DNA of 64,000 bases, from assembly GCF_009695815.1 (NCBI RefSeq), contig NZ_VUNE01000005.1, positions 1 through 64,000 of the forward strand, given 5' to 3'. Below are positions 1 through 64,000 of the stretch, in pieces (position 1 is the first letter of the stretch; each line of letters starts with the position of its first letter). The position numbers and the translations under genes are program-made. Below the pieces are notes generated by a model. That model was not told where the DNA came from and made no database searches. It saw nothing but the letters and a program-made list of their open reading frames with translations. The DNA is from Peptostreptococcus porci. GTDB lineage: Bacteria > Bacillota > Clostridia > Peptostreptococcales > Peptostreptococcaceae.

Positions 1-2190
1 CCTCTACAGATTTCTTTTCTTCTGGTGTTAATGCTTTTGGATCACTTACTGGAACTTTATTATCTGGTGCCACTGGATTGTTTGTCGCAGCATCTGATTT
101 CTTTACTACGTCTGTTCCTGGTATTGTATCCGTTGATCCATCTGGATACTTCACTGTTACTGTTCCATCATCTCCAACTTCTAATTTAGTTCCATCTGGA
201 AGTTTTGGATCTAAGTTTTTATTCGCATCTTCAACTGCCTTTTTAACGGCTTCTTTTTCATCATTTGTTAGGTTTGTTGGTTCTGTAACTGAAACCTTTG
301 TTGATGGTGCTACTGGCTTATATTTTTCACTTTCAGCCTGCACTACTATATCAGAGCCATCAATTGTATCTACTGAATTATCGTTATAAGTAATAGTAAC
401 TTTACCATCATCACCTACTGTTATCGTAGTATTTCTTGGTAAATTTGGATTCGCGTCAAGAACCTTCTTACTTACAGCTGTTTTTTCATCTGAAGTTAAA
501 TTTTTAGGGTCCTTAACAATAATCTTTGGACTTGGAACAACAACATTTGTTTCAGAAGCAAGTGATTTTTTCACAACTTCTGTTCCTGGTATTGTGTCTA
601 TTGTTCCATCTGGATATTTTACTGTTACTGTACCATCATTTCCAACTTCTAATTTAGTTCCATCTGGAAGCTTTGGATCTAAATTTTTATTCGCATCTTC
701 TATAGCCTTTTTAACTGCTTCTTTTTCTGTTTCTGTTAAGTTTGTAGGATCAGCTACTGGTACTTTTGTTGTTGGAGCAACAGGTGTTACTGTCGCTGCA
801 TCTGATTTTTTCACAACATCTGTTCCTGGAATTGTGTCCGTTGATCCGTCTGGATACTTCACTGTCACTGTTCCATCATCTCCAACAGATACTTCTGTTT
901 TCTCTGGCAATGTCGGATTCTTTTTCTTTATTGCATCCTCTACAGCTTTCTTTTCTTCTGGTGTCAATGATTTTGGATTAGCCACTGGAACTTTGTTGTC
1001 TGGTGCCACTGGATTGTTTGTTGCAGCATCTGATTTTTTCACAACATCTTTTCCTGGTATTATATCAGCAGTTCCATCTGGATACTTAACTGTTACTGTT
1101 CCATCTTTATCTACATCAATAGTTGTTCCATCTGGAAGTTTTGGATCCAAATTTTTATTCGCATCTTCTATAGCTTTCTTAACTGCCTCTTTTTCTGTTT
1201 CTGTTAAATTTGTAGGATCAGCTACTGGTACTTTTGTCTTTGGAGCAACAGGTGTTACTGCCGCAGAATCTGATTTCTTCACAACATCTTTTCCTTGTAT
1301 TGTATCTGTTGTCTTATCTGGATAAGTTACTGTTACTGTTCCGTCATTTGACACAGATATTTCTGTTTTCTCTGGCAATGTTGGATTCTTTTTCTTTATT
1401 GCTTCCTCTACAGATTTCTTTTCTTCTGGTGTTAATGAATTTGGATCTGCAACTGGAACTTTATTATCTGGTGCCACTGGATTATTTGTTGCAGCATCTG
1501 ATTTCTTTACAACATCTTTTCCTTGTATTGTGTCTGTTGTTCCATCTGGATATTTTACTGTTACTGTTCCATCATTTCCAACTACTATTTCTGTTTTCTC
1601 TGGAAGTTTTGGTTCTAAGTTTTTATTCGCATCTTCAACTGCCTTCTTAACAGCTTCTTTTTCATCAGTTGTTAGGTTTGTTGGTTCTGTAACTGAAACC
1701 TTTGTTGATGGTGCTACTGGCTTATATTTTTCACTATCTGCCTGTACTACTAAATCAGAACCTTCTATTGTATCAACAGAATTATCTCTATATGTTACAG
1801 TAACTTTTCCGTCATCACCCACTGAAATAGTTATTCCGCCTGGTGAATCTGGATTCGCTTTAATTACTGCTTCTCTAACAGCAGCTTTTTCTTCTGTAGT
1901 CAAATCCTTAGGATTTTTTACAATAACTTTTTTGTCCGGTAAAATCAAGTTATACTCAGATGCAACTGATTTTTTTACGACATTTGATCCTTGAATTGTA
2001 TCAGTTGTTCCATCCGGATATTTCACTGTTACTGTTCCATCTTTTCCTACTTCAAATGTTGTATTCTCAGGAAGCTTCGGATTTAAATCTTTATTTGCGT
2101 CTTGCATTGCCTTCTTAACAGCTTCTTTTTCAGTATCTGTTAAGTTTGCAGGATCAGCTACGGGAACCTTTGTAACTGGAGACTTTGGAT
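1..2190 (-). repeat. Tandem protein-repeat array inside the surface protein gene, with a 1404-bp super-repeat
   Basis: Nine complete units and one partial unit are seen. Three kinds can be told apart: a long unit with an EDANKNLDPKLP segment, a shorter one with KKKNPTLPEKT, and a divergent one beginning NPKDLTTEEK or NPKNLTSDEK. The order long-divergent-long-short recurs. DNA near 281 and near 1685 is almost identical over tens of bases, an offset of 1404 bp (468 codons). This shows a multi-unit duplication on top of the single-unit repeats. Confidence 0.85.
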
Positions 2191-3139
2191 CAAATTGTTC
2201 CGACATTCTTACTGTTGGAGGATCGTTAAACTGAATTTGCACAACATTATATACTGCCTGCCCCCAAGGATTTGTAGTTTTTACTTTGACATCATAAGTT
2301 CCTGATTTGTCAACAATGCTAGTTACACTTGTTTCATTGTTATAATTATTTTCATTTGATTTTTTGTAACCAACTATTGTTCTTACTCCATATGTATCAC
2401 CAAAAGCATTTCTAAAATAGTTCTGGAATTGGTCGGTAATAGTAGAGAATTTACTACTCTTTATCTCCAAAGCCAATCTTGAATAAATTTCAGCATCAGA
2501 AACTGAATCTGTCTGTTCCTTGACAATCGGATTTGTATTGATTAGCGAATCAGTATACCCAATTATTTTGTATCTATATTGAATTGCTCCACCACGATTA
2601 TCAACTACCTTTAAATATCGTGTGTATAATCCTCCTGGCTCATGACTAAATTTACCAGCTATTTTCAAGACACCAGTTGATGTTTTTGGATCCCCTGGAT
2701 AAATCGCTGGTTCTTTTGTAAAAGTAAGATCTGATGCCCCTGTTTCAAAAAAACTTCCATTAAAGTTTGAAAATTCATTTATTGTGCCATCACTATCTTT
2801 CCCAGTTAAAATTAATGGATTTGCAATAGGATCGGCATTTTTAGAACCATCAGAAGATGTGCCTGTTGTAGGAAGACCCATCACAAAAAAGACGGGGTCA
2901 GTCGTTTCACCTTCTTTGTTATTAGGTGCAATATCTGTCTCTTCGGCATTGCTTGTAATAGTAGGAATTTTATTTCCCTCTCTAGTGCTTGACGAAGAAT
3001 TTCCGTTTGTTGATTCCCCAGCCATTGTTATACTGCTCACGCCTGGTAATTGTAACACTAACGAAAATGCCATCAATAGTGCAAAAAAGCACTTAAATTT
3101 TGAATTACGCTTTTTGTAATTCACTTTTTCTGTTTTCAT
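1..3139 (-). CDS. Large secreted surface protein with YPDG-type tandem repeats (C-terminus off window)
   Basis: The reverse strand is open from an ATG at 3139 to the left edge, more than 1,040 codons with no stop. The SD GGGAG lies just upstream. Residues 1-45 form a long signal peptide: basic N-terminus, hydrophobic core, Ala-Gly near residue 41. A Ser/Thr-rich linker follows, then a non-repetitive region to about residue 315 that looks like Ig- or cadherin-type folds. From about residue 320 there are nine full repeats and part of a tenth, each 70-80 residues. They read roughly LTxxEKEAVKKA, then a GTVTVKYPDGT core, then VVKKSD. They resemble the Rib/alpha-like YPDG repeats of Gram-positive adhesins. 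A C-terminal LPXTG signal is expected but lies outside the window; the sortase at 60944 would be a possible anchoring enzyme. Function as an adhesin or spacer stalk is inferred. Confidence 0.85.
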   Translation of the reverse strand, partial: MKTEKVNYKKRNSKFKCFFALLMAFSLVLQLPGVSSITMAGESTNGNSSSSTREGNKIPTITSNAEETDIAPNNKEGETTDPVFFVMGLPTTGTSSDGSKNADPIANPLILTGKDSDGTINEFSNFNGSFFETGASDLTFTKEPAIYPGDPKTSTGVLKIAGKFSHEPGGLYTRYLKVVDNRGGAIQYRYKIIGYTDSLINTNPIVKEQTDSVSDAEIYSRLALEIKSSKFSTITDQFQNYFRNAFGDTYGVRTIVGYKKSNENNYNNETSVTSIVDKSGTYDVKVKTTNPWGQAVYNVVQIQFNDPPTVRMSEQFDPKSPVTKVPVADPANLTDTEKEAVKKAMQDANKDLNPKLPENTTFEVGKDGTVTVKYPDGTTDTIQGSNVVKKSVASEYNLILPDKKVIVKNPKDLTTEEKAAVREAVIKANPDSPGGITISVGDDGKVTVTYRDNSVDTIEGSDLVVQADSEKYKPVAPSTKVSVTEPTNLTTDEKEAVKKAVEDANKNLEPKLPEKTEIVVGNDGTVTVKYPDGTTDTIQGKDVVKKSDAATNNPVAPDNKVPVADPNSLTPEEKKSVEEAIKKKNPTLPEKTEISVSNDGTVTVTYPDKTTDTIQGKDVVKKSDSAAVTPVAPKTKVPVADPTNLTETEKEAVKKAIEDANKNLDPKLPDGTTIDVDKDGTVTVKYPDGTADIIPGKDVVKKSDAATNNPVAPDNKVPVANPKSLTPEEKKAVEDAIKKKNPTLPEKTEVSVGDDGTVTVKYPDGSTDTIPGTDVVKKSDAATVTPVAPTTKVPVADPTNLTETEKEAVKKAIEDANKNLDPKLPDGTKLEVGNDGTVTVKYPDGTIDTIPGTEVVKKSLASETNVVVPSPKIIVKDPKNLTSDEKTAVSKKVLDANPNLPRNTTITVGDDGKVTITYNDNSVDTIDGSDIVVQAESEKYKPVAPSTKVSVTEPTNLTNDEKEAVKKAVEDANKNLDPKLPDGTKLEVGDDGTVTVKYPDGSTDTIPGTDVVKKSDAATNNPVAPDNKVPVSDPKALTPEEKKSVE

Positions 3140-3676
3140 AACATAACTCCCTTTCTAAAATATTAAATTGTTAATTTTTGTGCGAGATAAAAAACCGAAC
3201 AACAGCATTTTTTTTATTGTAATAAATAAATTTTTATAGAAAACTAAATAACAGTTTCAAATTAAATATTAAATTCAATATTTAATTAAATAATGATTAA
3301 ATCTGATATATAAAAACCCTAAATTACACTGCTCAATCAATTATTTATGCATTTGCACAAAAATAATTTCAAGATACACTATATTTTAATAAAAAATAGT
3401 TCAATACACTTACTTTTTGCAAAATATTAGCGTTTATCTTAATGTTTATTATATCAAATTTTTAATGAAATTAAAATAATATTTTTTAAAAAACAAAAAA
3501 TAAAATCACTATATTTAAGGTTATAGACTGTTTTTAAAGCAAAATTAAGCTACAACAATTTATTTAATAGTAAATAGTTGTAGCTCAATATAATAAACTC
3601 AAAAAGGAGTTTTAGTATTTTCTTTATTATAAAAAGTTAAAAATAGGGATATAAGTTAATTAAAATTAATATTTCA
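3140..3676. other. Non-coding AT-rich gap upstream of the surface protein gene
   Basis: About 540 bases with no credible gene on either strand. It should hold the promoter of the leftward surface protein gene and the 3' end of the nif3 transcript. Apart from the hairpin at 3548-3585 I see only very AT-rich sequence. Confidence 0.6.
3548..3585 (-). terminator. Hairpin, probable terminator of the trmK-nif3 transcript
   Basis: Two 15-base arms (3548-3562 and 3571-3585) pair with one mismatch around an 8-base loop. On the reverse strand the hairpin is followed by TTAATTTT, a modest U-tract. It lies about 130 bases after the nif3 stop. Confidence 0.55.
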
Positions 3677-3724
3677 CATATTAGCACTCAATTATGTTAC
3701 TGCTCAATTACATTAGCATTCAAT
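3677..3724 (-). repeat. Three 16-bp direct repeats spanning the nif3 stop codon
   Basis: Units at 3709-3724, 3693-3708 and 3677-3692 share the pattern ATTGAnnnnTAAnnTn on the reverse strand. The first unit contains the last three sense codons and the TAA stop of the Nif3-like gene. The other two repeat that stop region downstream. Confidence 0.7.
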
Positions 3725-4519
3725 AAATGGGTTCAGCATTTTTGTACTTACTTGTACTTCAATTCCACCGATTTCTTCATCAATATATTTTTTCATGGCA
3801 TCTGAAAATATATATTCTGTTCCATAATGTCCTAAATCAAGAACATTAACTCCCATCTCATAAGCATCAACAGCCTGATGATATTTCATATCACCTGTTA
3901 TTAGTACATCTATATCATTATTTGCTATCATTTCAAAATACTCAGCACCAGCACCAGTGACAACAGCGATATTTTTTACAATGCCGTTAATATTTTTTCC
4001 GACAAATCTAATTGTATTTAATTTCAATTGTTCTTTTAAATCTATGATAAAATTTTCAATCGTTGTTGGTTTTTCTAATTTACCTATCCTTCCAAGACCA
4101 ACCATTTCACCATTTTCATAATCGCCATAACTGGAAATTGGATCCAATATACCACAATTTTCTATTCCTATTATCTCAAGAAAATAATCATTCAATCCAC
4201 CAAAAGCAATGTCATAATTTGTATGCATACAATACACTGCTATATTATTTTCTATCAGCTTTATAACTAGCTTTCCCTTAACATCTGTATCGACAATCTT
4301 ATTAATTTTACTAAATAGGAATGGATGATGTGAAATTATTAGATCGACATTGCTTTTAATCGCTTCATCAACAGTCTCCTCTGTTATTTCAAGCGTCGTC
4401 AATATCCTACTTATATTTTTTTCTTCATATCCAATATTCAAGCCTGAATTATCCCAGTTATACTGCAAATTTTTCGGAAATTTCTTTTCAATAACTCTTA
4501 TTAATTCATCCAATTTCAT
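3713..4519 (-). CDS. Nif3-like dinuclear metal centre protein (YqfO/YbgI family)
   Basis: A 268-residue protein of the Nif3/DUF34 family, the short form without the central PII-like insert. Metal-site motifs are visible: SHHPF near residue 63, HTNYD near 100, and GHYGTE near the C-terminus. The family forms hexameric rings with a two-metal site. GTP cyclohydrolase-related and metal-handling roles have been proposed, but no function is settled. It starts 16 bases after trmK, the usual order in Firmicutes (rpoD-trmK-nif3), so the two are probably co-transcribed. Its last codons fall in a 16-bp direct repeat. Confidence 0.9.
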   Translation of the reverse strand: MKLDELIRVIEKKFPKNLQYNWDNSGLNIGYEEKNISRILTTLEITEETVDEAIKSNVDLIISHHPFLFSKINKIVDTDVKGKLVIKLIENNIAVYCMHTNYDIAFGGLNDYFLEIIGIENCGILDPISSYGDYENGEMVGLGRIGKLEKPTTIENFIIDLKEQLKLNTIRFVGKNINGIVKNIAVVTGAGAEYFEMIANNDIDVLITGDMKYHQAVDAYEMGVNVLDLGHYGTEYIFSDAMKKYIDEEIGGIEVQVSTKMLNPFIEC

Positions 4520-4535
4520 ACACTTTCCTCCTCAT

Positions 4536-5606
4536 CTATTTAATATCATATTTTAATAAATCCAATATTATTTTTCTAATAACAACCTGCTCCACTTTGC
4601 TTTTAACATTCTCGTTGTACGTTTCAAAAGTGGTATCATCTAAATCTTTTGCATTAATACCAATCATTTTTGACACTATTGATTCACACTCATATATTTT
4701 CTTTTCTAGAAATTCCTCTAATAGCTTATCTCTTTTTGCTATCATAAGTTTTGATACTTCAAAGGAAAGCTTACTAATCTCATTCTCTAAATTTTTCTTA
4801 ATTGTATTTTCATCGATTGCATTTCTCTCAATTATATTTCTCTCAATTGTATTTTCTTCAATTGCATTTTCTTTAATTATATTTTCGTCAATTGCTTTTC
4901 TCTCAATTATATTTTCGTCAAATACATTATCATTGACTATCTTGTCGTTTTTATTTACCATCTTCAAAATATGATTTTTGACAATATGGTTAATTTTCTT
5001 TTTGATATTCTCGTAGTATGAACTTGTATATATAAATTTATCACCATTGTTTTTAAACAATGAATAAATGTATTGAGTATATTTTTTTTGTTCAAAATCT
5101 TCATCATCTTGGTTTTCCGTCAAAAGCTCCTTATCGTAAACAGCTTCGATAATTTCATATATTCTATGATCTTCTCTAACAAAGTGTTCATCTATTATTT
5201 TAAATCCATTTTTCGATAAGTATCTTCTCAATTCCTCTGGTGCTTGCATTGGCTGTAATATTAACTTGTCAAGGTTCTTTGATAGCTCTATTTTCTTTTC
5301 TATTATATCAGAAATCAGTATTCCTCCCATGCCGGCAATTATCACTTGATCAACCTCTCCGTCTCTCAGTGTTTCCATTCCTGATCCCAGTCTCAAGTCA
5401 ACATAGTTTTGAACATTATTTTTGGTCACTTCCTTTTTTGCATTATTAAGAGGACCTCTATTGATATCTGATAGAATTGCAAAGCTTATTTTTTTATCCA
5501 ATAATAGTGAAATCGGAATATATCCATGATCCGTTCCGATATCGGCTATTTTTTTCCCATCGCTTACCAATTCTGAAATGTATTTTAATCTTGGTGTTAA
5601 TTTCAT
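4536..5606 (-). CDS. trmK: tRNA (adenine(22)-N1)-methyltransferase TrmK with a repeat insertion
   Basis: A SAM-dependent methyltransferase that modifies A22 in tRNA. Residues 1-190 form the Rossmann-type domain: IADIGTDHGY near residue 18 is the SAM-binding loop, and GMGG near 92 with QPMQ near 115 are typical TrmK motifs. The C-terminal part is the coiled-coil domain of the family. At 356 residues it is much longer than the usual ~230. The excess is an Asn/Glu/Ile-rich stretch (about residues 195-275), including eight five-residue repeats of the form xI followed by three polar residues. The insertion lies in the helical domain, so the enzyme is likely still active. It sits between rpoD and nif3. 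Confidence 0.9.
   Translation of the reverse strand: MKLTPRLKYISELVSDGKKIADIGTDHGYIPISLLLDKKISFAILSDINRGPLNNAKKEVTKNNVQNYVDLRLGSGMETLRDGEVDQVIIAGMGGILISDIIEKKIELSKNLDKLILQPMQAPEELRRYLSKNGFKIIDEHFVREDHRIYEIIEAVYDKELLTENQDDEDFEQKKYTQYIYSLFKNNGDKFIYTSSYYENIKKKINHIVKNHILKMVNKNDKIVNDNVFDENIIERKAIDENIIKENAIEENTIERNIIERNAIDENTIKKNLENEISKLSFEVSKLMIAKRDKLLEEFLEKKIYECESIVSKMIGINAKDLDDTTFETYNENVKSKVEQVVIRKIILDLLKYDIK
4801..4920 (-). repeat. Eight in-frame 15-bp tandem repeats in trmK
   Basis: Exactly 120 bases made of eight 15-base units, each close to ATTgyATTTTCntCA on the plus strand. They encode pentapeptides such as AIDEN, IIKEN, AIEEN, TIERN and IIERN in the trmK frame. A degenerate ninth unit may follow at 4921. 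The unit length is a multiple of three, so copy-number change keeps the frame. Confidence 0.9.
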
Positions 5607-5640
5607 ATATACTTCCTTTCAGGCTATTCTTCGCTCATTT

Positions 5641-5698
5641 AAAAAATGACTATTCTTCAAGTATCAATTTTAACAAAATAATATTTGAAAAATAGTCA
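5641..5698 (-). terminator. Rho-independent terminator between rpoD and trmK
   Basis: Arms 5685-5698 and 5647-5660 pair over 14 bases with one mismatch around a 24-base loop. Six T residues follow on the reverse strand (5646-5641). It lies just after the rpoD stop, so trmK-nif3 need either read-through or their own promoter. Confidence 0.75.
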
Positions 5699-5705
5699 AT
5701 ATTGT

Positions 5706-6854
5706 TTAATCTAAATAATCTCTAAGCTTTTTCGATCTACTTGGATGTCTCAATTTTCTTAGAGCCTTCGCTTCAATTTGTCTTATTCTTTCCCTAGTTA
5801 CATCAAATTCTTTTCCAACTTCTTCCAATGTTCTAGCACGACCATCATCAAGTCCAAATCTAAGCTTCAATACTTTTTGTTCTCTTTCATTTAATGTATT
5901 TAGAACGTCTTCTATCTGTTCTTTTAAAAGAGAATACGCAGCAGCTTCAGCCGGTGCTGGTGCATCTTCATCTGGAATGAAATCTCCAAGATGACTATCT
6001 TCTTCTTCGCCAATCGGAGTTTCTAGTGAAACTGGATCTTGTGCAATCTTCATTATTTCTCTAACTTTTTCTACAGACATATTCATTTCTTTGGCAATTT
6101 CCTCTGGCTTTGGATCTCTTCCCAATTGCTGTAATAATTGTCTCGAAACTCTAATCAACTTATTTATTGTTTCTACCATATGTACAGGAATTCTTATCGT
6201 TCTCGCTTGGTCTGCAATCGCTCTCGTAATTGCCTGTCTTATCCACCAAGTAGCATATGTTGAAAACTTATATCCCTTTTTATAGTCAAATTTCTCAACT
6301 GCCTTAATAAGTCCTAAATTACCTTCCTGTATTAAATCAAGGAATAACATTCCTCTTCCAACATATCTTTTCGCTATACTCACGACCAACCTTAAGTTTG
6401 CTTCAACTAATTTGTCTTTGGCATACTGATCTCCATCAGCCATACGTCTTGCATATTCTACTTCTTCATTAGCTTTCAATAGCGGTATTTTACCTATTTC
6501 CTTCAGATACATTCTGACAGGATCATCGACACTTATCCCCTTTGGTACAGAAATATCAGCTGCATCAAAGCTCGATAGATCATCTTTCAAGATTTCATCC
6601 TCGTCAATCGATTTAATATCCAAATCATCTGGTTCAGTTAAATCAATGTCTGATTTTATTTCTTTATCATCAACAACTTCAATGCCCAAATTTCCCAGTG
6701 TTTCATACAGATTTTCAGTCATATCCTTATCTAATTCGTTATCTTGAAAAGCTTCCATGACATCCATTACGGTTACAGAGCCGTTCTTCTTTCCTTTTTC
6801 AAAAAGCTTTTTTTGAGCTTCTTTGTTGACTAATAATTTATTTTCCTTCGACAT
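5706..6854 (-). CDS. rpoD: Primary sigma factor RpoD/SigA
   Basis: The housekeeping sigma-70 factor, which directs RNA polymerase to -35/-10 promoters. Present are an acidic N-terminal region 1.1, region 1.2 ([11 protein letters not shown]), region 2 with [16 protein letters not shown] and the [15 protein letters not shown] -10-binding helix, region 3, and region 4 with the [20 protein letters not shown] helix-turn-helix. The ATG at 6854 is preferred to the upstream in-frame TTG at 6860, because the SD GGAGG stands 10 bases before the ATG and only 4 before the TTG. That gives 382 residues. It follows dnaG with a 15-base gap. Confidence 0.97.
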
Positions 6855-6869
6855 GGTCAACTCTCCTCC

Positions 6870-8762
6870 CTACAATGACTTTAATTTTTTATTTAACTCT
6901 AAGATTGATAATGTTATTTTCATAATTTCCAAATTTGCCTCATTAGTTTCTTTTGTATCTTTTTCCATTGTCTTTATTCTGTCTTCCAATATCTTCTGTC
7001 TTTTAGAAAGCTGGTCAATTTTTTTATTATACTTATACTTTAGAAAATTATTTATGACCTTTTCAATTTCAGAAATATTATCAAATAATTCAATATCAAG
7101 AGCTATTCCATCTAATTTCTTAAAGTAGTTAATATCGCTCTTTTCATCTATTAACTCCTCTATACGTATGATTCCCTTATTTGATGAATTTAAAACCAAA
7201 GAATACAACTTTTTGCTTATTTCACTTTCAAAATCATCAATTTCAATTTTTAAAGGTACAATTTCTCTCGCTTTGCTATTTTGCATCATCATTTTAATTA
7301 TATATCTCTCAACATTTAATATGGCGTCATCTATTTTTCTTACAGAGCTTGTCGTCATTTTAGGTTGATTTAGCATATTATTCCTAGCACCATCAAGCAA
7401 GAGGTTATTGTTTTTATTGTTTTTTGAATTAGATTTAAATCTAGACTTGTTTTCCGACTTGTATTTATTATATCTCGACTCGCCAAATGCCTCAGTCATT
7501 ATAATCTCTCTATTTGTACTTGTCATCTGTGCCAAAAGATTTACGTAGTAATCTAATTCAATAGGACTACGTATGTTTCTTATTACACTTACAACCTCTT
7601 TTAAGAAGTTCATTGCTTCTTTTCTATCATTTAGATTGAAAGCCTTCGATATCTTATCGATTTTAAATCTAGTTGACTCAACAGAATTGTCAATGGCAGA
7701 CATCATTGAAGCAATTCCATTAGCTCTAATATATTCATCAGGATCCTTGCTATCTTGCAAGTTTAATACCTTTACCTTAATATTTTCAATTTCTAGGATA
7801 TCAATTGCTCTCAGTGTCGCTACAACTCCAGCATCATCAGAATCATAAGATATTATCACTTCATCAGCGAACCTCTTTATGAGAATAGCCTGCTCTTTTG
7901 TCAACGATGTGCCCAATGTTGCAACTACATTCCTAATACCGAATTGATATAATGAAATCAAATCCATATAACCTTCAACTAATATCAATTGCTTCGAACT
8001 ACCTATATTTTTTCTAGCCAAATTTAAACCAAATAGATTCAGTCGTTTATTAAAAATATCACTCTCCGGAGAATTTAAATATTTGGGAACAGAGTCGTCC
8101 AGCACTCTCCCACCAAATCCGATAATATTCGATTTATAATCAAATATTGGAAACATCACTCTGTTTCTATACTTGTCATAATATGAATTTTTATTTGAAT
8201 TGTATACTATTAATCCACATTCGACCAGTTCTTCCAACGAAAATCCCTTTGAAATCATATAATTCATCAATGAGTTCCAAGAATTTTGTGCATATCCCAA
8301 TCCGAAAACCTTGATCGTTTTTTCATCTAGCCCTCTTTTTTTAAGATATGTTATTCCTGAATTTTCATTTTTTTCCATTAAGCTGAAATAAAAGAATCTT
8401 GCTGCCTCAGTATTCATTTCTTGAAATTTCTTAATCTTATTCAATCTATTTTTTGTATTTTCATCAATATCCTGATCTATAATAACACCACATTTTTCTG
8501 CAAGAAATTTCACTGAATCGATAAAATCAAGATTTTCTATTTTCATAATAAAAGAAATAATATCTCCACCTTCTCCACAACCAAAGCATTTAAAAATCTG
8601 TTTGGTTGTATTCACATAAAAAGATGGAGTCTTTTCACCATGAAAAGGACAAAGCCCTTTATAATTGGTTCCAGAAGGCTTTAGATTAATGTAGCTTGAA
8701 ATAATTTCTGCAATGTCACTTCTAGATTTTACTTCTTCCACAATATCTTTAAAATCTTCCAT
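6870..8762 (-). CDS. dnaG: DNA primase DnaG
   Basis: Synthesises RNA primers at the replication fork. The N-terminal CHC2 zinc finger is at about residues 38-63 (CPFHGEKTPSF through CFGCG). The catalytic core follows, with the TOPRIM domain around residues 255-340 (LVEGYMD holds the catalytic Glu; SYDSDDAG the metal-binding Asp pair). A divergent C-terminal helicase-binding domain ends the protein. At 630 residues it is of normal length. The start has AAGGTGGG upstream. It is the first gene of the dnaG-rpoD unit. Confidence 0.97.
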   Translation of the reverse strand: MEDFKDIVEEVKSRSDIAEIISSYINLKPSGTNYKGLCPFHGEKTPSFYVNTTKQIFKCFGCGEGGDIISFIMKIENLDFIDSVKFLAEKCGVIIDQDIDENTKNRLNKIKKFQEMNTEAARFFYFSLMEKNENSGITYLKKRGLDEKTIKVFGLGYAQNSWNSLMNYMISKGFSLEELVECGLIVYNSNKNSYYDKYRNRVMFPIFDYKSNIIGFGGRVLDDSVPKYLNSPESDIFNKRLNLFGLNLARKNIGSSKQLILVEGYMDLISLYQFGIRNVVATLGTSLTKEQAILIKRFADEVIISYDSDDAGVVATLRAIDILEIENIKVKVLNLQDSKDPDEYIRANGIASMMSAIDNSVESTRFKIDKISKAFNLNDRKEAMNFLKEVVSVIRNIRSPIELDYYVNLLAQMTSTNREIIMTEAFGESRYNKYKSENKSRFKSNSKNNKNNNLLLDGARNNMLNQPKMTTSSVRKIDDAILNVERYIIKMMMQNSKAREIVPLKIEIDDFESEISKKLYSLVLNSSNKGIIRIEELIDEKSDINYFKKLDGIALDIELFDNISEIEKVINNFLKYKYNKKIDQLSKRQKILEDRIKTMEKDTKETNEANLEIMKITLSILELNKKLKSL

Positions 8763-8848
8763 AAAAATCCCACCTTTTTACCTTATACTACTATATTCTA
8801 CATTTATTATTAAATTCCTCTTTTTTTTAAAAAATCTTCATACAAATA

Positions 8849-8882
8849 CCTGCAAATAAAATTATGCGTTATTACTTGCAGG
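8849..8882 (-). terminator. Weak hairpin after the MORN-repeat gene
   Basis: Seven-base arms 8849-8855 and 8876-8882 around a 20-base loop. On the reverse strand a T-rich but broken tract follows. It may end the MORN transcript; the stem is short, so this is tentative. Confidence 0.35.
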
Positions 8883-8906
8883 CAACATCTCAAAGAAATC
8901 ATTTTA

Positions 8907-9860
8907 TTAAAATTCGGCAAAAATATCGTCAAAGCTCTTGTCAAAGATCGATGGTTTGTCGAATTTCCAAGTTCCGTTGTAAAGAGGCTCTCCATTCAAG
9001 TAAAAAACACCCAAGCCATGCTTTTGCCCTTGCTGAAATTCACCTTCATACCACTTGTTTTTTCCCCAGATATATCTACCCATTCCATGAATCAAGCCTT
9101 TTTTCCATTCACCGTCGTAAACTAATTCTCCCTTTGAATTAAAGCATGATCCAGTTCCGTCCATATTGCTATCCTTAAATTCCCCAATATAGATATATCC
9201 ATCATCCCAGGTATATATTCCTAAACCGTCTTTTTTTCCATCAATCCAATTTCCCAAGTATTCGTCACCATTTGCGTACTTCATCTGACCTATACCATTA
9301 CTCTTATTAGTATTGAAACCTCCTATATATTCGTTTCCATTTGAGAAAGTAAAGGTTCCCTTCCCCTCTCTCACACCATTTGAAAATTGACCGATATATT
9401 CAGTGTTTATTTTGGCATCTTCATCATCCTCACCTGGAGCAAAAATATATGAACCGATACCAGTCATTTTTCCATCGAGTAATCTTCCAATGTACATATC
9501 GCCGTTTGAAAATTTATATACTTGCACCATGTCATTATCAATGGCGTCTTTTTTCTTTTCTTCCTCTGTTTCTTCTAAAATGCTCAAGACATCAGCTAGA
9601 TTTTCATTTTTTATAATTTCCTCTTTTTTTGATTCTATATACTCTTCATCTACTTTTTTCGTATCTTCTTTTTTTATTCCGTCTGTCTTGATACCCATCA
9701 TCTGTTTTTCCAATATTTTCACTTCCTCATCAGGCGCAAAAATACCCTTTTTTAGAGCGTTTTTTTTCTTTGTTTTGAAAATTTTCAAACTCTTCTTTAT
9801 TTCATCAATTTCGTTTATATAATTGTTATACAGTTCAACATAATTTTTTGATAAACTCAA
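8907..9860 (-). CDS. MORN-repeat protein with charged N-terminal helix
   Basis: A 317-residue protein of unknown role. Residues 1-110 are very Lys/Glu-rich and likely coiled-coil. From about residue 120 to the end there are seven or eight MORN units (patterns such as YIGxFxxGxxxGxGxYxxxxG). MORN repeats form elongated beta sheets that bind other proteins or lipids. There is no signal peptide or membrane segment, so it is probably cytoplasmic. The start is moved from the ATG at 9905 to a TTG at 9860: GGAGG (9869-9873) stands 8 bases before this TTG, while the upstream ATGs have no SD. It sits just upstream of dnaG in the same direction, but no link in function can be claimed. Confidence 0.85.
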   Translation of the reverse strand: MSLSKNYVELYNNYINEIDEIKKSLKIFKTKKKNALKKGIFAPDEEVKILEKQMMGIKTDGIKKEDTKKVDEEYIESKKEEIIKNENLADVLSILEETEEEKKKDAIDNDMVQVYKFSNGDMYIGRLLDGKMTGIGSYIFAPGEDDEDAKINTEYIGQFSNGVREGKGTFTFSNGNEYIGGFNTNKSNGIGQMKYANGDEYLGNWIDGKKDGLGIYTWDDGYIYIGEFKDSNMDGTGSCFNSKGELVYDGEWKKGLIHGMGRYIWGKNKWYEGEFQQGQKHGLGVFYLNGEPLYNGTWKFDKPSIFDKSFDDIFAEF

Positions 9861-10037
9861 TATAATAACCTCCATTCGTTTGTATCGTTCAGACATCCCT
9901 AACATAACTATTATACAATATCTCTTGTATCATAGTAAAGTTATTTTATAATTTAGTATTGATATTACAATGTTTTTTTGTTTTTTTTTGCAATTATTAT
10001 CGAAACTACTTATGATTTTTTGTGAAAAAACCACAAA

Positions 10038-12839
10038 TTACTGGTCGTTGCTTTTTAATGAATCAAGCATTTCTATATCGTTAATATTCGTGTGCATGAT
10101 CCTCATAACAATCAATGCAAAAATTATTGTAAGTATCATTGAGAATATTATATTCGTAATCGTTATTCCCTGTAAAAACATAGTATCGTTCGGAGTAAGA
10201 TTTTGGATAATGTAATGATGCATTCCAGTTCCCAATACAATCCCTACAAATATACCCATTATAGTCAATAAAAATGTTTCTTTAAATATATACAAAGATA
10301 CTTCTTTGGGATAAAACCCTAAAACCTTTATAGTAGCAAGTTCTACTCTTCTCTCGCTAATATTGATATTTGTAAGATTGTAAAGCACGGTATAAGCTAG
10401 CATCAATGAGCAAATTATCATAACGAAAACAATAAAATTAAGTCCATCTAATGCCGAATTTATCATACTAGCATTATCTTTGCTAGTCACCAAATATGTC
10501 GTGCCATTTGTCGCCATTATCTTTTTGGATATATTATCTATATTTTTATCAGTGGGATTTTTCAATTTAACTAAAAATGCGTTTTCTTTATATTTTTTCC
10601 CAAAAACTTTTTCATAATACTTTTCGCTCATAAAAATATTATGCCCAGTGTACCATTCTGTATTGGTATTTAGCTTTAAATCAATCGCTTTATCCTCTTC
10701 TGTATAAACAGTCAATTTTTTGTTTTCAACAGATGTATTCGCTATTTTGCATTCTAGTATCAAATTATTTAGCTTTTCTGTTATAACAACGTCTATATCA
10801 GATATTTTCATAGCTTTTTTTGTTTTTCTATCTCTCAAATTAATTAGCTTGTAAAAGTCATTTTTTTCCTTTGTCACGAATATATTTGCAGTGTCTTTGC
10901 TACCATCGTTTAGTTTTATGCTCACCTTTTCTGAAAATATAGGAACCACATAACTCACATTTTCATAGTGGAGTATTTTTTCCTTATATTTATCTGAGTT
11001 TTCATCGCTCATGTTGTTATTATATATTGATATAATATCATATTTAGATATCTGTTTGAACTGTATATCTGAAACACCTGAAATAGAATCTTTTATACCC
11101 ATTCCAATTACAAGTAAGGCTGTACATCCGCTAACCCCCAAAACAGTCATCATCATTCTGACCTTATATCTAAAAATATTTCTAGCAGTCACCTTGCTAT
11201 TAAAGCTCATTTTACTCCAAATAAATCTGATTCTTTCAAGCATAATTTTTGAGCCATGCTTTGGTACTTTCTTTCCAAACAAATCCACTGGCTTACTATT
11301 CAATTCTCTCATCGCCACAAATATAGAAACAAATGTAGTTCCAATAAGTGATAATAGCAATGCTTCAAAAATATACCTCCAATAAACTACAATAGTTACA
11401 TCCTTGAATATATAATTATGTCCGTATGATATAAATATTATTTTAGGTAATATGAATGCTCCGAAAAGCATACCAAAAAACCATCCTGTTGCTCCACTGA
11501 ATAATCCATAGTAAAAATATTTTTTTATGATATCAATATCACTGTAGCCCATTGCTTTCATCGTTCCCATAAAGAGTCTTTGTTCGTCGACCATTCTTAT
11601 CATAGTAGATAGTGTTACAAGCAGAGCCACTGCAAAGAAAAATACAGGAAACGCGTTTGACAGTGTGTCGATTTTATAGGATCCATCCCAGTAGGTTGAA
11701 TAATTCACAATATAATCATCTCTACTCATCACACTATAATTAACATTTGCTATGGCTTTCAACCTGTCGTTTAATTCTTTTCTACGCTCTTGGATATATT
11801 CCCATTTTGCCTCTATAACTTCTTTATTATTCTTAATAAATGTCTTTGTTTTAGTTATTTTTGCCCTGATGTCGTTCATCCTGCTTGAAAATGCTTCCAC
11901 TTCGCTTGAATTGTTAAAATCTTTTGATAAAAACTCATTTTCCAGCTTTTTTAGCTGTTCCTGAAGCGAAACTAAATCTTTTTTCTTTGCATCCAAATTC
12001 GTTTTTTCTTCTAAAATAGTTTTTTCATTTTCAGCAAAGGTATCAAATGAATTTTTATTAAATTTTTCTAACCTTTCATCAGCATTTTTTGATAATTCCC
12101 TTTTCAGTTGTTTATTATTTACTTCCACAAAATTACGATATTCTTTGCTAAAATCATACTCATTTGATTTAGTTGTTTTATTGCCATCATAATTAGGTGT
12201 GTCATATTTAATTTTTGCCATACTGTAAAAGTTCATATCGAACTCTGAATCCCTAACATAGGAAACGAATTTCAGCTTGCCATTACCGGCCGTAGAATAT
12301 CCCAAATTAAATGAGTCTATGTACTCCATTGAATTTACAAATCCAGTGATCGTATATTGCTTTCTCTTTAAGTATGTCTTATTGTCCAACCCATTTTCAT
12401 CGAAAAAAATCTGCTCGCCTAATTTGTAGTCACTGCTTAACCTGCGATCCAAAAGTATTTGACCATCTTTTTCTGGAAATCTTCCCTCTACTAATTCGAG
12501 CTTTGAAATTTCATCTGGAATGTTCATTACTCTAATCGCATCGTTGGAATTTTTTATCATCATATCAGACGAATGAACTAATTCAAGTTTTTCTATATTA
12601 GAATTACGTTTAATCGTAGCTATATCAAATTGATCCAGACCGACATTTGACATGACAAAAGCGTCTGCAAGGTTTGATTTGTGGATGTTATCCAGTGCCG
12701 TTTTCCGAATATCTCCACCACTGGATTTCAATCCAACAAAAACTAATACTCCCAAGAAAATCAGTACAATTATTGAAATTAGCCTCTTTTTTGTATTTCT
12801 AAATTCTCTATATATATTAGTATTAACTGCCTTTTTCAA
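10038..12839 (-). CDS. FtsX/MacB-type ABC transporter permease, two-domain form
   Basis: About 933 residues with duplicated FtsX-type architecture. Membrane segments lie at roughly residues 20-42, 400-425, 445-470 and 490-515, then 565-590, 800-825, 855-880 and 905-930. A long extracellular domain in the first half contains a coiled coil near residues 275-355. Such permeases pair with an ATPase and act mechanically on envelope targets or lipoproteins, but no ATPase gene is adjacent. The 5' end overlaps popT. A GTG at 12848 is the longest start, but AAGG directly abuts it; the TTG at 12839 has better SD spacing and is used here. Confidence 0.85.
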   Translation of the reverse strand: MKKAVNTNIYREFRNTKKRLISIIVLIFLGVLVFVGLKSSGGDIRKTALDNIHKSNLADAFVMSNVGLDQFDIATIKRNSNIEKLELVHSSDMMIKNSNDAIRVMNIPDEISKLELVEGRFPEKDGQILLDRRLSSDYKLGEQIFFDENGLDNKTYLKRKQYTITGFVNSMEYIDSFNLGYSTAGNGKLKFVSYVRDSEFDMNFYSMAKIKYDTPNYDGNKTTKSNEYDFSKEYRNFVEVNNKQLKRELSKNADERLEKFNKNSFDTFAENEKTILEEKTNLDAKKKDLVSLQEQLKKLENEFLSKDFNNSSEVEAFSSRMNDIRAKITKTKTFIKNNKEVIEAKWEYIQERRKELNDRLKAIANVNYSVMSRDDYIVNYSTYWDGSYKIDTLSNAFPVFFFAVALLVTLSTMIRMVDEQRLFMGTMKAMGYSDIDIIKKYFYYGLFSGATGWFFGMLFGAFILPKIIFISYGHNYIFKDVTIVVYWRYIFEALLLSLIGTTFVSIFVAMRELNSKPVDLFGKKVPKHGSKIMLERIRFIWSKMSFNSKVTARNIFRYKVRMMMTVLGVSGCTALLVIGMGIKDSISGVSDIQFKQISKYDIISIYNNNMSDENSDKYKEKILHYENVSYVVPIFSEKVSIKLNDGSKDTANIFVTKEKNDFYKLINLRDRKTKKAMKISDIDVVITEKLNNLILECKIANTSVENKKLTVYTEEDKAIDLKLNTNTEWYTGHNIFMSEKYYEKVFGKKYKENAFLVKLKNPTDKNIDNISKKIMATNGTTYLVTSKDNASMINSALDGLNFIVFVMIICSLMLAYTVLYNLTNINISERRVELATIKVLGFYPKEVSLYIFKETFLLTIMGIFVGIVLGTGMHHYIIQNLTPNDTMFLQGITITNIIFSMILTIIFALIVMRIMHTNINDIEMLDSLKSNDQ

Positions 12840-13731
12840 GTTTTTCACCCTTATTTCTACGACTTATCATTCCAATGAATATCAGTATTCCTACTCCGAC
12901 AATAAATCCCAAAATACTGAAATTGCTCATACCTATCATATCATGCTTTCCTTGCAAGGTTGTTGGTCCAAGCATGATAGCATAAATAGATCCAGTAGTT
13001 AAACCTACAATAAAATATATCATCTTGCTTCTGTATTTTATAAATGCTCGTCTAATTATTCTAACTGATGATACCAAGCCGAAAAGAACTCCAAAAATAA
13101 ACACCACTAGTCCGCCAAAAGTCGAGAAATCTCCACTTATTATACTGTTTAGACCTGAGATAATAGGAACATAGACTCCAAATATAAGCAGTAGAGTCGA
13201 TCCTGAAATTCCAGGCAGAACCATTGCCGAAATTGCCATCACTCCTGTAAAAAACAGATATAAGTATTCAAATAAGCTCAGATTTGTCATGACCACAAGT
13301 CCATTGTTGGAAAATCGACCTCTCAACGCCGAAATACAAACAACCAGTAGAATACCAAATATTGAAAATAGCAAATACGAATTCTTTTTTTCTATTTTTG
13401 AAAACTCGCTCCTAATTATATAGAAAATTGATGCAACAGTCAGTCCAATAAAAAGCGAACTCATAAAATATATATTTTTCTCAAACATTTTTGTCAAAAA
13501 TGAAACGGAACAAAGCATACCAAATGCCCACCCTATCATCAATTTAATCAAAAAAGAAATTGCTTTACTAAAATTCTTCTTATCCCTCGTTGTAAGTATA
13601 TTGATTGATTCCAATAATTTTTCATAAAAGCCTAGTATAAATGCTATAGTTCCACCAGAAACACCTGGAACACTGTCAGCCAAAGCCATACAGAATCCGT
13701 TAAACATATTTATCAATATCAATATTTTCAT
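12823..13731 (-). CDS. PopT-like (DUF368) undecaprenyl-phosphate translocase
   Basis: A 302-residue polytopic membrane protein of the DUF368 family. Members were shown to return undecaprenyl phosphate, the lipid carrier for wall synthesis, across the membrane (PopT in Vibrio cholerae and Staphylococcus aureus). Two copies of the family hallmark are visible: VPGVSGGT near residue 23 and LPGISGST near residue 170, consistent with an inverted-repeat transporter fold. About nine hydrophobic segments are present. A GGAAG lies close to the ATG at 13731; a TTG nine bases downstream is also possible. The 3' end overlaps the start of the FtsX-type permease, so the two are probably translated together. 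Confidence 0.85.
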   Translation of the reverse strand: MKILILINMFNGFCMALADSVPGVSGGTIAFILGFYEKLLESINILTTRDKKNFSKAISFLIKLMIGWAFGMLCSVSFLTKMFEKNIYFMSSLFIGLTVASIFYIIRSEFSKIEKKNSYLLFSIFGILLVVCISALRGRFSNNGLVVMTNLSLFEYLYLFFTGVMAISAMVLPGISGSTLLLIFGVYVPIISGLNSIISGDFSTFGGLVVFIFGVLFGLVSSVRIIRRAFIKYRSKMIYFIVGLTTGSIYAIMLGPTTLQGKHDMIGMSNFSILGFIVGVGILIFIGMISRRNKGEKLEKGS

Positions 13732-13833
13732 CTTCCTTTCTATATAATAGCCATTTTTTTTAATAAAACTACTACTATTCTATTTTTTATACATTAATTT
13801 TTTCTTAAGCATTATTTCAAGGCTGGAATATTT

Positions 13834-15174
13834 TTAGTATTCCGAAAGTGACCTTGTTTTTCGAATTTCTATGATTAAAAGCACGAGTGCAATAATGCCA
13901 GAAATAATGTCACTTAATGCATTTGAAACATATACTCCATCTATTCCTAAAATATTTGGAAAAAAGCATAGCAATGGTAAAAGTATTCCACCATATCTGA
14001 GTACATATAGAATAGAAGTCGTCTTTACCCTTGATATAGACTGAAAATACGTTGTTGAAATCGAATGTAAGCCTATCATAGGAAGTCCCAAAAGGAATAT
14101 CTTGATATTGTGGTTTGTCAATTTCACTAATTCCTTATCAGACGTAAACATACTCACCAGTAAATTTGGAAATAATTCGATAAAAGCCAGAAAAATTACA
14201 GAAAATATAGTTATTGTGATAGCTGCCACTTTAACCGCTTCAATACTTCTATCTATCTGCTTTGCCCCCAAATTATATCCGATTATCGGTTGAGCACCTT
14301 GACTAATACCATAGAAAATCATTGTAAATAGCATACTTATTGACGACACTATGGTAATTGATGCCATATTATAATCTCCGCCAAATCTTATGATAAACCT
14401 GTTTAATATTACCCCCAAAATAACTCCAGAAATGTTCATATAAAAGCTCGGTGCCCCATTGGATACTATCTTTTTAATGCTATCTTTGCTTATTTTTGAT
14501 GTCCCAAGCTTTAGTTTTATTGGAACCGATTCATTCTTCACAAAGAAATTAATTACGTAGAGCGTAACGAGTGTTTGAGATATCACAGTTGCAAAAGCTG
14601 CTCCTTTGACACCCCATCCAAATACCAAAATAAAAATGGCATCTAGTATGATATTTGTAACCGAGCTTATAGTCACATATTTCATCGAATATTTTGAAAA
14701 ACCAGTGCTTCTAACTGAATTATTTAAACAATACCCTGTCAAACCTGGAATGCCTCCCAGAAGAATTATCACTATATACTCTCTCGCCATTTTATCCACT
14801 GATTGTGATACCCCCAGCAATCTGAATATGGGATCTATAAAAAATATTCCCAGTACAGTTATAAATAGCTCTGCAACAATGATAAAAATCAATGAATTGT
14901 ATAGTATGCTTTCGGCTGAATCAATATCCTTCTCTCCGTACTTAATGGATATCAATGTCGATCCACCAATACCGATCAAAAGAACGAATGCCATTTGAAC
15001 ATATTGAAATGGCATTGTTATTCCAACAGCAGTAAGTGCCAATGGTTCTATTCTTCCAACAAAAATTCTATCTACAACATTATATATCGCAGCAACAACC
15101 ATACTCATTATAGCTGGTCCACTTTGCATAAATATAAGCTTCGTTATCTTTTCACTACCTAAATCAGTATTCAA
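13834..15174 (-). CDS. MATE family multidrug/cation efflux transporter
   Basis: A 12-segment membrane exporter of the MATE family (DinF/NorM-like superfamily), driven by Na+ or H+. The typical N-terminus LGSEKITKLIF is followed by YNVVDRIFVGR in TM1, and the two six-helix halves are clear. The UUG at 15174 is the best start: GGAGG stands 5 bases before it, and the product then begins M-N-T-D-L-G like other family members. The upstream ATG at 15186 is part of the ATGGAGG string itself. Length 446 residues. Substrate cannot be told from sequence. Confidence 0.92.
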   Translation of the reverse strand: MNTDLGSEKITKLIFMQSGPAIMSMVVAAIYNVVDRIFVGRIEPLALTAVGITMPFQYVQMAFVLLIGIGGSTLISIKYGEKDIDSAESILYNSLIFIIVAELFITVLGIFFIDPIFRLLGVSQSVDKMAREYIVIILLGGIPGLTGYCLNNSVRSTGFSKYSMKYVTISSVTNIILDAIFILVFGWGVKGAAFATVISQTLVTLYVINFFVKNESVPIKLKLGTSKISKDSIKKIVSNGAPSFYMNISGVILGVILNRFIIRFGGDYNMASITIVSSISMLFTMIFYGISQGAQPIIGYNLGAKQIDRSIEAVKVAAITITIFSVIFLAFIELFPNLLVSMFTSDKELVKLTNHNIKIFLLGLPMIGLHSISTTYFQSISRVKTTSILYVLRYGGILLPLLCFFPNILGIDGVYVSNALSDIISGIIALVLLIIEIRKTRSLSEY

Positions 15175-15297
15175 ATTTACCTCCATCAACAATAGACATA
15201 TAAATATGAATTTGTTGTATTATTATCTTACTTAATTAATTTTCAAATCTCAGCTATTCATCCAACATAATACAAAGCAAATACAAAAACTCCATAT

Positions 15298-16752
15298 TTA
15301 GTTTAAAAACCTATCATTTGACCTTTTTTTATTGTCATTTTTTATTGTGAAAGTAATTTCTGTACCTTCATTTTTCTTACTCTTTATCTGCATTACGCCG
15401 CCATGAAGCTTGATAATCTCCTCACTGATTGCCAACCCAAGACCACTTCCTGCCTTGTGGAAATTTTCCTGGAAAAACTTCTGAGATACCTTGTTGATGT
15501 TTTGCTCTTCTATACCTTCTCCAGTGTCACGAACTACAATCTTTGTCATATCAAAATCCTGATCCACAGATACAACAATTATACCTTCGCTTGGAGTAAA
15601 TTTAATTGAATTTTGTATCAGATTAATCAACACCTGTCTCAATCTATTTTTATCGGCATAAATCATATTCATATTTTGGTTGACAAATTCAAAGCTCAAT
15701 CTTAAATTTTTGTCTACTGCCATTGCTCTAAGCTGGTTAATCACGCTAACGACCAAATTTTCGATATTTACTTCTTCAATTTGCAACTTAATTCTATCGG
15801 ATGACAGTCTTGAAAAATCCAACAGCTCTTCAACCAACTTTATCAATCTGTGAGTTTCATCCTGAATAATATTTAAACCCATGCTCAATTCTTCCTTGTT
15901 GATATTATCAAGTTTTAATGTTTCACTACTCCATCCATTAATAGATGTCAATGGCGTTCTAAGCTCATGAGAAATAGATGAAATAAACTCATCCTTAAGC
16001 TTGTCACTCTTTTGGATTTCACTTGCCATATTTTCAAATGTCCTTGCAAGGTCACCGATTTCGTCATCAGAAATTCTATCTTTATTCATTTTTATATTGT
16101 AATTACCCTTTGCTAGCATATTTGAAAATATTTTTAGCTCAGTTAGGGGTTCTATGATACTCTCTGCAAATTTAAGACTCAATCCAATACTAAATAAAAG
16201 CACCAAAATTCCTATGAAAACCAGATAGACAATTATTTTTATTATTTCTAAATCAACGTATTTCAAGGATATACTGTATCTGATTGCACCTTCAACCAAC
16301 CCACTTACCTTGATTGGAACGGACACACTCATCACCTTTTCACCAGTAATATTTTCTCTATATGTGTACGGTGCAACTGGATCAATATTTTGCATGGCTT
16401 TTCTTACATCAATATAGTTTGCAAATTTGTCTGTCTTAAACCCGTATTGATCAACTATTACTCTACCATTTTTGTCGACTATATTGACTGCGATTTTGCT
16501 GTCAGAGCTATATAGCCTACTATCAACTGTTTTCGTAGCCTTGTCAATAAAACTTGAATTGTCGACATTTAAAGATGTATTTATCGAATTTGCATTCGAA
16601 ACCTGTGTCATCAATACTTGGCTGACAGAGTTATAGTAGTATCTACTTGCAAAAAAGGTAATTATTAATTCAAATGACAAAACAACCATTATAATTATTA
16701 TTATGAAGTTTTTTAATACTTTTTTTCGTAAACCTCCAAAATGTATTGCCAT
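15298..16752 (-). CDS. Membrane sensor histidine kinase
   Basis: 484 residues: TM1 at about 14-36, an extracytoplasmic sensor domain (about 37-172, dCache/PAS-like), TM2 at about 173-195, a HAMP linker to about 250, HisKA with the phospho-accepting SHELRTPL His near residue 260, and the HATPase domain with N box (NLIQNSIKF), DTGEGI and SGLGLAI. Its start overlaps the response regulator stop by one base (TAATG), showing strict coupling. It follows a lipoprotein and regulator in one operon. The signal is unknown. Confidence 0.95.
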   Translation of the reverse strand: MAIHFGGLRKKVLKNFIIIIIMVVLSFELIITFFASRYYYNSVSQVLMTQVSNANSINTSLNVDNSSFIDKATKTVDSRLYSSDSKIAVNIVDKNGRVIVDQYGFKTDKFANYIDVRKAMQNIDPVAPYTYRENITGEKVMSVSVPIKVSGLVEGAIRYSISLKYVDLEIIKIIVYLVFIGILVLLFSIGLSLKFAESIIEPLTELKIFSNMLAKGNYNIKMNKDRISDDEIGDLARTFENMASEIQKSDKLKDEFISSISHELRTPLTSINGWSSETLKLDNINKEELSMGLNIIQDETHRLIKLVEELLDFSRLSSDRIKLQIEEVNIENLVVSVINQLRAMAVDKNLRLSFEFVNQNMNMIYADKNRLRQVLINLIQNSIKFTPSEGIIVVSVDQDFDMTKIVVRDTGEGIEEQNINKVSQKFFQENFHKAGSGLGLAISEEIIKLHGGVMQIKSKKNEGTEITFTIKNDNKKRSNDRFLN

Positions 16753-17447
16753 TATTCCCCTCTCCTAAATGAATATCCATACCCCCAAATCGTTTGAATA
16801 TATTTTGGTTTTGATGGATCGTCTTCTATTTTATTTCTAATTCTTCTTATATTGACATCAACAATCTTGTAATCATAAAGCACTACAGATCCCCATACTT
16901 CTTCTAGTATCTGATCTCTGCTCAAGCTTTGACTATCGTTTACCATCAAATATTTTACAATAGAAAATTCTGTAGGCGTTAAATCAACTTCTATGCCATT
17001 TTTAAACAGTTTTCTCTTGTTTTGATCTAGTAAAAAAGGAGGTGTATCTATCATATTGTTCTTCTTTGAGTCGTTGTTTTTTTGAACTCTTCTGATAAGT
17101 GCTGCAACTCTGACCAATAGTTCTTTAATACTAAACGGCTTAATAATATAGTCATCTGCACCAGAAACAAACCCCTCGATTTTGTCCTCCTCTTGAGATT
17201 TCGCAGTCAACATAATAACCCCTATGTTGTCATAGTTTTCTCTTATGTATTTACAAACATCTATACCACTCATATCTGGCAACATTATATCCAAAAGAGC
17301 CACAGAGATGTTTTTCTCAGAATTTAATTTTTCTATAGCTTCAGATCCAGTTCCAGCCTCAATAACTTCGTAACCTTCTCTTTTCAAATTGATACTGACG
17401 AAACTTCTAATACCAATTTCGTCTTCCAATACTAAAATCTTTTCCAT
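16752..17447 (-). CDS. OmpR/PhoB-family response regulator
   Basis: 231 residues. Receiver domain with acidic pocket E8-D9, phosphorylation site D53 (LLDIML), the Thr of MLTAKS and the Lys of IIKPFS. The C-terminal winged helix-turn-helix (about 135-231) includes LTPTEFSIVKYL and the GYGYSF hairpin. It pairs with the overlapping kinase gene downstream. An envelope-stress or antibiotic-sensing role is plausible from the neighbouring lipoprotein, but this is inference. Confidence 0.96.
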   Translation of the reverse strand: MEKILVLEDEIGIRSFVSINLKREGYEVIEAGTGSEAIEKLNSEKNISVALLDIMLPDMSGIDVCKYIRENYDNIGVIMLTAKSQEEDKIEGFVSGADDYIIKPFSIKELLVRVAALIRRVQKNNDSKKNNMIDTPPFLLDQNKRKLFKNGIEVDLTPTEFSIVKYLMVNDSQSLSRDQILEEVWGSVVLYDYKIVDVNIRRIRNKIEDDPSKPKYIQTIWGYGYSFRRGE

Positions 17448-17474
17448 GTTTCCTCCTGTTTTAAACTCAATTAG

Positions 17475-18830
17475 CTATTTATTAATCTGGTAAAAGCTCT
17501 TTTTTATATTTTCAATACTAATACCGTATTTCTTTAAATTACTTTCGTTTACATTGGATATATAGTATATATAATTATCTAACTCATAAAGCACATTGCT
17601 TTCTCCGTAAATTTTATTTTTATCATATCCCTCTTGTTCTTTAAGGTCTATGTCGATATTAAACAATTTTTGGTTATTATCAGATTCGTCTTTTACATAA
17701 AATTGGAATGTGCTTTTGTTTTCCTCATAGTTTTGTCTAATAAAGAATTTATTTTGGAATTTATCTGGAATTACAATTTTAAAATTGTAATCATAGCAGT
17801 AAAAAATCTGATCAGCTAAATTTATACTTGATTCGCTTCCAATTTTGCCATTCCATTTGTACCATGATATTACCCTTGCCTCATTGGTAGTATTATTGCT
17901 GTACTTAAATTCCATCTTTGGTATTTCAAAAATCCCATCATTATCAATATCTGCAACTCTCAATGCAATTGGATTTTTTATTTTTTCGTCATTTTCATCT
18001 ATTCCCTTTTCGAACTTTCCATCTCTATAGACAATTATTTGGTTTACAGATGATCCAGCGATATTTTGATATACGATAACACTCCCCTTTGCGTCCTTTG
18101 AAACAAATCCATCTAAAATATTCACCTTTTCCATATTGTCAATGTTTTGGCTCTCAGATCCCTTCAGAAAGTATATCTTACCACTTGAATATTTCATCTC
18201 AGAAATTTTAACAGTGTAGCTCGATAAATCTTGCACTAAAGCAAGACATTCTTTTTTTCCGTCGTTATTATAGTCGAAATAATTTAATCTTATTGATTCC
18301 TTTGACGACGAGTATTCTGCTATTTTTTTGATAATATTGTCGTTATATTGGAAAATATATATACTCTCAAACCCTTTATTTACAACTTGCACTATGATTT
18401 CATTTTTATTATCACCATTTATATCGACGAAATTTGCATACTTTATGTTATCACCTGACAGCCTTACAATTTGCTCAGTATCATCCTTTATTGTGCCGTC
18501 TTCAATCTGAAATATGTACATATAAATACTGCTGATATTGTGATTGTCATTTTCTTTTTTCTTGAATACAACCAGCTCTTTATTTTCTCTATTATCAAGG
18601 TTGACAGTATTTATTTTTCCTATATCATTGACATTCTTAGGTAGGATAAAACTTGTATCGGCTGGAGTTAATTTTTTTACATCAAGATACAAATTTCTAC
18701 TACTTTCATCATAAATAGGCATTTCCAATAGTTTTTCTGGTGATCTAAGTGATTCAAACTTACATCCAGAAATACTAAAAGAGATCAAAATCAGAATTGC
18801 CATAAATGAAAATATCTTTGTTTTTTTCAA
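17475..18830 (-). CDS. Lipoprotein with VCBS/FG-GAP-like repeats, upstream of a two-component pair
   Basis: 451 residues. A lipoprotein signal peptide ends at lipobox SISGC (Cys23). Several segments match calcium-binding FG-GAP/VCBS blades of beta-propellers: FVDINGDNKNEIIVQ, YFDYNNDGKKECLALV and VADIDNDGIFEIPKME. The protein is therefore probably an extracellular propeller tethered to the membrane. It lies 27 bases upstream of the response regulator and is likely the first gene of a three-gene sensing operon. A direct sensory role is inferred from position only. Confidence 0.8.
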   Translation of the reverse strand: MKKTKIFSFMAILILISFSISGCKFESLRSPEKLLEMPIYDESSRNLYLDVKKLTPADTSFILPKNVNDIGKINTVNLDNRENKELVVFKKKENDNHNISSIYMYIFQIEDGTIKDDTEQIVRLSGDNIKYANFVDINGDNKNEIIVQVVNKGFESIYIFQYNDNIIKKIAEYSSSKESIRLNYFDYNNDGKKECLALVQDLSSYTVKISEMKYSSGKIYFLKGSESQNIDNMEKVNILDGFVSKDAKGSVIVYQNIAGSSVNQIIVYRDGKFEKGIDENDEKIKNPIALRVADIDNDGIFEIPKMEFKYSNNTTNEARVISWYKWNGKIGSESSINLADQIFYCYDYNFKIVIPDKFQNKFFIRQNYEENKSTFQFYVKDESDNNQKLFNIDIDLKEQEGYDKNKIYGESNVLYELDNYIYYISNVNESNLKKYGISIENIKKSFYQINK

Positions 18831-18841
18831 AACTCTACCTC

Positions 18842-19993
18842 CTATTCGCTTTTCTTTGGTGGTTTTGGTCCTGGATACTGATAATAATATGTTTTAAGCA
18901 TACCATTATACAGCTTTCTCTTTCTGGAAGAATCCATACCAAATTCGTATTCAAAATTCTCGAAAGAAGTTATTACATAGTATGACCAATTTTTCAAGCC
19001 CCTAAAGGTGTAGCCCATAGTTTTGTATAACATCTTTACAGACTCTTCATCTTCCAACCTTTCTCCATATGGTGGATTCGTTATTATAAATCCATATTCC
19101 TCGTCGCTCTTAAAATCAGTGACATCTGCAACATCAAACTTTATATAGCTTTCAACACCAGCCAATTCTGCATTTGCTTTTGCGATCTTTATACTTTCTG
19201 GATCTATATCATAGCCATGAATTACAAAGTCTTCGTTATCGTTCATTTGATCAAAAGCGTCTCTTCTAACATCCCACCATATCTTTTTATCAATTGTTCT
19301 CCATTTTTCAGAAATAAATTCCCTATTCAATCCAGGTGCCATATTTATTCCAATCATAGCTGCCTCAATCAGAATAGTCCCTGATCCACATAAAGGATCG
19401 ACAAGCGTTCTACCAGGCTTCCAAAGAGTTAAGTAGACCAAACCAGCAGCCAGAGTCTCTCTTATTGGAGCCTTGTTCGCAACTTCTCTATATCCTCTTT
19501 TATGCAAAGCCATTCCACTGGTGTCAATCGATAAAACGACCTTATCTTTATGTATAAATACGAATATTGGATATTTTTCCTTGTCCTCTTTTAAAATTCC
19601 TGTTTCCAGATACTTTTCCTTCAAGGAATCAACTACTGCTTTCTTTACTATCGACTGAATATCCGTAGTAGAAAATAACTTTGATTTAATAGACGATGCC
19701 TTTGAAACTGGAAACTGTGAGCCGTAAGGAATAAACCTTGACCAGTCTATTCTTCTCGTTTTATCGTAAAGTTCTTCAAAACTTTTGGCTGTAAACTCCG
19801 CTACCTTTAGATTAACTCTTTCGGCGCATCTCAACCAAATATTTGCCTTGGCAATTCCATATTCATCTGTCTTATATGTTATTCTTCCATCTTCAGTTTT
19901 TTCTATTTCAAATCCAAGAGATTTGATTTCATTAGCTAACATTTTTTCCATCCCAAAAAAACATGGCGATATTAGCGTATATTTTTTGTTCAC
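18842..19993 (-). CDS. THUMP-domain class I RNA methyltransferase (YpsC/RlmL-like)
   Basis: 383 residues. An N-terminal ferredoxin-like/THUMP region (about 1-160) binds RNA. The SAM-dependent domain follows, with LVDPLCGSGTILIEAA near residue 197 and the NPPYGERL catalytic motif near residue 310, the N-methyltransferase signature. The family includes the RlmL/K 23S rRNA m2G methyltransferase; Firmicute YpsC is its single-domain relative. It ends 12 bases before the lipoprotein gene and may be co-transcribed with it. Confidence 0.9.
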   Translation of the reverse strand: MNKKYTLISPCFFGMEKMLANEIKSLGFEIEKTEDGRITYKTDEYGIAKANIWLRCAERVNLKVAEFTAKSFEELYDKTRRIDWSRFIPYGSQFPVSKASSIKSKLFSTTDIQSIVKKAVVDSLKEKYLETGILKEDKEKYPIFVFIHKDKVVLSIDTSGMALHKRGYREVANKAPIRETLAAGLVYLTLWKPGRTLVDPLCGSGTILIEAAMIGINMAPGLNREFISEKWRTIDKKIWWDVRRDAFDQMNDNEDFVIHGYDIDPESIKIAKANAELAGVESYIKFDVADVTDFKSDEEYGFIITNPPYGERLEDEESVKMLYKTMGYTFRGLKNWSYYVITSFENFEYEFGMDSSRKRKLYNGMLKTYYYQYPGPKPPKKSE

Positions 19994-20016
19994 TAGCGTT
20001 CCTCCATTTTATATAA

Positions 20017-21162
20017 CTACTTTGTAGCTATTTCAATTATTTTTGATTTCAATTCGTTTTCTAAATTTCTAATTTCTTTTTCTGCTTCAGCTCTCTTAGT
20101 TCTTCCGTCTTCTTGAATTTTCATAACTTCATCAAGACTTGAAATTAATGCTTCATTTGTCTTTTTCAAAGTTTCTATATCAACAATTCCTCTTTCTGAT
20201 TCTTTTGCTGCCTCTATAGTAGCCATTTTTAATGTTTCTGCATTTTTATTCAAAAGTGCATTAGTCGTATCAGAAATTTGCTTTTGAATTTTCACAGCCT
20301 CTTGTGCATTCGCAACTCCTAGAGATAGCACCATTTGATTTTTCCACAAAGGTATTGTATTTACAATTGTGGATTGGATTTTTTCAACCATTTCCATATT
20401 TACGTTTTGTACCATTCTAATCTGTGGTGCAGTCTGTAAAGAAATTGCTCTCGACAAGTCCAAATCATGAAGCTTTTTTTCAAACCTAACAACTTGAGAA
20501 TTTAATTCATCTAACTTCTGAATATCTTCATCTCTTCTGTTTGCTGTCACTATCGCATTCAACTCTGGAAGAGTTTTTGTATTTACTTCCTCCAATTTTT
20601 TCTTTCCAGCAACTATATACATGGAAACTTCCTTAAAATAGTTCTTGTTCAGATCGTACATCTGATCAAGCATCGCAACATCTTTCATCAAAGTTATCTG
20701 TTGCTTTTCAAGAGTTTTTACGATTTCATCGACATTTGTTTCAGCCTCTGTGTATCTCGCCTGAATCATATCCTTTTTCTTTGCTGCTTTTTTGAAAAAA
20801 GAAAAGATACCAGAATCCTTTTTGTCTGAATCCAAATCAAAATTTTTCAGCTCTACAACTAAATTAGAAATCATATCTCCAACTTCGCCCAAGTCTTTTG
20901 TTCTTATGACACTCAAGGTCTGATCGGAAAAATCCGACATCTTTTTTTGTACACCTGCACCATATTCAAGAACCAATTGTGAATTTGAAATATCGATTTT
21001 TTCAGAAAAATCCTGTACCATCTGTTTCTCTTCCTCTGTAAAATTCGACATATCAAACTGGTCAAAATCAGCCAAGCTTTTTATATTTAACTCACTGCTA
21101 TTTTCATTTTTTATTTCTTGTTCAACCAAACCATCAAAAGTCAATTTTATTTCTTCACTCAT
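20017..21162 (-). CDS. TelA/YaaN family protein (toxic anion resistance family)
   Basis: About 381 residues, soluble and mostly alpha-helical with long coiled coils (about residues 130-380). The family was named for tellurite resistance; in Bacillus the xpaC-yaaN pair is linked to envelope stress. It follows an XpaC gene, the conserved pairing. Start choice is uncertain. The ATG at 21162 gives the usual MSEEIKL N-terminus, but the only SD (GGAGGAAGGAG) lies more than 20 bases upstream with a GGAGC/GCTCC hairpin between. The ATG at 21195 overlaps that SD and has none of its own. Confidence 0.88.
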   Translation of the reverse strand: MSEEIKLTFDGLVEQEIKNENSSELNIKSLADFDQFDMSNFTEEEKQMVQDFSEKIDISNSQLVLEYGAGVQKKMSDFSDQTLSVIRTKDLGEVGDMISNLVVELKNFDLDSDKKDSGIFSFFKKAAKKKDMIQARYTEAETNVDEIVKTLEKQQITLMKDVAMLDQMYDLNKNYFKEVSMYIVAGKKKLEEVNTKTLPELNAIVTANRRDEDIQKLDELNSQVVRFEKKLHDLDLSRAISLQTAPQIRMVQNVNMEMVEKIQSTIVNTIPLWKNQMVLSLGVANAQEAVKIQKQISDTTNALLNKNAETLKMATIEAAKESERGIVDIETLKKTNEALISSLDEVMKIQEDGRTKRAEAEKEIRNLENELKSKIIEIATK

Positions 21163-21207
21163 ATTCTCATTTAGGAGCGTTGCTCCTTCCTCCATTCTAA
21201 AATAGTA

Positions 21208-22431
21208 TTATTTTTTTAAGCCGTCTTGTGACAGCATAGTATTCAATACTGAAATATCAGCGTTGATATCCATTTTTTTAACTGAAAGTAGCTGATCAAG
21301 CAGTCTGTCAAATGCTTCTGAAATTGTGACTAGAGTGCTTGAAATTTGCTCTTTAGTTGTATTAGAAGAAACAATTCTTTCTGAATTATTCTCCATTTCA
21401 GAAAAAGTTTTAACAAGCTTGACAGTAGTTGGTAAATAGTATGTTGAATATCTATTTAACAACCCTAGCTGCTCAGGATACTTCTTCACTACCTCAACTA
21501 TTTGCTTTGAAGAGTTAAGGATTTTGTCTATTTCATTTACGACATCACTGTCCACAATAGTCTTGCCAAGGTATTCTAGCTCGTCATTTTTTTCATTTGT
21601 TTCATTTATAAAGATTTTAAGCTCGTCATTTTTTTCAATTTCAAGCTTTTCTTTTTCAACCTTCTGTCTATTTTTATATGCCTCGTAATAATATTGATAG
21701 CACTGATTATTCACAATAAACAAGGAATCATTTTCTACCAAATGACCTTGATTGAAATAATTATTTTTTATCATTGTCTTTAAATCTTTGATGACCTTGT
21801 TTTTATCAATGTTCAAGGTTTTAGAAATCCTGTCGATATCATCAAACTCTCTATTGCTAAAATAGGAAATATACTTCCTAAATCGTGTAATAGTTCTTGC
21901 TCTAATGCTAGAAAATACTCCAAATCCAAAAGATACTATTCCAATTGAAAAAAGCAATGCAGCCAACCCAGAAATTCCTAATAATGCAAAAATACCTCCA
22001 GAAATCAAAATGGTGCTGGCAACTGTATAAAATCCTATTTGAGCAATGACCATAGGAATATATCCTTGAGGCTTATTGGAATATCTTTCAATATCAAACC
22101 CCTGCTCGATCCTTTCTCCAATATGCTTATTGGTATCTCTATTATTAATATAGTCGGAAAAACTAGATGTTATCATACTGGCAACATTAAATACATTGGA
22201 TCTTTTCACTTCTCTATATGCCAAATCGACACCTGACTTCACCAATTCATTAATTTCACCAAAATCAATATTTGAAAAAATTTCATCAACCGATTTTTGT
22301 CTCATCTGTTTATAGTACTCTTTCTTATAATTGTTGTCATTATTTCCTTTAAAATCATCATATTTTTTGTAATAATTATCGCTATATTGGTTATCATTCT
22401 GTTTATTATTTTTATAAAATTTATCGTTCAT
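21208..22431 (-). CDS. XpaC-like protein (5-bromo-4-chloroindolyl phosphate hydrolysis family)
   Basis: 407 residues. Very Asn/Lys/Tyr-rich N-terminus, then an amphipathic region, two adjacent hydrophobic segments (near residues 125-175), and a charged helical C-terminal domain. This layout matches XpaC, and the TelA gene follows 45 bases later, as in Bacillus xpaC-yaaN. The ATG at 22431 is used because GAGGAG stands 8 bases before it; a GTG nine bases upstream overlaps the SD. An extended -10 (TGTTATAAT, 22453-22458) close upstream suggests its own promoter. The biochemical role is unproven. Confidence 0.82.
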   Translation of the reverse strand: MNDKFYKNNKQNDNQYSDNYYKKYDDFKGNNDNNYKKEYYKQMRQKSVDEIFSNIDFGEINELVKSGVDLAYREVKRSNVFNVASMITSSFSDYINNRDTNKHIGERIEQGFDIERYSNKPQGYIPMVIAQIGFYTVASTILISGGIFALLGISGLAALLFSIGIVSFGFGVFSSIRARTITRFRKYISYFSNREFDDIDRISKTLNIDKNKVIKDLKTMIKNNYFNQGHLVENDSLFIVNNQCYQYYYEAYKNRQKVEKEKLEIEKNDELKIFINETNEKNDELEYLGKTIVDSDVVNEIDKILNSSKQIVEVVKKYPEQLGLLNRYSTYYLPTTVKLVKTFSEMENNSERIVSSNTTKEQISSTLVTISEAFDRLLDQLLSVKKMDINADISVLNTMLSQDGLKK

Positions 22432-22469
22432 AAGCAACACTCCTCTATGCTAATTATAACATAAAAATA

Positions 22470-22574
22470 AGAGGTATTGACTTAAAATCATATTTTTATC
22501 ATTGTAAAAATCAGATAATTTTAATAATCTATCCAAATATTTTACCATAAATATGATTTTTGAAAATACCTCTA
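22470..22574. repeat. 105-bp imperfect palindrome between the ABC operon and xpaC
   Basis: Outer arms at 22470-22498 and 22546-22574 match as inverted repeats beginning AGAGGTATT, with a shared ATCATATTT block. Weaker inner pairing (GTAAAAAT with ATTTTAC; AGATAA with TAATCT) continues toward the centre. On the reverse strand a T-rich stretch follows, so it can serve as terminator of the ABC operon. Its size and full-length symmetry also fit a small palindromic mobile element. Confidence 0.65.
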
Positions 22575-22608
22575 AAAAAATATCCATATAATCGATTTTA
22601 TTTAAAAA

Positions 22609-23274
22609 TTATATTTCAACTTCGTTTTCATTAACTAAAAGCCCTTCCTTGATATATATTATTTTATCTGCCATTTCTTTTGAAAATGCAACATCATGTG
22701 AAATTATTAATATTGCCATGCCTCTTTCTTTAAATCGAGTTATTATCTCTTGGACTTTCTGTATATTTTCTTTATCCAATGCAGAGGTCGGCTCGTCGAA
22801 GCAAAGTATTTTTGGCATCAAAGCACAGCTTCTGGCAATAGCAACTCTTTGCTGTTGACCACCAGACAATTCAAATGGATAGCTGTCCTTTTTATCGCTC
22901 AAATCTACCATTTCCAGTAGATCGATAGCTATTTTTTCCGCCTCCTGTCTTGATTTTCCAAGAACCCTCATAGGAGCTTCAATAATATTTTCCAATACCG
23001 AAAAATGAGGAAATAAATTGAAATTCTGAAACACCATCCCTATTTGTCCTCTTATTTTCTTTCTATCATTTGAGTCTTTTATTTTTATGCTGTCTACAAT
23101 TATTTCTCCACTATCAAATGTTTCTAACCCATTAATACATCTTATCAAGGTCGTTTTTCCAGCACCAGATTTGCCTAGCACAACACCGATTTCACCTGAC
23201 TCTATTTCAAAAGAAATTCCCTTTAAAACCTCGACATTATTAAAACTTTTCTTTAAATCAACTACCTTTAACAT
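22609..23274 (-). CDS. Polar amino-acid ABC transporter ATP-binding protein (predicted histidine)
   Basis: 221 residues, GlnQ/HisP-type ATPase. Walker A GKSGAGKTT near residue 38, Q-loop VFQNFNLFPH, signature LSGGQQQRVAIAR, Walker B ILCFDEPTSALD and the switch His (IISHD). GAGGTG stands 5 bases before the ATG at 23274; an overlapping TTG one codon upstream is less well spaced. It is the last gene of the binding protein-permease-ATPase operon, after a 100-base gap filled with 19-bp repeats. Substrate is inferred from the T-box leader. Confidence 0.93.
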   Translation of the reverse strand: MLKVVDLKKSFNNVEVLKGISFEIESGEIGVVLGKSGAGKTTLIRCINGLETFDSGEIIVDSIKIKDSNDRKKIRGQIGMVFQNFNLFPHFSVLENIIEAPMRVLGKSRQEAEKIAIDLLEMVDLSDKKDSYPFELSGGQQQRVAIARSCALMPKILCFDEPTSALDKENIQKVQEIITRFKERGMAILIISHDVAFSKEMADKIIYIKEGLLVNENEVEI

Positions 23275-23322
23275 CAATACACCTCACTACTAGATTTTTC
23301 AATCTATCCAATAAATATATTT

Positions 23323-23398
23323 ACCTGCAACGCAACAGTTAACCTGCAATAAAACAGTTTACCTGCAATACAACAGTTTACCTGTAATATGAGAATTT
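23323..23398 (-). repeat. Four 19-bp tandem repeats overlapping the permease stop codon
   Basis: ACCTGCAA (ACCTGTAA in the last unit) recurs at 23323, 23342, 23361 and 23380, an exact 19-base period. The 23380 unit contains the last codons of the amino-acid permease, and its TAA stop falls at the junction with the next unit. The other three extend into the gap before the ATPase gene. Confidence 0.85.
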
Positions 23399-23995
23399 TT
23401 TCTCGACGATTGCCAACACTTGTGTCAACACTCCAGTCATCACCAAATAAATAGCACCTGCTACCACAAATGGCATCAATGAAGCCTCTCTATTACTAGC
23501 TGCAGTCGCTACTCTTAACAAGTCGTTAACAGCCAATATATAAACCAATGAAGTGTCTTTTACAAGAGTTATCAGTTCATTTCCGACAGGTGGAATAACA
23601 ATTTTTAAAACCTGTGGGAAAATTATTCTCTTGTACATTGTAACCTTATCCAATCCAAGAACCATAGCTGCTTCAAATTGACCTCTATCGATCGATTGAA
23701 GACCCGCTCTAAATATCTCGGCATAATACGCTGCATAATTGATAGAAAATGCAAAAATTGCAACAGTCATTTTATCAAACACTAGATTGGGATTTATGGC
23801 TGGAAGTCCATAGTAAAAAAATACAAGTTGCAATAATAATGGACTCCCCCTCATTATCCATATGTATGCGCCTGTTACAGCACTCCCTATTTTGTTTTTT
23901 GATACCCTTACCATTGCTACTGCAATACCAAGTGGAATCGAAAATATTGTTGTCAGGAAAAATAATTCCAAAACAATCTTTACACCTTCTAACAT
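23378..23995 (-). CDS. Polar amino-acid ABC transporter permease
   Basis: 205 residues with about five membrane segments, of the HisM/GlnP type. The start LEGVKIVLELFFLTTIF and the cytoplasmic ATPase-contact loop (EIFRAGLQSIDRGQFEAAMVLGL, near residue 92) are characteristic. GGAGG stands 7 bases before the ATG. It follows the binding protein closely. As the only permease gene, it probably works as a homodimer. The stop codon lies inside a 19-bp repeat array. Confidence 0.93.
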   Translation of the reverse strand: MLEGVKIVLELFFLTTIFSIPLGIAVAMVRVSKNKIGSAVTGAYIWIMRGSPLLLQLVFFYYGLPAINPNLVFDKMTVAIFAFSINYAAYYAEIFRAGLQSIDRGQFEAAMVLGLDKVTMYKRIIFPQVLKIVIPPVGNELITLVKDTSLVYILAVNDLLRVATAASNREASLMPFVVAGAIYLVMTGVLTQVLAIVEKKFSYYR

Positions 23996-24013
23996 TACAC
24001 AACCTCCAAATTA

Positions 24014-24808
24014 TTATTTAAACCATTTTGATCTTATCTTGTCAAAAGTTCCATCAGCTTTCATTTCATCTAAAGCTTTATCAACCTTTTCTCTAAGCTC
24101 GTTGTCATCTTTTCTGAAGCCGACACCATATTGTTCACTTCCAAGATCGCCTTCTAATACTGTATACTTATCTTCGCCCCTCTGCTTGATATAATATTTT
24201 AACAACACCTCGTCACCAACTATGGCTTTAACTCTACCTACCTCTAAATCTCTTAGAGCCTTGTCATATGTATCATAAGTTGAAGCCTGTTTATCCTTAA
24301 TCATATTCTGAAATTCTTTGTTTGATTCTATAGCATCCAATCCAGTAGATCCTGCCTGAGTACCAACTGGCTGGTCCTTCAAATCAGATATTTTTTTGAA
24401 TGGCTCAGTAGACATAGTTACTACGATTTGTCTATTATCGAAATATGGCTTTGAATATGCAACCTTTTCTTTTCTTTCTTCTGTTATACTATACCCATTC
24501 CACAAACAGTCGACATTTTTATTATTTAAAGTTTGTTCCTTCATTGACCACTCGATATTTTCAAATTTTGGAGTATATCCAGCTCTTTTAAAAGCCTCTT
24601 TTGCCAAATCAATATCAAATCCTACCAATTCATTATTTTCGTCCAAAAATCCCATAGGAACGAATGTGTTATCTAATCCAACAATTACTGTATTATCAGT
24701 TTTTTCAGTAGTTTTTGCTTCTTCCTTCTTTGAACAAGCTCCTAAACTTGAAATTAATACTAAACCTAAAGCTACTAATGATAGTTTTTTTATAATGCCT
24801 TTTTTCAT
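24014..24808 (-). CDS. Amino-acid ABC transporter substrate-binding lipoprotein
   Basis: 264 residues, SBP family 3. Lipobox SLGAC with Cys25. The two-lobed binding fold is evident: VGLDNTFVPMGF, then NELVGFDIDLAKEAFKRAG, then VDCLWNGYSITEERKEKVAYSKPYF. GGAGG is upstream of the ATG. It is the first gene behind the T-box leader at 24838-25100, so its ligand is probably histidine. Specificity from sequence alone is not certain. Confidence 0.92.
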   Translation of the reverse strand: MKKGIIKKLSLVALGLVLISSLGACSKKEEAKTTEKTDNTVIVGLDNTFVPMGFLDENNELVGFDIDLAKEAFKRAGYTPKFENIEWSMKEQTLNNKNVDCLWNGYSITEERKEKVAYSKPYFDNRQIVVTMSTEPFKKISDLKDQPVGTQAGSTGLDAIESNKEFQNMIKDKQASTYDTYDKALRDLEVGRVKAIVGDEVLLKYYIKQRGEDKYTVLEGDLGSEQYGVGFRKDDNELREKVDKALDEMKADGTFDKIRSKWFK

Positions 24809-24837
24809 CTTCTATTCCTCCAATTTGATAAAATAAT

Positions 24838-25100
24838 AAAAAAACTCCCATCCTCTGACTTATGTCAGAGGACGAGAGTAAAAATTCTACTTCGTGTTCC
24901 CACCTCTATTTGTCATCACCTCACAGTGATAACCTCATTAGGTACTAACATACCTTAACACTGTAACGGGCGTCCCCGTGATAGCCTACTACTAATTCGG
25001 TACCAAACTCAAAGATGTGTTCATCATGATTCATATTGTGCTTCTCACCACCCAGCAACTCTCTGATTAACTCCACATGACTACTATTTCTTATCAATGT
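24838..25100 (-). promoter_or_regulatory. T-box leader, predicted histidine-specific
   Basis: Reading the reverse strand, Stem I starts near 25100 with the AGTA bulge, then GAGAGTTGCTGG and GTGGTGAGAAGC. The specifier region reads GAA-CAC-A, and CAC is a His codon. Farther on is the T-box region AGAGGTGGGAACACGAAG. Its UGGG would pair with a tRNA ending CCCA, which fits C73 of tRNA-His. A terminator follows: 9-base arms at 24864-24872 and 24851-24859, then a T-run. When uncharged tRNA-His binds, the antiterminator should form and the transporter be expressed. Confidence 0.9.
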
Positions 25101-25126
25101 TTTTATATTGTTTATTGTTTGAATCT

Positions 25127-25155
25127 ATATTAATACAATTCAAACATAATGTCAA
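25127..25155 (-). promoter_or_regulatory. Sigma-A promoter of the T-box operon
   Basis: TTGACA (25150-25155) and TAATAT (25127-25132) on the reverse strand, spaced 17 bases, about 30 bases upstream of Stem I. Confidence 0.8.
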
Positions 25156-25293
25156 TACTTTTTTTATTTTTTATTATTACTTCTCTTTTTAAATTGTTGT
25201 AACTTATATTTATAGTTATTATGAGTTCAATTCATTTAGAAAAGTATATTCTTGTTTTTCATCCCTAATATGCTTCAGAAAATTTATACTTTT

Positions 25294-26601
25294 TTATTTT
25301 TTCGACCATGGAACTGTCTCAACATCTCCAAATCTCAAGTCCTTAAATCTGTTGGTATATTCGCCTCTGTAATTTATTATATACAAAATCACAAGCTCAA
25401 TATAGCTAATTCCACACAAAACAATGTTCCACATCTCTTCAAAATCTAAGTGTATATTATGATTTTTTTTACTTGGATGAACCACAATATTTCTATACTG
25501 AGTAATAAGGTCGACAGAGTCCATTTTTATCTTGCTGTTGTAATTTCTACCACTTACTGCGAAGGGTATATCGTGATCTATCGAGCAGAATTTCAACAAT
25601 TCTCTAATGTTTTGATTTGCTGCCCTGTTATCGTATTCTTCTCTTGAAAACACTCGCTCTAACTCTACAAGCACCACGTATGACAACATCTCCAGTGCAG
25701 TTTGAATGGATATTATATTGTTGCCCATATTAATTCCATTTAAGGATTCGACATACCAATCCAAAATACTAGAAAAAGCATCAAAATAATAGGTTTCTTC
25801 AAGCTTTTTTGTCATAAGCGACAAATATTTTTCAAAATTATAGTAATTGGAAATAGTTGAAGTCCAATTAAACACAAATTGATAATTATTTGAGTACATC
25901 TTATGCCATGACCTGTATACTTCCTTTGAATTGCTATACCCAAAGCAATTTGGAATGGCAATAAATCTACCACATGAAAAGCTGAGGGCAATTGATAACT
26001 GTGTAATCAGCTTGTAAATATTTCTAGTGTTAAACATCGTACCATCATATTTCTCTATTTTCCCAGTATGAGTTATCACACTTCCATTACGGCTTACCAA
26101 TCTATTGTGAAAATCTTTATTGTAATTATAGCTTTTATCAATGGTTATTTTGTAATCATTAACTTTAAATTCAAGCCTCCCTGCATAGACCAAATCATCA
26201 TAATTTACTAATTTTCCTGGAATTTTGTCCATATTCAATATATCAAATTGAATGTATTGCACACTGTTATCCTTTGATTTTATAACATTATCATTTACAT
26301 ATCCGATAATCTCGCCATTATTAATACTTTCTATTTCGATACTCATCAGCTTATAACCTGAAATCTCAAGGGTTGCTTCCTTTGAAAAATTTATTAAATC
26401 AATTTCTGACAAATCTTCAAATTTGTATATTTTTGCTGAAAAATTAATTGAAACAGGCTCTGAAAGCTTATAATACAAGACTCCATCACACTTCAATTGA
26501 ATATCCGAATATATATGAAATTTTCCGGAATATATAACGAGATCCTCGCCTATTTCATTCATACAATATCTTGATTTTACTGCCTCTCCTATAATGAACA
26601 C
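25294..26601 (-). CDS. HEPN-like protein of unknown function (YopA/ApeA-like layout)
   Basis: 435 residues with no recognised enzyme name. The N-terminal half (about 1-200) is beta-rich. The C-terminal half is helical and carries RNIVVH near residue 370, the R-x4-H motif of HEPN ribonuclease domains, preceded by ELLKFCSIDHDIPFAV. A beta-rich front and C-terminal HEPN resemble ApeA-type abortive-infection and YopA-type phage proteins; this is pattern resemblance only. There is no signal peptide. The GTG start directly abuts AAGGAGA, so the true start is unclear; an ATT two codons later is better spaced. The SD lies directly behind the upstream gene's terminator. Confidence 0.7.
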   Translation of the reverse strand: MFIIGEAVKSRYCMNEIGEDLVIYSGKFHIYSDIQLKCDGVLYYKLSEPVSINFSAKIYKFEDLSEIDLINFSKEATLEISGYKLMSIEIESINNGEIIGYVNDNVIKSKDNSVQYIQFDILNMDKIPGKLVNYDDLVYAGRLEFKVNDYKITIDKSYNYNKDFHNRLVSRNGSVITHTGKIEKYDGTMFNTRNIYKLITQLSIALSFSCGRFIAIPNCFGYSNSKEVYRSWHKMYSNNYQFVFNWTSTISNYYNFEKYLSLMTKKLEETYYFDAFSSILDWYVESLNGINMGNNIISIQTALEMLSYVVLVELERVFSREEYDNRAANQNIRELLKFCSIDHDIPFAVSGRNYNSKIKMDSVDLITQYRNIVVHPSKKNHNIHLDFEEMWNIVLCGISYIELVILYIINYRGEYTNRFKDLRFGDVETVPWSKK

Positions 26602-26609
26602 TCTCCTTC

Positions 26610-26648
26610 AAAAAAACATAAACCAATCAGAGCTTTGATTGGTTTATG
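26610..26648 (-). terminator. Strong terminator after the activase gene, abutting the next gene's SD
   Basis: A perfect 13-bp stem (26617-26629 with 26636-26648), 6-base loop, then seven T residues (26616-26610) on the reverse strand. The next bases are GAAGGAG, the SD of the HEPN-like gene. Confidence 0.85.
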
Positions 26649-26697
26649 CAAAATACTAATCGAAAAACAAATTTTCTCTGCATTCCTAATTAATATA

Positions 26698-29600
26698 CTA
26701 TATCAGTCTGTTTAAATCAATAGGTTTAAAAGAATCTTCATACATTTTTTTGTCCGTTCCATTAATCTCTGAAAATGCAGTTGAAAGCATAAGCTTAATC
26801 CTGTTCAGCTGATTGACTGATGTCGCAGAAGCGTCGTAATCAATAGGAATAATATTCGCCTTAGGATATTCTCTTTTAATATTTTTTATTACACCCTTTC
26901 CAATAATATGATTTGGAAGACAACCAAATGGTTGCATACAAACGATATTATTTGTTCCCGTTTCTAACAGTTCTAACATTTCGCCAGGCAACAGCCAGCC
27001 CTCACCAGTTTGATTCCCAAGCGAAACAAATCTCTTCGTATGCTCAGCTATATCCTTAATTTTCATAGGTGGCTCAAACCTCTTGCTCTTTTTCAATGCA
27101 TAATAATATGTTGACAAATATAATTCAATCAACTTTACTATTGATTTGCCTATTATTTTCTTTTTGAAGGTAGCCTCAAGCTTCTCGCTCTGATAAATAC
27201 TGTTATAAGCTGCACAAGTGAAGAAATTGATTAGTTCAGGAACAACAGCTTCCGCACCTTCTCTCTCTATTATCGAAATAAGATCATTATTTGCTATCGG
27301 ACTAAATTTAACCAGTATTTCTCCTACAAGTCCGACTCTTGGCTTTATCTCATCAGTTATCTCCAAGCTATCAAAATCTCTTACGATACCTCTAATATTA
27401 GCTTTGTACATTTTAATATTACCAGTTTCAAGTGATTTCTTACATTTTTCAACCCAGTATTCGTACAGCTTATTAGCACTTCCAGGAATCCTTTCATATG
27501 GACGTATCCTAAGCAGAACCTTCATCAAAAGATCGCCATAGACTGCACCCATCATTATTTTATTAAAAATACCCAGAGTCATTTGTGATTTTACACCATT
27601 ATCCTCGACACCATTTGCACTAATAGATACCACTGGGACATTAGCAAATCCTGCAGATTTTAATGCTTTTCTCAAAAATCCAATATAATTTGTCGCTCTA
27701 CATCCACCACCGGTTTGAGTCATAAGGACCGTCGTATTGTTTGTATCGTACATTCCAGATTTTAGTGCGTTAATGATTTGTCCAATCACTATAATCGCAG
27801 GATAACAGGCATCATTATTCACGTATCTCAACCCCTCTTCTATTATTTCAGAGGAATTATTGCTCAAAACGACAACATTTAGCCCTGCACTCTGGAGTGC
27901 TTTTTCAATAAATTGGAATTGTATTGGTGCCATTTGAGGTGCAAGCAAGGTATGATTTGTATTTAATTTCGTATTCTTCTCATACTCTACCTTTTGCACT
28001 TCTGCCTCAGATGGTTTGATTCCATTTTTATCTCTTTCACTTATCGCAGCTTTAAGCGATCTTAATCTTATTTTTGCTGAACCAAGGTTATTACCTTCAT
28101 CTATTTTCAGCACTGTATGAATTTTAGTTCTCTCATTTAGTATTTCTTCTACCTGTTCAGTGGTAACTGCATCAAGTCCACAACCAAATGAATTTAATTG
28201 CACCATTTCAAGATTATCATGCTCGCAACAAAATGTCGCAGCCTTATATAGTCTTGAATGATATACCCATTGATCTACCACTCTTAGAGGTCTTTTCATA
28301 TCTGCAAGATGGCAAATTGAATCCTCTGTCAGCACAGCCATACCTAGTGAATTAATCAGCTCAGGTATTCCATGATTTATTTCTGGATCTAGATGATAAG
28401 GTCTACCTGACAACACTATTCCCTTTTTATTTTCATCACTTAATTTTTTAACTATTGCTTCTCCCTGTATTCTTATGTCCTGTTTGAATTTATCGTATTC
28501 TAATGTGGCCTTATCAACTGCGTTTTCAACTTCTGACAGTTTCAAATCGGGATAATAGTACTTCATAGCAGAATGAACTCTCTTCTTCAGCTTTTCCTTG
28601 TTGTTCATAGACACAAAGAAATTAATATATGTCAAATCTGAGTTTTGCAAATTATCCATATTACTCTTGATAACTTCTGGATATGAAGTTACTACTGGAC
28701 AATTGTAATGATTATCAGAATTTGGATCTTCTCTAAATTCATGAGTTACGGAAGGATAAAATATTGTTTTTATTCCCTTTTCAATCAATAGCTCAATATG
28801 TCCATGCACCAATTTAGCTGGATAACAAACTGTATCAGAAGCTATAGAGCTTATCCCCTTTTCAAAAACCTCTTTGGATGATTTCCCCGACAGTACTACG
28901 GAAAAACCAAGCTCTGATAACATAGTATGCCAAAAAGGAAGATTTTCAAACATATTTAGCACCATTGGTACACCGATTACACCTCTTTTGGCTAAGTTTT
29001 TACCAATAGGCTTGTATGCCATCAGCTTATCATACTTATATTTATAAAGATTTATGTTTTCTTTATCTCTATCAATCCTCGTATTTGTGTATATGGCTTC
29101 ACCCACTTCGCATCTATTTCCAGAAACAAATATCTCTGTTTCAGAGAATTTATTGATAGTTAAAAGACATTTGTTTGAGCAACCTTTACACCTAGTAATA
29201 CTTGTTTTTATTTCTATATCATTCAACTGATTTTCTGATAGAACATTTGACACTACCCCATTATATTTTTCTCTTGAAATCAGTGCACAGCCAAATGCTC
29301 CCATCAATCCTGCTATTTCAGGTCTTATCACTTCTTTTCCGGCTAGTCTTTCAAATGCTCTCAATACCAAATCATTATAAAAAGTTCCACCTTGAACTAC
29401 GACGTTTTCGCCCAAGGATGATATATCCCTCAATTTAATAACCTTGAAAAGTGCATTTTTTACAACAGAATACGCCAATCCTGCTGAAATATCAGAAACC
29501 GTAGCGCCCTCCTTCTGAGCCTGTTTGACTCTTGAATTCATAAAAACAGTACACCTAGAGCCTAAATCTACTGGTTTCTGTGAATATATACCGCACTGTG

Positions 29601-30999
29601 CAAAGTCGACAATATTCATTTCAAGAGAATGAGCAAATGACTCCAGAAAAGACCCACAGCCAGAGGAACACGCCTCATTTAGTATTATCTGATCGATTAC
29701 ACCATTTTTGATTTTTAGACACTTCATATCTTGTCCGCCAATATCCAAAATAAAGTCAACATCAGGATTAAAGTATTGAGCAGCTCTATAATGAGCAATG
29801 GTTTCGATTTCACCGTCATCAAGTCTTAGTGCTTTTTTGATAAGTTCCTCGCCATATCCAGTTACTGTCACTCTAGATATTCTGGCATCTTTTGGTATTA
29901 CTGAATATATTTTTTTCAATATTCCAATACTCGTATTTAGAGGGTTTCCTTCGTTGCTACCATAATGACTAAACAATATTTCGCCATTATCCCCTATTAA
30001 CACTGCTTTGGTTGTCGTAGATCCAGCATCCAATCCCAAGAAATAATTTCCTCTGTAATTTTTAATATCGACTCTAGCGACTTTCGCCTCACTATGCCTT
30101 TCTTTGAATGCTGTGTACTCTGCTTCGTTGACAAAAAGCGGGGTGATTTCTTCGTCTTCTCCATCTTCAAGTGACTCAACTGAGTTTATTCTGTCCAATA
30201 ATTCACCTACCAAAAGTGGTTCTTCATTTTCTGCAAGTATTGAAGCCCCTAAGGCAACATATAACTGTGCATTTTCTGGGAAAATGACATCTCCATCAGA
30301 TAATTTTAATACATTGCAAAATTGTCTTCTAAGCTCAGACAAAAAGTACAATGGACCTCCAAGAAAAGCCACCTTGCCCTCAATTTTTCTACCACACGAC
30401 AAAACGCTGACCGTCTGTACAACAACAGCGTTAAAAATACTCATTGCAATATCAGATTTTTTTGCCCCATCGTTTATCAATGGTTGAATATCTGTCTTTG
30501 CAAAAACTCCGCATCTTGATGCAATAGGATAAATCACTTCAAAATCCTTTGCAAGCTCATTTAATCCTGCCGCATCGGTCTTTAACAAAACTGCCATCTG
30601 ATCTATAAATGCACCTGTACCACCAGCACAAATTCCATTCATTCTCTGGTCAATGCCACCTGACAGGAAAGTTACTTTTGCATCTTCTCCGCCAAGCTCG
30701 ACAACAACATCCGTTTCTGGATGCATAAACTTTATGGCTTTTGTGCTAGAAATAACTTCCTGCTCAAATTTTATATTTATCTTTTTTGACAATCCAATCC
30801 CACCAGAACCTGTGATAACAGTTTTGATGCTAGAATTACCAATTTTTTTATATATTTCTTTTAATTGTTTTACAACAGTAGATTTTACATCGGAGAAGTG
30901 TCTTTTGTATTCTTTATAAAGGATTTCTTCTCCGTTTCTAAGAACAGTTTTAACCGTAGTTGAACCAATATCAATTCCCAAGTTATACGCTCTGCTCAT
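26698..30999 (-). CDS. Giant 2-hydroxyacyl-CoA dehydratase activase-like protein (two BcrAD/BadFG ATPase domains plus DUF2229)
   Basis: 1433 residues. Two ASKHA ATPase domains lie in tandem. The first (about 1-300) has GIDIGSTTVKTVL, GGEDAKVTFL and ICAGGTGAF; the second (about 315-590) has GLDAGSTTTKAVLI, DIGGQDMKCLKI and SSGCGSF. Then come a CKGCSNKC cysteine cluster near 600, a DUF2229-type region, and a C-terminal part resembling dehydratase B subunits (FGCLPNHI). Single-domain relatives such as HgdC use ATP to inject a high-energy electron into a [4Fe-4S] dehydratase. No dehydratase genes lie nearby, so the target is unknown. GGAGGTGAT precedes two ATGs; 30999 has the better spacing. Confidence 0.88.
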   Translation of the reverse strand: MSRAYNLGIDIGSTTVKTVLRNGEEILYKEYKRHFSDVKSTVVKQLKEIYKKIGNSSIKTVITGSGGIGLSKKINIKFEQEVISSTKAIKFMHPETDVVVELGGEDAKVTFLSGGIDQRMNGICAGGTGAFIDQMAVLLKTDAAGLNELAKDFEVIYPIASRCGVFAKTDIQPLINDGAKKSDIAMSIFNAVVVQTVSVLSCGRKIEGKVAFLGGPLYFLSELRRQFCNVLKLSDGDVIFPENAQLYVALGASILAENEEPLLVGELLDRINSVESLEDGEDEEITPLFVNEAEYTAFKERHSEAKVARVDIKNYRGNYFLGLDAGSTTTKAVLIGDNGEILFSHYGSNEGNPLNTSIGILKKIYSVIPKDARISRVTVTGYGEELIKKALRLDDGEIETIAHYRAAQYFNPDVDFILDIGGQDMKCLKIKNGVIDQIILNEACSSGCGSFLESFAHSLEMNIVDFAQCGIYSQKPVDLGSRCTVFMNSRVKQAQKEGATVSDISAGLAYSVVKNALFKVIKLRDISSLGENVVVQGGTFYNDLVLRAFERLAGKEVIRPEIAGLMGAFGCALISREKYNGVVSNVLSENQLNDIEIKTSITRCKGCSNKCLLTINKFSETEIFVSGNRCEVGEAIYTNTRIDRDKENINLYKYKYDKLMAYKPIGKNLAKRGVIGVPMVLNMFENLPFWHTMLSELGFSVVLSGKSSKEVFEKGISSIASDTVCYPAKLVHGHIELLIEKGIKTIFYPSVTHEFREDPNSDNHYNCPVVTSYPEVIKSNMDNLQNSDLTYINFFVSMNNKEKLKKRVHSAMKYYYPDLKLSEVENAVDKATLEYDKFKQDIRIQGEAIVKKLSDENKKGIVLSGRPYHLDPEINHGIPELINSLGMAVLTEDSICHLADMKRPLRVVDQWVYHSRLYKAATFCCEHDNLEMVQLNSFGCGLDAVTTEQVEEILNERTKIHTVLKIDEGNNLGSAKIRLRSLKAAISERDKNGIKPSEAEVQKVEYEKNTKLNTNHTLLAPQMAPIQFQFIEKALQSAGLNVVVLSNNSSEIIEEGLRYVNNDACYPAIIVIGQIINALKSGMYDTNNTTVLMTQTGGGCRATNYIGFLRKALKSAGFANVPVVSISANGVEDNGVKSQMTLGIFNKIMMGAVYGDLLMKVLLRIRPYERIPGSANKLYEYWVEKCKKSLETGNIKMYKANIRGIVRDFDSLEITDEIKPRVGLVGEILVKFSPIANNDLISIIEREGAEAVVPELINFFTCAAYNSIYQSEKLEATFKKKIIGKSIVKLIELYLSTYYYALKKSKRFEPPMKIKDIAEHTKRFVSLGNQTGEGWLLPGEMLELLETGTNNIVCMQPFGCLPNHIIGKGVIKNIKREYPKANIIPIDYDASATSVNQLNRIKLMLSTAFSEINGTDKKMYEDSFKPIDLNRLI

Positions 31000-31102
31000 C
31001 ATATCACCTCCATGTATCTGACAATACATCTTTACTATTTAACAAATTTTTTAAAATTATAATATTTATTGATTTTTCTAACCTATTAAATATAATAGCA
31101 AT

Positions 31103-31130
31103 ATTATACCAGCTTTTAGAAAAATATCAA
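31103..31130 (-). promoter_or_regulatory. Promoter of the activase gene
   Basis: TTGATA (31125-31130) and TATAAT (31103-31108) on the reverse strand with a 16-base spacer, about 100 bases before the start codon. Confidence 0.75.
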
Positions 31131-31227
31131 TTTATTATCCGAAAAATGCTAATGTGCATAATCCCCTTATTATAATTATACTCTTTTTTTATCTGATGTT
31201 GCTAGAAATAAAATAGAAGAATGTATA

Positions 31228-31263
31228 AAATTAATATGTAAATTAATACGCAAATTAATATGG
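31228..31263. repeat. Three 12-bp tandem repeats
   Basis: AAATTAATATGT, AAATTAATACGC and AAATTAATATGG in direct succession between the activase promoter and the gap terminator. The rest of this gap (31000-31395) holds only those two signals. Confidence 0.75.
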
Positions 31264-31265
31264 AA

Positions 31266-31309
31266 AAATAAAAAGGTCGTCACATCCATATTTCAGGATA
31301 TGACAACCT
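31266..31309 (-). terminator. Terminator of the gap gene
   Basis: Fourteen-base arms (31296-31309 and 31274-31287) pair with two G-U-type positions around an 8-base loop, followed on the reverse strand by TTTTTATTTTT. Confidence 0.85.
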
Positions 31310-31395
31310 CATTAAAAAAACGAAATTAAGCGTCAATTTGAGTCTAGTCTTTTTTAACTATTATTCATAGTAACTCAATATTTTGTATATTTTAT

Positions 31396-32412
31396 TTAAA
31401 GTGCCTTCGATACTATATTAGCAAGATCTACAGTTCTAACTGCATAACCCCACTCGTTATCATACCAAGATATTACTTTTACCATACCATCATTCATTAC
31501 CATTGTAGATGGAGCATCGACGATTGACGATCTTGGATCCCCTTTAAAGTCTACTGACACTAGAGGTTTTTCACAATATCCCAATATACCTCTAAGCTCA
31601 TTTTCAGATGCTTTCTTAAGAGCCTCGTTTACTTCTTCAGCAGTTACATCTTTTTTCTTCAAATTTACTACCAAATCAACGACTGATACAGTTGGTGTTG
31701 GAACTCTTAAAGAAAATCCATTCAACTTTCCTTCTAATTGAGGTAATACCAATGAAACCGCCTTTGCAGCCCCAGTAGTAGTCGGTATAATTGATTCCGC
31801 ACAAGCTCTTGCTCTCCTTAGGTCTTTGTGAGTTTTATCGAGAACCTGCTGATCATTTGTATATGCATGAACAGTAGTCATCATACCATTTTCGATTCCA
31901 AAGCTCTCATCCAAAACCTTTGCTACTGGTGCCAAGCAATTTGTAGTGCAAGATGCATTAGATAGAATATGGTGAATCTGAGGGTCGTATTTTTCATCAT
32001 TTACACCAAGTACGACAGTTAAATCTTCTCCCTTTGCCGGACAAGTAATAATAACCTTTTTTGCTCCAGCCTCTATATGACCAATTGCTGCTTCTTTTGT
32101 TTTAAACTTACCTGTATTGTCGATAACAATATCAACGCCAAGTTCTTTCCAAGGAATTTCTGCTGGAGACCCAGCTCTCGTTATTTTTATCTCCTTGCCG
32201 TTTACTACTATTGAATTTTCATCTTTAACTTCTACTTCACCTTTAAAAATACCATAACTTGAATCATACTGAAATAGATGCGCAAGTGTTTCTGAGTTTG
32301 CTCTGGCATTAATAGCCACAACTTCAAAATCATAATCGTTTGATTCTCCAACGATTCTCAATACTGCTCTACCAATTCTACCGAAACCATTTAGACCTAC
32401 TTTGATTTTCAT
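31396..32412 (-). CDS. gap: Type I glyceraldehyde-3-phosphate dehydrogenase
   Basis: 338 residues. Glycolytic NAD-dependent oxidation of glyceraldehyde 3-phosphate. N-terminal Rossmann motif GLNGFGRIGRAV, active-site Cys in SNASCTTNCLAP near residue 152, partner His near 179 (TTVHAYTNDQ), and C-terminal WYDNEWGY. The ATG at 32412 is chosen because GGAGG stands just before it; the in-frame ATG at 32424 overlaps the SD string ATGGAGG. Monocistronic, with its own terminator. No pgk or tpi is adjacent. Confidence 0.98.
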   Translation of the reverse strand: MKIKVGLNGFGRIGRAVLRIVGESNDYDFEVVAINARANSETLAHLFQYDSSYGIFKGEVEVKDENSIVVNGKEIKITRAGSPAEIPWKELGVDIVIDNTGKFKTKEAAIGHIEAGAKKVIITCPAKGEDLTVVLGVNDEKYDPQIHHILSNASCTTNCLAPVAKVLDESFGIENGMMTTVHAYTNDQQVLDKTHKDLRRARACAESIIPTTTGAAKAVSLVLPQLEGKLNGFSLRVPTPTVSVVDLVVNLKKKDVTAEEVNEALKKASENELRGILGYCEKPLVSVDFKGDPRSSIVDAPSTMVMNDGMVKVISWYDNEWGYAVRTVDLANIVSKAL

Positions 32413-32636
32413 AATTTCCTCCATGTTATAAAAAAAGTATTTTTGATTATACTACACACTATACATATTTAATAAGTATTAATAAACATAAAATCGTTTG
32501 TCTATTTTATATAGTATGATATATTTGAATAATTATCTATATATATTGTATACTATATATCCTATTTAATCAATAAAAAAAATATATTATTTTTTTATAT
32601 TAATTTATTTATCGGAAGATTTTTATTTTTTAAGTA

Positions 32637-32645
32637 TGGTATAAT
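32637..32645 (+). promoter_or_regulatory. Extended -10 promoter of the recombinase gene
   Basis: TGGTATAAT: TATAAT at 32640-32645 with the TGn extension. No good -35 is visible, as is common with extended -10 promoters. Confidence 0.6.
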
Positions 32646-32678
32646 ATAGATAACACAAAAATAAATTGGAGTGATTTT

Positions 32679-33818
32679 ATGAGTACAAAAATACATAACA
32701 AGTCTTCTAAGCCTGACAATATTGTAGCTAGAGATAATGGAATTATCGATGAATGTGAAGCAATTGAATCAGCATTACCCAAATTTATGAGAGACTATTT
32801 CATTTTTCTAAAGGGCTCAGTGGCTGTTACCACAAGAAGAGCATATTTACAGGATATACTTTTTTTCTGCAATTATTTGGTTGAAACAGACCTGTATACC
32901 AATGCCGAAAAAGCCTCTGATATAACAATTGATGAATTTAAGGAGATTACATCAAGAGATATAAACCTATTTATTGGAGATTATTGCAATAGATACTATA
33001 AAAATATTAACGACGGTAGGGTTCTTTTTGAAAACAACAATAGGTCATTGTCCAGAAAAAAGTCATCGTTGTCTACCCTATTCAAATTTATGTTTAGAAA
33101 CGAGCAATTGCCAAGCGATATTACTGGTGGATTCAATCCAATAAAGCTTCAAAAGACACAGCCAGATGCGATTAAGAGATTGGAAATTGATGAAGTTGCA
33201 ATGATGCTAGACACTGTTCAAAATGGAACTGGACTAACAGATAAAGAAAAAGACTATTGGCTAAAAACAAGGCTAAGAGATAAAGCCATACTTGTATTAT
33301 TCGTTACATATGGACTGAGACTAAGTGAATTAAGAGAATTAAATATTTCATCCTTTAATTTCTCTAGGGGAGTTTTTGTGATATACAGAAAAAGAGGAAA
33401 AGAAGTTCAAATGCCAATAAATGATGCCTGCGAAAAAGTAATATTAGATTATATTGAAAACGAAAGAGCAAAAAACGATGAGCTTGATAATGAAAATGAG
33501 GATGCATTATTTTTATCTCTTCAGAAAAAAAGAATGACCACTCGTTCTATAAGAGATTTGGTAAAAAAATACACTTCTATTGCAATGGGAACCTCCAGAA
33601 GTCATGGATACAGCCCACATAAGCTAAGAGCAACCGCCGCTACATCGATGATAGAAACAGGATTTTCAATTTATGATGTACAAAATCTTCTGGATCATGA
33701 TAATGTAACTACAACGCAACTATATTCTGCTCATAGAAAAAACTCAAAGAGAGAAATTGTCAAGAATTTCGATTGGTTGGACGAAGACTCTGTATTAGGG
33801 GTAAAAAGAAATGATTAG
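32679..33818 (+). CDS. Tyrosine recombinase (XerC/D-like)
   Basis: 379 residues, longer than XerC/XerD (~300) because of an N-terminal extension of about 45. The N-terminal core-binding domain contains TTRRAYLQDILFFCNYL. The catalytic set is complete: Arg in TYGLRLSEL (about 217), Lys in KRGKEVQMP, HKLRA (about 318), the His of LLDHDN and the Tyr of TQLYS (about 352). It may be a chromosome-resolving Xer protein. There is no phage, transposon or att-like context, so prophage integration is unlikely. It runs opposite to both neighbours. GGAGTG precedes the ATG. Confidence 0.88.
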   Translation: MSTKIHNKSSKPDNIVARDNGIIDECEAIESALPKFMRDYFIFLKGSVAVTTRRAYLQDILFFCNYLVETDLYTNAEKASDITIDEFKEITSRDINLFIGDYCNRYYKNINDGRVLFENNNRSLSRKKSSLSTLFKFMFRNEQLPSDITGGFNPIKLQKTQPDAIKRLEIDEVAMMLDTVQNGTGLTDKEKDYWLKTRLRDKAILVLFVTYGLRLSELRELNISSFNFSRGVFVIYRKRGKEVQMPINDACEKVILDYIENERAKNDELDNENEDALFLSLQKKRMTTRSIRDLVKKYTSIAMGTSRSHGYSPHKLRATAATSMIETGFSIYDVQNLLDHDNVTTTQLYSAHRKNSKREIVKNFDWLDEDSVLGVKRND

Positions 33819-33935
33819 AGGTTGAATAAGAATAAAAATTACAACACTTTCGATTGGTATTGAAAAAAATAGTGATCTATGCTACAATTAAGGTGATGAT
33901 TATATTTTATTTCTAACAAAATATTATTCAAAATA

Positions 33936-33985
33936 AAGCAGATAAAGCTTGAATGTTGTCCATTCAGTTTTTATCTGCTTTGTTT
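33936..33985. terminator. Bidirectional terminator between recombinase and tdk
   Basis: Outer arms GCAGATAAA (33938-33946) and TTTATCTGC (33970-33978), with an inner TGAATG/CATTCA stem. T-rich sequence follows on both strands, so it can end both converging transcripts. Confidence 0.8.
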
Positions 33986-33994
33986 TGTATTTTT

Positions 33995-34561
33995 TTATTT
34001 CGGACCGAAATCGCCAAGCTTATAGTGCTTTCTACATAGAGCTATATATTTGTCGTTTGCTCCTAAATCAATTTGTTCCCCTTCTCTCACAATGCCTTTT
34101 TCGTTATACCTAGCATTACAAGTCGCCTTTGATCCACACCAACAAACAGTCTTAACTTCGTGAATTTCGTCAGCGATTGAAATCAATCTTGAGGAACCTT
34201 CAAACAGCTCATTTCTGAAGTCAGTTCTAAGTCCATAGCACATTACTGGTATGCCTAGCACATCTACAATATCTGACAAAAAATCTATTTCTTCAGTTGT
34301 AGCAAATTGCACTTCATCGACAATAATACAGTCATATTCCTTTATCCTATCATTTGGATACTTTACAAATTCAGATAAATTCTCGCACTCATTTTTCAAG
34401 CCAATTCTAGATCTGACTATTTTATCTCCATCTCTAGTATCAATATCAGTCTTTACCAAAAGCGCCTTTTTGCCTCTTTCATGGTAGTTATAATGAACCA
34501 TCAGAGCATTTGCAGTCTTTGAACTTCCCATTACACCATAATAAAAATATAATTTTGCCAT
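33995..34561 (-). CDS. tdk: Thymidine kinase
   Basis: 188 residues. Phosphorylates thymidine in salvage. The P-loop is the variant GVMGSSKTANAL near residue 10, then KTDIDTRDG, the Walker B-like DCIIVDEVQF, and a zinc-binding lasso with CWCGSKATC near residue 140 and a later CRKH. Type II (TK1-like) fold. It is the last gene of the long ispH-ftsH cluster, 12 bases after the DUF2628 gene. Confidence 0.93.
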   Translation of the reverse strand: MAKLYFYYGVMGSSKTANALMVHYNYHERGKKALLVKTDIDTRDGDKIVRSRIGLKNECENLSEFVKYPNDRIKEYDCIIVDEVQFATTEEIDFLSDIVDVLGIPVMCYGLRTDFRNELFEGSSRLISIADEIHEVKTVCWCGSKATCNARYNEKGIVREGEQIDLGANDKYIALCRKHYKLGDFGPK

Positions 34562-34573
34562 ACAATCCCCTTT

Positions 34574-35068
34574 TTATAAGAATATTATCACTGCATACAG
34601 AAATACAGTACCGACAATCCAGCAGCCTGTAATATATGCGTCTACACCTGATTTATCAACATAAAATCGCCCTTTAAACTTATTGTCTATGGATTTCGAT
34701 TCGTCTACTAAGGTAACAACTCTATTATAATAGTCTTTATTTCCGTAAAATCCCGAATAAACAAAAGTTAAAAAGGATAGTAAAAAAGCCGTAATCCAAA
34801 TTGGCGATTTCGTTGCATATGCCATGGTAGCGATGATTGCTTGAAAAGCAATCATCAGCACACCTCTAAATACCATTTTTCTGTAAATATACCAGTACGG
34901 ACCAGCAAAAATGGCAGATTTATTAAAAACTCTTTTTTCTCCAGATTCAATCTTTTCAAATGCTTCCATATAGTATTCATTATTTTTTTCACCAATCAAA
35001 TCAGAAATACTAATATCGGTTATTTTCAAAGAGTCTGCCTCTGTTCTATCGAAAAACATCTTAAACAT
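34574..35068 (-). CDS. DUF2628-like small membrane protein
   Basis: 164 residues. The segment FNKSAIFAGPYWYIYRKMVFRG near residue 48 is the hallmark of DUF2628 proteins. Two close hydrophobic helices follow (about 70-108), with another at the C-terminus. Function unknown. The start overlaps the ftsH stop by 8 bases, and the SD GGAGG is inside the ftsH 3' end. The two genes are therefore translationally linked, and a role near FtsH or in membrane quality control is possible. Confidence 0.8.
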   Translation of the reverse strand: MFKMFFDRTEADSLKITDISISDLIGEKNNEYYMEAFEKIESGEKRVFNKSAIFAGPYWYIYRKMVFRGVLMIAFQAIIATMAYATKSPIWITAFLLSFLTFVYSGFYGNKDYYNRVVTLVDESKSIDNKFKGRFYVDKSGVDAYITGCWIVGTVFLYAVIIFL

Positions 35069-37037
35069 CGTAGTCCTCCATCTTATTCTTTGTTTTTTCT
35101 AATTCAGAACCATCATTTTCCAATTCCAAACTATCCACATGAAATATTTCATTACTATTTTCTGTCACTGAATTGTCGTCGACCATCTGCTCTTCAGCTT
35201 TGTTTATGGCTTTTGTAGTAATTTTATACTCGTCATTTAAAATATCCATAAACTCTTCACCAGTAATTGTCTCATGCTTTAATAAGTAAGCTGATATTTC
35301 ATGAAGTTTGTCAATGTTATCACTTAAAATAGAAACAGCTCTGTCATGACAAGATTTTACTATCTTAACGACTTCTTTGTCAATTTGAGAGGATGTTTCT
35401 GGAGAACATACTAATGATGTATCTCCTCCTAGATAGGCATTATTGACAGTTTCCAGTGCGACCATTCCAATTTCATCATTCATACCAAACCTAGTAACCA
35501 TCGCCCTTGCAATTTTAGTCGCCATTTCTATATCGTTAGAAGCACCTGATGTTTTGATATTAAAAATCACCTCTTCTGCCGCTCTACCACCAGTATAAGT
35601 GGTAATTTTGTCTATGGCTTCTTCTCTCGTCATCAGTACTTTTTCCTGTTCGTCTATCTGAAGAGTATATCCAAGAGCACCAGAAGTTCTTGGTATTATT
35701 GTAATTTTATGAACAGGAGCAGAATGTTTACCAACAGCGGCTACCAAGGCATGACCAACCTCGTGATATGCTATTATTTTCTTTTCTTCATCGTTGATTA
35801 CTGCACCTTTTCTCTGGTATCCGGCAATTATTGTTTCAACGGATTCCTCTAAATCCTCTTGTAAAACTATGTTTCTCTTATTTCGTACAGCTCTCAGGGC
35901 TGCTTCATTCACGATATTTGCCAACTCGGCTCCTGAAGCTCCTGAGGTTGCTCTGGCAATCTGATTGTAATCTACATTTTTATCGATTTTGATGTTTTTT
36001 GAATGAACTTTTAAAATCGATTCTCTACCTAGCAAATCTGGTAATTCTACTGGAACTCTTCTGTCAAATCTACCAGGTCTCAGCAATGCCTTATCAAGTG
36101 ACTCCGGTCTGTTTGTCGCAGCTAAAATTACTATTCCAAGATCATTTTCAAAGCCGTCCATCTCACTTAAAAGTTGGTTTAGGGTCTGTTCTCGTTCATC
36201 ATTTCCACCGAAATTTGAATCTCTTCTTTTACCTATTGCATCTATTTCATCAATAAAGATTATACATGGAGCTTTTTCATTTGCTTGTTTAAATAACGAC
36301 CTTACTCTCGATGCCCCCATTCCTACGAACATTTCGACGAATTCTGATCCAGAAATAGAAAAGAAAGGAACACCCGCTTCTCCTGCAACAGCCTTCGCTA
36401 AAAGAGTTTTTCCCGTACCAGGAGGTCCGACCAACAAAGCACCTTTTGGCATCTTTGCTCCTATTGAAGTATATTTATCAGGACTATGTAGAAAATCCAC
36501 AATTTCTGTCAGTGCTTCCTTTGCCTCGTCTTGTCCAGCAACATCATCAAAAGTAACTCCAGTTGATTTAACGTAAAGCTTTGCATTGCTTTTGCCGAAC
36601 GACATCATACTACTTCCACCCATTTTGCTTCCCATATTTTTAACCAGCATCCTACCTATTAACCAGAAAATTAAAAAAGGTAACACCCATGTCAAAACAA
36701 AGTTTTGAAGAGGTGAGTTTTCCACTGGAATTTTCTTGCTATAGGTTGCACCAGAATTTTCAAGCTTTTTTACCAAGTCGGGATCACTTATGTTTCCTGT
36801 TACATATGCCTTATTATCATTTTTCTTGTTTGAAGTAAAGACTATTTTTGAGTCCTCTACTTCCACACTCTTAACTTCTTTCTTATCAAGCATTTGAATG
36901 AAAGTGCTGTATTCAACCTCATTCACACCTTTCTTTGAAATACCTGGTAATATAAATGCGTTAAAAATCAACATAACTACCAATAAAAAAGAATAGAACC
37001 ATAGAAAATCCGATTTTGGTCTCTTGTCTTTATCCAT
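35061..37037 (-). CDS. ftsH: ATP-dependent zinc metalloprotease FtsH
   Basis: 658 residues. Membrane-anchored AAA+ protease that extracts and degrades membrane and short-lived proteins. TM segments at about 12-32 and 112-132 flank an extracytoplasmic domain. The AAA domain has GPPGTGKT near 205, IIFIDEIDAIG and the SRH region. The zinc site is HEVGH near 426. The tail is acidic. It begins one base after the ispH stop. Confidence 0.97.
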   Translation of the reverse strand: MDKDKRPKSDFLWFYSFLLVVMLIFNAFILPGISKKGVNEVEYSTFIQMLDKKEVKSVEVEDSKIVFTSNKKNDNKAYVTGNISDPDLVKKLENSGATYSKKIPVENSPLQNFVLTWVLPFLIFWLIGRMLVKNMGSKMGGSSMMSFGKSNAKLYVKSTGVTFDDVAGQDEAKEALTEIVDFLHSPDKYTSIGAKMPKGALLVGPPGTGKTLLAKAVAGEAGVPFFSISGSEFVEMFVGMGASRVRSLFKQANEKAPCIIFIDEIDAIGKRRDSNFGGNDEREQTLNQLLSEMDGFENDLGIVILAATNRPESLDKALLRPGRFDRRVPVELPDLLGRESILKVHSKNIKIDKNVDYNQIARATSGASGAELANIVNEAALRAVRNKRNIVLQEDLEESVETIIAGYQRKGAVINDEEKKIIAYHEVGHALVAAVGKHSAPVHKITIIPRTSGALGYTLQIDEQEKVLMTREEAIDKITTYTGGRAAEEVIFNIKTSGASNDIEMATKIARAMVTRFGMNDEIGMVALETVNNAYLGGDTSLVCSPETSSQIDKEVVKIVKSCHDRAVSILSDNIDKLHEISAYLLKHETITGEEFMDILNDEYKITTKAINKAEEQMVDDNSVTENSNEIFHVDSLELENDGSELEKTKNKMEDYDV

Positions 37038-37038
37038 A

Positions 37039-37902
37039 CTAAATCACTCCATTCTCAATGTACTCAATAGTTTCTTCAATGATCCAATCAGGAGTTGATG
37101 CCCCAGCAGTCACACCAATGGTATCATACTTCCCAAGATCAAAGTCAATTAAATCAGCCTTCGTTTCTATTGCAATAGTGTCAACCGACTCCTTACAAAT
37201 AGACACTAATTTTTGCGTATTGGAGCTGTGTTTCCCACCAATTACGATCATCAAATCCACTTTATTTGAGATTTCTCTTGCTGACTGTTGCCTTACCTTC
37301 GTAGCAGAACATATGGTATTGTTCACTACCATATTTATATTCTTATCCTTTAAATAGTCAATAATAACATCAAATTCTCTCTCATTCATCGTAGTTTGAG
37401 ATACAACGACATATTCAACACTATAATCCAATTCAATGTCAAACAGCTCTTTTAATTCCTTTACGATAATCGCTTTATTATCACACCATCCATTTATTCC
37501 AATTACTTCAGGGTGATTTTTGTCTCCTATCAGAATTATCTTTTTCCCTTTTTCGTAACTTTCTTTTGCCAATTCATGTATTTTTTTTACAAAGGGACAT
37601 GTCGTATCGACTATCTCAAGTTTTTTTTCATTTGCCTGATCATACACTTCCTTTGCCACACCATGAGATCTTATAATAACCTCTTTTGGATTTACATTCT
37701 TTGAGTCAATATCCTCTATATCATTAATAGTAATTAGACCTTTTTCCTCATATTTTTCAACTGCCTGCTTATTATGAATAAGAGGACCCAATGCAAATAT
37801 ATTTTTATTTTCCCTGTTTTCAAGCTCATCCCAAGCCAACTTCATGGCTCTTTTGACCCCAAAACAATAACCGGCATGATCTGCCAAAAATATTTTCTTC
37901 AT
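37039..37902 (-). CDS. ispH: 4-hydroxy-3-methylbut-2-enyl diphosphate reductase
   Basis: 287 residues. Last step of the MEP pathway, giving IPP and DMAPP for undecaprenyl and quinone synthesis. The [4Fe-4S] ligands are the Cys of AGYCFGVKRA (Cys12), TTCPFVKKIH near 95 and CSATKVRQ near 190. The ATG at 37902 gives the standard N-terminus MKKIFLADHAG; an in-frame start 19 codons upstream would lie inside plsC and is rejected. In many Clostridia IspH is fused to ribosomal protein S1, but here it is not. Confidence 0.96.
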   Translation of the reverse strand: MKKIFLADHAGYCFGVKRAMKLAWDELENRENKNIFALGPLIHNKQAVEKYEEKGLITINDIEDIDSKNVNPKEVIIRSHGVAKEVYDQANEKKLEIVDTTCPFVKKIHELAKESYEKGKKIILIGDKNHPEVIGINGWCDNKAIIVKELKELFDIELDYSVEYVVVSQTTMNEREFDVIIDYLKDKNINMVVNNTICSATKVRQQSAREISNKVDLMIVIGGKHSSNTQKLVSICKESVDTIAIETKADLIDFDLGKYDTIGVTAGASTPDWIIEETIEYIENGVI

Positions 37903-37903
37903 A

Positions 37904-38524
37904 CTATTCTGTCCTTTCAGGAATAATACCTCCCATATTGTCCTTGTAATTTTTGACAACTACATCAAAACATTCTTGAACAATTCCCTGATATTCAGAT
38001 TTGTCCACCTTTCTGTTATAATACTGCGACATATCAATAGGTTCACCTATTACCACCTTTACCTTTGAAAAAAGCTTAAACGTCGATATTATACTCATTG
38101 GAACAATATCGGATTTTGTCTTTATTGAAAACATTGTTGTTCCAGACTTTGGTGTAAGAAAATCGTATGTATCAGCTCTTGTGCCCTCTGGAAAAATACC
38201 AAGAACACTTCCAGATTTAATCTCAGACAACACAGCCCTAAAGGTAGAAATACTTGGATTATCTCTATTAACTGGAATTGCTCCAACTTTTTTCATAAAG
38301 AATTTTAAAATCGGAACTGAGAACAACTCCTGCTTCGCTACTGGAATTATTTTTCTATTTTTCACTGCAACCAACATAAAAACTGGATCCAGGAAGTGCT
38401 TATGGTTCGCAATTATTATCAAATTACCTTCTGACGGAATATTACCTTCTCCAATTATCTCAACTCTATACAGAATTTTTGATAGAAAAGATAGCACACC
38501 CACTACAAATTTATAAAAACTCAT
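37904..38524 (-). CDS. plsC: 1-acyl-sn-glycerol-3-phosphate acyltransferase PlsC
   Basis: 206 residues. Adds the second acyl chain to make phosphatidic acid. Catalytic HX4D motif (NHKHFLDPVFM near residue 36), the GAIPVNR block, and FPEGTR near 114. An N-terminal hydrophobic segment fits the membrane. It lies 2 bases after cmk and runs into ispH, the conserved Clostridial order. Confidence 0.95.
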   Translation of the reverse strand: MSFYKFVVGVLSFLSKILYRVEIIGEGNIPSEGNLIIIANHKHFLDPVFMLVAVKNRKIIPVAKQELFSVPILKFFMKKVGAIPVNRDNPSISTFRAVLSEIKSGSVLGIFPEGTRADTYDFLTPKSGTTMFSIKTKSDIVPMSIISTFKLFSKVKVVIGEPIDMSQYYNRKVDKSEYQGIVQECFDVVVKNYKDNMGGIIPERTE

Positions 38525-38526
38525 TA

Positions 38527-39192
38527 TTATTTACCTCTGACATCATTTACTATAAAATCGACAACCTCTTCAATTGTCATATTAGTTGAATCGATCTCTA
38601 TTGCATCACTTGCCTTTATCAATGGAGATACCACCCTTGTGGAATCAATCTTATCTCTGTTTCTCACATCTTCAACAATAGCTTCAAATGATGCCTTGAC
38701 ACCTTTCAATATCAGTTCATCATATCTTCTCTTGGCTCTTGTCTCCACTGCAGCATTTAAATAGTATTTGTATTTTGTATTCGGAAAGATCTGAGTTCCA
38801 ACATCCCTTCCATCTAATACTACATTATCACCTTTTCCCATTTCTCTTTGCAACTCGACAAGATAAAATCTCACACCAGGTATACGAGCCACATAGGAAA
38901 CCTTTGAGCTTACCTGCAACGTTCTAATATCGTCATCCACACATTGACCATCAATGAATATTGAGTTATTTTCAAATTTCAAATCTGTATTTTTGCATAA
39001 GTCAACGACCGATTTTTCATCTTCCAAATCCAATCCATTCTTTATACATTTAAAAGTAATTGCTCTATACATTGCTCCAGTATCAATATAATTGATATTT
39101 AAAATTCTGGAAACCTGTTTTGCGACTGTACTCTTTCCAGCACCTGCTGGTCCATCTATTGCTATCACAATATTATTATCAATATTAGACAA
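38527..39192 (-). CDS. cmk: Cytidylate kinase
   Basis: 221 residues. Phosphorylates CMP and dCMP. P-loop AIDGPAGAGKST near residue 10, DGRDVGTQIFPN near 105, and the RxxxRDxxDSTR-like lid RNRDKIDSTR. A TTG at 39192 is the preferred start: AGGAG stands 7 bases before it, and the product then starts a few residues before the P-loop as in other Cmk proteins. The ATGs eleven and ten codons upstream have no SD. Confidence 0.95.
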   Translation of the reverse strand: MSNIDNNIVIAIDGPAGAGKSTVAKQVSRILNINYIDTGAMYRAITFKCIKNGLDLEDEKSVVDLCKNTDLKFENNSIFIDGQCVDDDIRTLQVSSKVSYVARIPGVRFYLVELQREMGKGDNVVLDGRDVGTQIFPNTKYKYYLNAAVETRAKRRYDELILKGVKASFEAIVEDVRNRDKIDSTRVVSPLIKASDAIEIDSTNMTIEEVVDFIVNDVRGK

Positions 39193-39290
39193 ATCTGTTC
39201 TCCTCTCTAAATCTAAAAACATCATACTACTGTTTTCACTTATTATACTATTAAATATATCTTTATTTAAACTATACTAATCATAATATC

Positions 39291-39318
39291 AAAATACTTT
39301 GATAAAAATACTTCGATA
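39291..39318 (-). repeat. Two 14-bp tandem repeats just after the baiN-like stop
   Basis: Plus-strand units AAAATACTTTGATA (39291-39304) and AAAATACTTCGATA (39305-39318) differ at one base. They start 9 bases after the stop of the upstream flavoprotein gene. Confidence 0.75.
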
Positions 39319-39326
39319 ACGATCAA

Positions 39327-40664
39327 CTATTTCACATTTATACCAGCCAAATAGCCTGTGGAAAATGCAATTTGCAAGTTAAAGCCACCAGTAAGAGCAT
39401 CTACATCTATCATTTCACCAACGACGAATAGCCCTGGAAATTTTTTTAATTCCATCGTACTTGAATCAATTTCCTTAGTGGATACTCCACCTGAAGTTAT
39501 CGTAGAGCGTTCTATTTTCTCTAGAGAAAACGGCGAAAGAACACAGCATTTCAGAAAATCAATAAATATTTCAATTTCATAATTCGATATATTGGCAGCC
39601 TTTTCGACAGTAAATCCGAAACCACTTTCAGATACTGACTCGCAATTTATCAAAACTGCTTTTAAAAAATTTGAAGGAAAAAATTTTTTCATAATTCCAA
39701 ATAATGTCTTAGTTCTATTTTTCAAAATCAAATCTCTAATTTCCTGTTTGCTCATATCTGGTATAAAATCTACCTCCAGAAAATACCCCTTTGTATTTCT
39801 GTTAATATATGACGAAATTTTTAAAGCCGCTGGTCCTCCAATTCCCTTATGAGTAAATACTATGTCGCCAGAAATTGATTTAACACTCTTCTTTTTTCCA
39901 TCGAGCCTCTTTGCAGAAATACATATGTCTTGGAGAGAAATTCCAGGAATATCTTTAAAATAGCTTTCTTTAATCAAAATCGGTGAAAGAGCTTGAACTG
40001 GTTTTTCTATTTCTATACCTTTTTTTCTTAGAATCTCAAAAAATTTTCCATTAGATCCTAGTTGAGGGTAACTTTTTCCTCCAGTTGCCAGAACCAAGTT
40101 TCTTGAAACGTACTTTTTGCTTCCAGACATAATTTCATATAGGTAATCCTTTGAATTAAAATCATAGTTATTATTTTCTAAATCAAGAGTATTGTCTTTA
40201 AATACTAAATCAGGATTATTTTCTTCAATCATTAAATCAAAGCCTTCTACTTCTCTGTTCGTAAAAACATCAATGTTTAACTTCCTCAATCTAATATACA
40301 GGGCTTCAGAAAAATCAACAGCTCTTTTACCTTCTAAATACACCTTTGAGGTCTTTTTCTCAATCACATAGTTAAACCCAAGTCTTTTTATAAATTCAAT
40401 TAAGTCGTTGTTTGTAAAACTATACAATGAAGAATATAAGAATTTATTATTCCTGACGATATGCTCAAAAAAATCTGAAATATCAATGGCATTTGTGAAA
40501 TTGCATCTGCCACCACCTGTTATGGATAATTTTTTTCCAATTGAACTTTGAGACTCTAATAGACAAACCTTAAAACCAGGATTTTTCTCTTTTGCTGTCA
40601 ACGCTGTCATTATACCTGCTGGTCCACCACCGACTACAATCAAATCGTATACATTATCGTTCAT
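39327..40664 (-). CDS. BaiN/HI0933-family NAD(P)/FAD-dependent oxidoreductase
   Basis: 445 residues. FAD-binding GGGPAGIMTA at the N-terminus, GGGRCNFTN near 52, LATGGKSYPQLGSNG near 192, and the C-terminal GEMIDVDALTGGFNLQIAFSTG. The HI0933/YhiN family includes BaiN, a bile-acid-modifying reductase of gut Clostridia, but most members have no known substrate. In Clostridia this gene commonly precedes cmk-plsC-ispH, as here. It begins 2 bases after the phosphatase stop. Confidence 0.9.
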   Translation of the reverse strand: MNDNVYDLIVVGGGPAGIMTALTAKEKNPGFKVCLLESQSSIGKKLSITGGGRCNFTNAIDISDFFEHIVRNNKFLYSSLYSFTNNDLIEFIKRLGFNYVIEKKTSKVYLEGKRAVDFSEALYIRLRKLNIDVFTNREVEGFDLMIEENNPDLVFKDNTLDLENNNYDFNSKDYLYEIMSGSKKYVSRNLVLATGGKSYPQLGSNGKFFEILRKKGIEIEKPVQALSPILIKESYFKDIPGISLQDICISAKRLDGKKKSVKSISGDIVFTHKGIGGPAALKISSYINRNTKGYFLEVDFIPDMSKQEIRDLILKNRTKTLFGIMKKFFPSNFLKAVLINCESVSESGFGFTVEKAANISNYEIEIFIDFLKCCVLSPFSLEKIERSTITSGGVSTKEIDSSTMELKKFPGLFVVGEMIDVDALTGGFNLQIAFSTGYLAGINVK

Positions 40665-40666
40665 GG

Positions 40667-41320
40667 CTACTCCAATGCACTTTTTACATCAGGCGAAGAT
40701 TTTATATTAAGCTCAGACAGATGCTTTGTATCATTCATCTTTATGACTACAGGACCATAACTTCTACTTTCAACAATATTTATCGCAGTGTTATCTTGCT
40801 TGATTCTGTATATATTTCTCACATGTGAATCCAAAAAACTTAATAACATAACTCTAACAGTCACAGAATGAGAAACTAAAAGAATGTGCTTATCCGAGTA
40901 TTTTTCATTTAATTCTTGAATAAGTTTATCCTGTCTTTCTTTTACGATAAACAGATTTTCGGCACCCCTAATATCCAATCTATCTGGACTATTTCTCCAA
41001 ATCTCAAACATTGCTGGAAATTTTTCTTGAATATTTTTAATTTTCATACCTTCCCATTCGCCAAATCCCATTTCTCTAAGAGATTCAGTTGGTATCACTT
41101 CTTTATCTAGCCTCTTACCTATTATTTCAGCAGTCTGAACTGCTCTCCCCAAATCACTACAGTATATCATATCTATCGGAAATTTGCTAAGGGCATTAGC
41201 AGCACTTTCAGCCTGTATAACACCTAACGCTGTCAATGGTGAATTTCCATGCCCCTGCGTTCTTCCCATTGTATTCCACTCAGTCTCACCATGTCTCACC
41301 AAATAATATGTGTTGTTCAT
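40667..41320 (-). CDS. Histidine phosphatase family protein (phosphoglycerate mutase-like)
   Basis: 217 residues. Phospho-His site LVRHGETEWN at residue 7, partner Arg and Glu in REMGFGEWEG near 82, and second catalytic His in LVSHSVTVR near 150. Members include phosphoglycerate mutases, CobC and broad phosphatases; the substrate is not decidable here. AAAGGAG stands 6 bases before the ATG and directly follows the hairpin at 41340-41373. Confidence 0.92.
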   Translation of the reverse strand: MNNTYYLVRHGETEWNTMGRTQGHGNSPLTALGVIQAESAANALSKFPIDMIYCSDLGRAVQTAEIIGKRLDKEVIPTESLREMGFGEWEGMKIKNIQEKFPAMFEIWRNSPDRLDIRGAENLFIVKERQDKLIQELNEKYSDKHILLVSHSVTVRVMLLSFLDSHVRNIYRIKQDNTAINIVESRSYGPVVIKMNDTKHLSELNIKSSPDVKSALE

Positions 41321-41333
41321 TTCTTTCTCCTTT

Positions 41334-41373
41334 CAAAACAATAAACCCAATACGAATCCATATCAGGTTTATT
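41334..41373 (-). terminator. Hairpin between rpiR-type gene and phosphatase, abutting the SD
   Basis: AATAAACC (41340-41347) pairs with GGTTTATT (41366-41373); five more pairs (with G-U) extend it to 13 bp with an 8-base loop. Only a short T-rich tract follows, and the phosphatase SD comes next. It may be a weak terminator or an mRNA-stabilising hairpin. Confidence 0.6.
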
Positions 41374-41387
41374 ATTCAAGTATTCTT

Positions 41388-42263
41388 CTATTCAAATATC
41401 TCAAATTCTTTCCAAATATTTTCTAACTCATTAAAGTATGACTTGATATCATCCTTTTCTCTCATAGCTACACCTATTACCAGAGCATTGGCTACACTGA
41501 AAGCTGGAACAAGAGAGTCAATAAAAGATATCATATTATTTTTAACAGTGACTACTACATCCGATACCTTTGAAATAGGTGCGTTGTGACTATCTGTGAT
41601 CGCTATTACCTTTGCACCTCTTCCTCTTGCAAAGTTTACAACCTGAAGTGTCTTTTTAGAGTATCTAGGAAAGCTGATTGAGATAAATACATCTCCCTCT
41701 CCAATTTTTATCATCTGCTCTACCGGCTCGCCCATATCCATTCTAATTATCTTTACATCATCTAATATGTAACTCAAGTAATATCCAAGATATTTAGCCA
41801 CATAAATTGAGCTTCTAAGCCCCATAATATACACTTTTCTCGCAGAAAAAATTGCATTTACCGCCTGCTCATATGTATCTTCAGATAAATAATCCAACGT
41901 TTCTTTTATATTATCAATATCATCCTTTAATACCTTTTCAAGTATTAAGCTATCTGTAGAGTAATCATTATTCGACATTTCAACTCTTTCAACAGTAGTC
42001 AATTTTGTCTTGATCAGCTCCTGAAGAGCATCCTGAAATTTTGGATAACCACTATACCCCAACGCATTTGCAAATCTAACAACTGTCGATTCACTTACAC
42101 CAACTGTTTCCCCAAGCTTCGATGCTGTCATAAAAGCAACCTTTGAGTAATTATCAAGAGTATATTTCGCCAGTAATTTTTGTCCTTTACTCATCATTTT
42201 ATAGTTGTCTTTAATTATCTTGATTAGACCATTACACTCTACGTCATGAGCCTGTTTGTCCAT
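41388..42263 (-). CDS. MurR/RpiR-family transcriptional regulator
   Basis: 291 residues. N-terminal helix-turn-helix (about 25-80) containing LGETVGVSESTVVRFANALG, then a SIS sugar-phosphate-binding domain (about 120-280) with SISFPRYSKKT and VIAITDSHNAPIS. Such regulators sense phosphosugars. No sugar genes flank it, so the target is unknown; it could control the downstream phosphatase operon. AGAGGTG precedes the ATG. Confidence 0.93.
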   Translation of the reverse strand: MDKQAHDVECNGLIKIIKDNYKMMSKGQKLLAKYTLDNYSKVAFMTASKLGETVGVSESTVVRFANALGYSGYPKFQDALQELIKTKLTTVERVEMSNNDYSTDSLILEKVLKDDIDNIKETLDYLSEDTYEQAVNAIFSARKVYIMGLRSSIYVAKYLGYYLSYILDDVKIIRMDMGEPVEQMIKIGEGDVFISISFPRYSKKTLQVVNFARGRGAKVIAITDSHNAPISKVSDVVVTVKNNMISFIDSLVPAFSVANALVIGVAMREKDDIKSYFNELENIWKEFEIFE

Positions 42264-42315
42264 ATTATTACACCTCTATTTGTCAAAATTTAGTATCTGT
42301 TTATCACTACATAAT

Positions 42316-42344
42316 ATTATACTAAATATATCAATTACATTCAA
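42316..42344 (-). promoter_or_regulatory. Promoter of the RpiR-type regulator
   Basis: TTGAAT (42339-42344) and TATAAT (42316-42321) on the reverse strand, spacer 17 bases. Confidence 0.75.
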
Positions 42345-42384
42345 TCAATACAAAAATATTATGGCTGACAAATTTTAACTTTAT

Positions 42385-42945
42385 TTAATTTCTTTTCTCA
42401 ATAATAAAAAGATGTGCTGGAAAATTTTTCTGATTTATAAAATCTATTTCAGCAATGTTGAAATTTTGTTGATTTACAGATTTCAAAAAATTCTTTACAT
42501 CACGATATTCGACACCCCCATCATGAGAAATGTAGCTAGCTATGCATATGCAACCACCAATACTCAGCATATCCATAGCTTTTGATATCGACTGTATTGT
42601 GGTTTCTGATTTAGTAGTTATCGTATGATCTGCTTTTGGCAAATATCCGAGATTATATACTGCAAAATCAATTTCTCGGTTAATGTACTTATCGATATTT
42701 TCATGCCCATCAAGAAACAATTGAAAGTTTTCAAAGCCTATTGATGACAATCTTGCTCTGGTAGCCTCAATTGCACTCTGTTGAATATCAAATCCATAAA
42801 TAAATCCTTTCGAACTCAAATATGACGACAGATATTCTGTATCGTTCCCATTTCCAACAGTGGAATCCAAAACTATACTATTTTCTTTTACCTTCAGCCC
42901 AATAATTACTTTTATAACTGAATTTACATTGTTAAAATCATTCAT
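42385..42945 (-). CDS. Class I SAM-dependent methyltransferase, YtqB-like rRNA methylase family
   Basis: 186 residues. SAM motif VLDSTVGNGNDTEYLSSYL near residue 22, acidic loop GFDIQQSAIEATRARL, and FAVYNLGYLPKADHTITT near residue 93, the signature of the PF06962 (YtqB) family. YtqB-type enzymes are thought to modify tRNA or rRNA. It begins 27 bases after the RluB-like pseudouridine synthase, so the two probably form an RNA-modification operon. Confidence 0.88.
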   Translation of the reverse strand: MNDFNNVNSVIKVIIGLKVKENSIVLDSTVGNGNDTEYLSSYLSSKGFIYGFDIQQSAIEATRARLSSIGFENFQLFLDGHENIDKYINREIDFAVYNLGYLPKADHTITTKSETTIQSISKAMDMLSIGGCICIASYISHDGGVEYRDVKNFLKSVNQQNFNIAEIDFINQKNFPAHLFIIEKRN

Positions 42946-42972
42946 AATGGAATAAAATCCTCCAAACTAATA

Positions 42973-43707
42973 TTACCTGCAAAATTTTTTTAAATACTCA
43001 ATTTCTGATACCTCAAGATGTCTATATTTTCCAATTTCCAAGTCATCCAACCTTATTTTTCCGAGCTGTACTCTTTTCAGATTCATAACAGGATTTCCAA
43101 TTTTATCGAACATTTTTCTAATCTGTCTGTTATGCCCTTCATGTATACCAACCTTACATACCGAATAATTTTTGTCAGAGTCATATTTTAGCACCTTTAA
43201 CTTTGCCTTAGAAGTGGTGTAGTTTTCTATTTCCAAACCATTCTTAAAATCGTTGATTCCCTTTTCCAAAAGCTTACCTCTAACTGATGCAATATATATT
43301 TTTTCAAATTCGTGCTTCGGATGGGTCAATGCATAAGTCAAATCACCATCATTCGTCAACAATAACAGACCGCTTGTTTCATAATCAAGCCTTCCAACTG
43401 GATAAACACGCTCTTTTATATCTGAAACAAGATCCATAACACTTTTCCTTCCAAATTGCTCTTTTGCCGTCGTTATATATCCAGCTGGCTTATTTAACAG
43501 TATATACACTTTTTGAATTTCTTTTATTTCAATTTTCTTTCCATCAACTTCTACAATATCATTGTCGATGTCTACCATAGTACCAAGGTTTGCAACAACC
43601 TCACCGTTTATTTTCACCCTGCCTTGAGAAATCAGTTCCTCTGACTTTCTTCTTGATGCAACACCCGAAGTGGATAAAAACTTATTAACTCTCATATTAC
43701 TTCTCAT
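42973..43707 (-). CDS. RluB/RsuA-family pseudouridine synthase
   Basis: 244 residues. N-terminal S4 RNA-binding domain (RVNKFLSTSGVASRRKSEELI), then the catalytic domain with VGRLDYETSGLLLLTNDGDL, where the Asp is catalytic, and NRQIRKMFDKIGNPVMNLKR. Probably modifies 23S rRNA in the manner of RluB. GGAGG stands 4 bases before the ATG at 43707; an in-frame ATG twelve codons upstream lacks an SD. Confidence 0.93.
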   Translation of the reverse strand: MRSNMRVNKFLSTSGVASRRKSEELISQGRVKINGEVVANLGTMVDIDNDIVEVDGKKIEIKEIQKVYILLNKPAGYITTAKEQFGRKSVMDLVSDIKERVYPVGRLDYETSGLLLLTNDGDLTYALTHPKHEFEKIYIASVRGKLLEKGINDFKNGLEIENYTTSKAKLKVLKYDSDKNYSVCKVGIHEGHNRQIRKMFDKIGNPVMNLKRVQLGKIRLDDLEIGKYRHLEVSEIEYLKKFCR

Positions 43708-43748
43708 ATTACCTCCGCTTTTTATAACTTTAATACCAAACATTAAAC

Positions 43749-43777
43749 AAGACTATCCCGAAAAACGAAATAGTCTT
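43749..43777. terminator. Terminator after the lipoprotein gene
   Basis: Twelve-base arms (43749-43760 and 43766-43777), with G-U pairs on the reverse strand, around a 5-base loop. A T-run follows on the plus strand, and GTTTAAT on the reverse strand. Confidence 0.65.
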
Positions 43778-43787
43778 TTTCTCACTA

Positions 43788-44486
43788 TTAATTTTCAGAC
43801 GAAGATCCGCCCGTATAGGAACCGCCACCAGTATTACCAGTGCCAGTAGTACCTCCTAATGTACCATTTCCACTTCGGCTTCCAGAGCCGTATCCACCAT
43901 TTCCAGCACCTGTATTGGCTGATGATCCACTATTCCCAGAAGTTCCATAGCCTCCAGTGTTACCTGTTGTAGTTTTGCCACTACCTGATGAACTTGAATT
44001 TTTATTGCTGTTATATGTATTCTGTGTATACTTTCGCCCATAAATAGAGCTTGTAGCGTACTTTGATTTATTTTCTTCAGCAGTTTTCTTTGCGTTCTCT
44101 TTTCTCGTAATAGACGCACTTCTCTGACTCTTGAACGCCTTTTGAGCCAAGTCCAATTTTTCTTCAGCTTGACTTCTAATCTTTGCAGAGCCTTGATTAT
44201 CATTTATCAAATCCTGCAACTCTTTTATTTCTTGTTCATAGTCTTTTCTATATTTCGCTTTATCAGCTTTCTGTAATTTCATAGCCTGATAGTACATCCC
44301 TCTAGCCTCAACATTAGTTTCATCTTCCTGAAGCACCTTTGACAAATTATCCATGGCCTTATCATATTCAGCCTTTTCAATAAAAGTCCTTGCATCACTC
44401 ATAAGCTGTCCTGATTCGTTAAAACCACAGCCCACCAAAGAAATTGAGAATGTTACTATTAAACCCAAAATAAAATTCTTTTTCAT
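43788..44486 (-). CDS. Lipoprotein with TPR-like region and Gly/Ser/Thr-rich tail
   Basis: 232 residues. Lipobox SLVGC with Cys20. Residues 25-75 look like one or two TPR-type helical pairs (ARTFIEKAEYDKAMDNLSKVL). A charged helix follows to about 140, and then a flexible tail almost entirely Gly, Ser, Thr, Asn and Tyr. The tail suggests a wall-spanning linker. Function unknown. It has its own promoter and terminator. Confidence 0.85.
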   Translation of the reverse strand: MKKNFILGLIVTFSISLVGCGFNESGQLMSDARTFIEKAEYDKAMDNLSKVLQEDETNVEARGMYYQAMKLQKADKAKYRKDYEQEIKELQDLINDNQGSAKIRSQAEEKLDLAQKAFKSQRSASITRKENAKKTAEENKSKYATSSIYGRKYTQNTYNSNKNSSSSGSGKTTTGNTGGYGTSGNSGSSANTGAGNGGYGSGSRSGNGTLGGTTGTGNTGGGSYTGGSSSEN

Positions 44487-44537
44487 ATCCCATTAAACCT
44501 CCTGCAAGGTAATTAAACAAAATAAAATCGTTTATTA

Positions 44538-44566
44538 ATTATAACATAAAAGCCTTATTTAGTAAA
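44538..44566 (-). promoter_or_regulatory. Promoter of the TPR-like lipoprotein gene
   Basis: TTTACT (44561-44566) and TATAAT (44538-44543) on the reverse strand, spacer 17 bases, with a TGn extension before the -10. Confidence 0.7.
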
Positions 44567-44593
44567 GGTTTGTATAAAAATGGGACTAAAATA

Positions 44594-44640
44594 AGGGCGT
44601 CAATCTGAAATTATAAAAAATTATTTCAAACTAACGCCCT
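44594..44640 (-). terminator. Terminator of the nfnAB operon
   Basis: AGGGCGT and ACGCCCT ends with a long AT-rich inner stem (44594-44640). TATTTTAG follows on the reverse strand, 40 bases after the nfnB stop. Confidence 0.8.
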
Positions 44641-44679
44641 AAATTCGTCAATATTAAACTCTAAACTTTCACTGAAAAT

Positions 44680-46071
44680 TTAAAGATATTTTTCTTTCAA
44701 ATACTTATGCATTGCAGCTGCTGCAACTCTACCAGCACCCATCGCAGAAATAACTGTCGCTGCACCAGTAACAGTATCTCCACCAGCATAGATACCCTCA
44801 AGTGATGTCAATCCATCCTCATCGGCAACTATACATCTTCTCTTATCAACATCAAGACCAGGAGTCGTTGAAGCAATAAGTGGATTTGGTTTTGTACCAA
44901 GTGACATGATAACCATGTCAACATCAATTCTAAATTCAGAACCTGGAACTTCAACTGGTCTTCTTCTTCCAGAATCATCAGGTTCACCAAGTTCCATTTT
45001 TACACAAGTTAAACCACAAACATTTCCATTTTCATCGACATGAATTTCTTTTGGATTAGTTAGCAAGTCGAATATTATTCCTTCTTCCTTGGCATGATGT
45101 ACTTCTTCTACTCTCGCTGGCAATTCTTCCTCACTTCTTCTATATACGATATGGGTATCTGCACCAAGACGAAGTGCAGTTCTAGCAGCATCCATGGCAA
45201 CATTACCACCACCGACAACTGCCACGTGTTTACCAACTCTAATCGGAGTATCGTAATCATCAATGTAAGCTTTCATCAAGTTTACTCTTGTTAAAAATTC
45301 GTTTGCAGACAATACTCCATTTGCATTTTCACCTGGAATACCCATAAAAGATGGAAGCCCAGCACCAGATCCTATAAACACAGCCTTAAAGCCTTCTTCC
45401 TCGATCATTTCATCGATTGTTATTGTTCTACCAACGATAACGTTATTTTCTATTTTAACACCTAATTTTCTAATTGAATCAATTTCGTAATTTACAACCT
45501 TTTCTTTTGGTAATCTGAACTCAGGTATTCCGTAAGTCAAAACACCGCCTGATTCGTGGAAAGCTTCAAAAACAGTAACATCATAGCCCAATTTTGCAAG
45601 GTCGCCGGCACAAGCAAGGCCTGCAGGACCAGAACCAACTATTCCAACTTTAATACCATTCTTTTCAATGTTGCCAGTCAAATCTATGTTGTTTTCTCTT
45701 GACCAGTCAGCTACGAATCTTTCTAACTTACCAATAGAAACCGGATCCCCCTTGATACCGACAACGCATACCCCCTCACACTGAGTTTCTTGAGGACATA
45801 CACGACCACAAACTGCTGGTAACGAGCTGCTCTTAGCTATTACTTTTGCAGCCTCTTCAAAATTGCCAGCTTTTACTTCTTGGATAAATTCTGGAATACT
45901 TATGCTAACAGGACATCCCTGAACACATTTTGGATTTTTACAATTTAGACATCTTTTAGCTTCTTCCATCGCTTCTTCAGCATTATAACCGTAACAAACT
46001 TCTTCAAAGTTTGTAGCTCTTACCTTTGCTTCTTGTTCCCTTACTGGAACCTTTACTGGATTAATAGCCAT
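44680..46071 (-). CDS. nfnB: NfnB-like/GltD-like flavoprotein subunit
   Basis: 463 residues. The N-terminal two-[4Fe-4S] domain has CLNCKNPKCVQGCP near residue 41 and CGRVCPQETQCEGVC near residue 90. An FAD domain follows (GIVGSGPAGLACAGDLAKLG near 144) and an NADPH domain (VAVVGGGNVAMDAARTA near 285). Together with the upstream subunit it fits NfnAB, the flavin-bifurcating NADH-dependent ferredoxin:NADP+ oxidoreductase. A sulfide dehydrogenase SudAB reading is equally a matter of naming. Glutamate synthase is unlikely because no gltB is present. One-base overlap with nfnA. Confidence 0.88.
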   Translation of the reverse strand: MAINPVKVPVREQEAKVRATNFEEVCYGYNAEEAMEEAKRCLNCKNPKCVQGCPVSISIPEFIQEVKAGNFEEAAKVIAKSSSLPAVCGRVCPQETQCEGVCVVGIKGDPVSIGKLERFVADWSRENNIDLTGNIEKNGIKVGIVGSGPAGLACAGDLAKLGYDVTVFEAFHESGGVLTYGIPEFRLPKEKVVNYEIDSIRKLGVKIENNVIVGRTITIDEMIEEEGFKAVFIGSGAGLPSFMGIPGENANGVLSANEFLTRVNLMKAYIDDYDTPIRVGKHVAVVGGGNVAMDAARTALRLGADTHIVYRRSEEELPARVEEVHHAKEEGIIFDLLTNPKEIHVDENGNVCGLTCVKMELGEPDDSGRRRPVEVPGSEFRIDVDMVIMSLGTKPNPLIASTTPGLDVDKRRCIVADEDGLTSLEGIYAGGDTVTGAATVISAMGAGRVAAAAMHKYLKEKYL

Positions 46072-46964
46072 TAGTGAGATCCTCCTATCTTACAGTTTGG
46101 ATTTGAATGTGTATCCCCATCACTCTTTCTCAACGATTTTCTTCCTTCTTCAGTTTTGAACATCGTCTGTCTCTTCATCGCTTCATCAAAATCAACTAAC
46201 CAACCATCGAATTCTGGACCATCAACACAAGCAAATTTGATATCATCTCCGACACTGACTCTACAAGCACCACACATACCCGTACCATCAACCATAATTG
46301 TATTTAAGCTGACAATTGTAGGTATGTTCAATTTCTTAGTTGCCAAGCAAGCGAATTTCATCATTATCATCGGACCTATTACTATTGCTTCATCGTATTG
46401 TTTTCCTTGATTTTTTACAAGATCATCAAGAAGCATCGTTACATTACCATGGAATCCGTAAGAACCATCATCTGTACACATATATACATTTTTTGCAACA
46501 GCTCTCATTTTATCTTCAAATATTACTATATCCTTTGATCTCGCACCTATGATAACATCAACGTCAATACCGTTTTCATGCATCCACTTAACCTGCGGAT
46601 ATACTGGAGCAGCACCAACACCACCAGCTATGAATATTATCTTTTTCTTTTTGATTGCTTCGATATCTTCATCGACAAAGTCACTTGGTCTACCTAAAGG
46701 CCCAACGAAATCTTTGATGCTATCACCAATTTCAAGCTTTGATAGCTTCTTACTAGAATCACCAACGATTTGGAACACTATAGTTACTGTTCCTCTTTGC
46801 ACATCGTAATCAGCAATTGTCAAAGGAATTCTTTCACCTTTTTGGTCTATTATCACGATGATAAACTGACCTGGCTTAGCTGACTTAGCCACTCTTGGAG
46901 CTTCAATATCCATTAAGTAAACAACATCATTAAGCTGTTTCTTATCTACTATTTTATAGCCCAT
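46071..46964 (-). CDS. nfnA: NfnA-like FAD/NAD-binding, [2Fe-2S] subunit
   Basis: 297 residues, PyrK/ferredoxin-reductase fold. FAD-binding IPLTIADYD near residue 57, the NAD-binding IFIAGGVGAAPVYPQVKWM near 111, and the cluster-binding MCGACRVSVGDDIKFACVDGPEFDG near 228. The pattern matches the small subunit of NfnAB, which oxidises NADH. The pair would balance NADH, NADPH and ferredoxin in fermentation. The stop overlaps the nfnB start (one base). GGGGGAA precedes the ATG. Confidence 0.88.
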   Translation of the reverse strand: MGYKIVDKKQLNDVVYLMDIEAPRVAKSAKPGQFIIVIIDQKGERIPLTIADYDVQRGTVTIVFQIVGDSSKKLSKLEIGDSIKDFVGPLGRPSDFVDEDIEAIKKKKIIFIAGGVGAAPVYPQVKWMHENGIDVDVIIGARSKDIVIFEDKMRAVAKNVYMCTDDGSYGFHGNVTMLLDDLVKNQGKQYDEAIVIGPMIMMKFACLATKKLNIPTIVSLNTIMVDGTGMCGACRVSVGDDIKFACVDGPEFDGWLVDFDEAMKRQTMFKTEEGRKSLRKSDGDTHSNPNCKIGGSH

Positions 46965-46989
46965 TACAACTTCCCCCTTAAATAATTCA

Positions 46990-47020
46990 TTTAGTTAAAT
47001 TAGTTAGTAATTAGTTAGTA
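46990..47020. repeat. 11-bp tandem repeats in the nfnA leader
   Basis: ATTAGTTAGTA occurs at 46999-47009 and 47010-47020, with a partial copy before it. A TTGACA lies close by on the reverse strand, so copy number could affect a promoter region. The rest of 47021-47300 is AT-rich, with no gene seen. Confidence 0.7.
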
Positions 47021-47305
47021 TTCAAAAATAATGTCAATTTACCCGTCAGTATAACGCTAATTTTTATAGCAACACAAAAATCCGCATATTCACGATGACG
47101 GTTTAACGACACTTAAATAAAATAAGTTAACATAATTATACAACAAAATTTAGCTTTTTTATAGTTTTTTTTATAACAAATTAATTATTATTTTGTGAAA
47201 GTTAAATTTTATATTTTAGATATTATCTCTATCAAAAATGTCATTTATAATTCATCCTTATACTTTTTACTTTACTGCATTTTGAAGTACATTTTATAAA
47301 AAATG

Positions 47306-47314
47306 TGATATAAT
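47306..47314 (+). promoter_or_regulatory. Extended -10 promoter of the sulfurtransferase gene
   Basis: TGATATAAT, with TATAAT at 47309-47314. Confidence 0.6.
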
Positions 47315-47337
47315 AAGTATGAATGTATTCATATGTA

Positions 47338-47369
47338 TTCACAATTTATTCATAACAGTAAATTGTGAA
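47338..47369. promoter_or_regulatory. Inverted repeat in the sulfurtransferase leader
   Basis: Perfect 11-base arms TTCACAATTTA and TAAATTGTGAA separated by 10 bases, starting about 17 bases after the expected transcript start. It could be an operator or an RNA hairpin. Confidence 0.6.
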
Positions 47370-47419
47370 ATTGTAGTTTAGAATAAATATTTTTGAATAT
47401 AAGTTACGGAGGTGTATTT

Positions 47420-48274
47420 ATGAAAAAACTTATAAGTGTTAATGAGCTTTTTGAATTATTGAATTCAGATAAGAAGTATGTAGTTTTAGACTGTAGGTTT
47501 GACCTTATGAACAAAACTTATGGTATTGATTCTTACAAAAAAGCACATATCAAAGGCGCATTTTTAGTTGACATAGAAAATGATCTTGCAGAAAAACCTG
47601 GTATTCATGGAGGTCGACATCCATTCACTAAAACAGACAGATTTGTAGAAATTATCAAATCATTTGGAATAGATAATGACACCATTGTAATTACCTATGA
47701 TGACGGTGATTTGCAAGGAGCGGGAAGATTAGTATATCAACTTAATAGTATAGGTTTTGACAATGCAAGAGTATTAGATGGTGGTATCACTGCTTATATT
47801 CATAACGGCGGCGAAGTTGAATCTAAGGAAAATATTCCAACGAAATCTGAAAATAATTTGGACATTAAACCAAAAAATGATATGATCGTAAATATGAATT
47901 ATGTCAAATCAAAACTATACGACGAAAATACGATATTGATCGATTCAAGATCCAATCCGAGATATCTTGGTCTTGAAGAGCCAGTCGACAAAGTTGCAGG
48001 TCATATTCCAAGTGCAAAAAATTTCTTTTTTATGGATATCCTAAATATAGATGATATGAGAAACAGTTCTTTTAAATCAGATGATTTTTTGAGGGAACAC
48101 TTTGCTTCACTTTTTAATAATAAGGAAAAAATTGTTTATTGTGGATCAGGTATATCGTTGATGGTAAATGCACTAGCACTGGATAAACTTGGAATAGACT
48201 ACAAGATTTACCCTGGTAGCTTTTCAGATTGGATAAGCTATGATGAAAACGAGGTAATGACAGGCGAAGAATAA
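47420..48274 (+). CDS. Sulfurtransferase with two rhodanese domains (SseA-like)
   Basis: 284 residues. The N-terminal inactive rhodanese domain contains VVLDCRFDL and AHIKGAFLVD. The C-terminal active domain has DSRSNPRYLG, GHIPSAKNFFF and the catalytic loop YCGSGIS (Cys near residue 240). It transfers sulfane sulfur from thiosulfate or 3-mercaptopyruvate; the CGSG loop favours mercaptopyruvate-type enzymes. The ATG at 47420 is used since GGAGG stands 7 bases before it; the longest frame starts nine codons earlier without an SD. Confidence 0.92.
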   Translation: MKKLISVNELFELLNSDKKYVVLDCRFDLMNKTYGIDSYKKAHIKGAFLVDIENDLAEKPGIHGGRHPFTKTDRFVEIIKSFGIDNDTIVITYDDGDLQGAGRLVYQLNSIGFDNARVLDGGITAYIHNGGEVESKENIPTKSENNLDIKPKNDMIVNMNYVKSKLYDENTILIDSRSNPRYLGLEEPVDKVAGHIPSAKNFFFMDILNIDDMRNSSFKSDDFLREHFASLFNNKEKIVYCGSGISLMVNALALDKLGIDYKIYPGSFSDWISYDENEVMTGEE

Positions 48275-48381
48275 TTCTATGTATTTCGCCTTCGGATACT
48301 ATATATTGAAACTGCAAATATTTTACAAAAAAATTATGCTATATTTTATTTGTAATTTGAATTTTTAATCAAATCTATTTC

Positions 48382-48420
48382 AAAACAACCATTATTTTAA
48401 AAAAATAGTGGTTGTTTTTA
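48382..48420. terminator. Terminator after the sulfurtransferase gene
   Basis: Seventeen-base arms with one mismatch (AAAACAACCATTATTTT and its partner) flanking a short loop, followed by TTTTTA on the plus strand. Confidence 0.8.
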
Positions 48421-48429
48421 TATATAATA

Positions 48430-48458
48430 TTGATTTTGCATTGCATTTAGGGTAAAAT
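48430..48458 (+). promoter_or_regulatory. Promoter of the HlyD-MacB efflux operon
   Basis: TTGATT (48430-48435) and TAAAAT (48453-48458), spacer 17 bases. Confidence 0.7.
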
Positions 48459-48720
48459 ATAGTATGTGAAAATGAAAATAAAATCATTGTATTTTATGGG
48501 GGGATTATATTTCAAAATTCGAATCATTTATCAAATCATTATATCATGTCATATGCATTTGTTATCAATATGTTGATTTGATACTTTTAGCCTCTACATG
48601 TTATGCCTTATTGGATTGTTACGTATAGGCTTGATAATGAAATGAATGATACATTTGTATTGTCATCAATCATAATTTTCACTTTGATAATGCAATTAAT
48701 ATAAATCGGGAGGAAACAAG
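48459..48720 (+). other. Long untranslated leader of the efflux operon, with a possible 34-codon ORF
   Basis: About 255 bases between the expected transcript start and the HlyD gene. A small ORF (48472-48576) starts almost at the 5' end without an SD and encodes an Ile/His/Cys-rich peptide. No terminator-antiterminator pair or known riboswitch could be recognised. Confidence 0.35.
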
Positions 48721-49854
48721 ATGTCTTTAAAAGTTAAACTGCAAGAAGGCTGGGAAAAATTTAAAACAAACAGAAAAATTCAAATTTATGTTGGTACTGC
48801 AGCCGTCTTGATTATTGTAGCTGTTGGTGTTGGAATAATTTACAACAGTCATAACAAGGAAAAAGCTCCAGTTGTTCAAACTTATGTAATACCTGAAAAC
48901 GAAAAAATATTTATTAATGGTCTTGTTGTTCCAAAACAAAGCAAGGAAATCATGGGACCTGCAAATGGAGCAACACCTGACATAAGAGTCAGCAATGGAC
49001 AAAGTGTGAAAACAGGGGATGTATTGTACATAGTAAAGGATGAGGCTGCTATTCAAGAGATTGCGTCAATAAAGACTCAAATTAGCAATCTAATCAGAGA
49101 AAAATCAACCCTTCAAACAGGAGATGTAGGAATCGTATCGATAAATAATCAAATAGCAACTTTAAATACAAGTCTTTCTGCTGCAAATGCAAAAGCTTAT
49201 ACAAAGGTAAAGGCTCCTTTTGATGGAAAGGTATATCTTCACTCATCAGCAGGTTCATCGACAGAGGCTTCCGCTTCAAGTGGTTCTCTGATGACTGTCC
49301 AAACAACTGACTATGTAATGAATGGTCAAATAAGTGAGCAAGATCTTTCAAAGATTAGCAAGGATATGACTGCTGACGTAACGGTCCTTTCTACTGGTGA
49401 TACTCTAAAAGGAAGAATTAGCTATATTTCTGATAGACCAGCAAGTGCTGCTCAGCCTTCTGGCTCTGCACAGGATGTCGGTGGTGGATCTCTATCATTT
49501 TATAATGTTGTTCTAGCATTCGACACTCAAGAAGGTGTAGTTGATGGGTACCATACTCAGGCTACTATAGAAGTAAACTCTGACAAACATAAAATACCTA
49601 GCTCTGCAATCTTAAATTCTGGAGAAGAAGTTTATGTATTGGCAGATATCGAAGGTGTATTGAAAAAAGTAAATATCGAAGTTATTTCGGAGGGTAATAA
49701 CTATTCCGTTGTAACTGGAGATTTAAATCAGAACGATGTAATAATAAAGAACCCTACTCTACAAATGAAGGAAGGCGATCCCGCACCTGTTAGCTCGGGC
49801 ACTGATGAAAGTGAAGTGGACGCCAAATCAGATGACAAATCTGAAGAAATGTAG
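48721..49854 (+). CDS. HlyD-family efflux adaptor (MacA-like)
   Basis: 377 residues. A TM anchor at about 22-42, then a short beta-barrel, a small coiled coil (about 112-155, IASIKTQISNLIREKSTL) and a lipoyl-like half-motif (YTKVKAPFDGKVYLHSSAG). A Ser/Asp/Glu-rich C-terminus ends the chain. In Gram-positives such adaptors work with MacB-type ABC proteins in export of peptides or drugs, without TolC. GGGAGG precedes the ATG. First gene of a three-gene operon. Confidence 0.9.
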   Translation: MSLKVKLQEGWEKFKTNRKIQIYVGTAAVLIIVAVGVGIIYNSHNKEKAPVVQTYVIPENEKIFINGLVVPKQSKEIMGPANGATPDIRVSNGQSVKTGDVLYIVKDEAAIQEIASIKTQISNLIREKSTLQTGDVGIVSINNQIATLNTSLSAANAKAYTKVKAPFDGKVYLHSSAGSSTEASASSGSLMTVQTTDYVMNGQISEQDLSKISKDMTADVTVLSTGDTLKGRISYISDRPASAAQPSGSAQDVGGGSLSFYNVVLAFDTQEGVVDGYHTQATIEVNSDKHKIPSSAILNSGEEVYVLADIEGVLKKVNIEVISEGNNYSVVTGDLNQNDVIIKNPTLQMKEGDPAPVSSGTDESEVDAKSDDKSEEM

Positions 49855-49869
49855 TTAGAGGGTGATATT

Positions 49870-50550
49870 ATGCAAATCATTTTAGATAATGTACAGAAGT
49901 ACTATAAAGTAGGGAAAGATAAGCTTCATGTACTAAAAAACTTAAACCTTGAGATTGAATCAGGTGAATTTCTAATGATTATGGGTAAATCTGGTAGCGG
50001 TAAGACTACCCTATTAAATATATTGGGTTTTTTGGATACTTTAGATGAAGGTAGATACTATTTTGACGGTAATGACGTTAGTGGTCTGAAAGAGAATATG
50101 AGATCACAATACAGGGCAAACTACGTTGGATATGTTTTTCAACAATTTAACCTGATTGAAACCTTGACTGTATTTCAAAATATCGAAATTCCGTTGATTT
50201 ATGCTGGAATGAAGGATAAAAACCAAAGAAGGATGCTTGTTGAAAAAAGACTTGAGGATGTCGGTTTATCTGATAAAGCAAATAGTTTTCCAAATCATCT
50301 ATCTGGTGGACAGCAGCAAAGAATTGCAATAGCGAGAGCATTGGTAAACAATCCAAAGTTGATTTTTGCTGACGAACCTACAGGTGCCCTGGATAGTGAA
50401 ACTGGTCGAGACATAATGGGTCTATTATCTGACCTTAATAAATCTGGTACTACTATTATCATGGTTACACATGACCTTGATATGACAAAATATGCATCTA
50501 GAGTTGTCACACTCAAAGACGGATGCTTTGTTAAGGGGGATGAAATATGA
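49870..50550 (+). CDS. MacB-type ABC transporter ATP-binding protein
   Basis: 226 residues, LolD/MacB ATPase type. Walker A GKSGSGKTT near residue 39, Q-loop FQQFNLI, signature HLSGGQQQRIAIARAL, Walker B LIFADEPTGALD and the switch-His region VTHD. It sits 15 bases after the adaptor and overlaps the permease gene by 4 bases, so all three subunits are made together. Confidence 0.95.
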   Translation: MQIILDNVQKYYKVGKDKLHVLKNLNLEIESGEFLMIMGKSGSGKTTLLNILGFLDTLDEGRYYFDGNDVSGLKENMRSQYRANYVGYVFQQFNLIETLTVFQNIEIPLIYAGMKDKNQRRMLVEKRLEDVGLSDKANSFPNHLSGGQQQRIAIARALVNNPKLIFADEPTGALDSETGRDIMGLLSDLNKSGTTIIMVTHDLDMTKYASRVVTLKDGCFVKGDEI

Positions 50551-51797
50551 TTACATTAATAAAAAATTCCCTAGCCAATTTAAAGGGTCACAAATTGAGA
50601 TTGGCAATTGCCTTCATTTGGATAATTATAGGTATAACGTCAGTTGTTTTTGTTAGCTCAATGGGTAATGCAATGAGTGCTGTATTTAAACAATCATTTA
50701 AGACTATAGCGCCTAGGGCAGCAATAATATACTTTGAGCCATCTGATGACGCTTTCAAGACAAATCAAATACTATTTGATCCTTTCAGTTCTTCTGATGT
50801 TCAAATTTTAAAGACTTTGGACGGAGTTGAAAAAATAGAAACCTCTGATAAATACGTTTCTTCAACCCCTACTCTTGGTTCGTCAAATGATGTTTATTCT
50901 GATATAACATATTTCGATAAAATTGGTAGCGGTGCATTCGTCCCTTCTACTGATGCTAAATACAAGGTTACAAAAGGAAGATCCTTGACTCCTGCTGATG
51001 ATGGAAAGAGAGTTATTGTGCTTGAAAGCAATGTTGTAAAAGATATGTTTGAAGACGAAAATCCTATTGGAAAAGGCGTTACCATTAAAGGCTTGACATA
51101 TGAAGTCGTTGGTGTACTTGACAGTGATACTGTATACGATCCTGTTGAAAAAGGATTCAAAAAAAGGACCCCTTTTGATACATCTGTACCATCATCTGTA
51201 GTTCCTGAGGTTTCGTACAATATAATATCTGGAAAAATCGCAAACAACTCATCTATCAATCAGGTTATTGTGACTGTTGCAGAAGGGTTTGAAATAAGCA
51301 ATGTTTCAGATTCCATAATTTCAGAATTAACATCTCTTCATCCTAATATAATGGGTGAATATAAAGTTCAAGATAGATCTAGTATTCAAAAATCCACTGA
51401 AGAGATGACTAAAGGAATCGATAAGACAGTTAGATTAATTACGATTATTGCCATGGTTGTTGGTGGTGTCGGTATAATGAATATTATGTATGTTTCTGTT
51501 ATGGAAAGAAGTAAGGAAATAGGTATTAGAAGAGCTCTTGGAGCAAAGCCTAGATCGATTCTATTCCAATTCTTGATAGAATCAGTATTCATAACTACTT
51601 GTGGAGGTGTTCTAGGAGTTATTGTAGGCTATGCAGTTACAATTTATTCTAAGAACTTCCTTCCGTTCAAACCAATTCCTAGCATCAATACATTCCTATA
51701 CTCTTTTATAGCAATCGTATTGACTGGAATCATATTCGGTTTGGTTCCGGCTCTAAAGGCATCAAAGGTCGATCCGGTTAAGATAATTTACAAATAA
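50547..51797 (+). CDS. MacB-type ABC transporter permease
   Basis: 416 residues. TM1 at about 18-40, a large extracellular MacB periplasmic-core domain (about 45-285), and three C-terminal TMs (about 293-315, 345-370, 383-405) with the FtsX motif ERSKEIGIRRALGA between the first two. It overlaps the ATPase gene (ATGA). The cargo is unknown, perhaps an antimicrobial peptide or toxin. Confidence 0.95.
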   Translation: MITLIKNSLANLKGHKLRLAIAFIWIIIGITSVVFVSSMGNAMSAVFKQSFKTIAPRAAIIYFEPSDDAFKTNQILFDPFSSSDVQILKTLDGVEKIETSDKYVSSTPTLGSSNDVYSDITYFDKIGSGAFVPSTDAKYKVTKGRSLTPADDGKRVIVLESNVVKDMFEDENPIGKGVTIKGLTYEVVGVLDSDTVYDPVEKGFKKRTPFDTSVPSSVVPEVSYNIISGKIANNSSINQVIVTVAEGFEISNVSDSIISELTSLHPNIMGEYKVQDRSSIQKSTEEMTKGIDKTVRLITIIAMVVGGVGIMNIMYVSVMERSKEIGIRRALGAKPRSILFQFLIESVFITTCGGVLGVIVGYAVTIYSKNFLPFKPIPSINTFLYSFIAIVLTGIIFGLVPALKASKVDPVKIIYK

Positions 51798-51815
51798 AAT
51801 CTTATTATAACTACT

Positions 51816-51850
51816 GAGATTAATTCTATTTTAGAATTAATCTCTTTTTT
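51816..51850 (+). terminator. Terminator of the efflux operon
   Basis: GAGATTAATTCTA pairs with TAGAATTAATCTC around a short loop, followed by six T residues. Confidence 0.85.
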
Positions 51851-51948
51851 GCAGAACAAGACTATTTAGAATGATACGATTTATTAGGATTTTATTAAAC
51901 TCAACCTAATCCTATCAGATATAAGTGTATTTTATAAAGGAGAAAAAT

Positions 51949-53271
51949 ATGTCAAAAAATATTTTGCTAATAAAAAACGGAAGAATTATTAATCCTGCTA
52001 CTGAACTCGATTCTATGGCTGACCTTCTGATTGTTGATGGTAAAGTGAGCGAAATCTCAAAAAACATCGACATCAAAAAAGTAAAAAATGAAATAAAAAA
52101 CATTGGAACTAATTTTAAGGAATTAGATGCATCAGACTGTATTGTTTCACCTGGTTTAATAGATACTCATGTTCACTTTAGAGATCCTGGATTTACTCAT
52201 AAGGAGGATATAATTAGTGGCTCAGACGCTGCTGCTGCTGGTGGTTTTACAACAGTTATTATGATGGCAAACACAAATCCAAAAGTAGACACTATAGAAA
52301 CCTTAAACTATGTCTACAACAAGGCAAAAAATGCAAAAATTAATGTATTACAGGAAGCAGCACTCACACATGATTTCAAAGATAAGTTAGTTGATATGGA
52401 TGAATTACACAAAAATGGTGCTGTAGGCTTTACTAATGATGGTGTTCCGGTAATGAGCACAAGAGTTTTAAAAGAAGCCATGCTAAAGGCAAAAGAATTA
52501 GATACGATAATCGCCCTTCACGAGGAAGATAACAGCCTTATCTCTACTCATGGCATTAACGATGGGATGATTTCTAAATCACTAAAGTTGAATGGTGCTC
52601 CACGTGAATCTGAAGATGTGATGGTTGCTAGGGATTGTATTCTCGCATTAAACACAGGTGCAAAAATTGTAATACAGCATATTAGTTCTGGTAATTCTGT
52701 TGATTTTATAAGATATATTAAGTCAATGGGAGCAAATGTAATTGCAGAGGTAACGCCTCACCATTTTACACTGACAGAAGATGCTGTAATCGAACATGGA
52801 ACTTTGGCTAAAATGAATCCTCCTCTAAGAACTTCCTATGATAAGAAAAAAATAATCGAAGGACTTAAAGATGGCACTATTGAAATAATTGCCACTGATC
52901 ATGCACCACATTCATATGATGAGAAAAATGTTGAATTCTCAAAAGCTCCTAGCGGTATAATTGGACTCGAAACTGCACTTGGACTTGCTATTACAGAATT
53001 AGAGAAAAAGGGACATCTTACTATAAGTCAATTGCTTGCGAAATTTACTATTAATCCATCAAATATTTATAAACTTGACAAGGGCGACATCAGTGTTGGC
53101 AAGACTGCTGATATCTGTATTTTCAACAAAGATGAGAAGTTTACTATTGAAAAATTTCATTCAAAATCATCAAACTCACCTTTCATTGGTAAGCAACTGT
53201 ACGGAAAGATAAAATACACGATTTGTAATGGAGAAATAGTGTTTTCTGATCAATACATAGATAAACTATAA
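51949..53271 (+). CDS. pyrC: Dihydroorotase
   Basis: 440 residues, class I dihydroorotase. Converts carbamoyl-aspartate to dihydroorotate in pyrimidine synthesis. Metal ligands and signatures: DTHVHFRDPGFTHKEDI near 59, MMANTNP near 108, HEEDNSL near 182, QHISSGN near 235 and IIATDHAPH near 304. The ATG at 51949 follows AAAGGAG by 6 bases; the longer frame starts eight codons earlier without an SD. No other pyr genes are adjacent. The last codons and stop lie in a 32-bp direct repeat. Confidence 0.95.
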   Translation: MSKNILLIKNGRIINPATELDSMADLLIVDGKVSEISKNIDIKKVKNEIKNIGTNFKELDASDCIVSPGLIDTHVHFRDPGFTHKEDIISGSDAAAAGGFTTVIMMANTNPKVDTIETLNYVYNKAKNAKINVLQEAALTHDFKDKLVDMDELHKNGAVGFTNDGVPVMSTRVLKEAMLKAKELDTIIALHEEDNSLISTHGINDGMISKSLKLNGAPRESEDVMVARDCILALNTGAKIVIQHISSGNSVDFIRYIKSMGANVIAEVTPHHFTLTEDAVIEHGTLAKMNPPLRTSYDKKKIIEGLKDGTIEIIATDHAPHSYDEKNVEFSKAPSGIIGLETALGLAITELEKKGHLTISQLLAKFTINPSNIYKLDKGDISVGKTADICIFNKDEKFTIEKFHSKSSNSPFIGKQLYGKIKYTICNGEIVFSDQYIDKL

Positions 53272-53324
53272 AAAAATAATTATAAGAGAAAAATAAACTA
53301 TAAAAGAAAAAAATAATAACGAGA
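53261..53324 (+). repeat. Imperfect 32-bp duplication spanning the pyrC stop
   Basis: ATAAACTATAAAA occurs at 53261 and again at 53293. The first copy contains the last codons and TAA stop (53269-53271). The remainder of each unit is A-rich and only partly matched. Confidence 0.6.
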
Positions 53325-53381
53325 AGAAGAAAAATTTAATCAAAGATTATCGACAAGAATTTTTTCGAAAGGAACAAAAAT

Positions 53382-53436
53382 AAAGATAATATGCTCCACT
53401 ATTCTACTATAAAAGAAAGTGAAGCATATTATCTTT
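53382..53436. terminator. Bidirectional terminator between pyrC and the rubredoxin-like gene
   Basis: Nineteen-base arms (53382-53400 and 53418-53436) with one mismatch. The right arm reaches two bases into the stop codon of the reverse-strand gene. Confidence 0.8.
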
Positions 53437-53947
53437 ATATTTTAACTATTAAATTTTCTAGTTTTTTATTGTTTTTATCAATTATTTTTTTATATTCTGG
53501 ATAGTCAATCTCTATATTATTCTTTAATTCGTTATTTTTTGACATTAATTTTGCAATTTTCTTTTTAAGATCTCTTATATTTAGCTCTGTATTAAACTCT
53601 AAAAATTCTCCTAGAAACATAGCATAAATCGTAGCTTGATTTGATAATTCTCTGCCTAAACATTCCAAACCATCAGTAACATCCTCTCCTCTTGATTCAT
53701 GACGAGCTTGAATAGACATAGCTAGGGAAATAATGGCCAACTCACTATATGCATCAAAAAGATTTCTAATAATCTTTATTGTCGAAGAATCTGCAATATC
53801 AAGCATTTCAAAAAATCCTGATGATGAATCCTTATTATCATCTAACTCGAAAAAGACATTTGAATCAAAAGCACATACTGGACAGACTGATGGAGGCTGA
53901 TCTCCAATATGAACATAACCACATTCTCTACACTTAAATTTCCTCAT
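53435..53947 (-). CDS. Rubredoxin-like metal-binding protein with helical C-terminus
   Basis: 170 residues. The N-terminal KCRECGYVHIGDQPPSVCPVC is a rubredoxin/rubrerythrin-type Cys4 iron site. The rest is helical (about 55-170), with no clear Glu/His di-iron ligands, so it is not a normal rubrerythrin. It may shuttle electrons to an oxygen- or peroxide-reducing partner, or bind zinc. Divergent from the deacetylase gene. Confidence 0.7.
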   Translation of the reverse strand: MRKFKCRECGYVHIGDQPPSVCPVCAFDSNVFFELDDNKDSSSGFFEMLDIADSSTIKIIRNLFDAYSELAIISLAMSIQARHESRGEDVTDGLECLGRELSNQATIYAMFLGEFLEFNTELNIRDLKKKIAKLMSKNNELKNNIEIDYPEYKKIIDKNNKKLENLIVKI

Positions 53948-54162
53948 AATTGCACCTCTACGATAAAATAATAAATTATTGACATGATAAAAGTATCAAT
54001 ACTGTCTACTACCTACTTTATTATACCATAATTTCATCAATTAGTTTATAAAAAAAACTATAGGTCTGTATTTTCTTTGATAAATTTTTTATTATTAATA
54101 TTAATAATATCCCCTTTAACAATGAGATAATATATAGTAAAATATAATTAAGGAGGTTGAGT

Positions 54163-55116
54163 ATGACAAAGGGAAATAGAAGAAAAGATTCAAGTGCAAA
54201 TATTAATTTTTCAAAAAAATCAAGAGGTAGGAAAAGAAGAAAAAGATTGAATATGAAAAAAATTCTTTTGTTACTTCTAATTGTCGTTACAATCGGAGGA
54301 TGTGCAAAAATAGCACTTGCTTATAGGCATGAGCAAGAAATAGCAAGAATCGAAACAGAAAACAAAGAAAAGCTTAAAAAACTTCTTGAAAACAACCAGG
54401 ACAGCCAAAAAGTTGTCGGTCAAAAAAAGGAATTTAAAGAAAAAGTAGGTGTTGATGCCCAAAAGGTTTGGAATGCATTAAATGCGTATGATTATGACAA
54501 CGGTGGTAAAAAAGAAGTTTTCTTGACATTCGATGATGGTCCATCAACAACAAATACGCCAAAAGTCTTAGAGATACTAAAAAACAATGGTGTAAAAGGA
54601 ACTTTTTTTGTTATTGGTAGATCATTGAGAATGGATGGTGCCCCAGAAATATTAAAACAAATTTATGAAGAGGGTCATGCGATTGGCAACCATTCATATT
54701 CTCATGATTATTCTTATTTATATCCTTCAAGAGTTTTAAATATGAACAATTTCTTGGAAGACTTTAACAAAAACAGTGAATTAATCAATAAGTCTTTGGG
54801 TATGGATAACTTCTCTACCAGAGTTATAAGATGTCCAGGAGGACAGTTATCTTGGAAGGAGACAACTCCACTAAATGAATATATGATTAAAAACAATATG
54901 GCATCAATTGACTGGAACGCATTAAATGGTGATGCAGAGGGTGCTAAAAAGAATGCTGATCAGCTGTATGATTTTGCTGTAAAATCAAGTGCTGGAAATA
55001 ATTTGATAGTTTTGTTAATGCATGATACGTATGGAAAAGAAGAAACTGTTAAGTATCTAGATAAGATGATCAAGTACTACAAAAGCAACGGATACGAATT
55101 TAAAACACTGGTATAA
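54163..55116 (+). CDS. Membrane-anchored polysaccharide deacetylase (NodB family)
   Basis: 317 residues. A very basic N-terminus, TM at about 30-48, a charged stalk to about 105, then the NodB domain. TFDDGPST near 122 gives the catalytic and metal-binding Asp, GNHSYSH near 175 the metal His pair, and LLMHDTYG near 284 the second catalytic His. Likely deacetylates peptidoglycan or a surface glycan. AAGGAGG stands 6 bases before the ATG at 54163. Strong terminator downstream. Confidence 0.93.
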   Translation: MTKGNRRKDSSANINFSKKSRGRKRRKRLNMKKILLLLLIVVTIGGCAKIALAYRHEQEIARIETENKEKLKKLLENNQDSQKVVGQKKEFKEKVGVDAQKVWNALNAYDYDNGGKKEVFLTFDDGPSTTNTPKVLEILKNNGVKGTFFVIGRSLRMDGAPEILKQIYEEGHAIGNHSYSHDYSYLYPSRVLNMNNFLEDFNKNSELINKSLGMDNFSTRVIRCPGGQLSWKETTPLNEYMIKNNMASIDWNALNGDAEGAKKNADQLYDFAVKSSAGNNLIVLLMHDTYGKEETVKYLDKMIKYYKSNGYEFKTLV

Positions 55117-55184
55117 ATTTATTTGCATTTATATATAGTGTCAATGTAAGTATATCAACTTTGTATTTTTTGTGAATATGCATA

Positions 55185-55214
55185 AAAATGGGTTACGTCA
55201 TCGTAACCCATTTT
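55185..55214. terminator. Bidirectional terminator
   Basis: Perfect 13-base arms AAAATGGGTTACG and CGTAACCCATTTT around a 4-base loop. It serves the deacetylase and the converging reverse-strand gene. Confidence 0.85.
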
Positions 55215-55240
55215 CTATGCTTAAAATTATGTTTATTTTC

Positions 55241-55675
55241 CTAATTTTCATGCTCGTGTTCGTGCTCTAAGAATTCTCTTTCAAGCTCTTTATACTCTTC
55301 AATCAATGTTTTATAATTTGGCAATGCTTCTTCGTCTTCCAATTCAGTTCCATTCCAATCAGCATACATCATCTGATCGCCATTTGTCAAAATTATTCTT
55401 CCTACTTGAGTCGTATCATCAACCAATTCTAAAAAGTCCATCTGTGCCTCTACTACACTCTCAGTCAATTCAATATCGTCATCAATACATTGCACAACCA
55501 TCAATGGAAGCAAAAATCCATTATCATCCTCAGTTACTACAGTAATATCAATGGTACCCTCTACACCTTCCTCATACTCTGATAGCGGTGTATCAACCTC
55601 AATCATATTCTCTGGCACACCTAATTCATCAATTAGGTACTCTATTACTCTGTCTTTTACTAATTCTTTAGACAT
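55241..55675 (-). CDS. Stand-alone HsdR-N-like domain protein, acidic
   Basis: 144 residues, strongly acidic with a His/Glu-rich C-terminus. The layout RVIEYLIDELGVPENMIEV, GTIDITVV, LLPLMVVQCI, VVEAQMDFLELV and RIILTNGD matches the N-terminal nuclease-like domain of type I restriction HsdR subunits (HSDR_N_2). The usual E-x-K catalytic pair is replaced by V-Q-C, so it is probably not a nuclease. No other restriction genes are present. Function unknown. An extended -10 (TGTTATAAT) lies upstream; AAAGGAG precedes the ATG. Confidence 0.65.
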   Translation of the reverse strand: MSKELVKDRVIEYLIDELGVPENMIEVDTPLSEYEEGVEGTIDITVVTEDDNGFLLPLMVVQCIDDDIELTESVVEAQMDFLELVDDTTQVGRIILTNGDQMMYADWNGTELEDEEALPNYKTLIEEYKELEREFLEHEHEHEN

Positions 55676-55827
55676 AATTATCTCCTTTCAAGTCTATTCT
55701 TTTAGTTTATTATAACACTCATATGCATTAAAAGTCTATAATAAAGTTAAAGGAAAAATTAAGTCTAATGGTTTATTCTCTTTAGTAATTCGGGGTTAAA
55801 TCTTTTAGATTTTTATGGAGGTAAAAA

Positions 55828-56871
55828 ATGAAAAGAATTTTAAAAAGAATGTCAATGGTTATAATGTCCATGGTCATCTTGATGTCAGTATCTCCCCTAT
55901 CAAAAGCAGATGCTACATCTGAGGTCATCACTTTGGGGATAAACTTAAATAACACTCAAAAAAAAGAAATATTAAACTATTTTGGTGTAGATGAAAATAA
56001 TCCGAATATTATCTATGTAAATAATAAACAAGAAAGAAAATATTTGTCAGGTATAGCTCCAGAAGAACAAATTGGTAGGGTTACAATGTCATCTTCCTAT
56101 GTTGTACCAACTAATGATGGTGGTATTAATGTAAAGACATCAAATATAACTTGGGTAACAAGTTCAATGATAGCTTCTACATTATCTACTGCCGGAGTGG
56201 AAAATGCCAATGTCGTGGCAGCAGCACCGTTCCCTGTAAGTGGTACTGGTGCTCTAACTGGAATAATTATGGCATTTGAAAAATCTTCTGGTGAAGTCTT
56301 AACTGAAGAAAAGAAAAAACTAGCAAATGAAGAGTTGGTGACTACTGGAAATCTAGCAGAAAAAGTCGGAAAGGACAAAGCTGCTGGGATTGTAAACGAT
56401 GCTAAAAAAGAAGTAATAAAGGACAATATAAAAGATGAAAAACAAATTGAAAACGCAGTAAAAGAAGTTGCAAATAACTACAATGTAAATTTAACGACTG
56501 GCGATATAAACATAATTGTAAATCTTTTAAAAAATATTTCCAATCAAAACTACAACTACAATGAAGTTAAAGATACATTGAATAATATTTCGGCAAATGT
56601 TATAAGCAAATTAAAGGAGTCTGGAGAAAACATAGATATAAAAGGATTCCAAAATACAATAAAATCCTTCTTGGATAATAATAAAGATGCTGCTAACTTC
56701 TTTAATAAATTTGATGACTCAAAATTATCCTCTGATGCTGTTGTCAGCACTACTGCTGAAGGATTGAATACAGCTGCAAGCATTGCTGGCGATATTGGAA
56801 ACCAAGTAAAAGAAAGTGGTTTTTTTGAAAAAATAGTCAATTTTATTAAATCACTTCTTCCTAGCAATTAA
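55828..56871 (+). CDS. Secreted DUF1002 protein
   Basis: 347 residues. A signal peptide (about 1-28, ending SKADA) precedes the DUF1002 region, with NNTQKKEILNYFGV, TMSSSYVVPTNDGGINVKTSNITWVTSSM and VVAAAPFPVSGTGALTGI. The remainder is Lys/Asn-rich helices ending in an amphipathic FFEKIVNFIKSLL tail. DUF1002 proteins are common in Firmicutes with no known role. GGAGG stands 6 bases before the ATG. Confidence 0.88.
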   Translation: MKRILKRMSMVIMSMVILMSVSPLSKADATSEVITLGINLNNTQKKEILNYFGVDENNPNIIYVNNKQERKYLSGIAPEEQIGRVTMSSSYVVPTNDGGINVKTSNITWVTSSMIASTLSTAGVENANVVAAAPFPVSGTGALTGIIMAFEKSSGEVLTEEKKKLANEELVTTGNLAEKVGKDKAAGIVNDAKKEVIKDNIKDEKQIENAVKEVANNYNVNLTTGDINIIVNLLKNISNQNYNYNEVKDTLNNISANVISKLKESGENIDIKGFQNTIKSFLDNNKDAANFFNKFDDSKLSSDAVVSTTAEGLNTAASIAGDIGNQVKESGFFEKIVNFIKSLLPSN

Positions 56872-57002
56872 CCCGAATAGTATTAGTCGATATTACTTGA
56901 TATCAGTAAATAAAAGTTAATATTAGTATATATTAATAGACATTGCCAGACTTTACTAGTGAATTAATAGTTTTAACTAAAATTTAGAGGAAATACAAAT
57001 CT

Positions 57003-57085
57003 TTAAAAAACGGCTTACTCATTGTGTGCTATAATCCGATGACTATAAGTTATCTAATCTTTGAAGCACTATAGAGTAAGCCGTT
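57003..57085 (-). terminator. Large-loop terminator after metQ
   Basis: Perfect 12-base arms (57009-57020 and 57074-57085) enclose 53 bases with a small inner GTGC/GCAC pairing. Six T residues follow on the reverse strand. The rest of 56872-57119 shows nothing else. Confidence 0.7.
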
Positions 57086-57119
57086 ATAATATTGTTTAAA
57101 CTTTTAAATTAATTGTTGA

Positions 57120-57953
57120 TTAAAATGATGGTATTACTGCTCCATTATATTTTTCTTCGATAAATTTCTTAACCTCTGGAGATGTAACGGCCTTGCTTAA
57201 TGCCTTTATCTTTTCAGAATCCTTATTTTCTGGTTTAATAGCAATTATATTCGCATATGGAGAGTCTGCCGATTCCAATGCTATAGAATCTTTTGCTGGG
57301 TTCAATTTTGCCTGTAATGCATAGTTTGCATTGATCACATCAAGATCAACATCTTTTAGAGCAGATGGCAGCTGTTCAGCAGCCAATTCTTTTATTTCAA
57401 GATTTTTTGGATTCTCAACTATGTCATTCTTGTTCAATAGCTCTTTTCCAGTAGCAAGCTTTATTAGACCTTCTTTTTCAAGAATTTTTAAAGCTCTTGA
57501 TTCATTTGTAGGATCATTTGGTACCGCTACTATTCCACCATCTTTAACATCTGATACTTTTTTTACCTTGTCAGAGTATACGCCCATCGGTTCTATATGA
57601 ACCTTAACTGTATAAGTTAATTTCGTATTATTCTGAGCATTAAACTCTTCTAAGTATGGTACATGCTGGAAATAATTTGCATCCAGTGTACCCTCATTCA
57701 ACGCTTTGTTTGGCAATACATAGTCGTTAAACACCTTAACGTTCACAGTATATCCTTCTTTTTCCAAAAGAGGTTTAACAACTTCGTTTAAAACCTCTGC
57801 ATGTGGACTAGGTGTGGCACCTATATTTATTACCTTTTCGTCTGAAGATGATTTTGATGTACTTGAATTATCTCCTGATTTTGCTCCACAAGCCACAAGA
57901 CCTAATGATAATACGGCAACAGCTGCCAATGATAATATTTTTTTTGCTTTCAT
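57120..57953 (-). CDS. metQ: Methionine ABC transporter substrate-binding lipoprotein
   Basis: 277 residues, NlpA/MetQ family. Lipobox LGLVAC with Cys22. Family hallmarks are INIGATPSPHAEVLNEVVKPLLEKEG, FNDYVLPNKALNEGTLDANYFQHVPYL and IVAVPNDPTNESRAL. Binds methionine (D or L) outside the cell. Last gene of metN-metI-metQ, after a 131-base gap. Confidence 0.96.
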   Translation of the reverse strand: MKAKKILSLAAVAVLSLGLVACGAKSGDNSSTSKSSSDEKVINIGATPSPHAEVLNEVVKPLLEKEGYTVNVKVFNDYVLPNKALNEGTLDANYFQHVPYLEEFNAQNNTKLTYTVKVHIEPMGVYSDKVKKVSDVKDGGIVAVPNDPTNESRALKILEKEGLIKLATGKELLNKNDIVENPKNLEIKELAAEQLPSALKDVDLDVINANYALQAKLNPAKDSIALESADSPYANIIAIKPENKDSEKIKALSKAVTSPEVKKFIEEKYNGAVIPSF

Positions 57954-58084
57954 AAAATTCCTCCTAAAATAATTTTTTATATCAACAAACTTATATTTAA
58001 AGAAGTTTGCTTTTATCTTGTTTTAATAATTTGTTATTTTTATTTTATTGCACTGTTAATTTTAAATTTCTTGATAGTTTTGAC

Positions 58085-58738
58085 TTATTTTATTTTTTTG
58101 TACACAATATCTCCCAATCCTTGAATAATCTGTACGATGATAACCAATGCTATAACAGTGAAAGTCATTACATTATAGTCAAATGAGCTATATCCATAAG
58201 TCAACGCAACATTACCCAGTCCTCCGGCACCTACAACACCAGCCATCGCCGTATAACTCAAAATTGATATGACTGAAAGAGTAATTCCGGATACAATAGA
58301 TGGCATAGCTTCTTTTACCATTACCTTAAAAATTATTTGAGTATTAGTAGCACCAAAAGATTTTGCTGCCTCAATTAAACCCTTGTCGACTTCGTCTAAC
58401 GCGCTTTCCATAAGTCTTGCTATGAATGGTGCAGACCCTATTGTTATTGGAACTATAGCAGCCGTTTCACCTATACTTGTTCCAACAATTAATCTTGTAA
58501 GTGGTATCATCGCAAAAATCAATATCATAAACGGGAAACTTCTTATTACGTTCACCACAAATCCCAATACTCTATTTACTGTTTTATTCGGTTTTAATCC
58601 ACCATCTTTTGTAATAACTAATATAATTGCCATAACAAACCCCATGATTGATGCCAATACAGTCGGCACTATTATCATATACAAGGTTTGTAAAATTGCT
58701 GGTGGAAATAAATTTGTAATATATTCATTAAAGCTCAT
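58085..58738 (-). CDS. metI: Methionine ABC transporter permease
   Basis: 217 residues, five membrane segments. The ATPase-contact loop is EAAKSFGATNTQIIFKVMVKEAMPSI near residue 124. MetI-type features include VVNVIRSFPFMILIFAMIPLTRL. It overlaps metN by 11 bases, showing coupling. Confidence 0.96.
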   Translation of the reverse strand: MSFNEYITNLFPPAILQTLYMIIVPTVLASIMGFVMAIILVITKDGGLKPNKTVNRVLGFVVNVIRSFPFMILIFAMIPLTRLIVGTSIGETAAIVPITIGSAPFIARLMESALDEVDKGLIEAAKSFGATNTQIIFKVMVKEAMPSIVSGITLSVISILSYTAMAGVVGAGGLGNVALTYGYSSFDYNVMTFTVIALVIIVQIIQGLGDIVYKKIK

Positions 58739-59696
58739 TGTCTACCTCCTGCCATCTCATTCCAACATTTGTCAAGTACTGTTCAACTTTTTCAAGTGAA
58801 CCATCCGGAATATTAATAATAAGTGATCCCAATATATCCTCTCTAAACTTTTCCAATTTACCAAATACAATAGATACATCTATGTCAAGTTCTCTTGCCA
58901 TACCTGTGATTATCGACTTATTAGACATATCATTCGTAAATAATAATTTTAGATTTGTTCCACTAGGAAGAACAATATTTTCTTCACCAAGTAATTTTCT
59001 CAGAGGTTTATTATTGTTTAGGAAAATATCTTCAGTATTTCCAATTTCAAGTATCTTCCCACCATCCATGATTGCGGTCCTCGTACAAATCTGCTTTATA
59101 ACCTCCATTTGGTGAGTAACCATCACAATTGTTATCCCAAGCTTTTCATTTATTTCCTGTAAAAGTGAAAGAATTGAATTGGTTGTTTTTGGATCGAGAG
59201 CTGACGTAGCCTCGTCACAAAGCAGTACAGAAGGACTCATTGTAAGTGCTCTCGCAATTGCTACCCTTTGTTTTTGACCTCCAGATAAATTTCTTGGCTT
59301 GTCATCTTTCTTGTCCAATATTCCTACCAAATCAAGTAATTCCTCAACTCTTCTCTTTATTTCATCCTTTGGAAATCCAAAACACTCCATTGGCAATGCC
59401 ACATTTTCAAATACTGTTTTTCTTTCTAGTAGAGAGAAATGCTGAAATATCATTCCAAGATTTTTTCTTAGATCCCTAAGTTCTTTTTCATTGAGATTTC
59501 CTACGTTGTTGCCATCTACTACTATACTTCCAGTATCAAATGTCTCCAATCTATTTATACATCTCAAAAGCGTAGACTTACCAGCTCCACTATGTCCTAT
59601 GATTCCGAATATTTCGCCCTGCTCAATGTCTACACTTACATCGGTCAGAACCTGATTTTCACCAAAATATTTATTTACATTTTTTATCTCAATCAT
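58728..59696 (-). CDS. metN: Methionine ABC transporter ATP-binding protein
   Basis: 322 residues. Walker A GHSGAGKST near 34, Q-loop IFQHFSLL, signature NLSGGQKQRVAIARAL, Walker B VLLCDEATSALDP and VTHQM. The C-terminal NIL/ACT-like domain (about 245-320), which lets internal methionine inhibit transport, is present. First gene behind the SAM-I riboswitch. Confidence 0.96.
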   Translation of the reverse strand: MIEIKNVNKYFGENQVLTDVSVDIEQGEIFGIIGHSGAGKSTLLRCINRLETFDTGSIVVDGNNVGNLNEKELRDLRKNLGMIFQHFSLLERKTVFENVALPMECFGFPKDEIKRRVEELLDLVGILDKKDDKPRNLSGGQKQRVAIARALTMSPSVLLCDEATSALDPKTTNSILSLLQEINEKLGITIVMVTHQMEVIKQICTRTAIMDGGKILEIGNTEDIFLNNNKPLRKLLGEENIVLPSGTNLKLLFTNDMSNKSIITGMARELDIDVSIVFGKLEKFREDILGSLIINIPDGSLEKVEQYLTNVGMRWQEVDNEL

Positions 59697-59829
59697 TATT
59701 TAACTCCCTTTCTAAATTTTATAATTAATATATACCAAAAATTCTAAATTTTAATAAAAATTATTAAAAAATTTATAAAAATAATTTTAATTTATATTGC
59801 AAATTTTGATATTTTTTTCCGAAAAAAAT

Positions 59830-59974
59830 AATAAAAAAAGCCCGGAGTAAAATTCACACCAGACACGAAATTCTACTCATCTATCAACATAAAGTTGCTG
59901 GAATTAGCACCTTGATAAATATCAGGTTGCCGGGTTTCACAGGGCCAGTCCCTCCACCACTCTTGATAAGAGAT
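59830..59974 (-). promoter_or_regulatory. SAM-I riboswitch (S-box) controlling metNIQ
   Basis: Reverse-strand aptamer from about 59974: CTCTTATCAAGAGTGGTGG, GAGGGACTGGCCC, GAAACCCGGCAACC, GGTGCTAATTCC and closing GATGAG are the standard S-box core. An expression platform follows, with a terminator stem near 59844-59876 and a T-run at 59831-59837. High SAM should stop transcription. The 130 bases between it and metN are AT-rich, with no other feature seen. Confidence 0.97.
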
Positions 59975-60000
59975 GTATTTAATTTTTTATTATGCTATTT

Positions 60001-60029
60001 ATGATATTACTAATGAAACAATTTGTCAA
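60001..60029 (-). promoter_or_regulatory. Sigma-A promoter of the SAM-I leader
   Basis: TTGACA (60024-60029) and TATCAT (60001-60006), spacer 17 bases, on the reverse strand. Confidence 0.8.
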
Positions 60030-60057
60030 TACATAATTTGAATATTTTTGTGTGTTT

Positions 60058-60408
60058 TTAAATATTTTTTGTAATTAAAACATAAATATTAAACATTAAT
60101 GTTGAAATTATAAGTATTAAAGCTCCATAATCAATTATTGAATCAATTTTGTTTTTGTTTTCCTTCGCTCTATTATTTTTTATCGAGTTGTAAATTCCGA
60201 ACAGCATTATTATCAATCCGAAAATTGCTGTCAGTCTTGAAAAAAGATTATCGGATACATATTTTGAAGACATCAGCAAAATAAATCCAACACCCAACAT
60301 AAAAGTTGTGTTTTTTGTCAGATCTGAAGCTTTTGGTTCTTTTTCTATCTTATTATTTGTAGTCGCAACCTTGTAATAAGGCTTTTGTTTTTTCTTATTT
60401 TTTGACAT
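60058..60408 (-). CDS. Small membrane protein of unknown function
   Basis: 116 residues. A Lys-rich cytoplasmic N-terminus (about 1-33), then hydrophobic segments at about 35-53, 58-76 and 92-112 with a basic loop between the second and third. I recognise no family. It ends about 30 bases before the met promoter. The SD GGAGGAAT precedes the ATG. Confidence 0.65.
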   Translation of the reverse strand: MSKNKKKQKPYYKVATTNNKIEKEPKASDLTKNTTFMLGVGFILLMSSKYVSDNLFSRLTAIFGLIIMLFGIYNSIKNNRAKENKNKIDSIIDYGALILIISTLMFNIYVLITKNI

Positions 60409-60633
60409 TATCTATTCCTCCAAAATCACAAGCATATTAGCAGAAAAATTTTAAACAAAGGTGTAAAATACAAATATAGATAAAAACATAATATATTTTT
60501 TAAAACACCACTGTCCAAATATTGATATTTCACTTCTCAAAGAAATTTTCCCCTTAATTATATCATAATTTTACTGATTAATAAACAAAACAAAAACATA
60601 ATTACAAACAAATTACATCACAAATACAAAAGA

Positions 60634-60839
60634 CAAACAAAATACAAACAAATCTCTTCACAGATACAAAACAGCAAATAAATAATAAGCAAAATTCTTT
60701 ACAAATTCAAAAAAACAAACAAATAATAAGCAAAATTCTTTACAAATTCAAAAAAAACAAACAAATAATAAGCAAAACTCTTTACAAATTCAAAAAAGCA
60801 AACAAATAATGAGCAAAATTCTTCATAAATAGAAAATCA
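60634..60839. repeat. Five 41/42-bp tandem repeats upstream of the sortase gene
   Basis: Units begin with CAAA at 60634, 60675, 60716, 60758 and 60799 and share ATAATAAGCAAAATTCTTT and ACAAATTCAAAA blocks. The outer units are degenerate; a partial copy precedes them. No ORF runs through it. The surrounding 60409-60900 holds nothing else I recognise. Confidence 0.85.
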
Positions 60840-60901
60840 TAAAGAAAAAATTTCAAGAATTTATACATGAAAAATATTTTATTCTTTTAGTAAAAGTTGT
60901 A

Positions 60902-60910
60902 TGTTATAAT
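60902..60910 (+). promoter_or_regulatory. Extended -10 promoter of the sortase gene
   Basis: TGTTATAAT with TATAAT at 60905-60910; no strong -35. Confidence 0.55.
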
Positions 60911-60943
60911 AAAAATATTAACATTCTATTGAAAGGAGAAAAT

Positions 60944-61690
60944 ATGTCTAGACGTCAAAGAAAATTAAAAGAAACAAAAAATAAAGTAAATATAAGATTG
61001 ACATTGGGAATTATTTTTCTTATTGCTGCCATATGCCTCTTGTTGGTAAAACCGTTAAAAAGTCATTTATTAAATGAAAATATCAGTGAATACGAGAGTA
61101 ATAAAAGCAAAATCCTGAGTAATGCATCCAAAAATGCTAAAAAAGAGAAAAAAAATATTTCCAAAGGAGATTACAATTTTGACAAGGTTGAAAGATTGAA
61201 TCTTCAAACGGTTGTAAATGCGAAAAATAAGGTTGATTTTGACAATGCTAGTGGTGCAATTGCAATACCTGAAATTAATTTAAGCCTTCCTATTTTCGAT
61301 GCATTGAACAATTACAATCTAGCTTATGGTGCTGGTACTATGAAAGAAAATCAAGTAATGGGAAGTGGAAACTACGCACTGGCAGGACATAATTATCCAG
61401 ACTCGCCAAAAATCCTATTTTCACCATTAGTAAAAATAAACCAAGGGAATGTAATTTATTTGACTGACTTCAGCTTTATTTATATTTACAATACATTATC
61501 TATAACGACAATCAAACCAACACAGGTCGACGTAATAAACGATACCGATGGAGTAACAGAACTTACTCTTATCACTTGCAATAACGACGGTAGCCTAAGG
61601 CATATGGTTAAGGCAACGTATAGTGGAAAAATACCTGTTTCTGAGGCAAGTCAGGACATGAAAAACGCCTTTGGTTATGACTTTAATTAG
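60944..61690 (+). CDS. Class A-like sortase
   Basis: 248 residues. TM at about 18-38, a charged stalk, then the sortase barrel. The catalytic His is in ALAGHNY near 148, Cys in TLITCNN near 212, and Arg in LRHMV near 219. It cleaves LPXTG-like signals and anchors proteins to peptidoglycan; the surface repeat protein at 1-3139 is a plausible client. AAAGGAG stands 5 bases before the ATG at 60944. Solitary, with a 41-bp repeat array upstream. Confidence 0.93.
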   Translation: MSRRQRKLKETKNKVNIRLTLGIIFLIAAICLLLVKPLKSHLLNENISEYESNKSKILSNASKNAKKEKKNISKGDYNFDKVERLNLQTVVNAKNKVDFDNASGAIAIPEINLSLPIFDALNNYNLAYGAGTMKENQVMGSGNYALAGHNYPDSPKILFSPLVKINQGNVIYLTDFSFIYIYNTLSITTIKPTQVDVINDTDGVTELTLITCNNDGSLRHMVKATYSGKIPVSEASQDMKNAFGYDFN

Positions 61691-61787
61691 TACTCTTGAT
61701 AAATATAATAGACATTTTGAATGTCATAATTAGAATTTTGATAGCTGTTACTGCCATTCTACAAATCGATAATTATTATCAAATACA

Positions 61788-61827
61788 AAAAACTAGCGCA
61801 TTTGTTTTAATAAATGTGCTAGTTTTT
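61788..61827. terminator. Bidirectional terminator between sortase and dnaJ
   Basis: AAAACTAGCGCATTT pairs with AAATGTGCTAGTTTT (one G-U position), with T-runs on both sides. Confidence 0.85.
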
Positions 61828-61834
61828 TATCAAC

Positions 61835-62995
61835 TTATTTTGTAAAAAAATCTTCTATTTTTTGACCGAAAGTTTTTCTATTTCCAGAAACAACCTCTCC
61901 AGTTTCTTTTGCAAATTCTTTCAATAGACTTACTTGTTTGTCTGTCAATTTCTTTGGAACTTCCACATTGACCTTGACATATTGGTCACCTCTGCCCTGA
62001 GAATTAATTTTTTGAACTCCCTTGCCTTTCAATCTAAATACAGTTCCTGTCTGAGTTCCTTCAGGAATTGAGTATTTAACGTCACCATCTACAGTTGGAA
62101 CTTGTATATCATCACCCAATGCTGCTTGAACAAATGATATTGGCATATTCATATAAATATCAAAACCATCTCTCTGGAACATTTTATGATCTCTGACATT
62201 TATTATTAAAATTAAATCTCCTCTCGGTCCTCCAAGCTCTCCATATTCACCTTGCCCTGCTAGTCTAATAGCCTGTCCATCATCAATACCTGCTGGAATA
62301 TCTACCTCTACTGTTTTTGTTTTTCTAACGTAGCCTTTTCCATGACAATTCGTACAAGGACTTTCTATCTCCTCTCCTGTACCATGACAAGTCGGACATT
62401 CTCTTTGTGTTGCTATATTTCCAAATGGAGTATTTTTTACATCTCTTACCACACCAGAGCCGTTACAAGTTTGGCAAGTTTTTTTAGATGTACCAGGCTT
62501 CGCTCCCGTACCATGACACACATCACACTCTTCGTTTCTCGTAACCTTTATTGATACTTTTTTGCCGAAAACAGCATCCAAGAAATCCAACGTTATTGAT
62601 TGCCTAATATCATCACCTCTTCTAGGACCACGTCTAGAAGAACCACTAAAGCCTCCAAATCCACCGAAGCCTCTTCCGCCACCGAATACATCTCCAAACA
62701 TATCGAAAATATCTTCAAATCCTCCAGCACCGCCAAAGCCTCCAGCGCCTCCGAATCCACCTTGTCCATTAAAAGCATCTGCTCCATACTGATCATACAT
62801 TCTTCTTTTTTCAGGATCAGATAGTATTTCATATGCCTCATTTACTTCCTTAAACTTTTCCTCGGCTTCTTTGTCATCGGGGTTTTTGTCAGGATGGTAT
62901 TTCATAGCCATTTTTCTATATGCTTTTTTTATTTCCTTTTCATCAGCGGATTTCGATACCCCTAGTATTTCATAAAAATCTTTATTTGACGCCAT
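61835..62995 (-). CDS. dnaJ: Chaperone DnaJ
   Basis: 386 residues. Hsp40 co-chaperone that stimulates the DnaK ATPase. J domain with HPD near 34, a Gly/Phe-rich region (about 75-125), four zinc-finger repeats ([32 protein letters not shown]; about 150-215), and the C-terminal substrate-binding domains. It follows dnaK by 97 bases, which include a hairpin. Confidence 0.98.
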
Positions 62996-63049
62996 GATAG
63001 CACCTACTTTCCTAAATTATTTTGACATTATTTTTTTACAGAAACAATA

Positions 63050-63070
63050 GCTTGTAGAAAAACTACAAGC
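63050..63070 (-). terminator. Hairpin between dnaK and dnaJ
   Basis: Perfect 8-base arms GCTTGTAG (63050-63057) and CTACAAGC (63063-63070), 5-base loop. Only a weak T-rich tract follows, so it may attenuate rather than end transcription. Confidence 0.55.
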
Positions 63071-63092
63071 CATTGATATCTAAAAGAATTTA

Positions 63093-64000
63093 TTATTTAT
63101 CATCAACTTCAGTAAAATCAGCATCTACTACATTGTCATCTTTTGGATTTGATTGACCTTCAGATTCTGCTGCCTGTCCCTGCTGAGCTTGAGCATTGGC
63201 ATACATTTCCTGTGATATTTTTTGGAACTTATTCATTAGTTCATCAATTGCACCTCTTATTTCATCAACAGTAGCATCCTGCTTATCTTTAACTTCTCTA
63301 ACCTTTGCAATCGCAGCTTCTATCTCGCTCTTATCTTCTGGCTTTATATTTTCACCATGCTCATTAAGAGTTTGCTCAGTCTGATATGCAACTGATTCAG
63401 CATGGTTAACAGCTTCAATTTTTTCCTTTTTCTGCTTATCCGCTTCTGCATTTGCTTCAGCTTCTTTGATCTTCTTTTCAATTTCTTCTTCAGACATATT
63501 TGTATTTGAAGTTATTGTTATTTTCTGTTCCTTACCAGTTCCAAGATCTTTTGCTGTAACGTTGACGATACCATTTGCATCTATATCGAAAGTTACCTCT
63601 ATCTGAGGAACTCCTCTTCTTGCTGGTGGAATATTTGTAAGCTGGAATCTACCAAGAGTTGTATTGTCATATGACATTGCTCTTTCACCCTGAAGAACAT
63701 GTATATCAACTGCTGTTTGATTGTCCGCTGCTGTAGAGAATACCTGAGACTTCTTAGTAGGTATGGTAGTATTTCTTTCTATAATCTTTGTAAATACGTT
63801 ACCTAATGTTTCTATTCCTAGAGAAAGTGGTGTTACATCTAACAATAGTATATCATTTACTTCGCCTGTCAACACACCAGCCTGTACTGATGCTCCTGCT
63901 GCAACACATTCATCTGGATTTATTCCCTTATGAGGTTCTTTTCCTATGAAGTTCTTAACTGCTTCTTGAACTGCTGGTATTCTTGTAGATCCACCAACCA
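63093..64000 (-). CDS. dnaK: Chaperone DnaK, C-terminal part (5' end off window)
   Basis: The frame stays open to the right edge, so about 301 C-terminal residues are seen. The end of the ATPase domain is present ([23 protein letters not shown]), then the linker [16 protein letters not shown], the substrate-binding domain with [21 protein letters not shown], the helical lid, and the [11 protein letters not shown]-terminus. Hsp70 chaperone. grpE and hrcA are likely beyond the edge. Confidence 0.98.

What the first reader, a model, noticed from the sequence alone, without database searches (positions are those of the whole stretch)
25294..26601. Orphan HEPN-like protein, possible defence or RNase effector
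The RNIVVH motif and helical C-terminus fit HEPN domains, and the beta-rich front resembles ApeA- or YopA-like layouts. HEPN proteins often act as RNases in anti-phage defence. It stands alone among housekeeping genes, which suggests a self-contained system.
Basis: partly seen in the sequence, partly recalled or inferred. Interest (0 to 1): 0.6.

Follow-up and report, generated by a model that had tools for sequence, protein, structure and literature searches.

The report
YopA-type HEPN gene, fixed by descent
This gene encodes a likely RNA-cutting protein whose relatives elsewhere sit on phages and plasmids, several of them beside virus-defence genes, but in one bacterial family it was gained about once and has since been inherited like an ordinary housekeeping gene, which raises the question of what job it now does.

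Summary
The ORF at 25294-26601 (-) is a real gene of 435 aa. It is a full-length homologue of SPbeta YopA: tblastn 30% identity, E 3e-35; profile-profile 100%, E 2.4e-52, over 421 columns. NCBI now names some E. coli members "YopA family protein". The C-terminal domain is very probably HEPN: R370, N371 and H375 are invariant in all 40 family sequences and in the distant homologues, and three Pfam HEPN families hit weakly, two shown to lie on that motif. Structure prediction failed (three usable sequences), so the fold is unproven. It is not ApeA: no ApeA N-terminal domain, no detectable profile match; the same genome carries a separate, genuine ApeA. The surprise is inheritance. Distant YopA homologues are rare and lie on prophages, plasmids, integrase elements and beside restriction genes. 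Here the gene is in 9/9 congeners and 56/71 family genomes, absent from other sampled families of the class, compatible with one gain on a DnaG tree, tree-congruent (patristic r = 0.96), 1.2 times as divergent as DnaG, dN/dS 0.09, usually at a recurring locus. Best reading: a defence-type HEPN RNase that became a core gene. Whether it still fights phage or has a cellular role is open.

The parts
25294..26601 (-). YopA-family HEPN protein gene, 435 aa
   Evidence: ORF; homologues in 56/71 family genomes; SPBc2 yopA homologue
26032..26601 (-). N-terminal part, residues about 1-190, mostly predicted beta; carries the invariant T177-H178 ('ITH') and the G-K/R-I motif after it; proposed sensing or autoinhibitory domain (inference)
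   Evidence: alignments; low-confidence secondary structure
25372..25809 (-). HEPN-like helical domain, residues about 265-410, with invariant W282, Y283, L303, E304, R370, N371, H375
   Evidence: low-confidence helices
25477..25494 (-). R-N-x3-H motif (RNIVVH, residues 370-375), predicted RNase active site
   Evidence: invariant R, N, H in 40/40 and in cross-phylum alignments
25297..25371 (-). C-terminal tail, GEYxNR...VPW, conserved down to E. coli and SPbeta homologues, absent in cyanobacterial ones
26616..26649 (-). 14-bp terminator-like hairpin whose T run touches the ribosome-binding site of this gene; probably the terminator of the upstream activase gene
   Evidence: hairpins in a related position in several congeners
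26698..31029 (-). upstream neighbour, 2-hydroxyacyl-CoA dehydratase activase type (BcrAD_BadFG/DUF2229), conserved neighbour in many genera
24865..25106 (-). T-box leader upstream of the next transcription unit, the amino-acid ABC transporter

Best explanation
The gene encodes a two-domain YopA-family protein: an N-terminal, probably beta-rich domain followed by a HEPN domain with an intact R-N-x3-H site. Most likely it is a HEPN endoribonuclease that works as a dimer and is held inactive until the N-terminal domain meets a signal, then cuts cellular RNA such as tRNA. The family looks like a mobile defence or toxin family; one copy was fixed about once, inside the Peptostreptococcaceae, and has since been inherited vertically as a core gene, probably with a cellular role (stress or RNA quality control) or as a permanently kept immune gene. 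Shown: homology, motif invariance, vertical inheritance, purifying selection. Inferred: HEPN fold, RNase activity, autoinhibition, physiological role.
For: YopA homology: tblastn 30% identity, E 3e-35; hhalign 100%, E 2.4e-52 over 421 columns. HEPN: Pfam HEPN_Apea matched by 22/33 members at E up to 1 (best 5.4e-4); domain alone, best HEPN_RiboL-PSP 8.4e-6, HEPN_Apea 3.7e-4, HEPN_MAE_28990 0.0079. In the window's own domain the HEPN_Apea (0.016) and HEPN_RiboL-PSP (0.064) matches both span R370-H375. R, N, H invariant. Core gene: 9/9 congeners, 56/71 family genomes, 16/23 genera, nearly always one copy; none in other families of the class sample; on the DnaG tree the absences need two changes and one origin is not excluded, none of 500 shuffles as low; 19 of 32 splits shared with DnaG (shuffles at most 2), patristic r 0.96, 1.2 times the DnaG distances, dN/dS 0.088 against 0.090 for DnaG; recurring neighbours. 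Relatives in mobile or defence settings: SPbeta prophage; E. coli integrase element with type I R-M, on chromosomes and an IncY plasmid; cyanobacterial plasmids beside methyltransferase and helicase genes; a distant contig of the phylum with TIR-SLOG and an integrase-like ORF.
Against: No Pfam HEPN match reaches its curated cut-off; no PDB match. AlphaFold2 models from three sequences have pLDDT 40-42, so the four-helix bundle is untested. No profile similarity to ApeA over the whole protein; only a weak in-register match at RN..H (P 0.03). No functional data for SPbeta YopA were found in the open library. Invariant R and H do not prove catalysis. The number of relatives whose surroundings were read is small, about eight loci.
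Confidence: 0.55

Rival explanations
1. It is a working anti-phage (abortive infection) system that happens to be kept by the whole clade: infection activates the HEPN RNase, which stops growth.
For: Distant relatives lie in R-M, TIR-SLOG and integrase settings; HEPN proteins are common in Abi systems (PMC3710099); the gene is stand-alone with no conserved partner.
Against: Core-like retention and DnaG-like rate, whereas the genuine ApeA of this genome was not found in the four congeners sampled; no PADLOC match.
Confidence: 0.3
2. It is a non-catalytic RNA-binding or regulatory HEPN protein, as proposed for MtlR.
For: Core-gene behaviour; some HEPN domains that lack the motif are thought to be non-catalytic RNA binders (PMC3710099 abstract).
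Against: R, N and H are all strictly invariant, also in mobile relatives.
Confidence: 0.1
3. Not a HEPN domain: an unrelated helical domain whose RNxxxH is coincidental.
For: No match above curated cut-offs, no usable structural model.
Against: Three different HEPN Pfam families hit, two shown in the same register, with invariant R/N/H and a conserved L-E pair.
Confidence: 0.08

Closest known systems
SPbeta prophage YopA (SPBc2p071; 'YopA family protein' of NCBI annotation)
   Same: Full-length homology, same R-N-x3-H, TH and C-terminal GxYxNR...VPW
   Different: SPbeta copy is on a prophage with an HTH gene yopB downstream; the window gene is chromosomal, vertically inherited and has no such partner
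ApeA (ApeA_NTD1 + HEPN_Apea)
   Same: Layout: N-terminal domain then HEPN with RNxxxH; weak HEPN_Apea hits
   Different: No ApeA_NTD1 match, no significant alignment with the ApeA of the same genome; ApeA is sporadic
Other HEPN families (RiboL-PSP-HEPN, MAE_28990/MAE_18760-like HEPN)
   Same: Weak Pfam hits in the domain
   Different: Scores below the curated cut-offs in the window protein; no L-PSP or other known fused domain found

Membership tests
YopA family | full-length similarity to SPbeta YopA | tested here: met
   E 3e-35; profile 100%, 421 columns
YopA family | downstream small HTH gene as in SPbeta (HTH_26) and E. coli (HTH_73); not a defining feature, as it varies among homologues | tested here: not met
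   No such gene next to the window gene or conserved among relatives; other homologues lack a recognisable HTH neighbour too
HEPN superfamily | R-x4-6-H motif | tested here: met
   invariant R370, N371, H375
HEPN superfamily | profile match | tested here: inconclusive
   weak hits to three HEPN families, best 8.4e-6 in one member; window domain 0.016, below cut-off
HEPN superfamily | four-helix bundle with R and H at one site | tested here: inconclusive
   models with pLDDT 40 and 42
HEPN superfamily | RNase activity | not testable with these tools
   needs a wet assay
ApeA | ApeA N-terminal domain 1 (PF18862) | tested here: not met
   no hit in the protein; the one PF18862 match in this genome is another gene
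ApeA | HEPN_Apea above the curated cut-off (24.4 bits) | tested here: not met
   12.3 bits whole protein, 16.1 bits domain; only the other gene passes in this genome
Anti-phage defence system | match to a PADLOC model | tested here: not met
Anti-phage defence system | protection against phage | not testable with these tools
   needs phage assays

The most novel reading that the evidence does not exclude
A mobile defence or toxin-type HEPN RNase was captured once by the ancestor of most Peptostreptococcaceae genera and converted into a conserved cellular RNase, a bacterial case of immune-gene domestication that can be tested directly by deletion.
Probability: 0.4. Interest if true: 0.7.

Novelty: new variant of a known kind. 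Interest (0 to 1): 0.47.

Why it matters
HEPN effectors are usually transient defence or toxin genes. A member that one family has kept as a core gene, evolving about as slowly as DnaG and with an intact active-site motif, implies either an immune gene worth keeping always or a cellular RNase taken from the defence pool. No function for any YopA protein was found in the open papers searched, so the family is also an unassigned effector candidate.

Tried and rejected
Searches that found little: PADLOC, NCBIfam and PHROGs gave nothing useful; PDB gave only chance hits; viral contigs gave two loci (SPbeta-like L070 and a partial E. coli-type L071). ApeA membership was rejected. An ATT start at the better-spaced third codon was considered and dropped as unsupported, since the nearest relative has GTT there. 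No empty site could be shown: lineages without the gene have other genes next to the activase, or only weak partial activase matches. Papers: no study of SPbeta YopA found; a preprint on ApeA activation by deoxydinucleotides is cited in PMC13405049 but is not held.

Full report
What is there. The ORF at 25294-26601 on the minus strand is as described, 435 aa. The window lies in a genome of the genus Peptostreptococcus as far as the nearest named relative tells: Peptostreptococcus sp. D1 carries a 96% identical copy. Between the two, dN/dS is 0.088, about that of DnaG, 0.090.

Family. A tblastn search of phage records found one match, YopA of SPBc2 (30% identity, E 3e-35). Plasmid records gave seven weaker ones, in E. 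coli, Methylophaga and four cyanobacteria. Profile-profile comparison of the family alignment with the distant homologues covers 421 columns at 100% probability, E 2.4e-52. Some E. coli copies are annotated 'YopA family protein' in RefSeq. The gene is therefore a YopA family member.

Domain. No Pfam model passes its cut-off, but HEPN_Apea is hit weakly by 22 of 33 members, best 5.4e-4. With the C-terminal domain alone the best values over 13 members are HEPN_RiboL-PSP 8.4e-6, HEPN_Apea 3.7e-4 and HEPN_MAE_28990 0.0079; in the window's own domain the HEPN_Apea (0.016) and HEPN_RiboL-PSP (0.064) matches both lie across R370-H375. R370, N371 and H375 are invariant in 40 of 40 close relatives, and with W282, Y283, L303, E304 and two others make up all the invariant columns of a 13-sequence alignment across phyla. 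Structure prediction was limited to three usable sequences and gave pLDDT 40 and 42. The HEPN assignment is thus very probable but not structurally shown.

Not ApeA. The window genome holds a genuine ApeA elsewhere (contig 1, about 284.2-285.6 kb), with ApeA_NTD1 and HEPN_Apea well over cut-off. It shows no significant alignment to the window protein, and an ApeA profile does not match the family profile; the only hint is a weak match in register at RN..H (P 0.03). The HEPN survey PMC3710099 describes ApeA-NTD1 as about 300 aa, mostly beta, fused to HEPN; the layout here is similar, the domain is not detectably the same.

Inheritance. The gene is in all nine congeners and 56 of 71 genomes of the family, 16 of 23 genera, nearly always one copy. 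In 391 genomes sampled across the class only family members have it; across the phylum two others of 397 have distant or partial homologues. On a DnaG tree nearly all lineages without it fall outside a well-supported group of 36 rows, with one exception inside (genus g5); the labels need two changes, and none of 500 shuffles is as low. One species of genus g9 (G047) also lacks it, though its relatives have it; that may be a loss or an assembly gap. YopA and DnaG trees share 19 of 32 splits (shuffles at most 2), patristic correlation 0.96, with YopA distances 1.2 times those of DnaG. The locus recurs: the activase is upstream in many genera, and an amino-acid ABC transporter or a gene that by reading is Spx/ArsC-like lies downstream; no partner gene is conserved.

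Settings of distant relatives. SPbeta yopA is followed by the HTH gene yopB. The E. coli gene lies in an integrase element, next to ssb on the chromosome, followed by an HTH_73 gene, type I restriction and DUF262 genes; it is also on an IncY plasmid, and is cut short beside IS elements in some strains; 19 of 5,426 E. coli genomes hold any of it. Nostoc and Planktothrix copies sit between DNA methyltransferase-type and helicase-type genes. A distant copy of the same phylum lies near a TIR-SLOG protein and, by my reading of the ORFs, an integrase and AbiEi/AbiEii-like genes. This suggests a defence or toxin-type mobile family, from about eight loci.

Mechanism. By analogy with HEPN RNases, which act as dimers and often cut tRNA (stated in PMC13405049), I infer a dimeric RNase restrained by its N-terminal domain. 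None of this was tested here. Whether the conserved copy still defends against phage or serves the cell cannot be settled from sequence; I lean to a cellular or dual role because retention and rate resemble a core gene.

Expression. In several other genera an extended -10-like TATGATATAAT lies tens of bases upstream of the start (read by eye). In the window a terminator-like hairpin abuts the ribosome-binding site, and a T-box leader of the next unit follows the gene.

Noticed in passing
G000 contig 1, about 284223-285620 (L080 1492-3048): A genuine ApeA (518 aa, ApeA_NTD1 E 6e-21, HEPN_Apea E 4e-17) in the same genome, downstream of a recombinase-like ORF and an HTH-like ORF (by reading).
   Followed up: partly
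26616-26649: Strong terminator-like hairpin directly against the ribosome-binding site of the gene; several congeners have an unrelated hairpin in a similar place.
   Followed up: partly
2-3139 (minus strand, open at the window end): Large surface-type protein with about 468-base tandem repeats.
   Followed up: no
23320-23389: 19-base tandem repeat, 3.7 copies, overlapping the end of the transporter permease gene just upstream of the ABC ATPase gene.
   Followed up: no
60585-60836: 41-base AT-rich tandem repeat, about 5-6 copies, in an intergenic stretch.
   Followed up: no
L078 (distant contig of the same phylum): YopA homologue in a stretch with a TIR-SLOG protein and, by reading, thymidylate kinase and synthase-like genes, an integrase, AbiEi/AbiEii-like and ImmA/IrrE-like genes: a candidate defence island.
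   Followed up: partly
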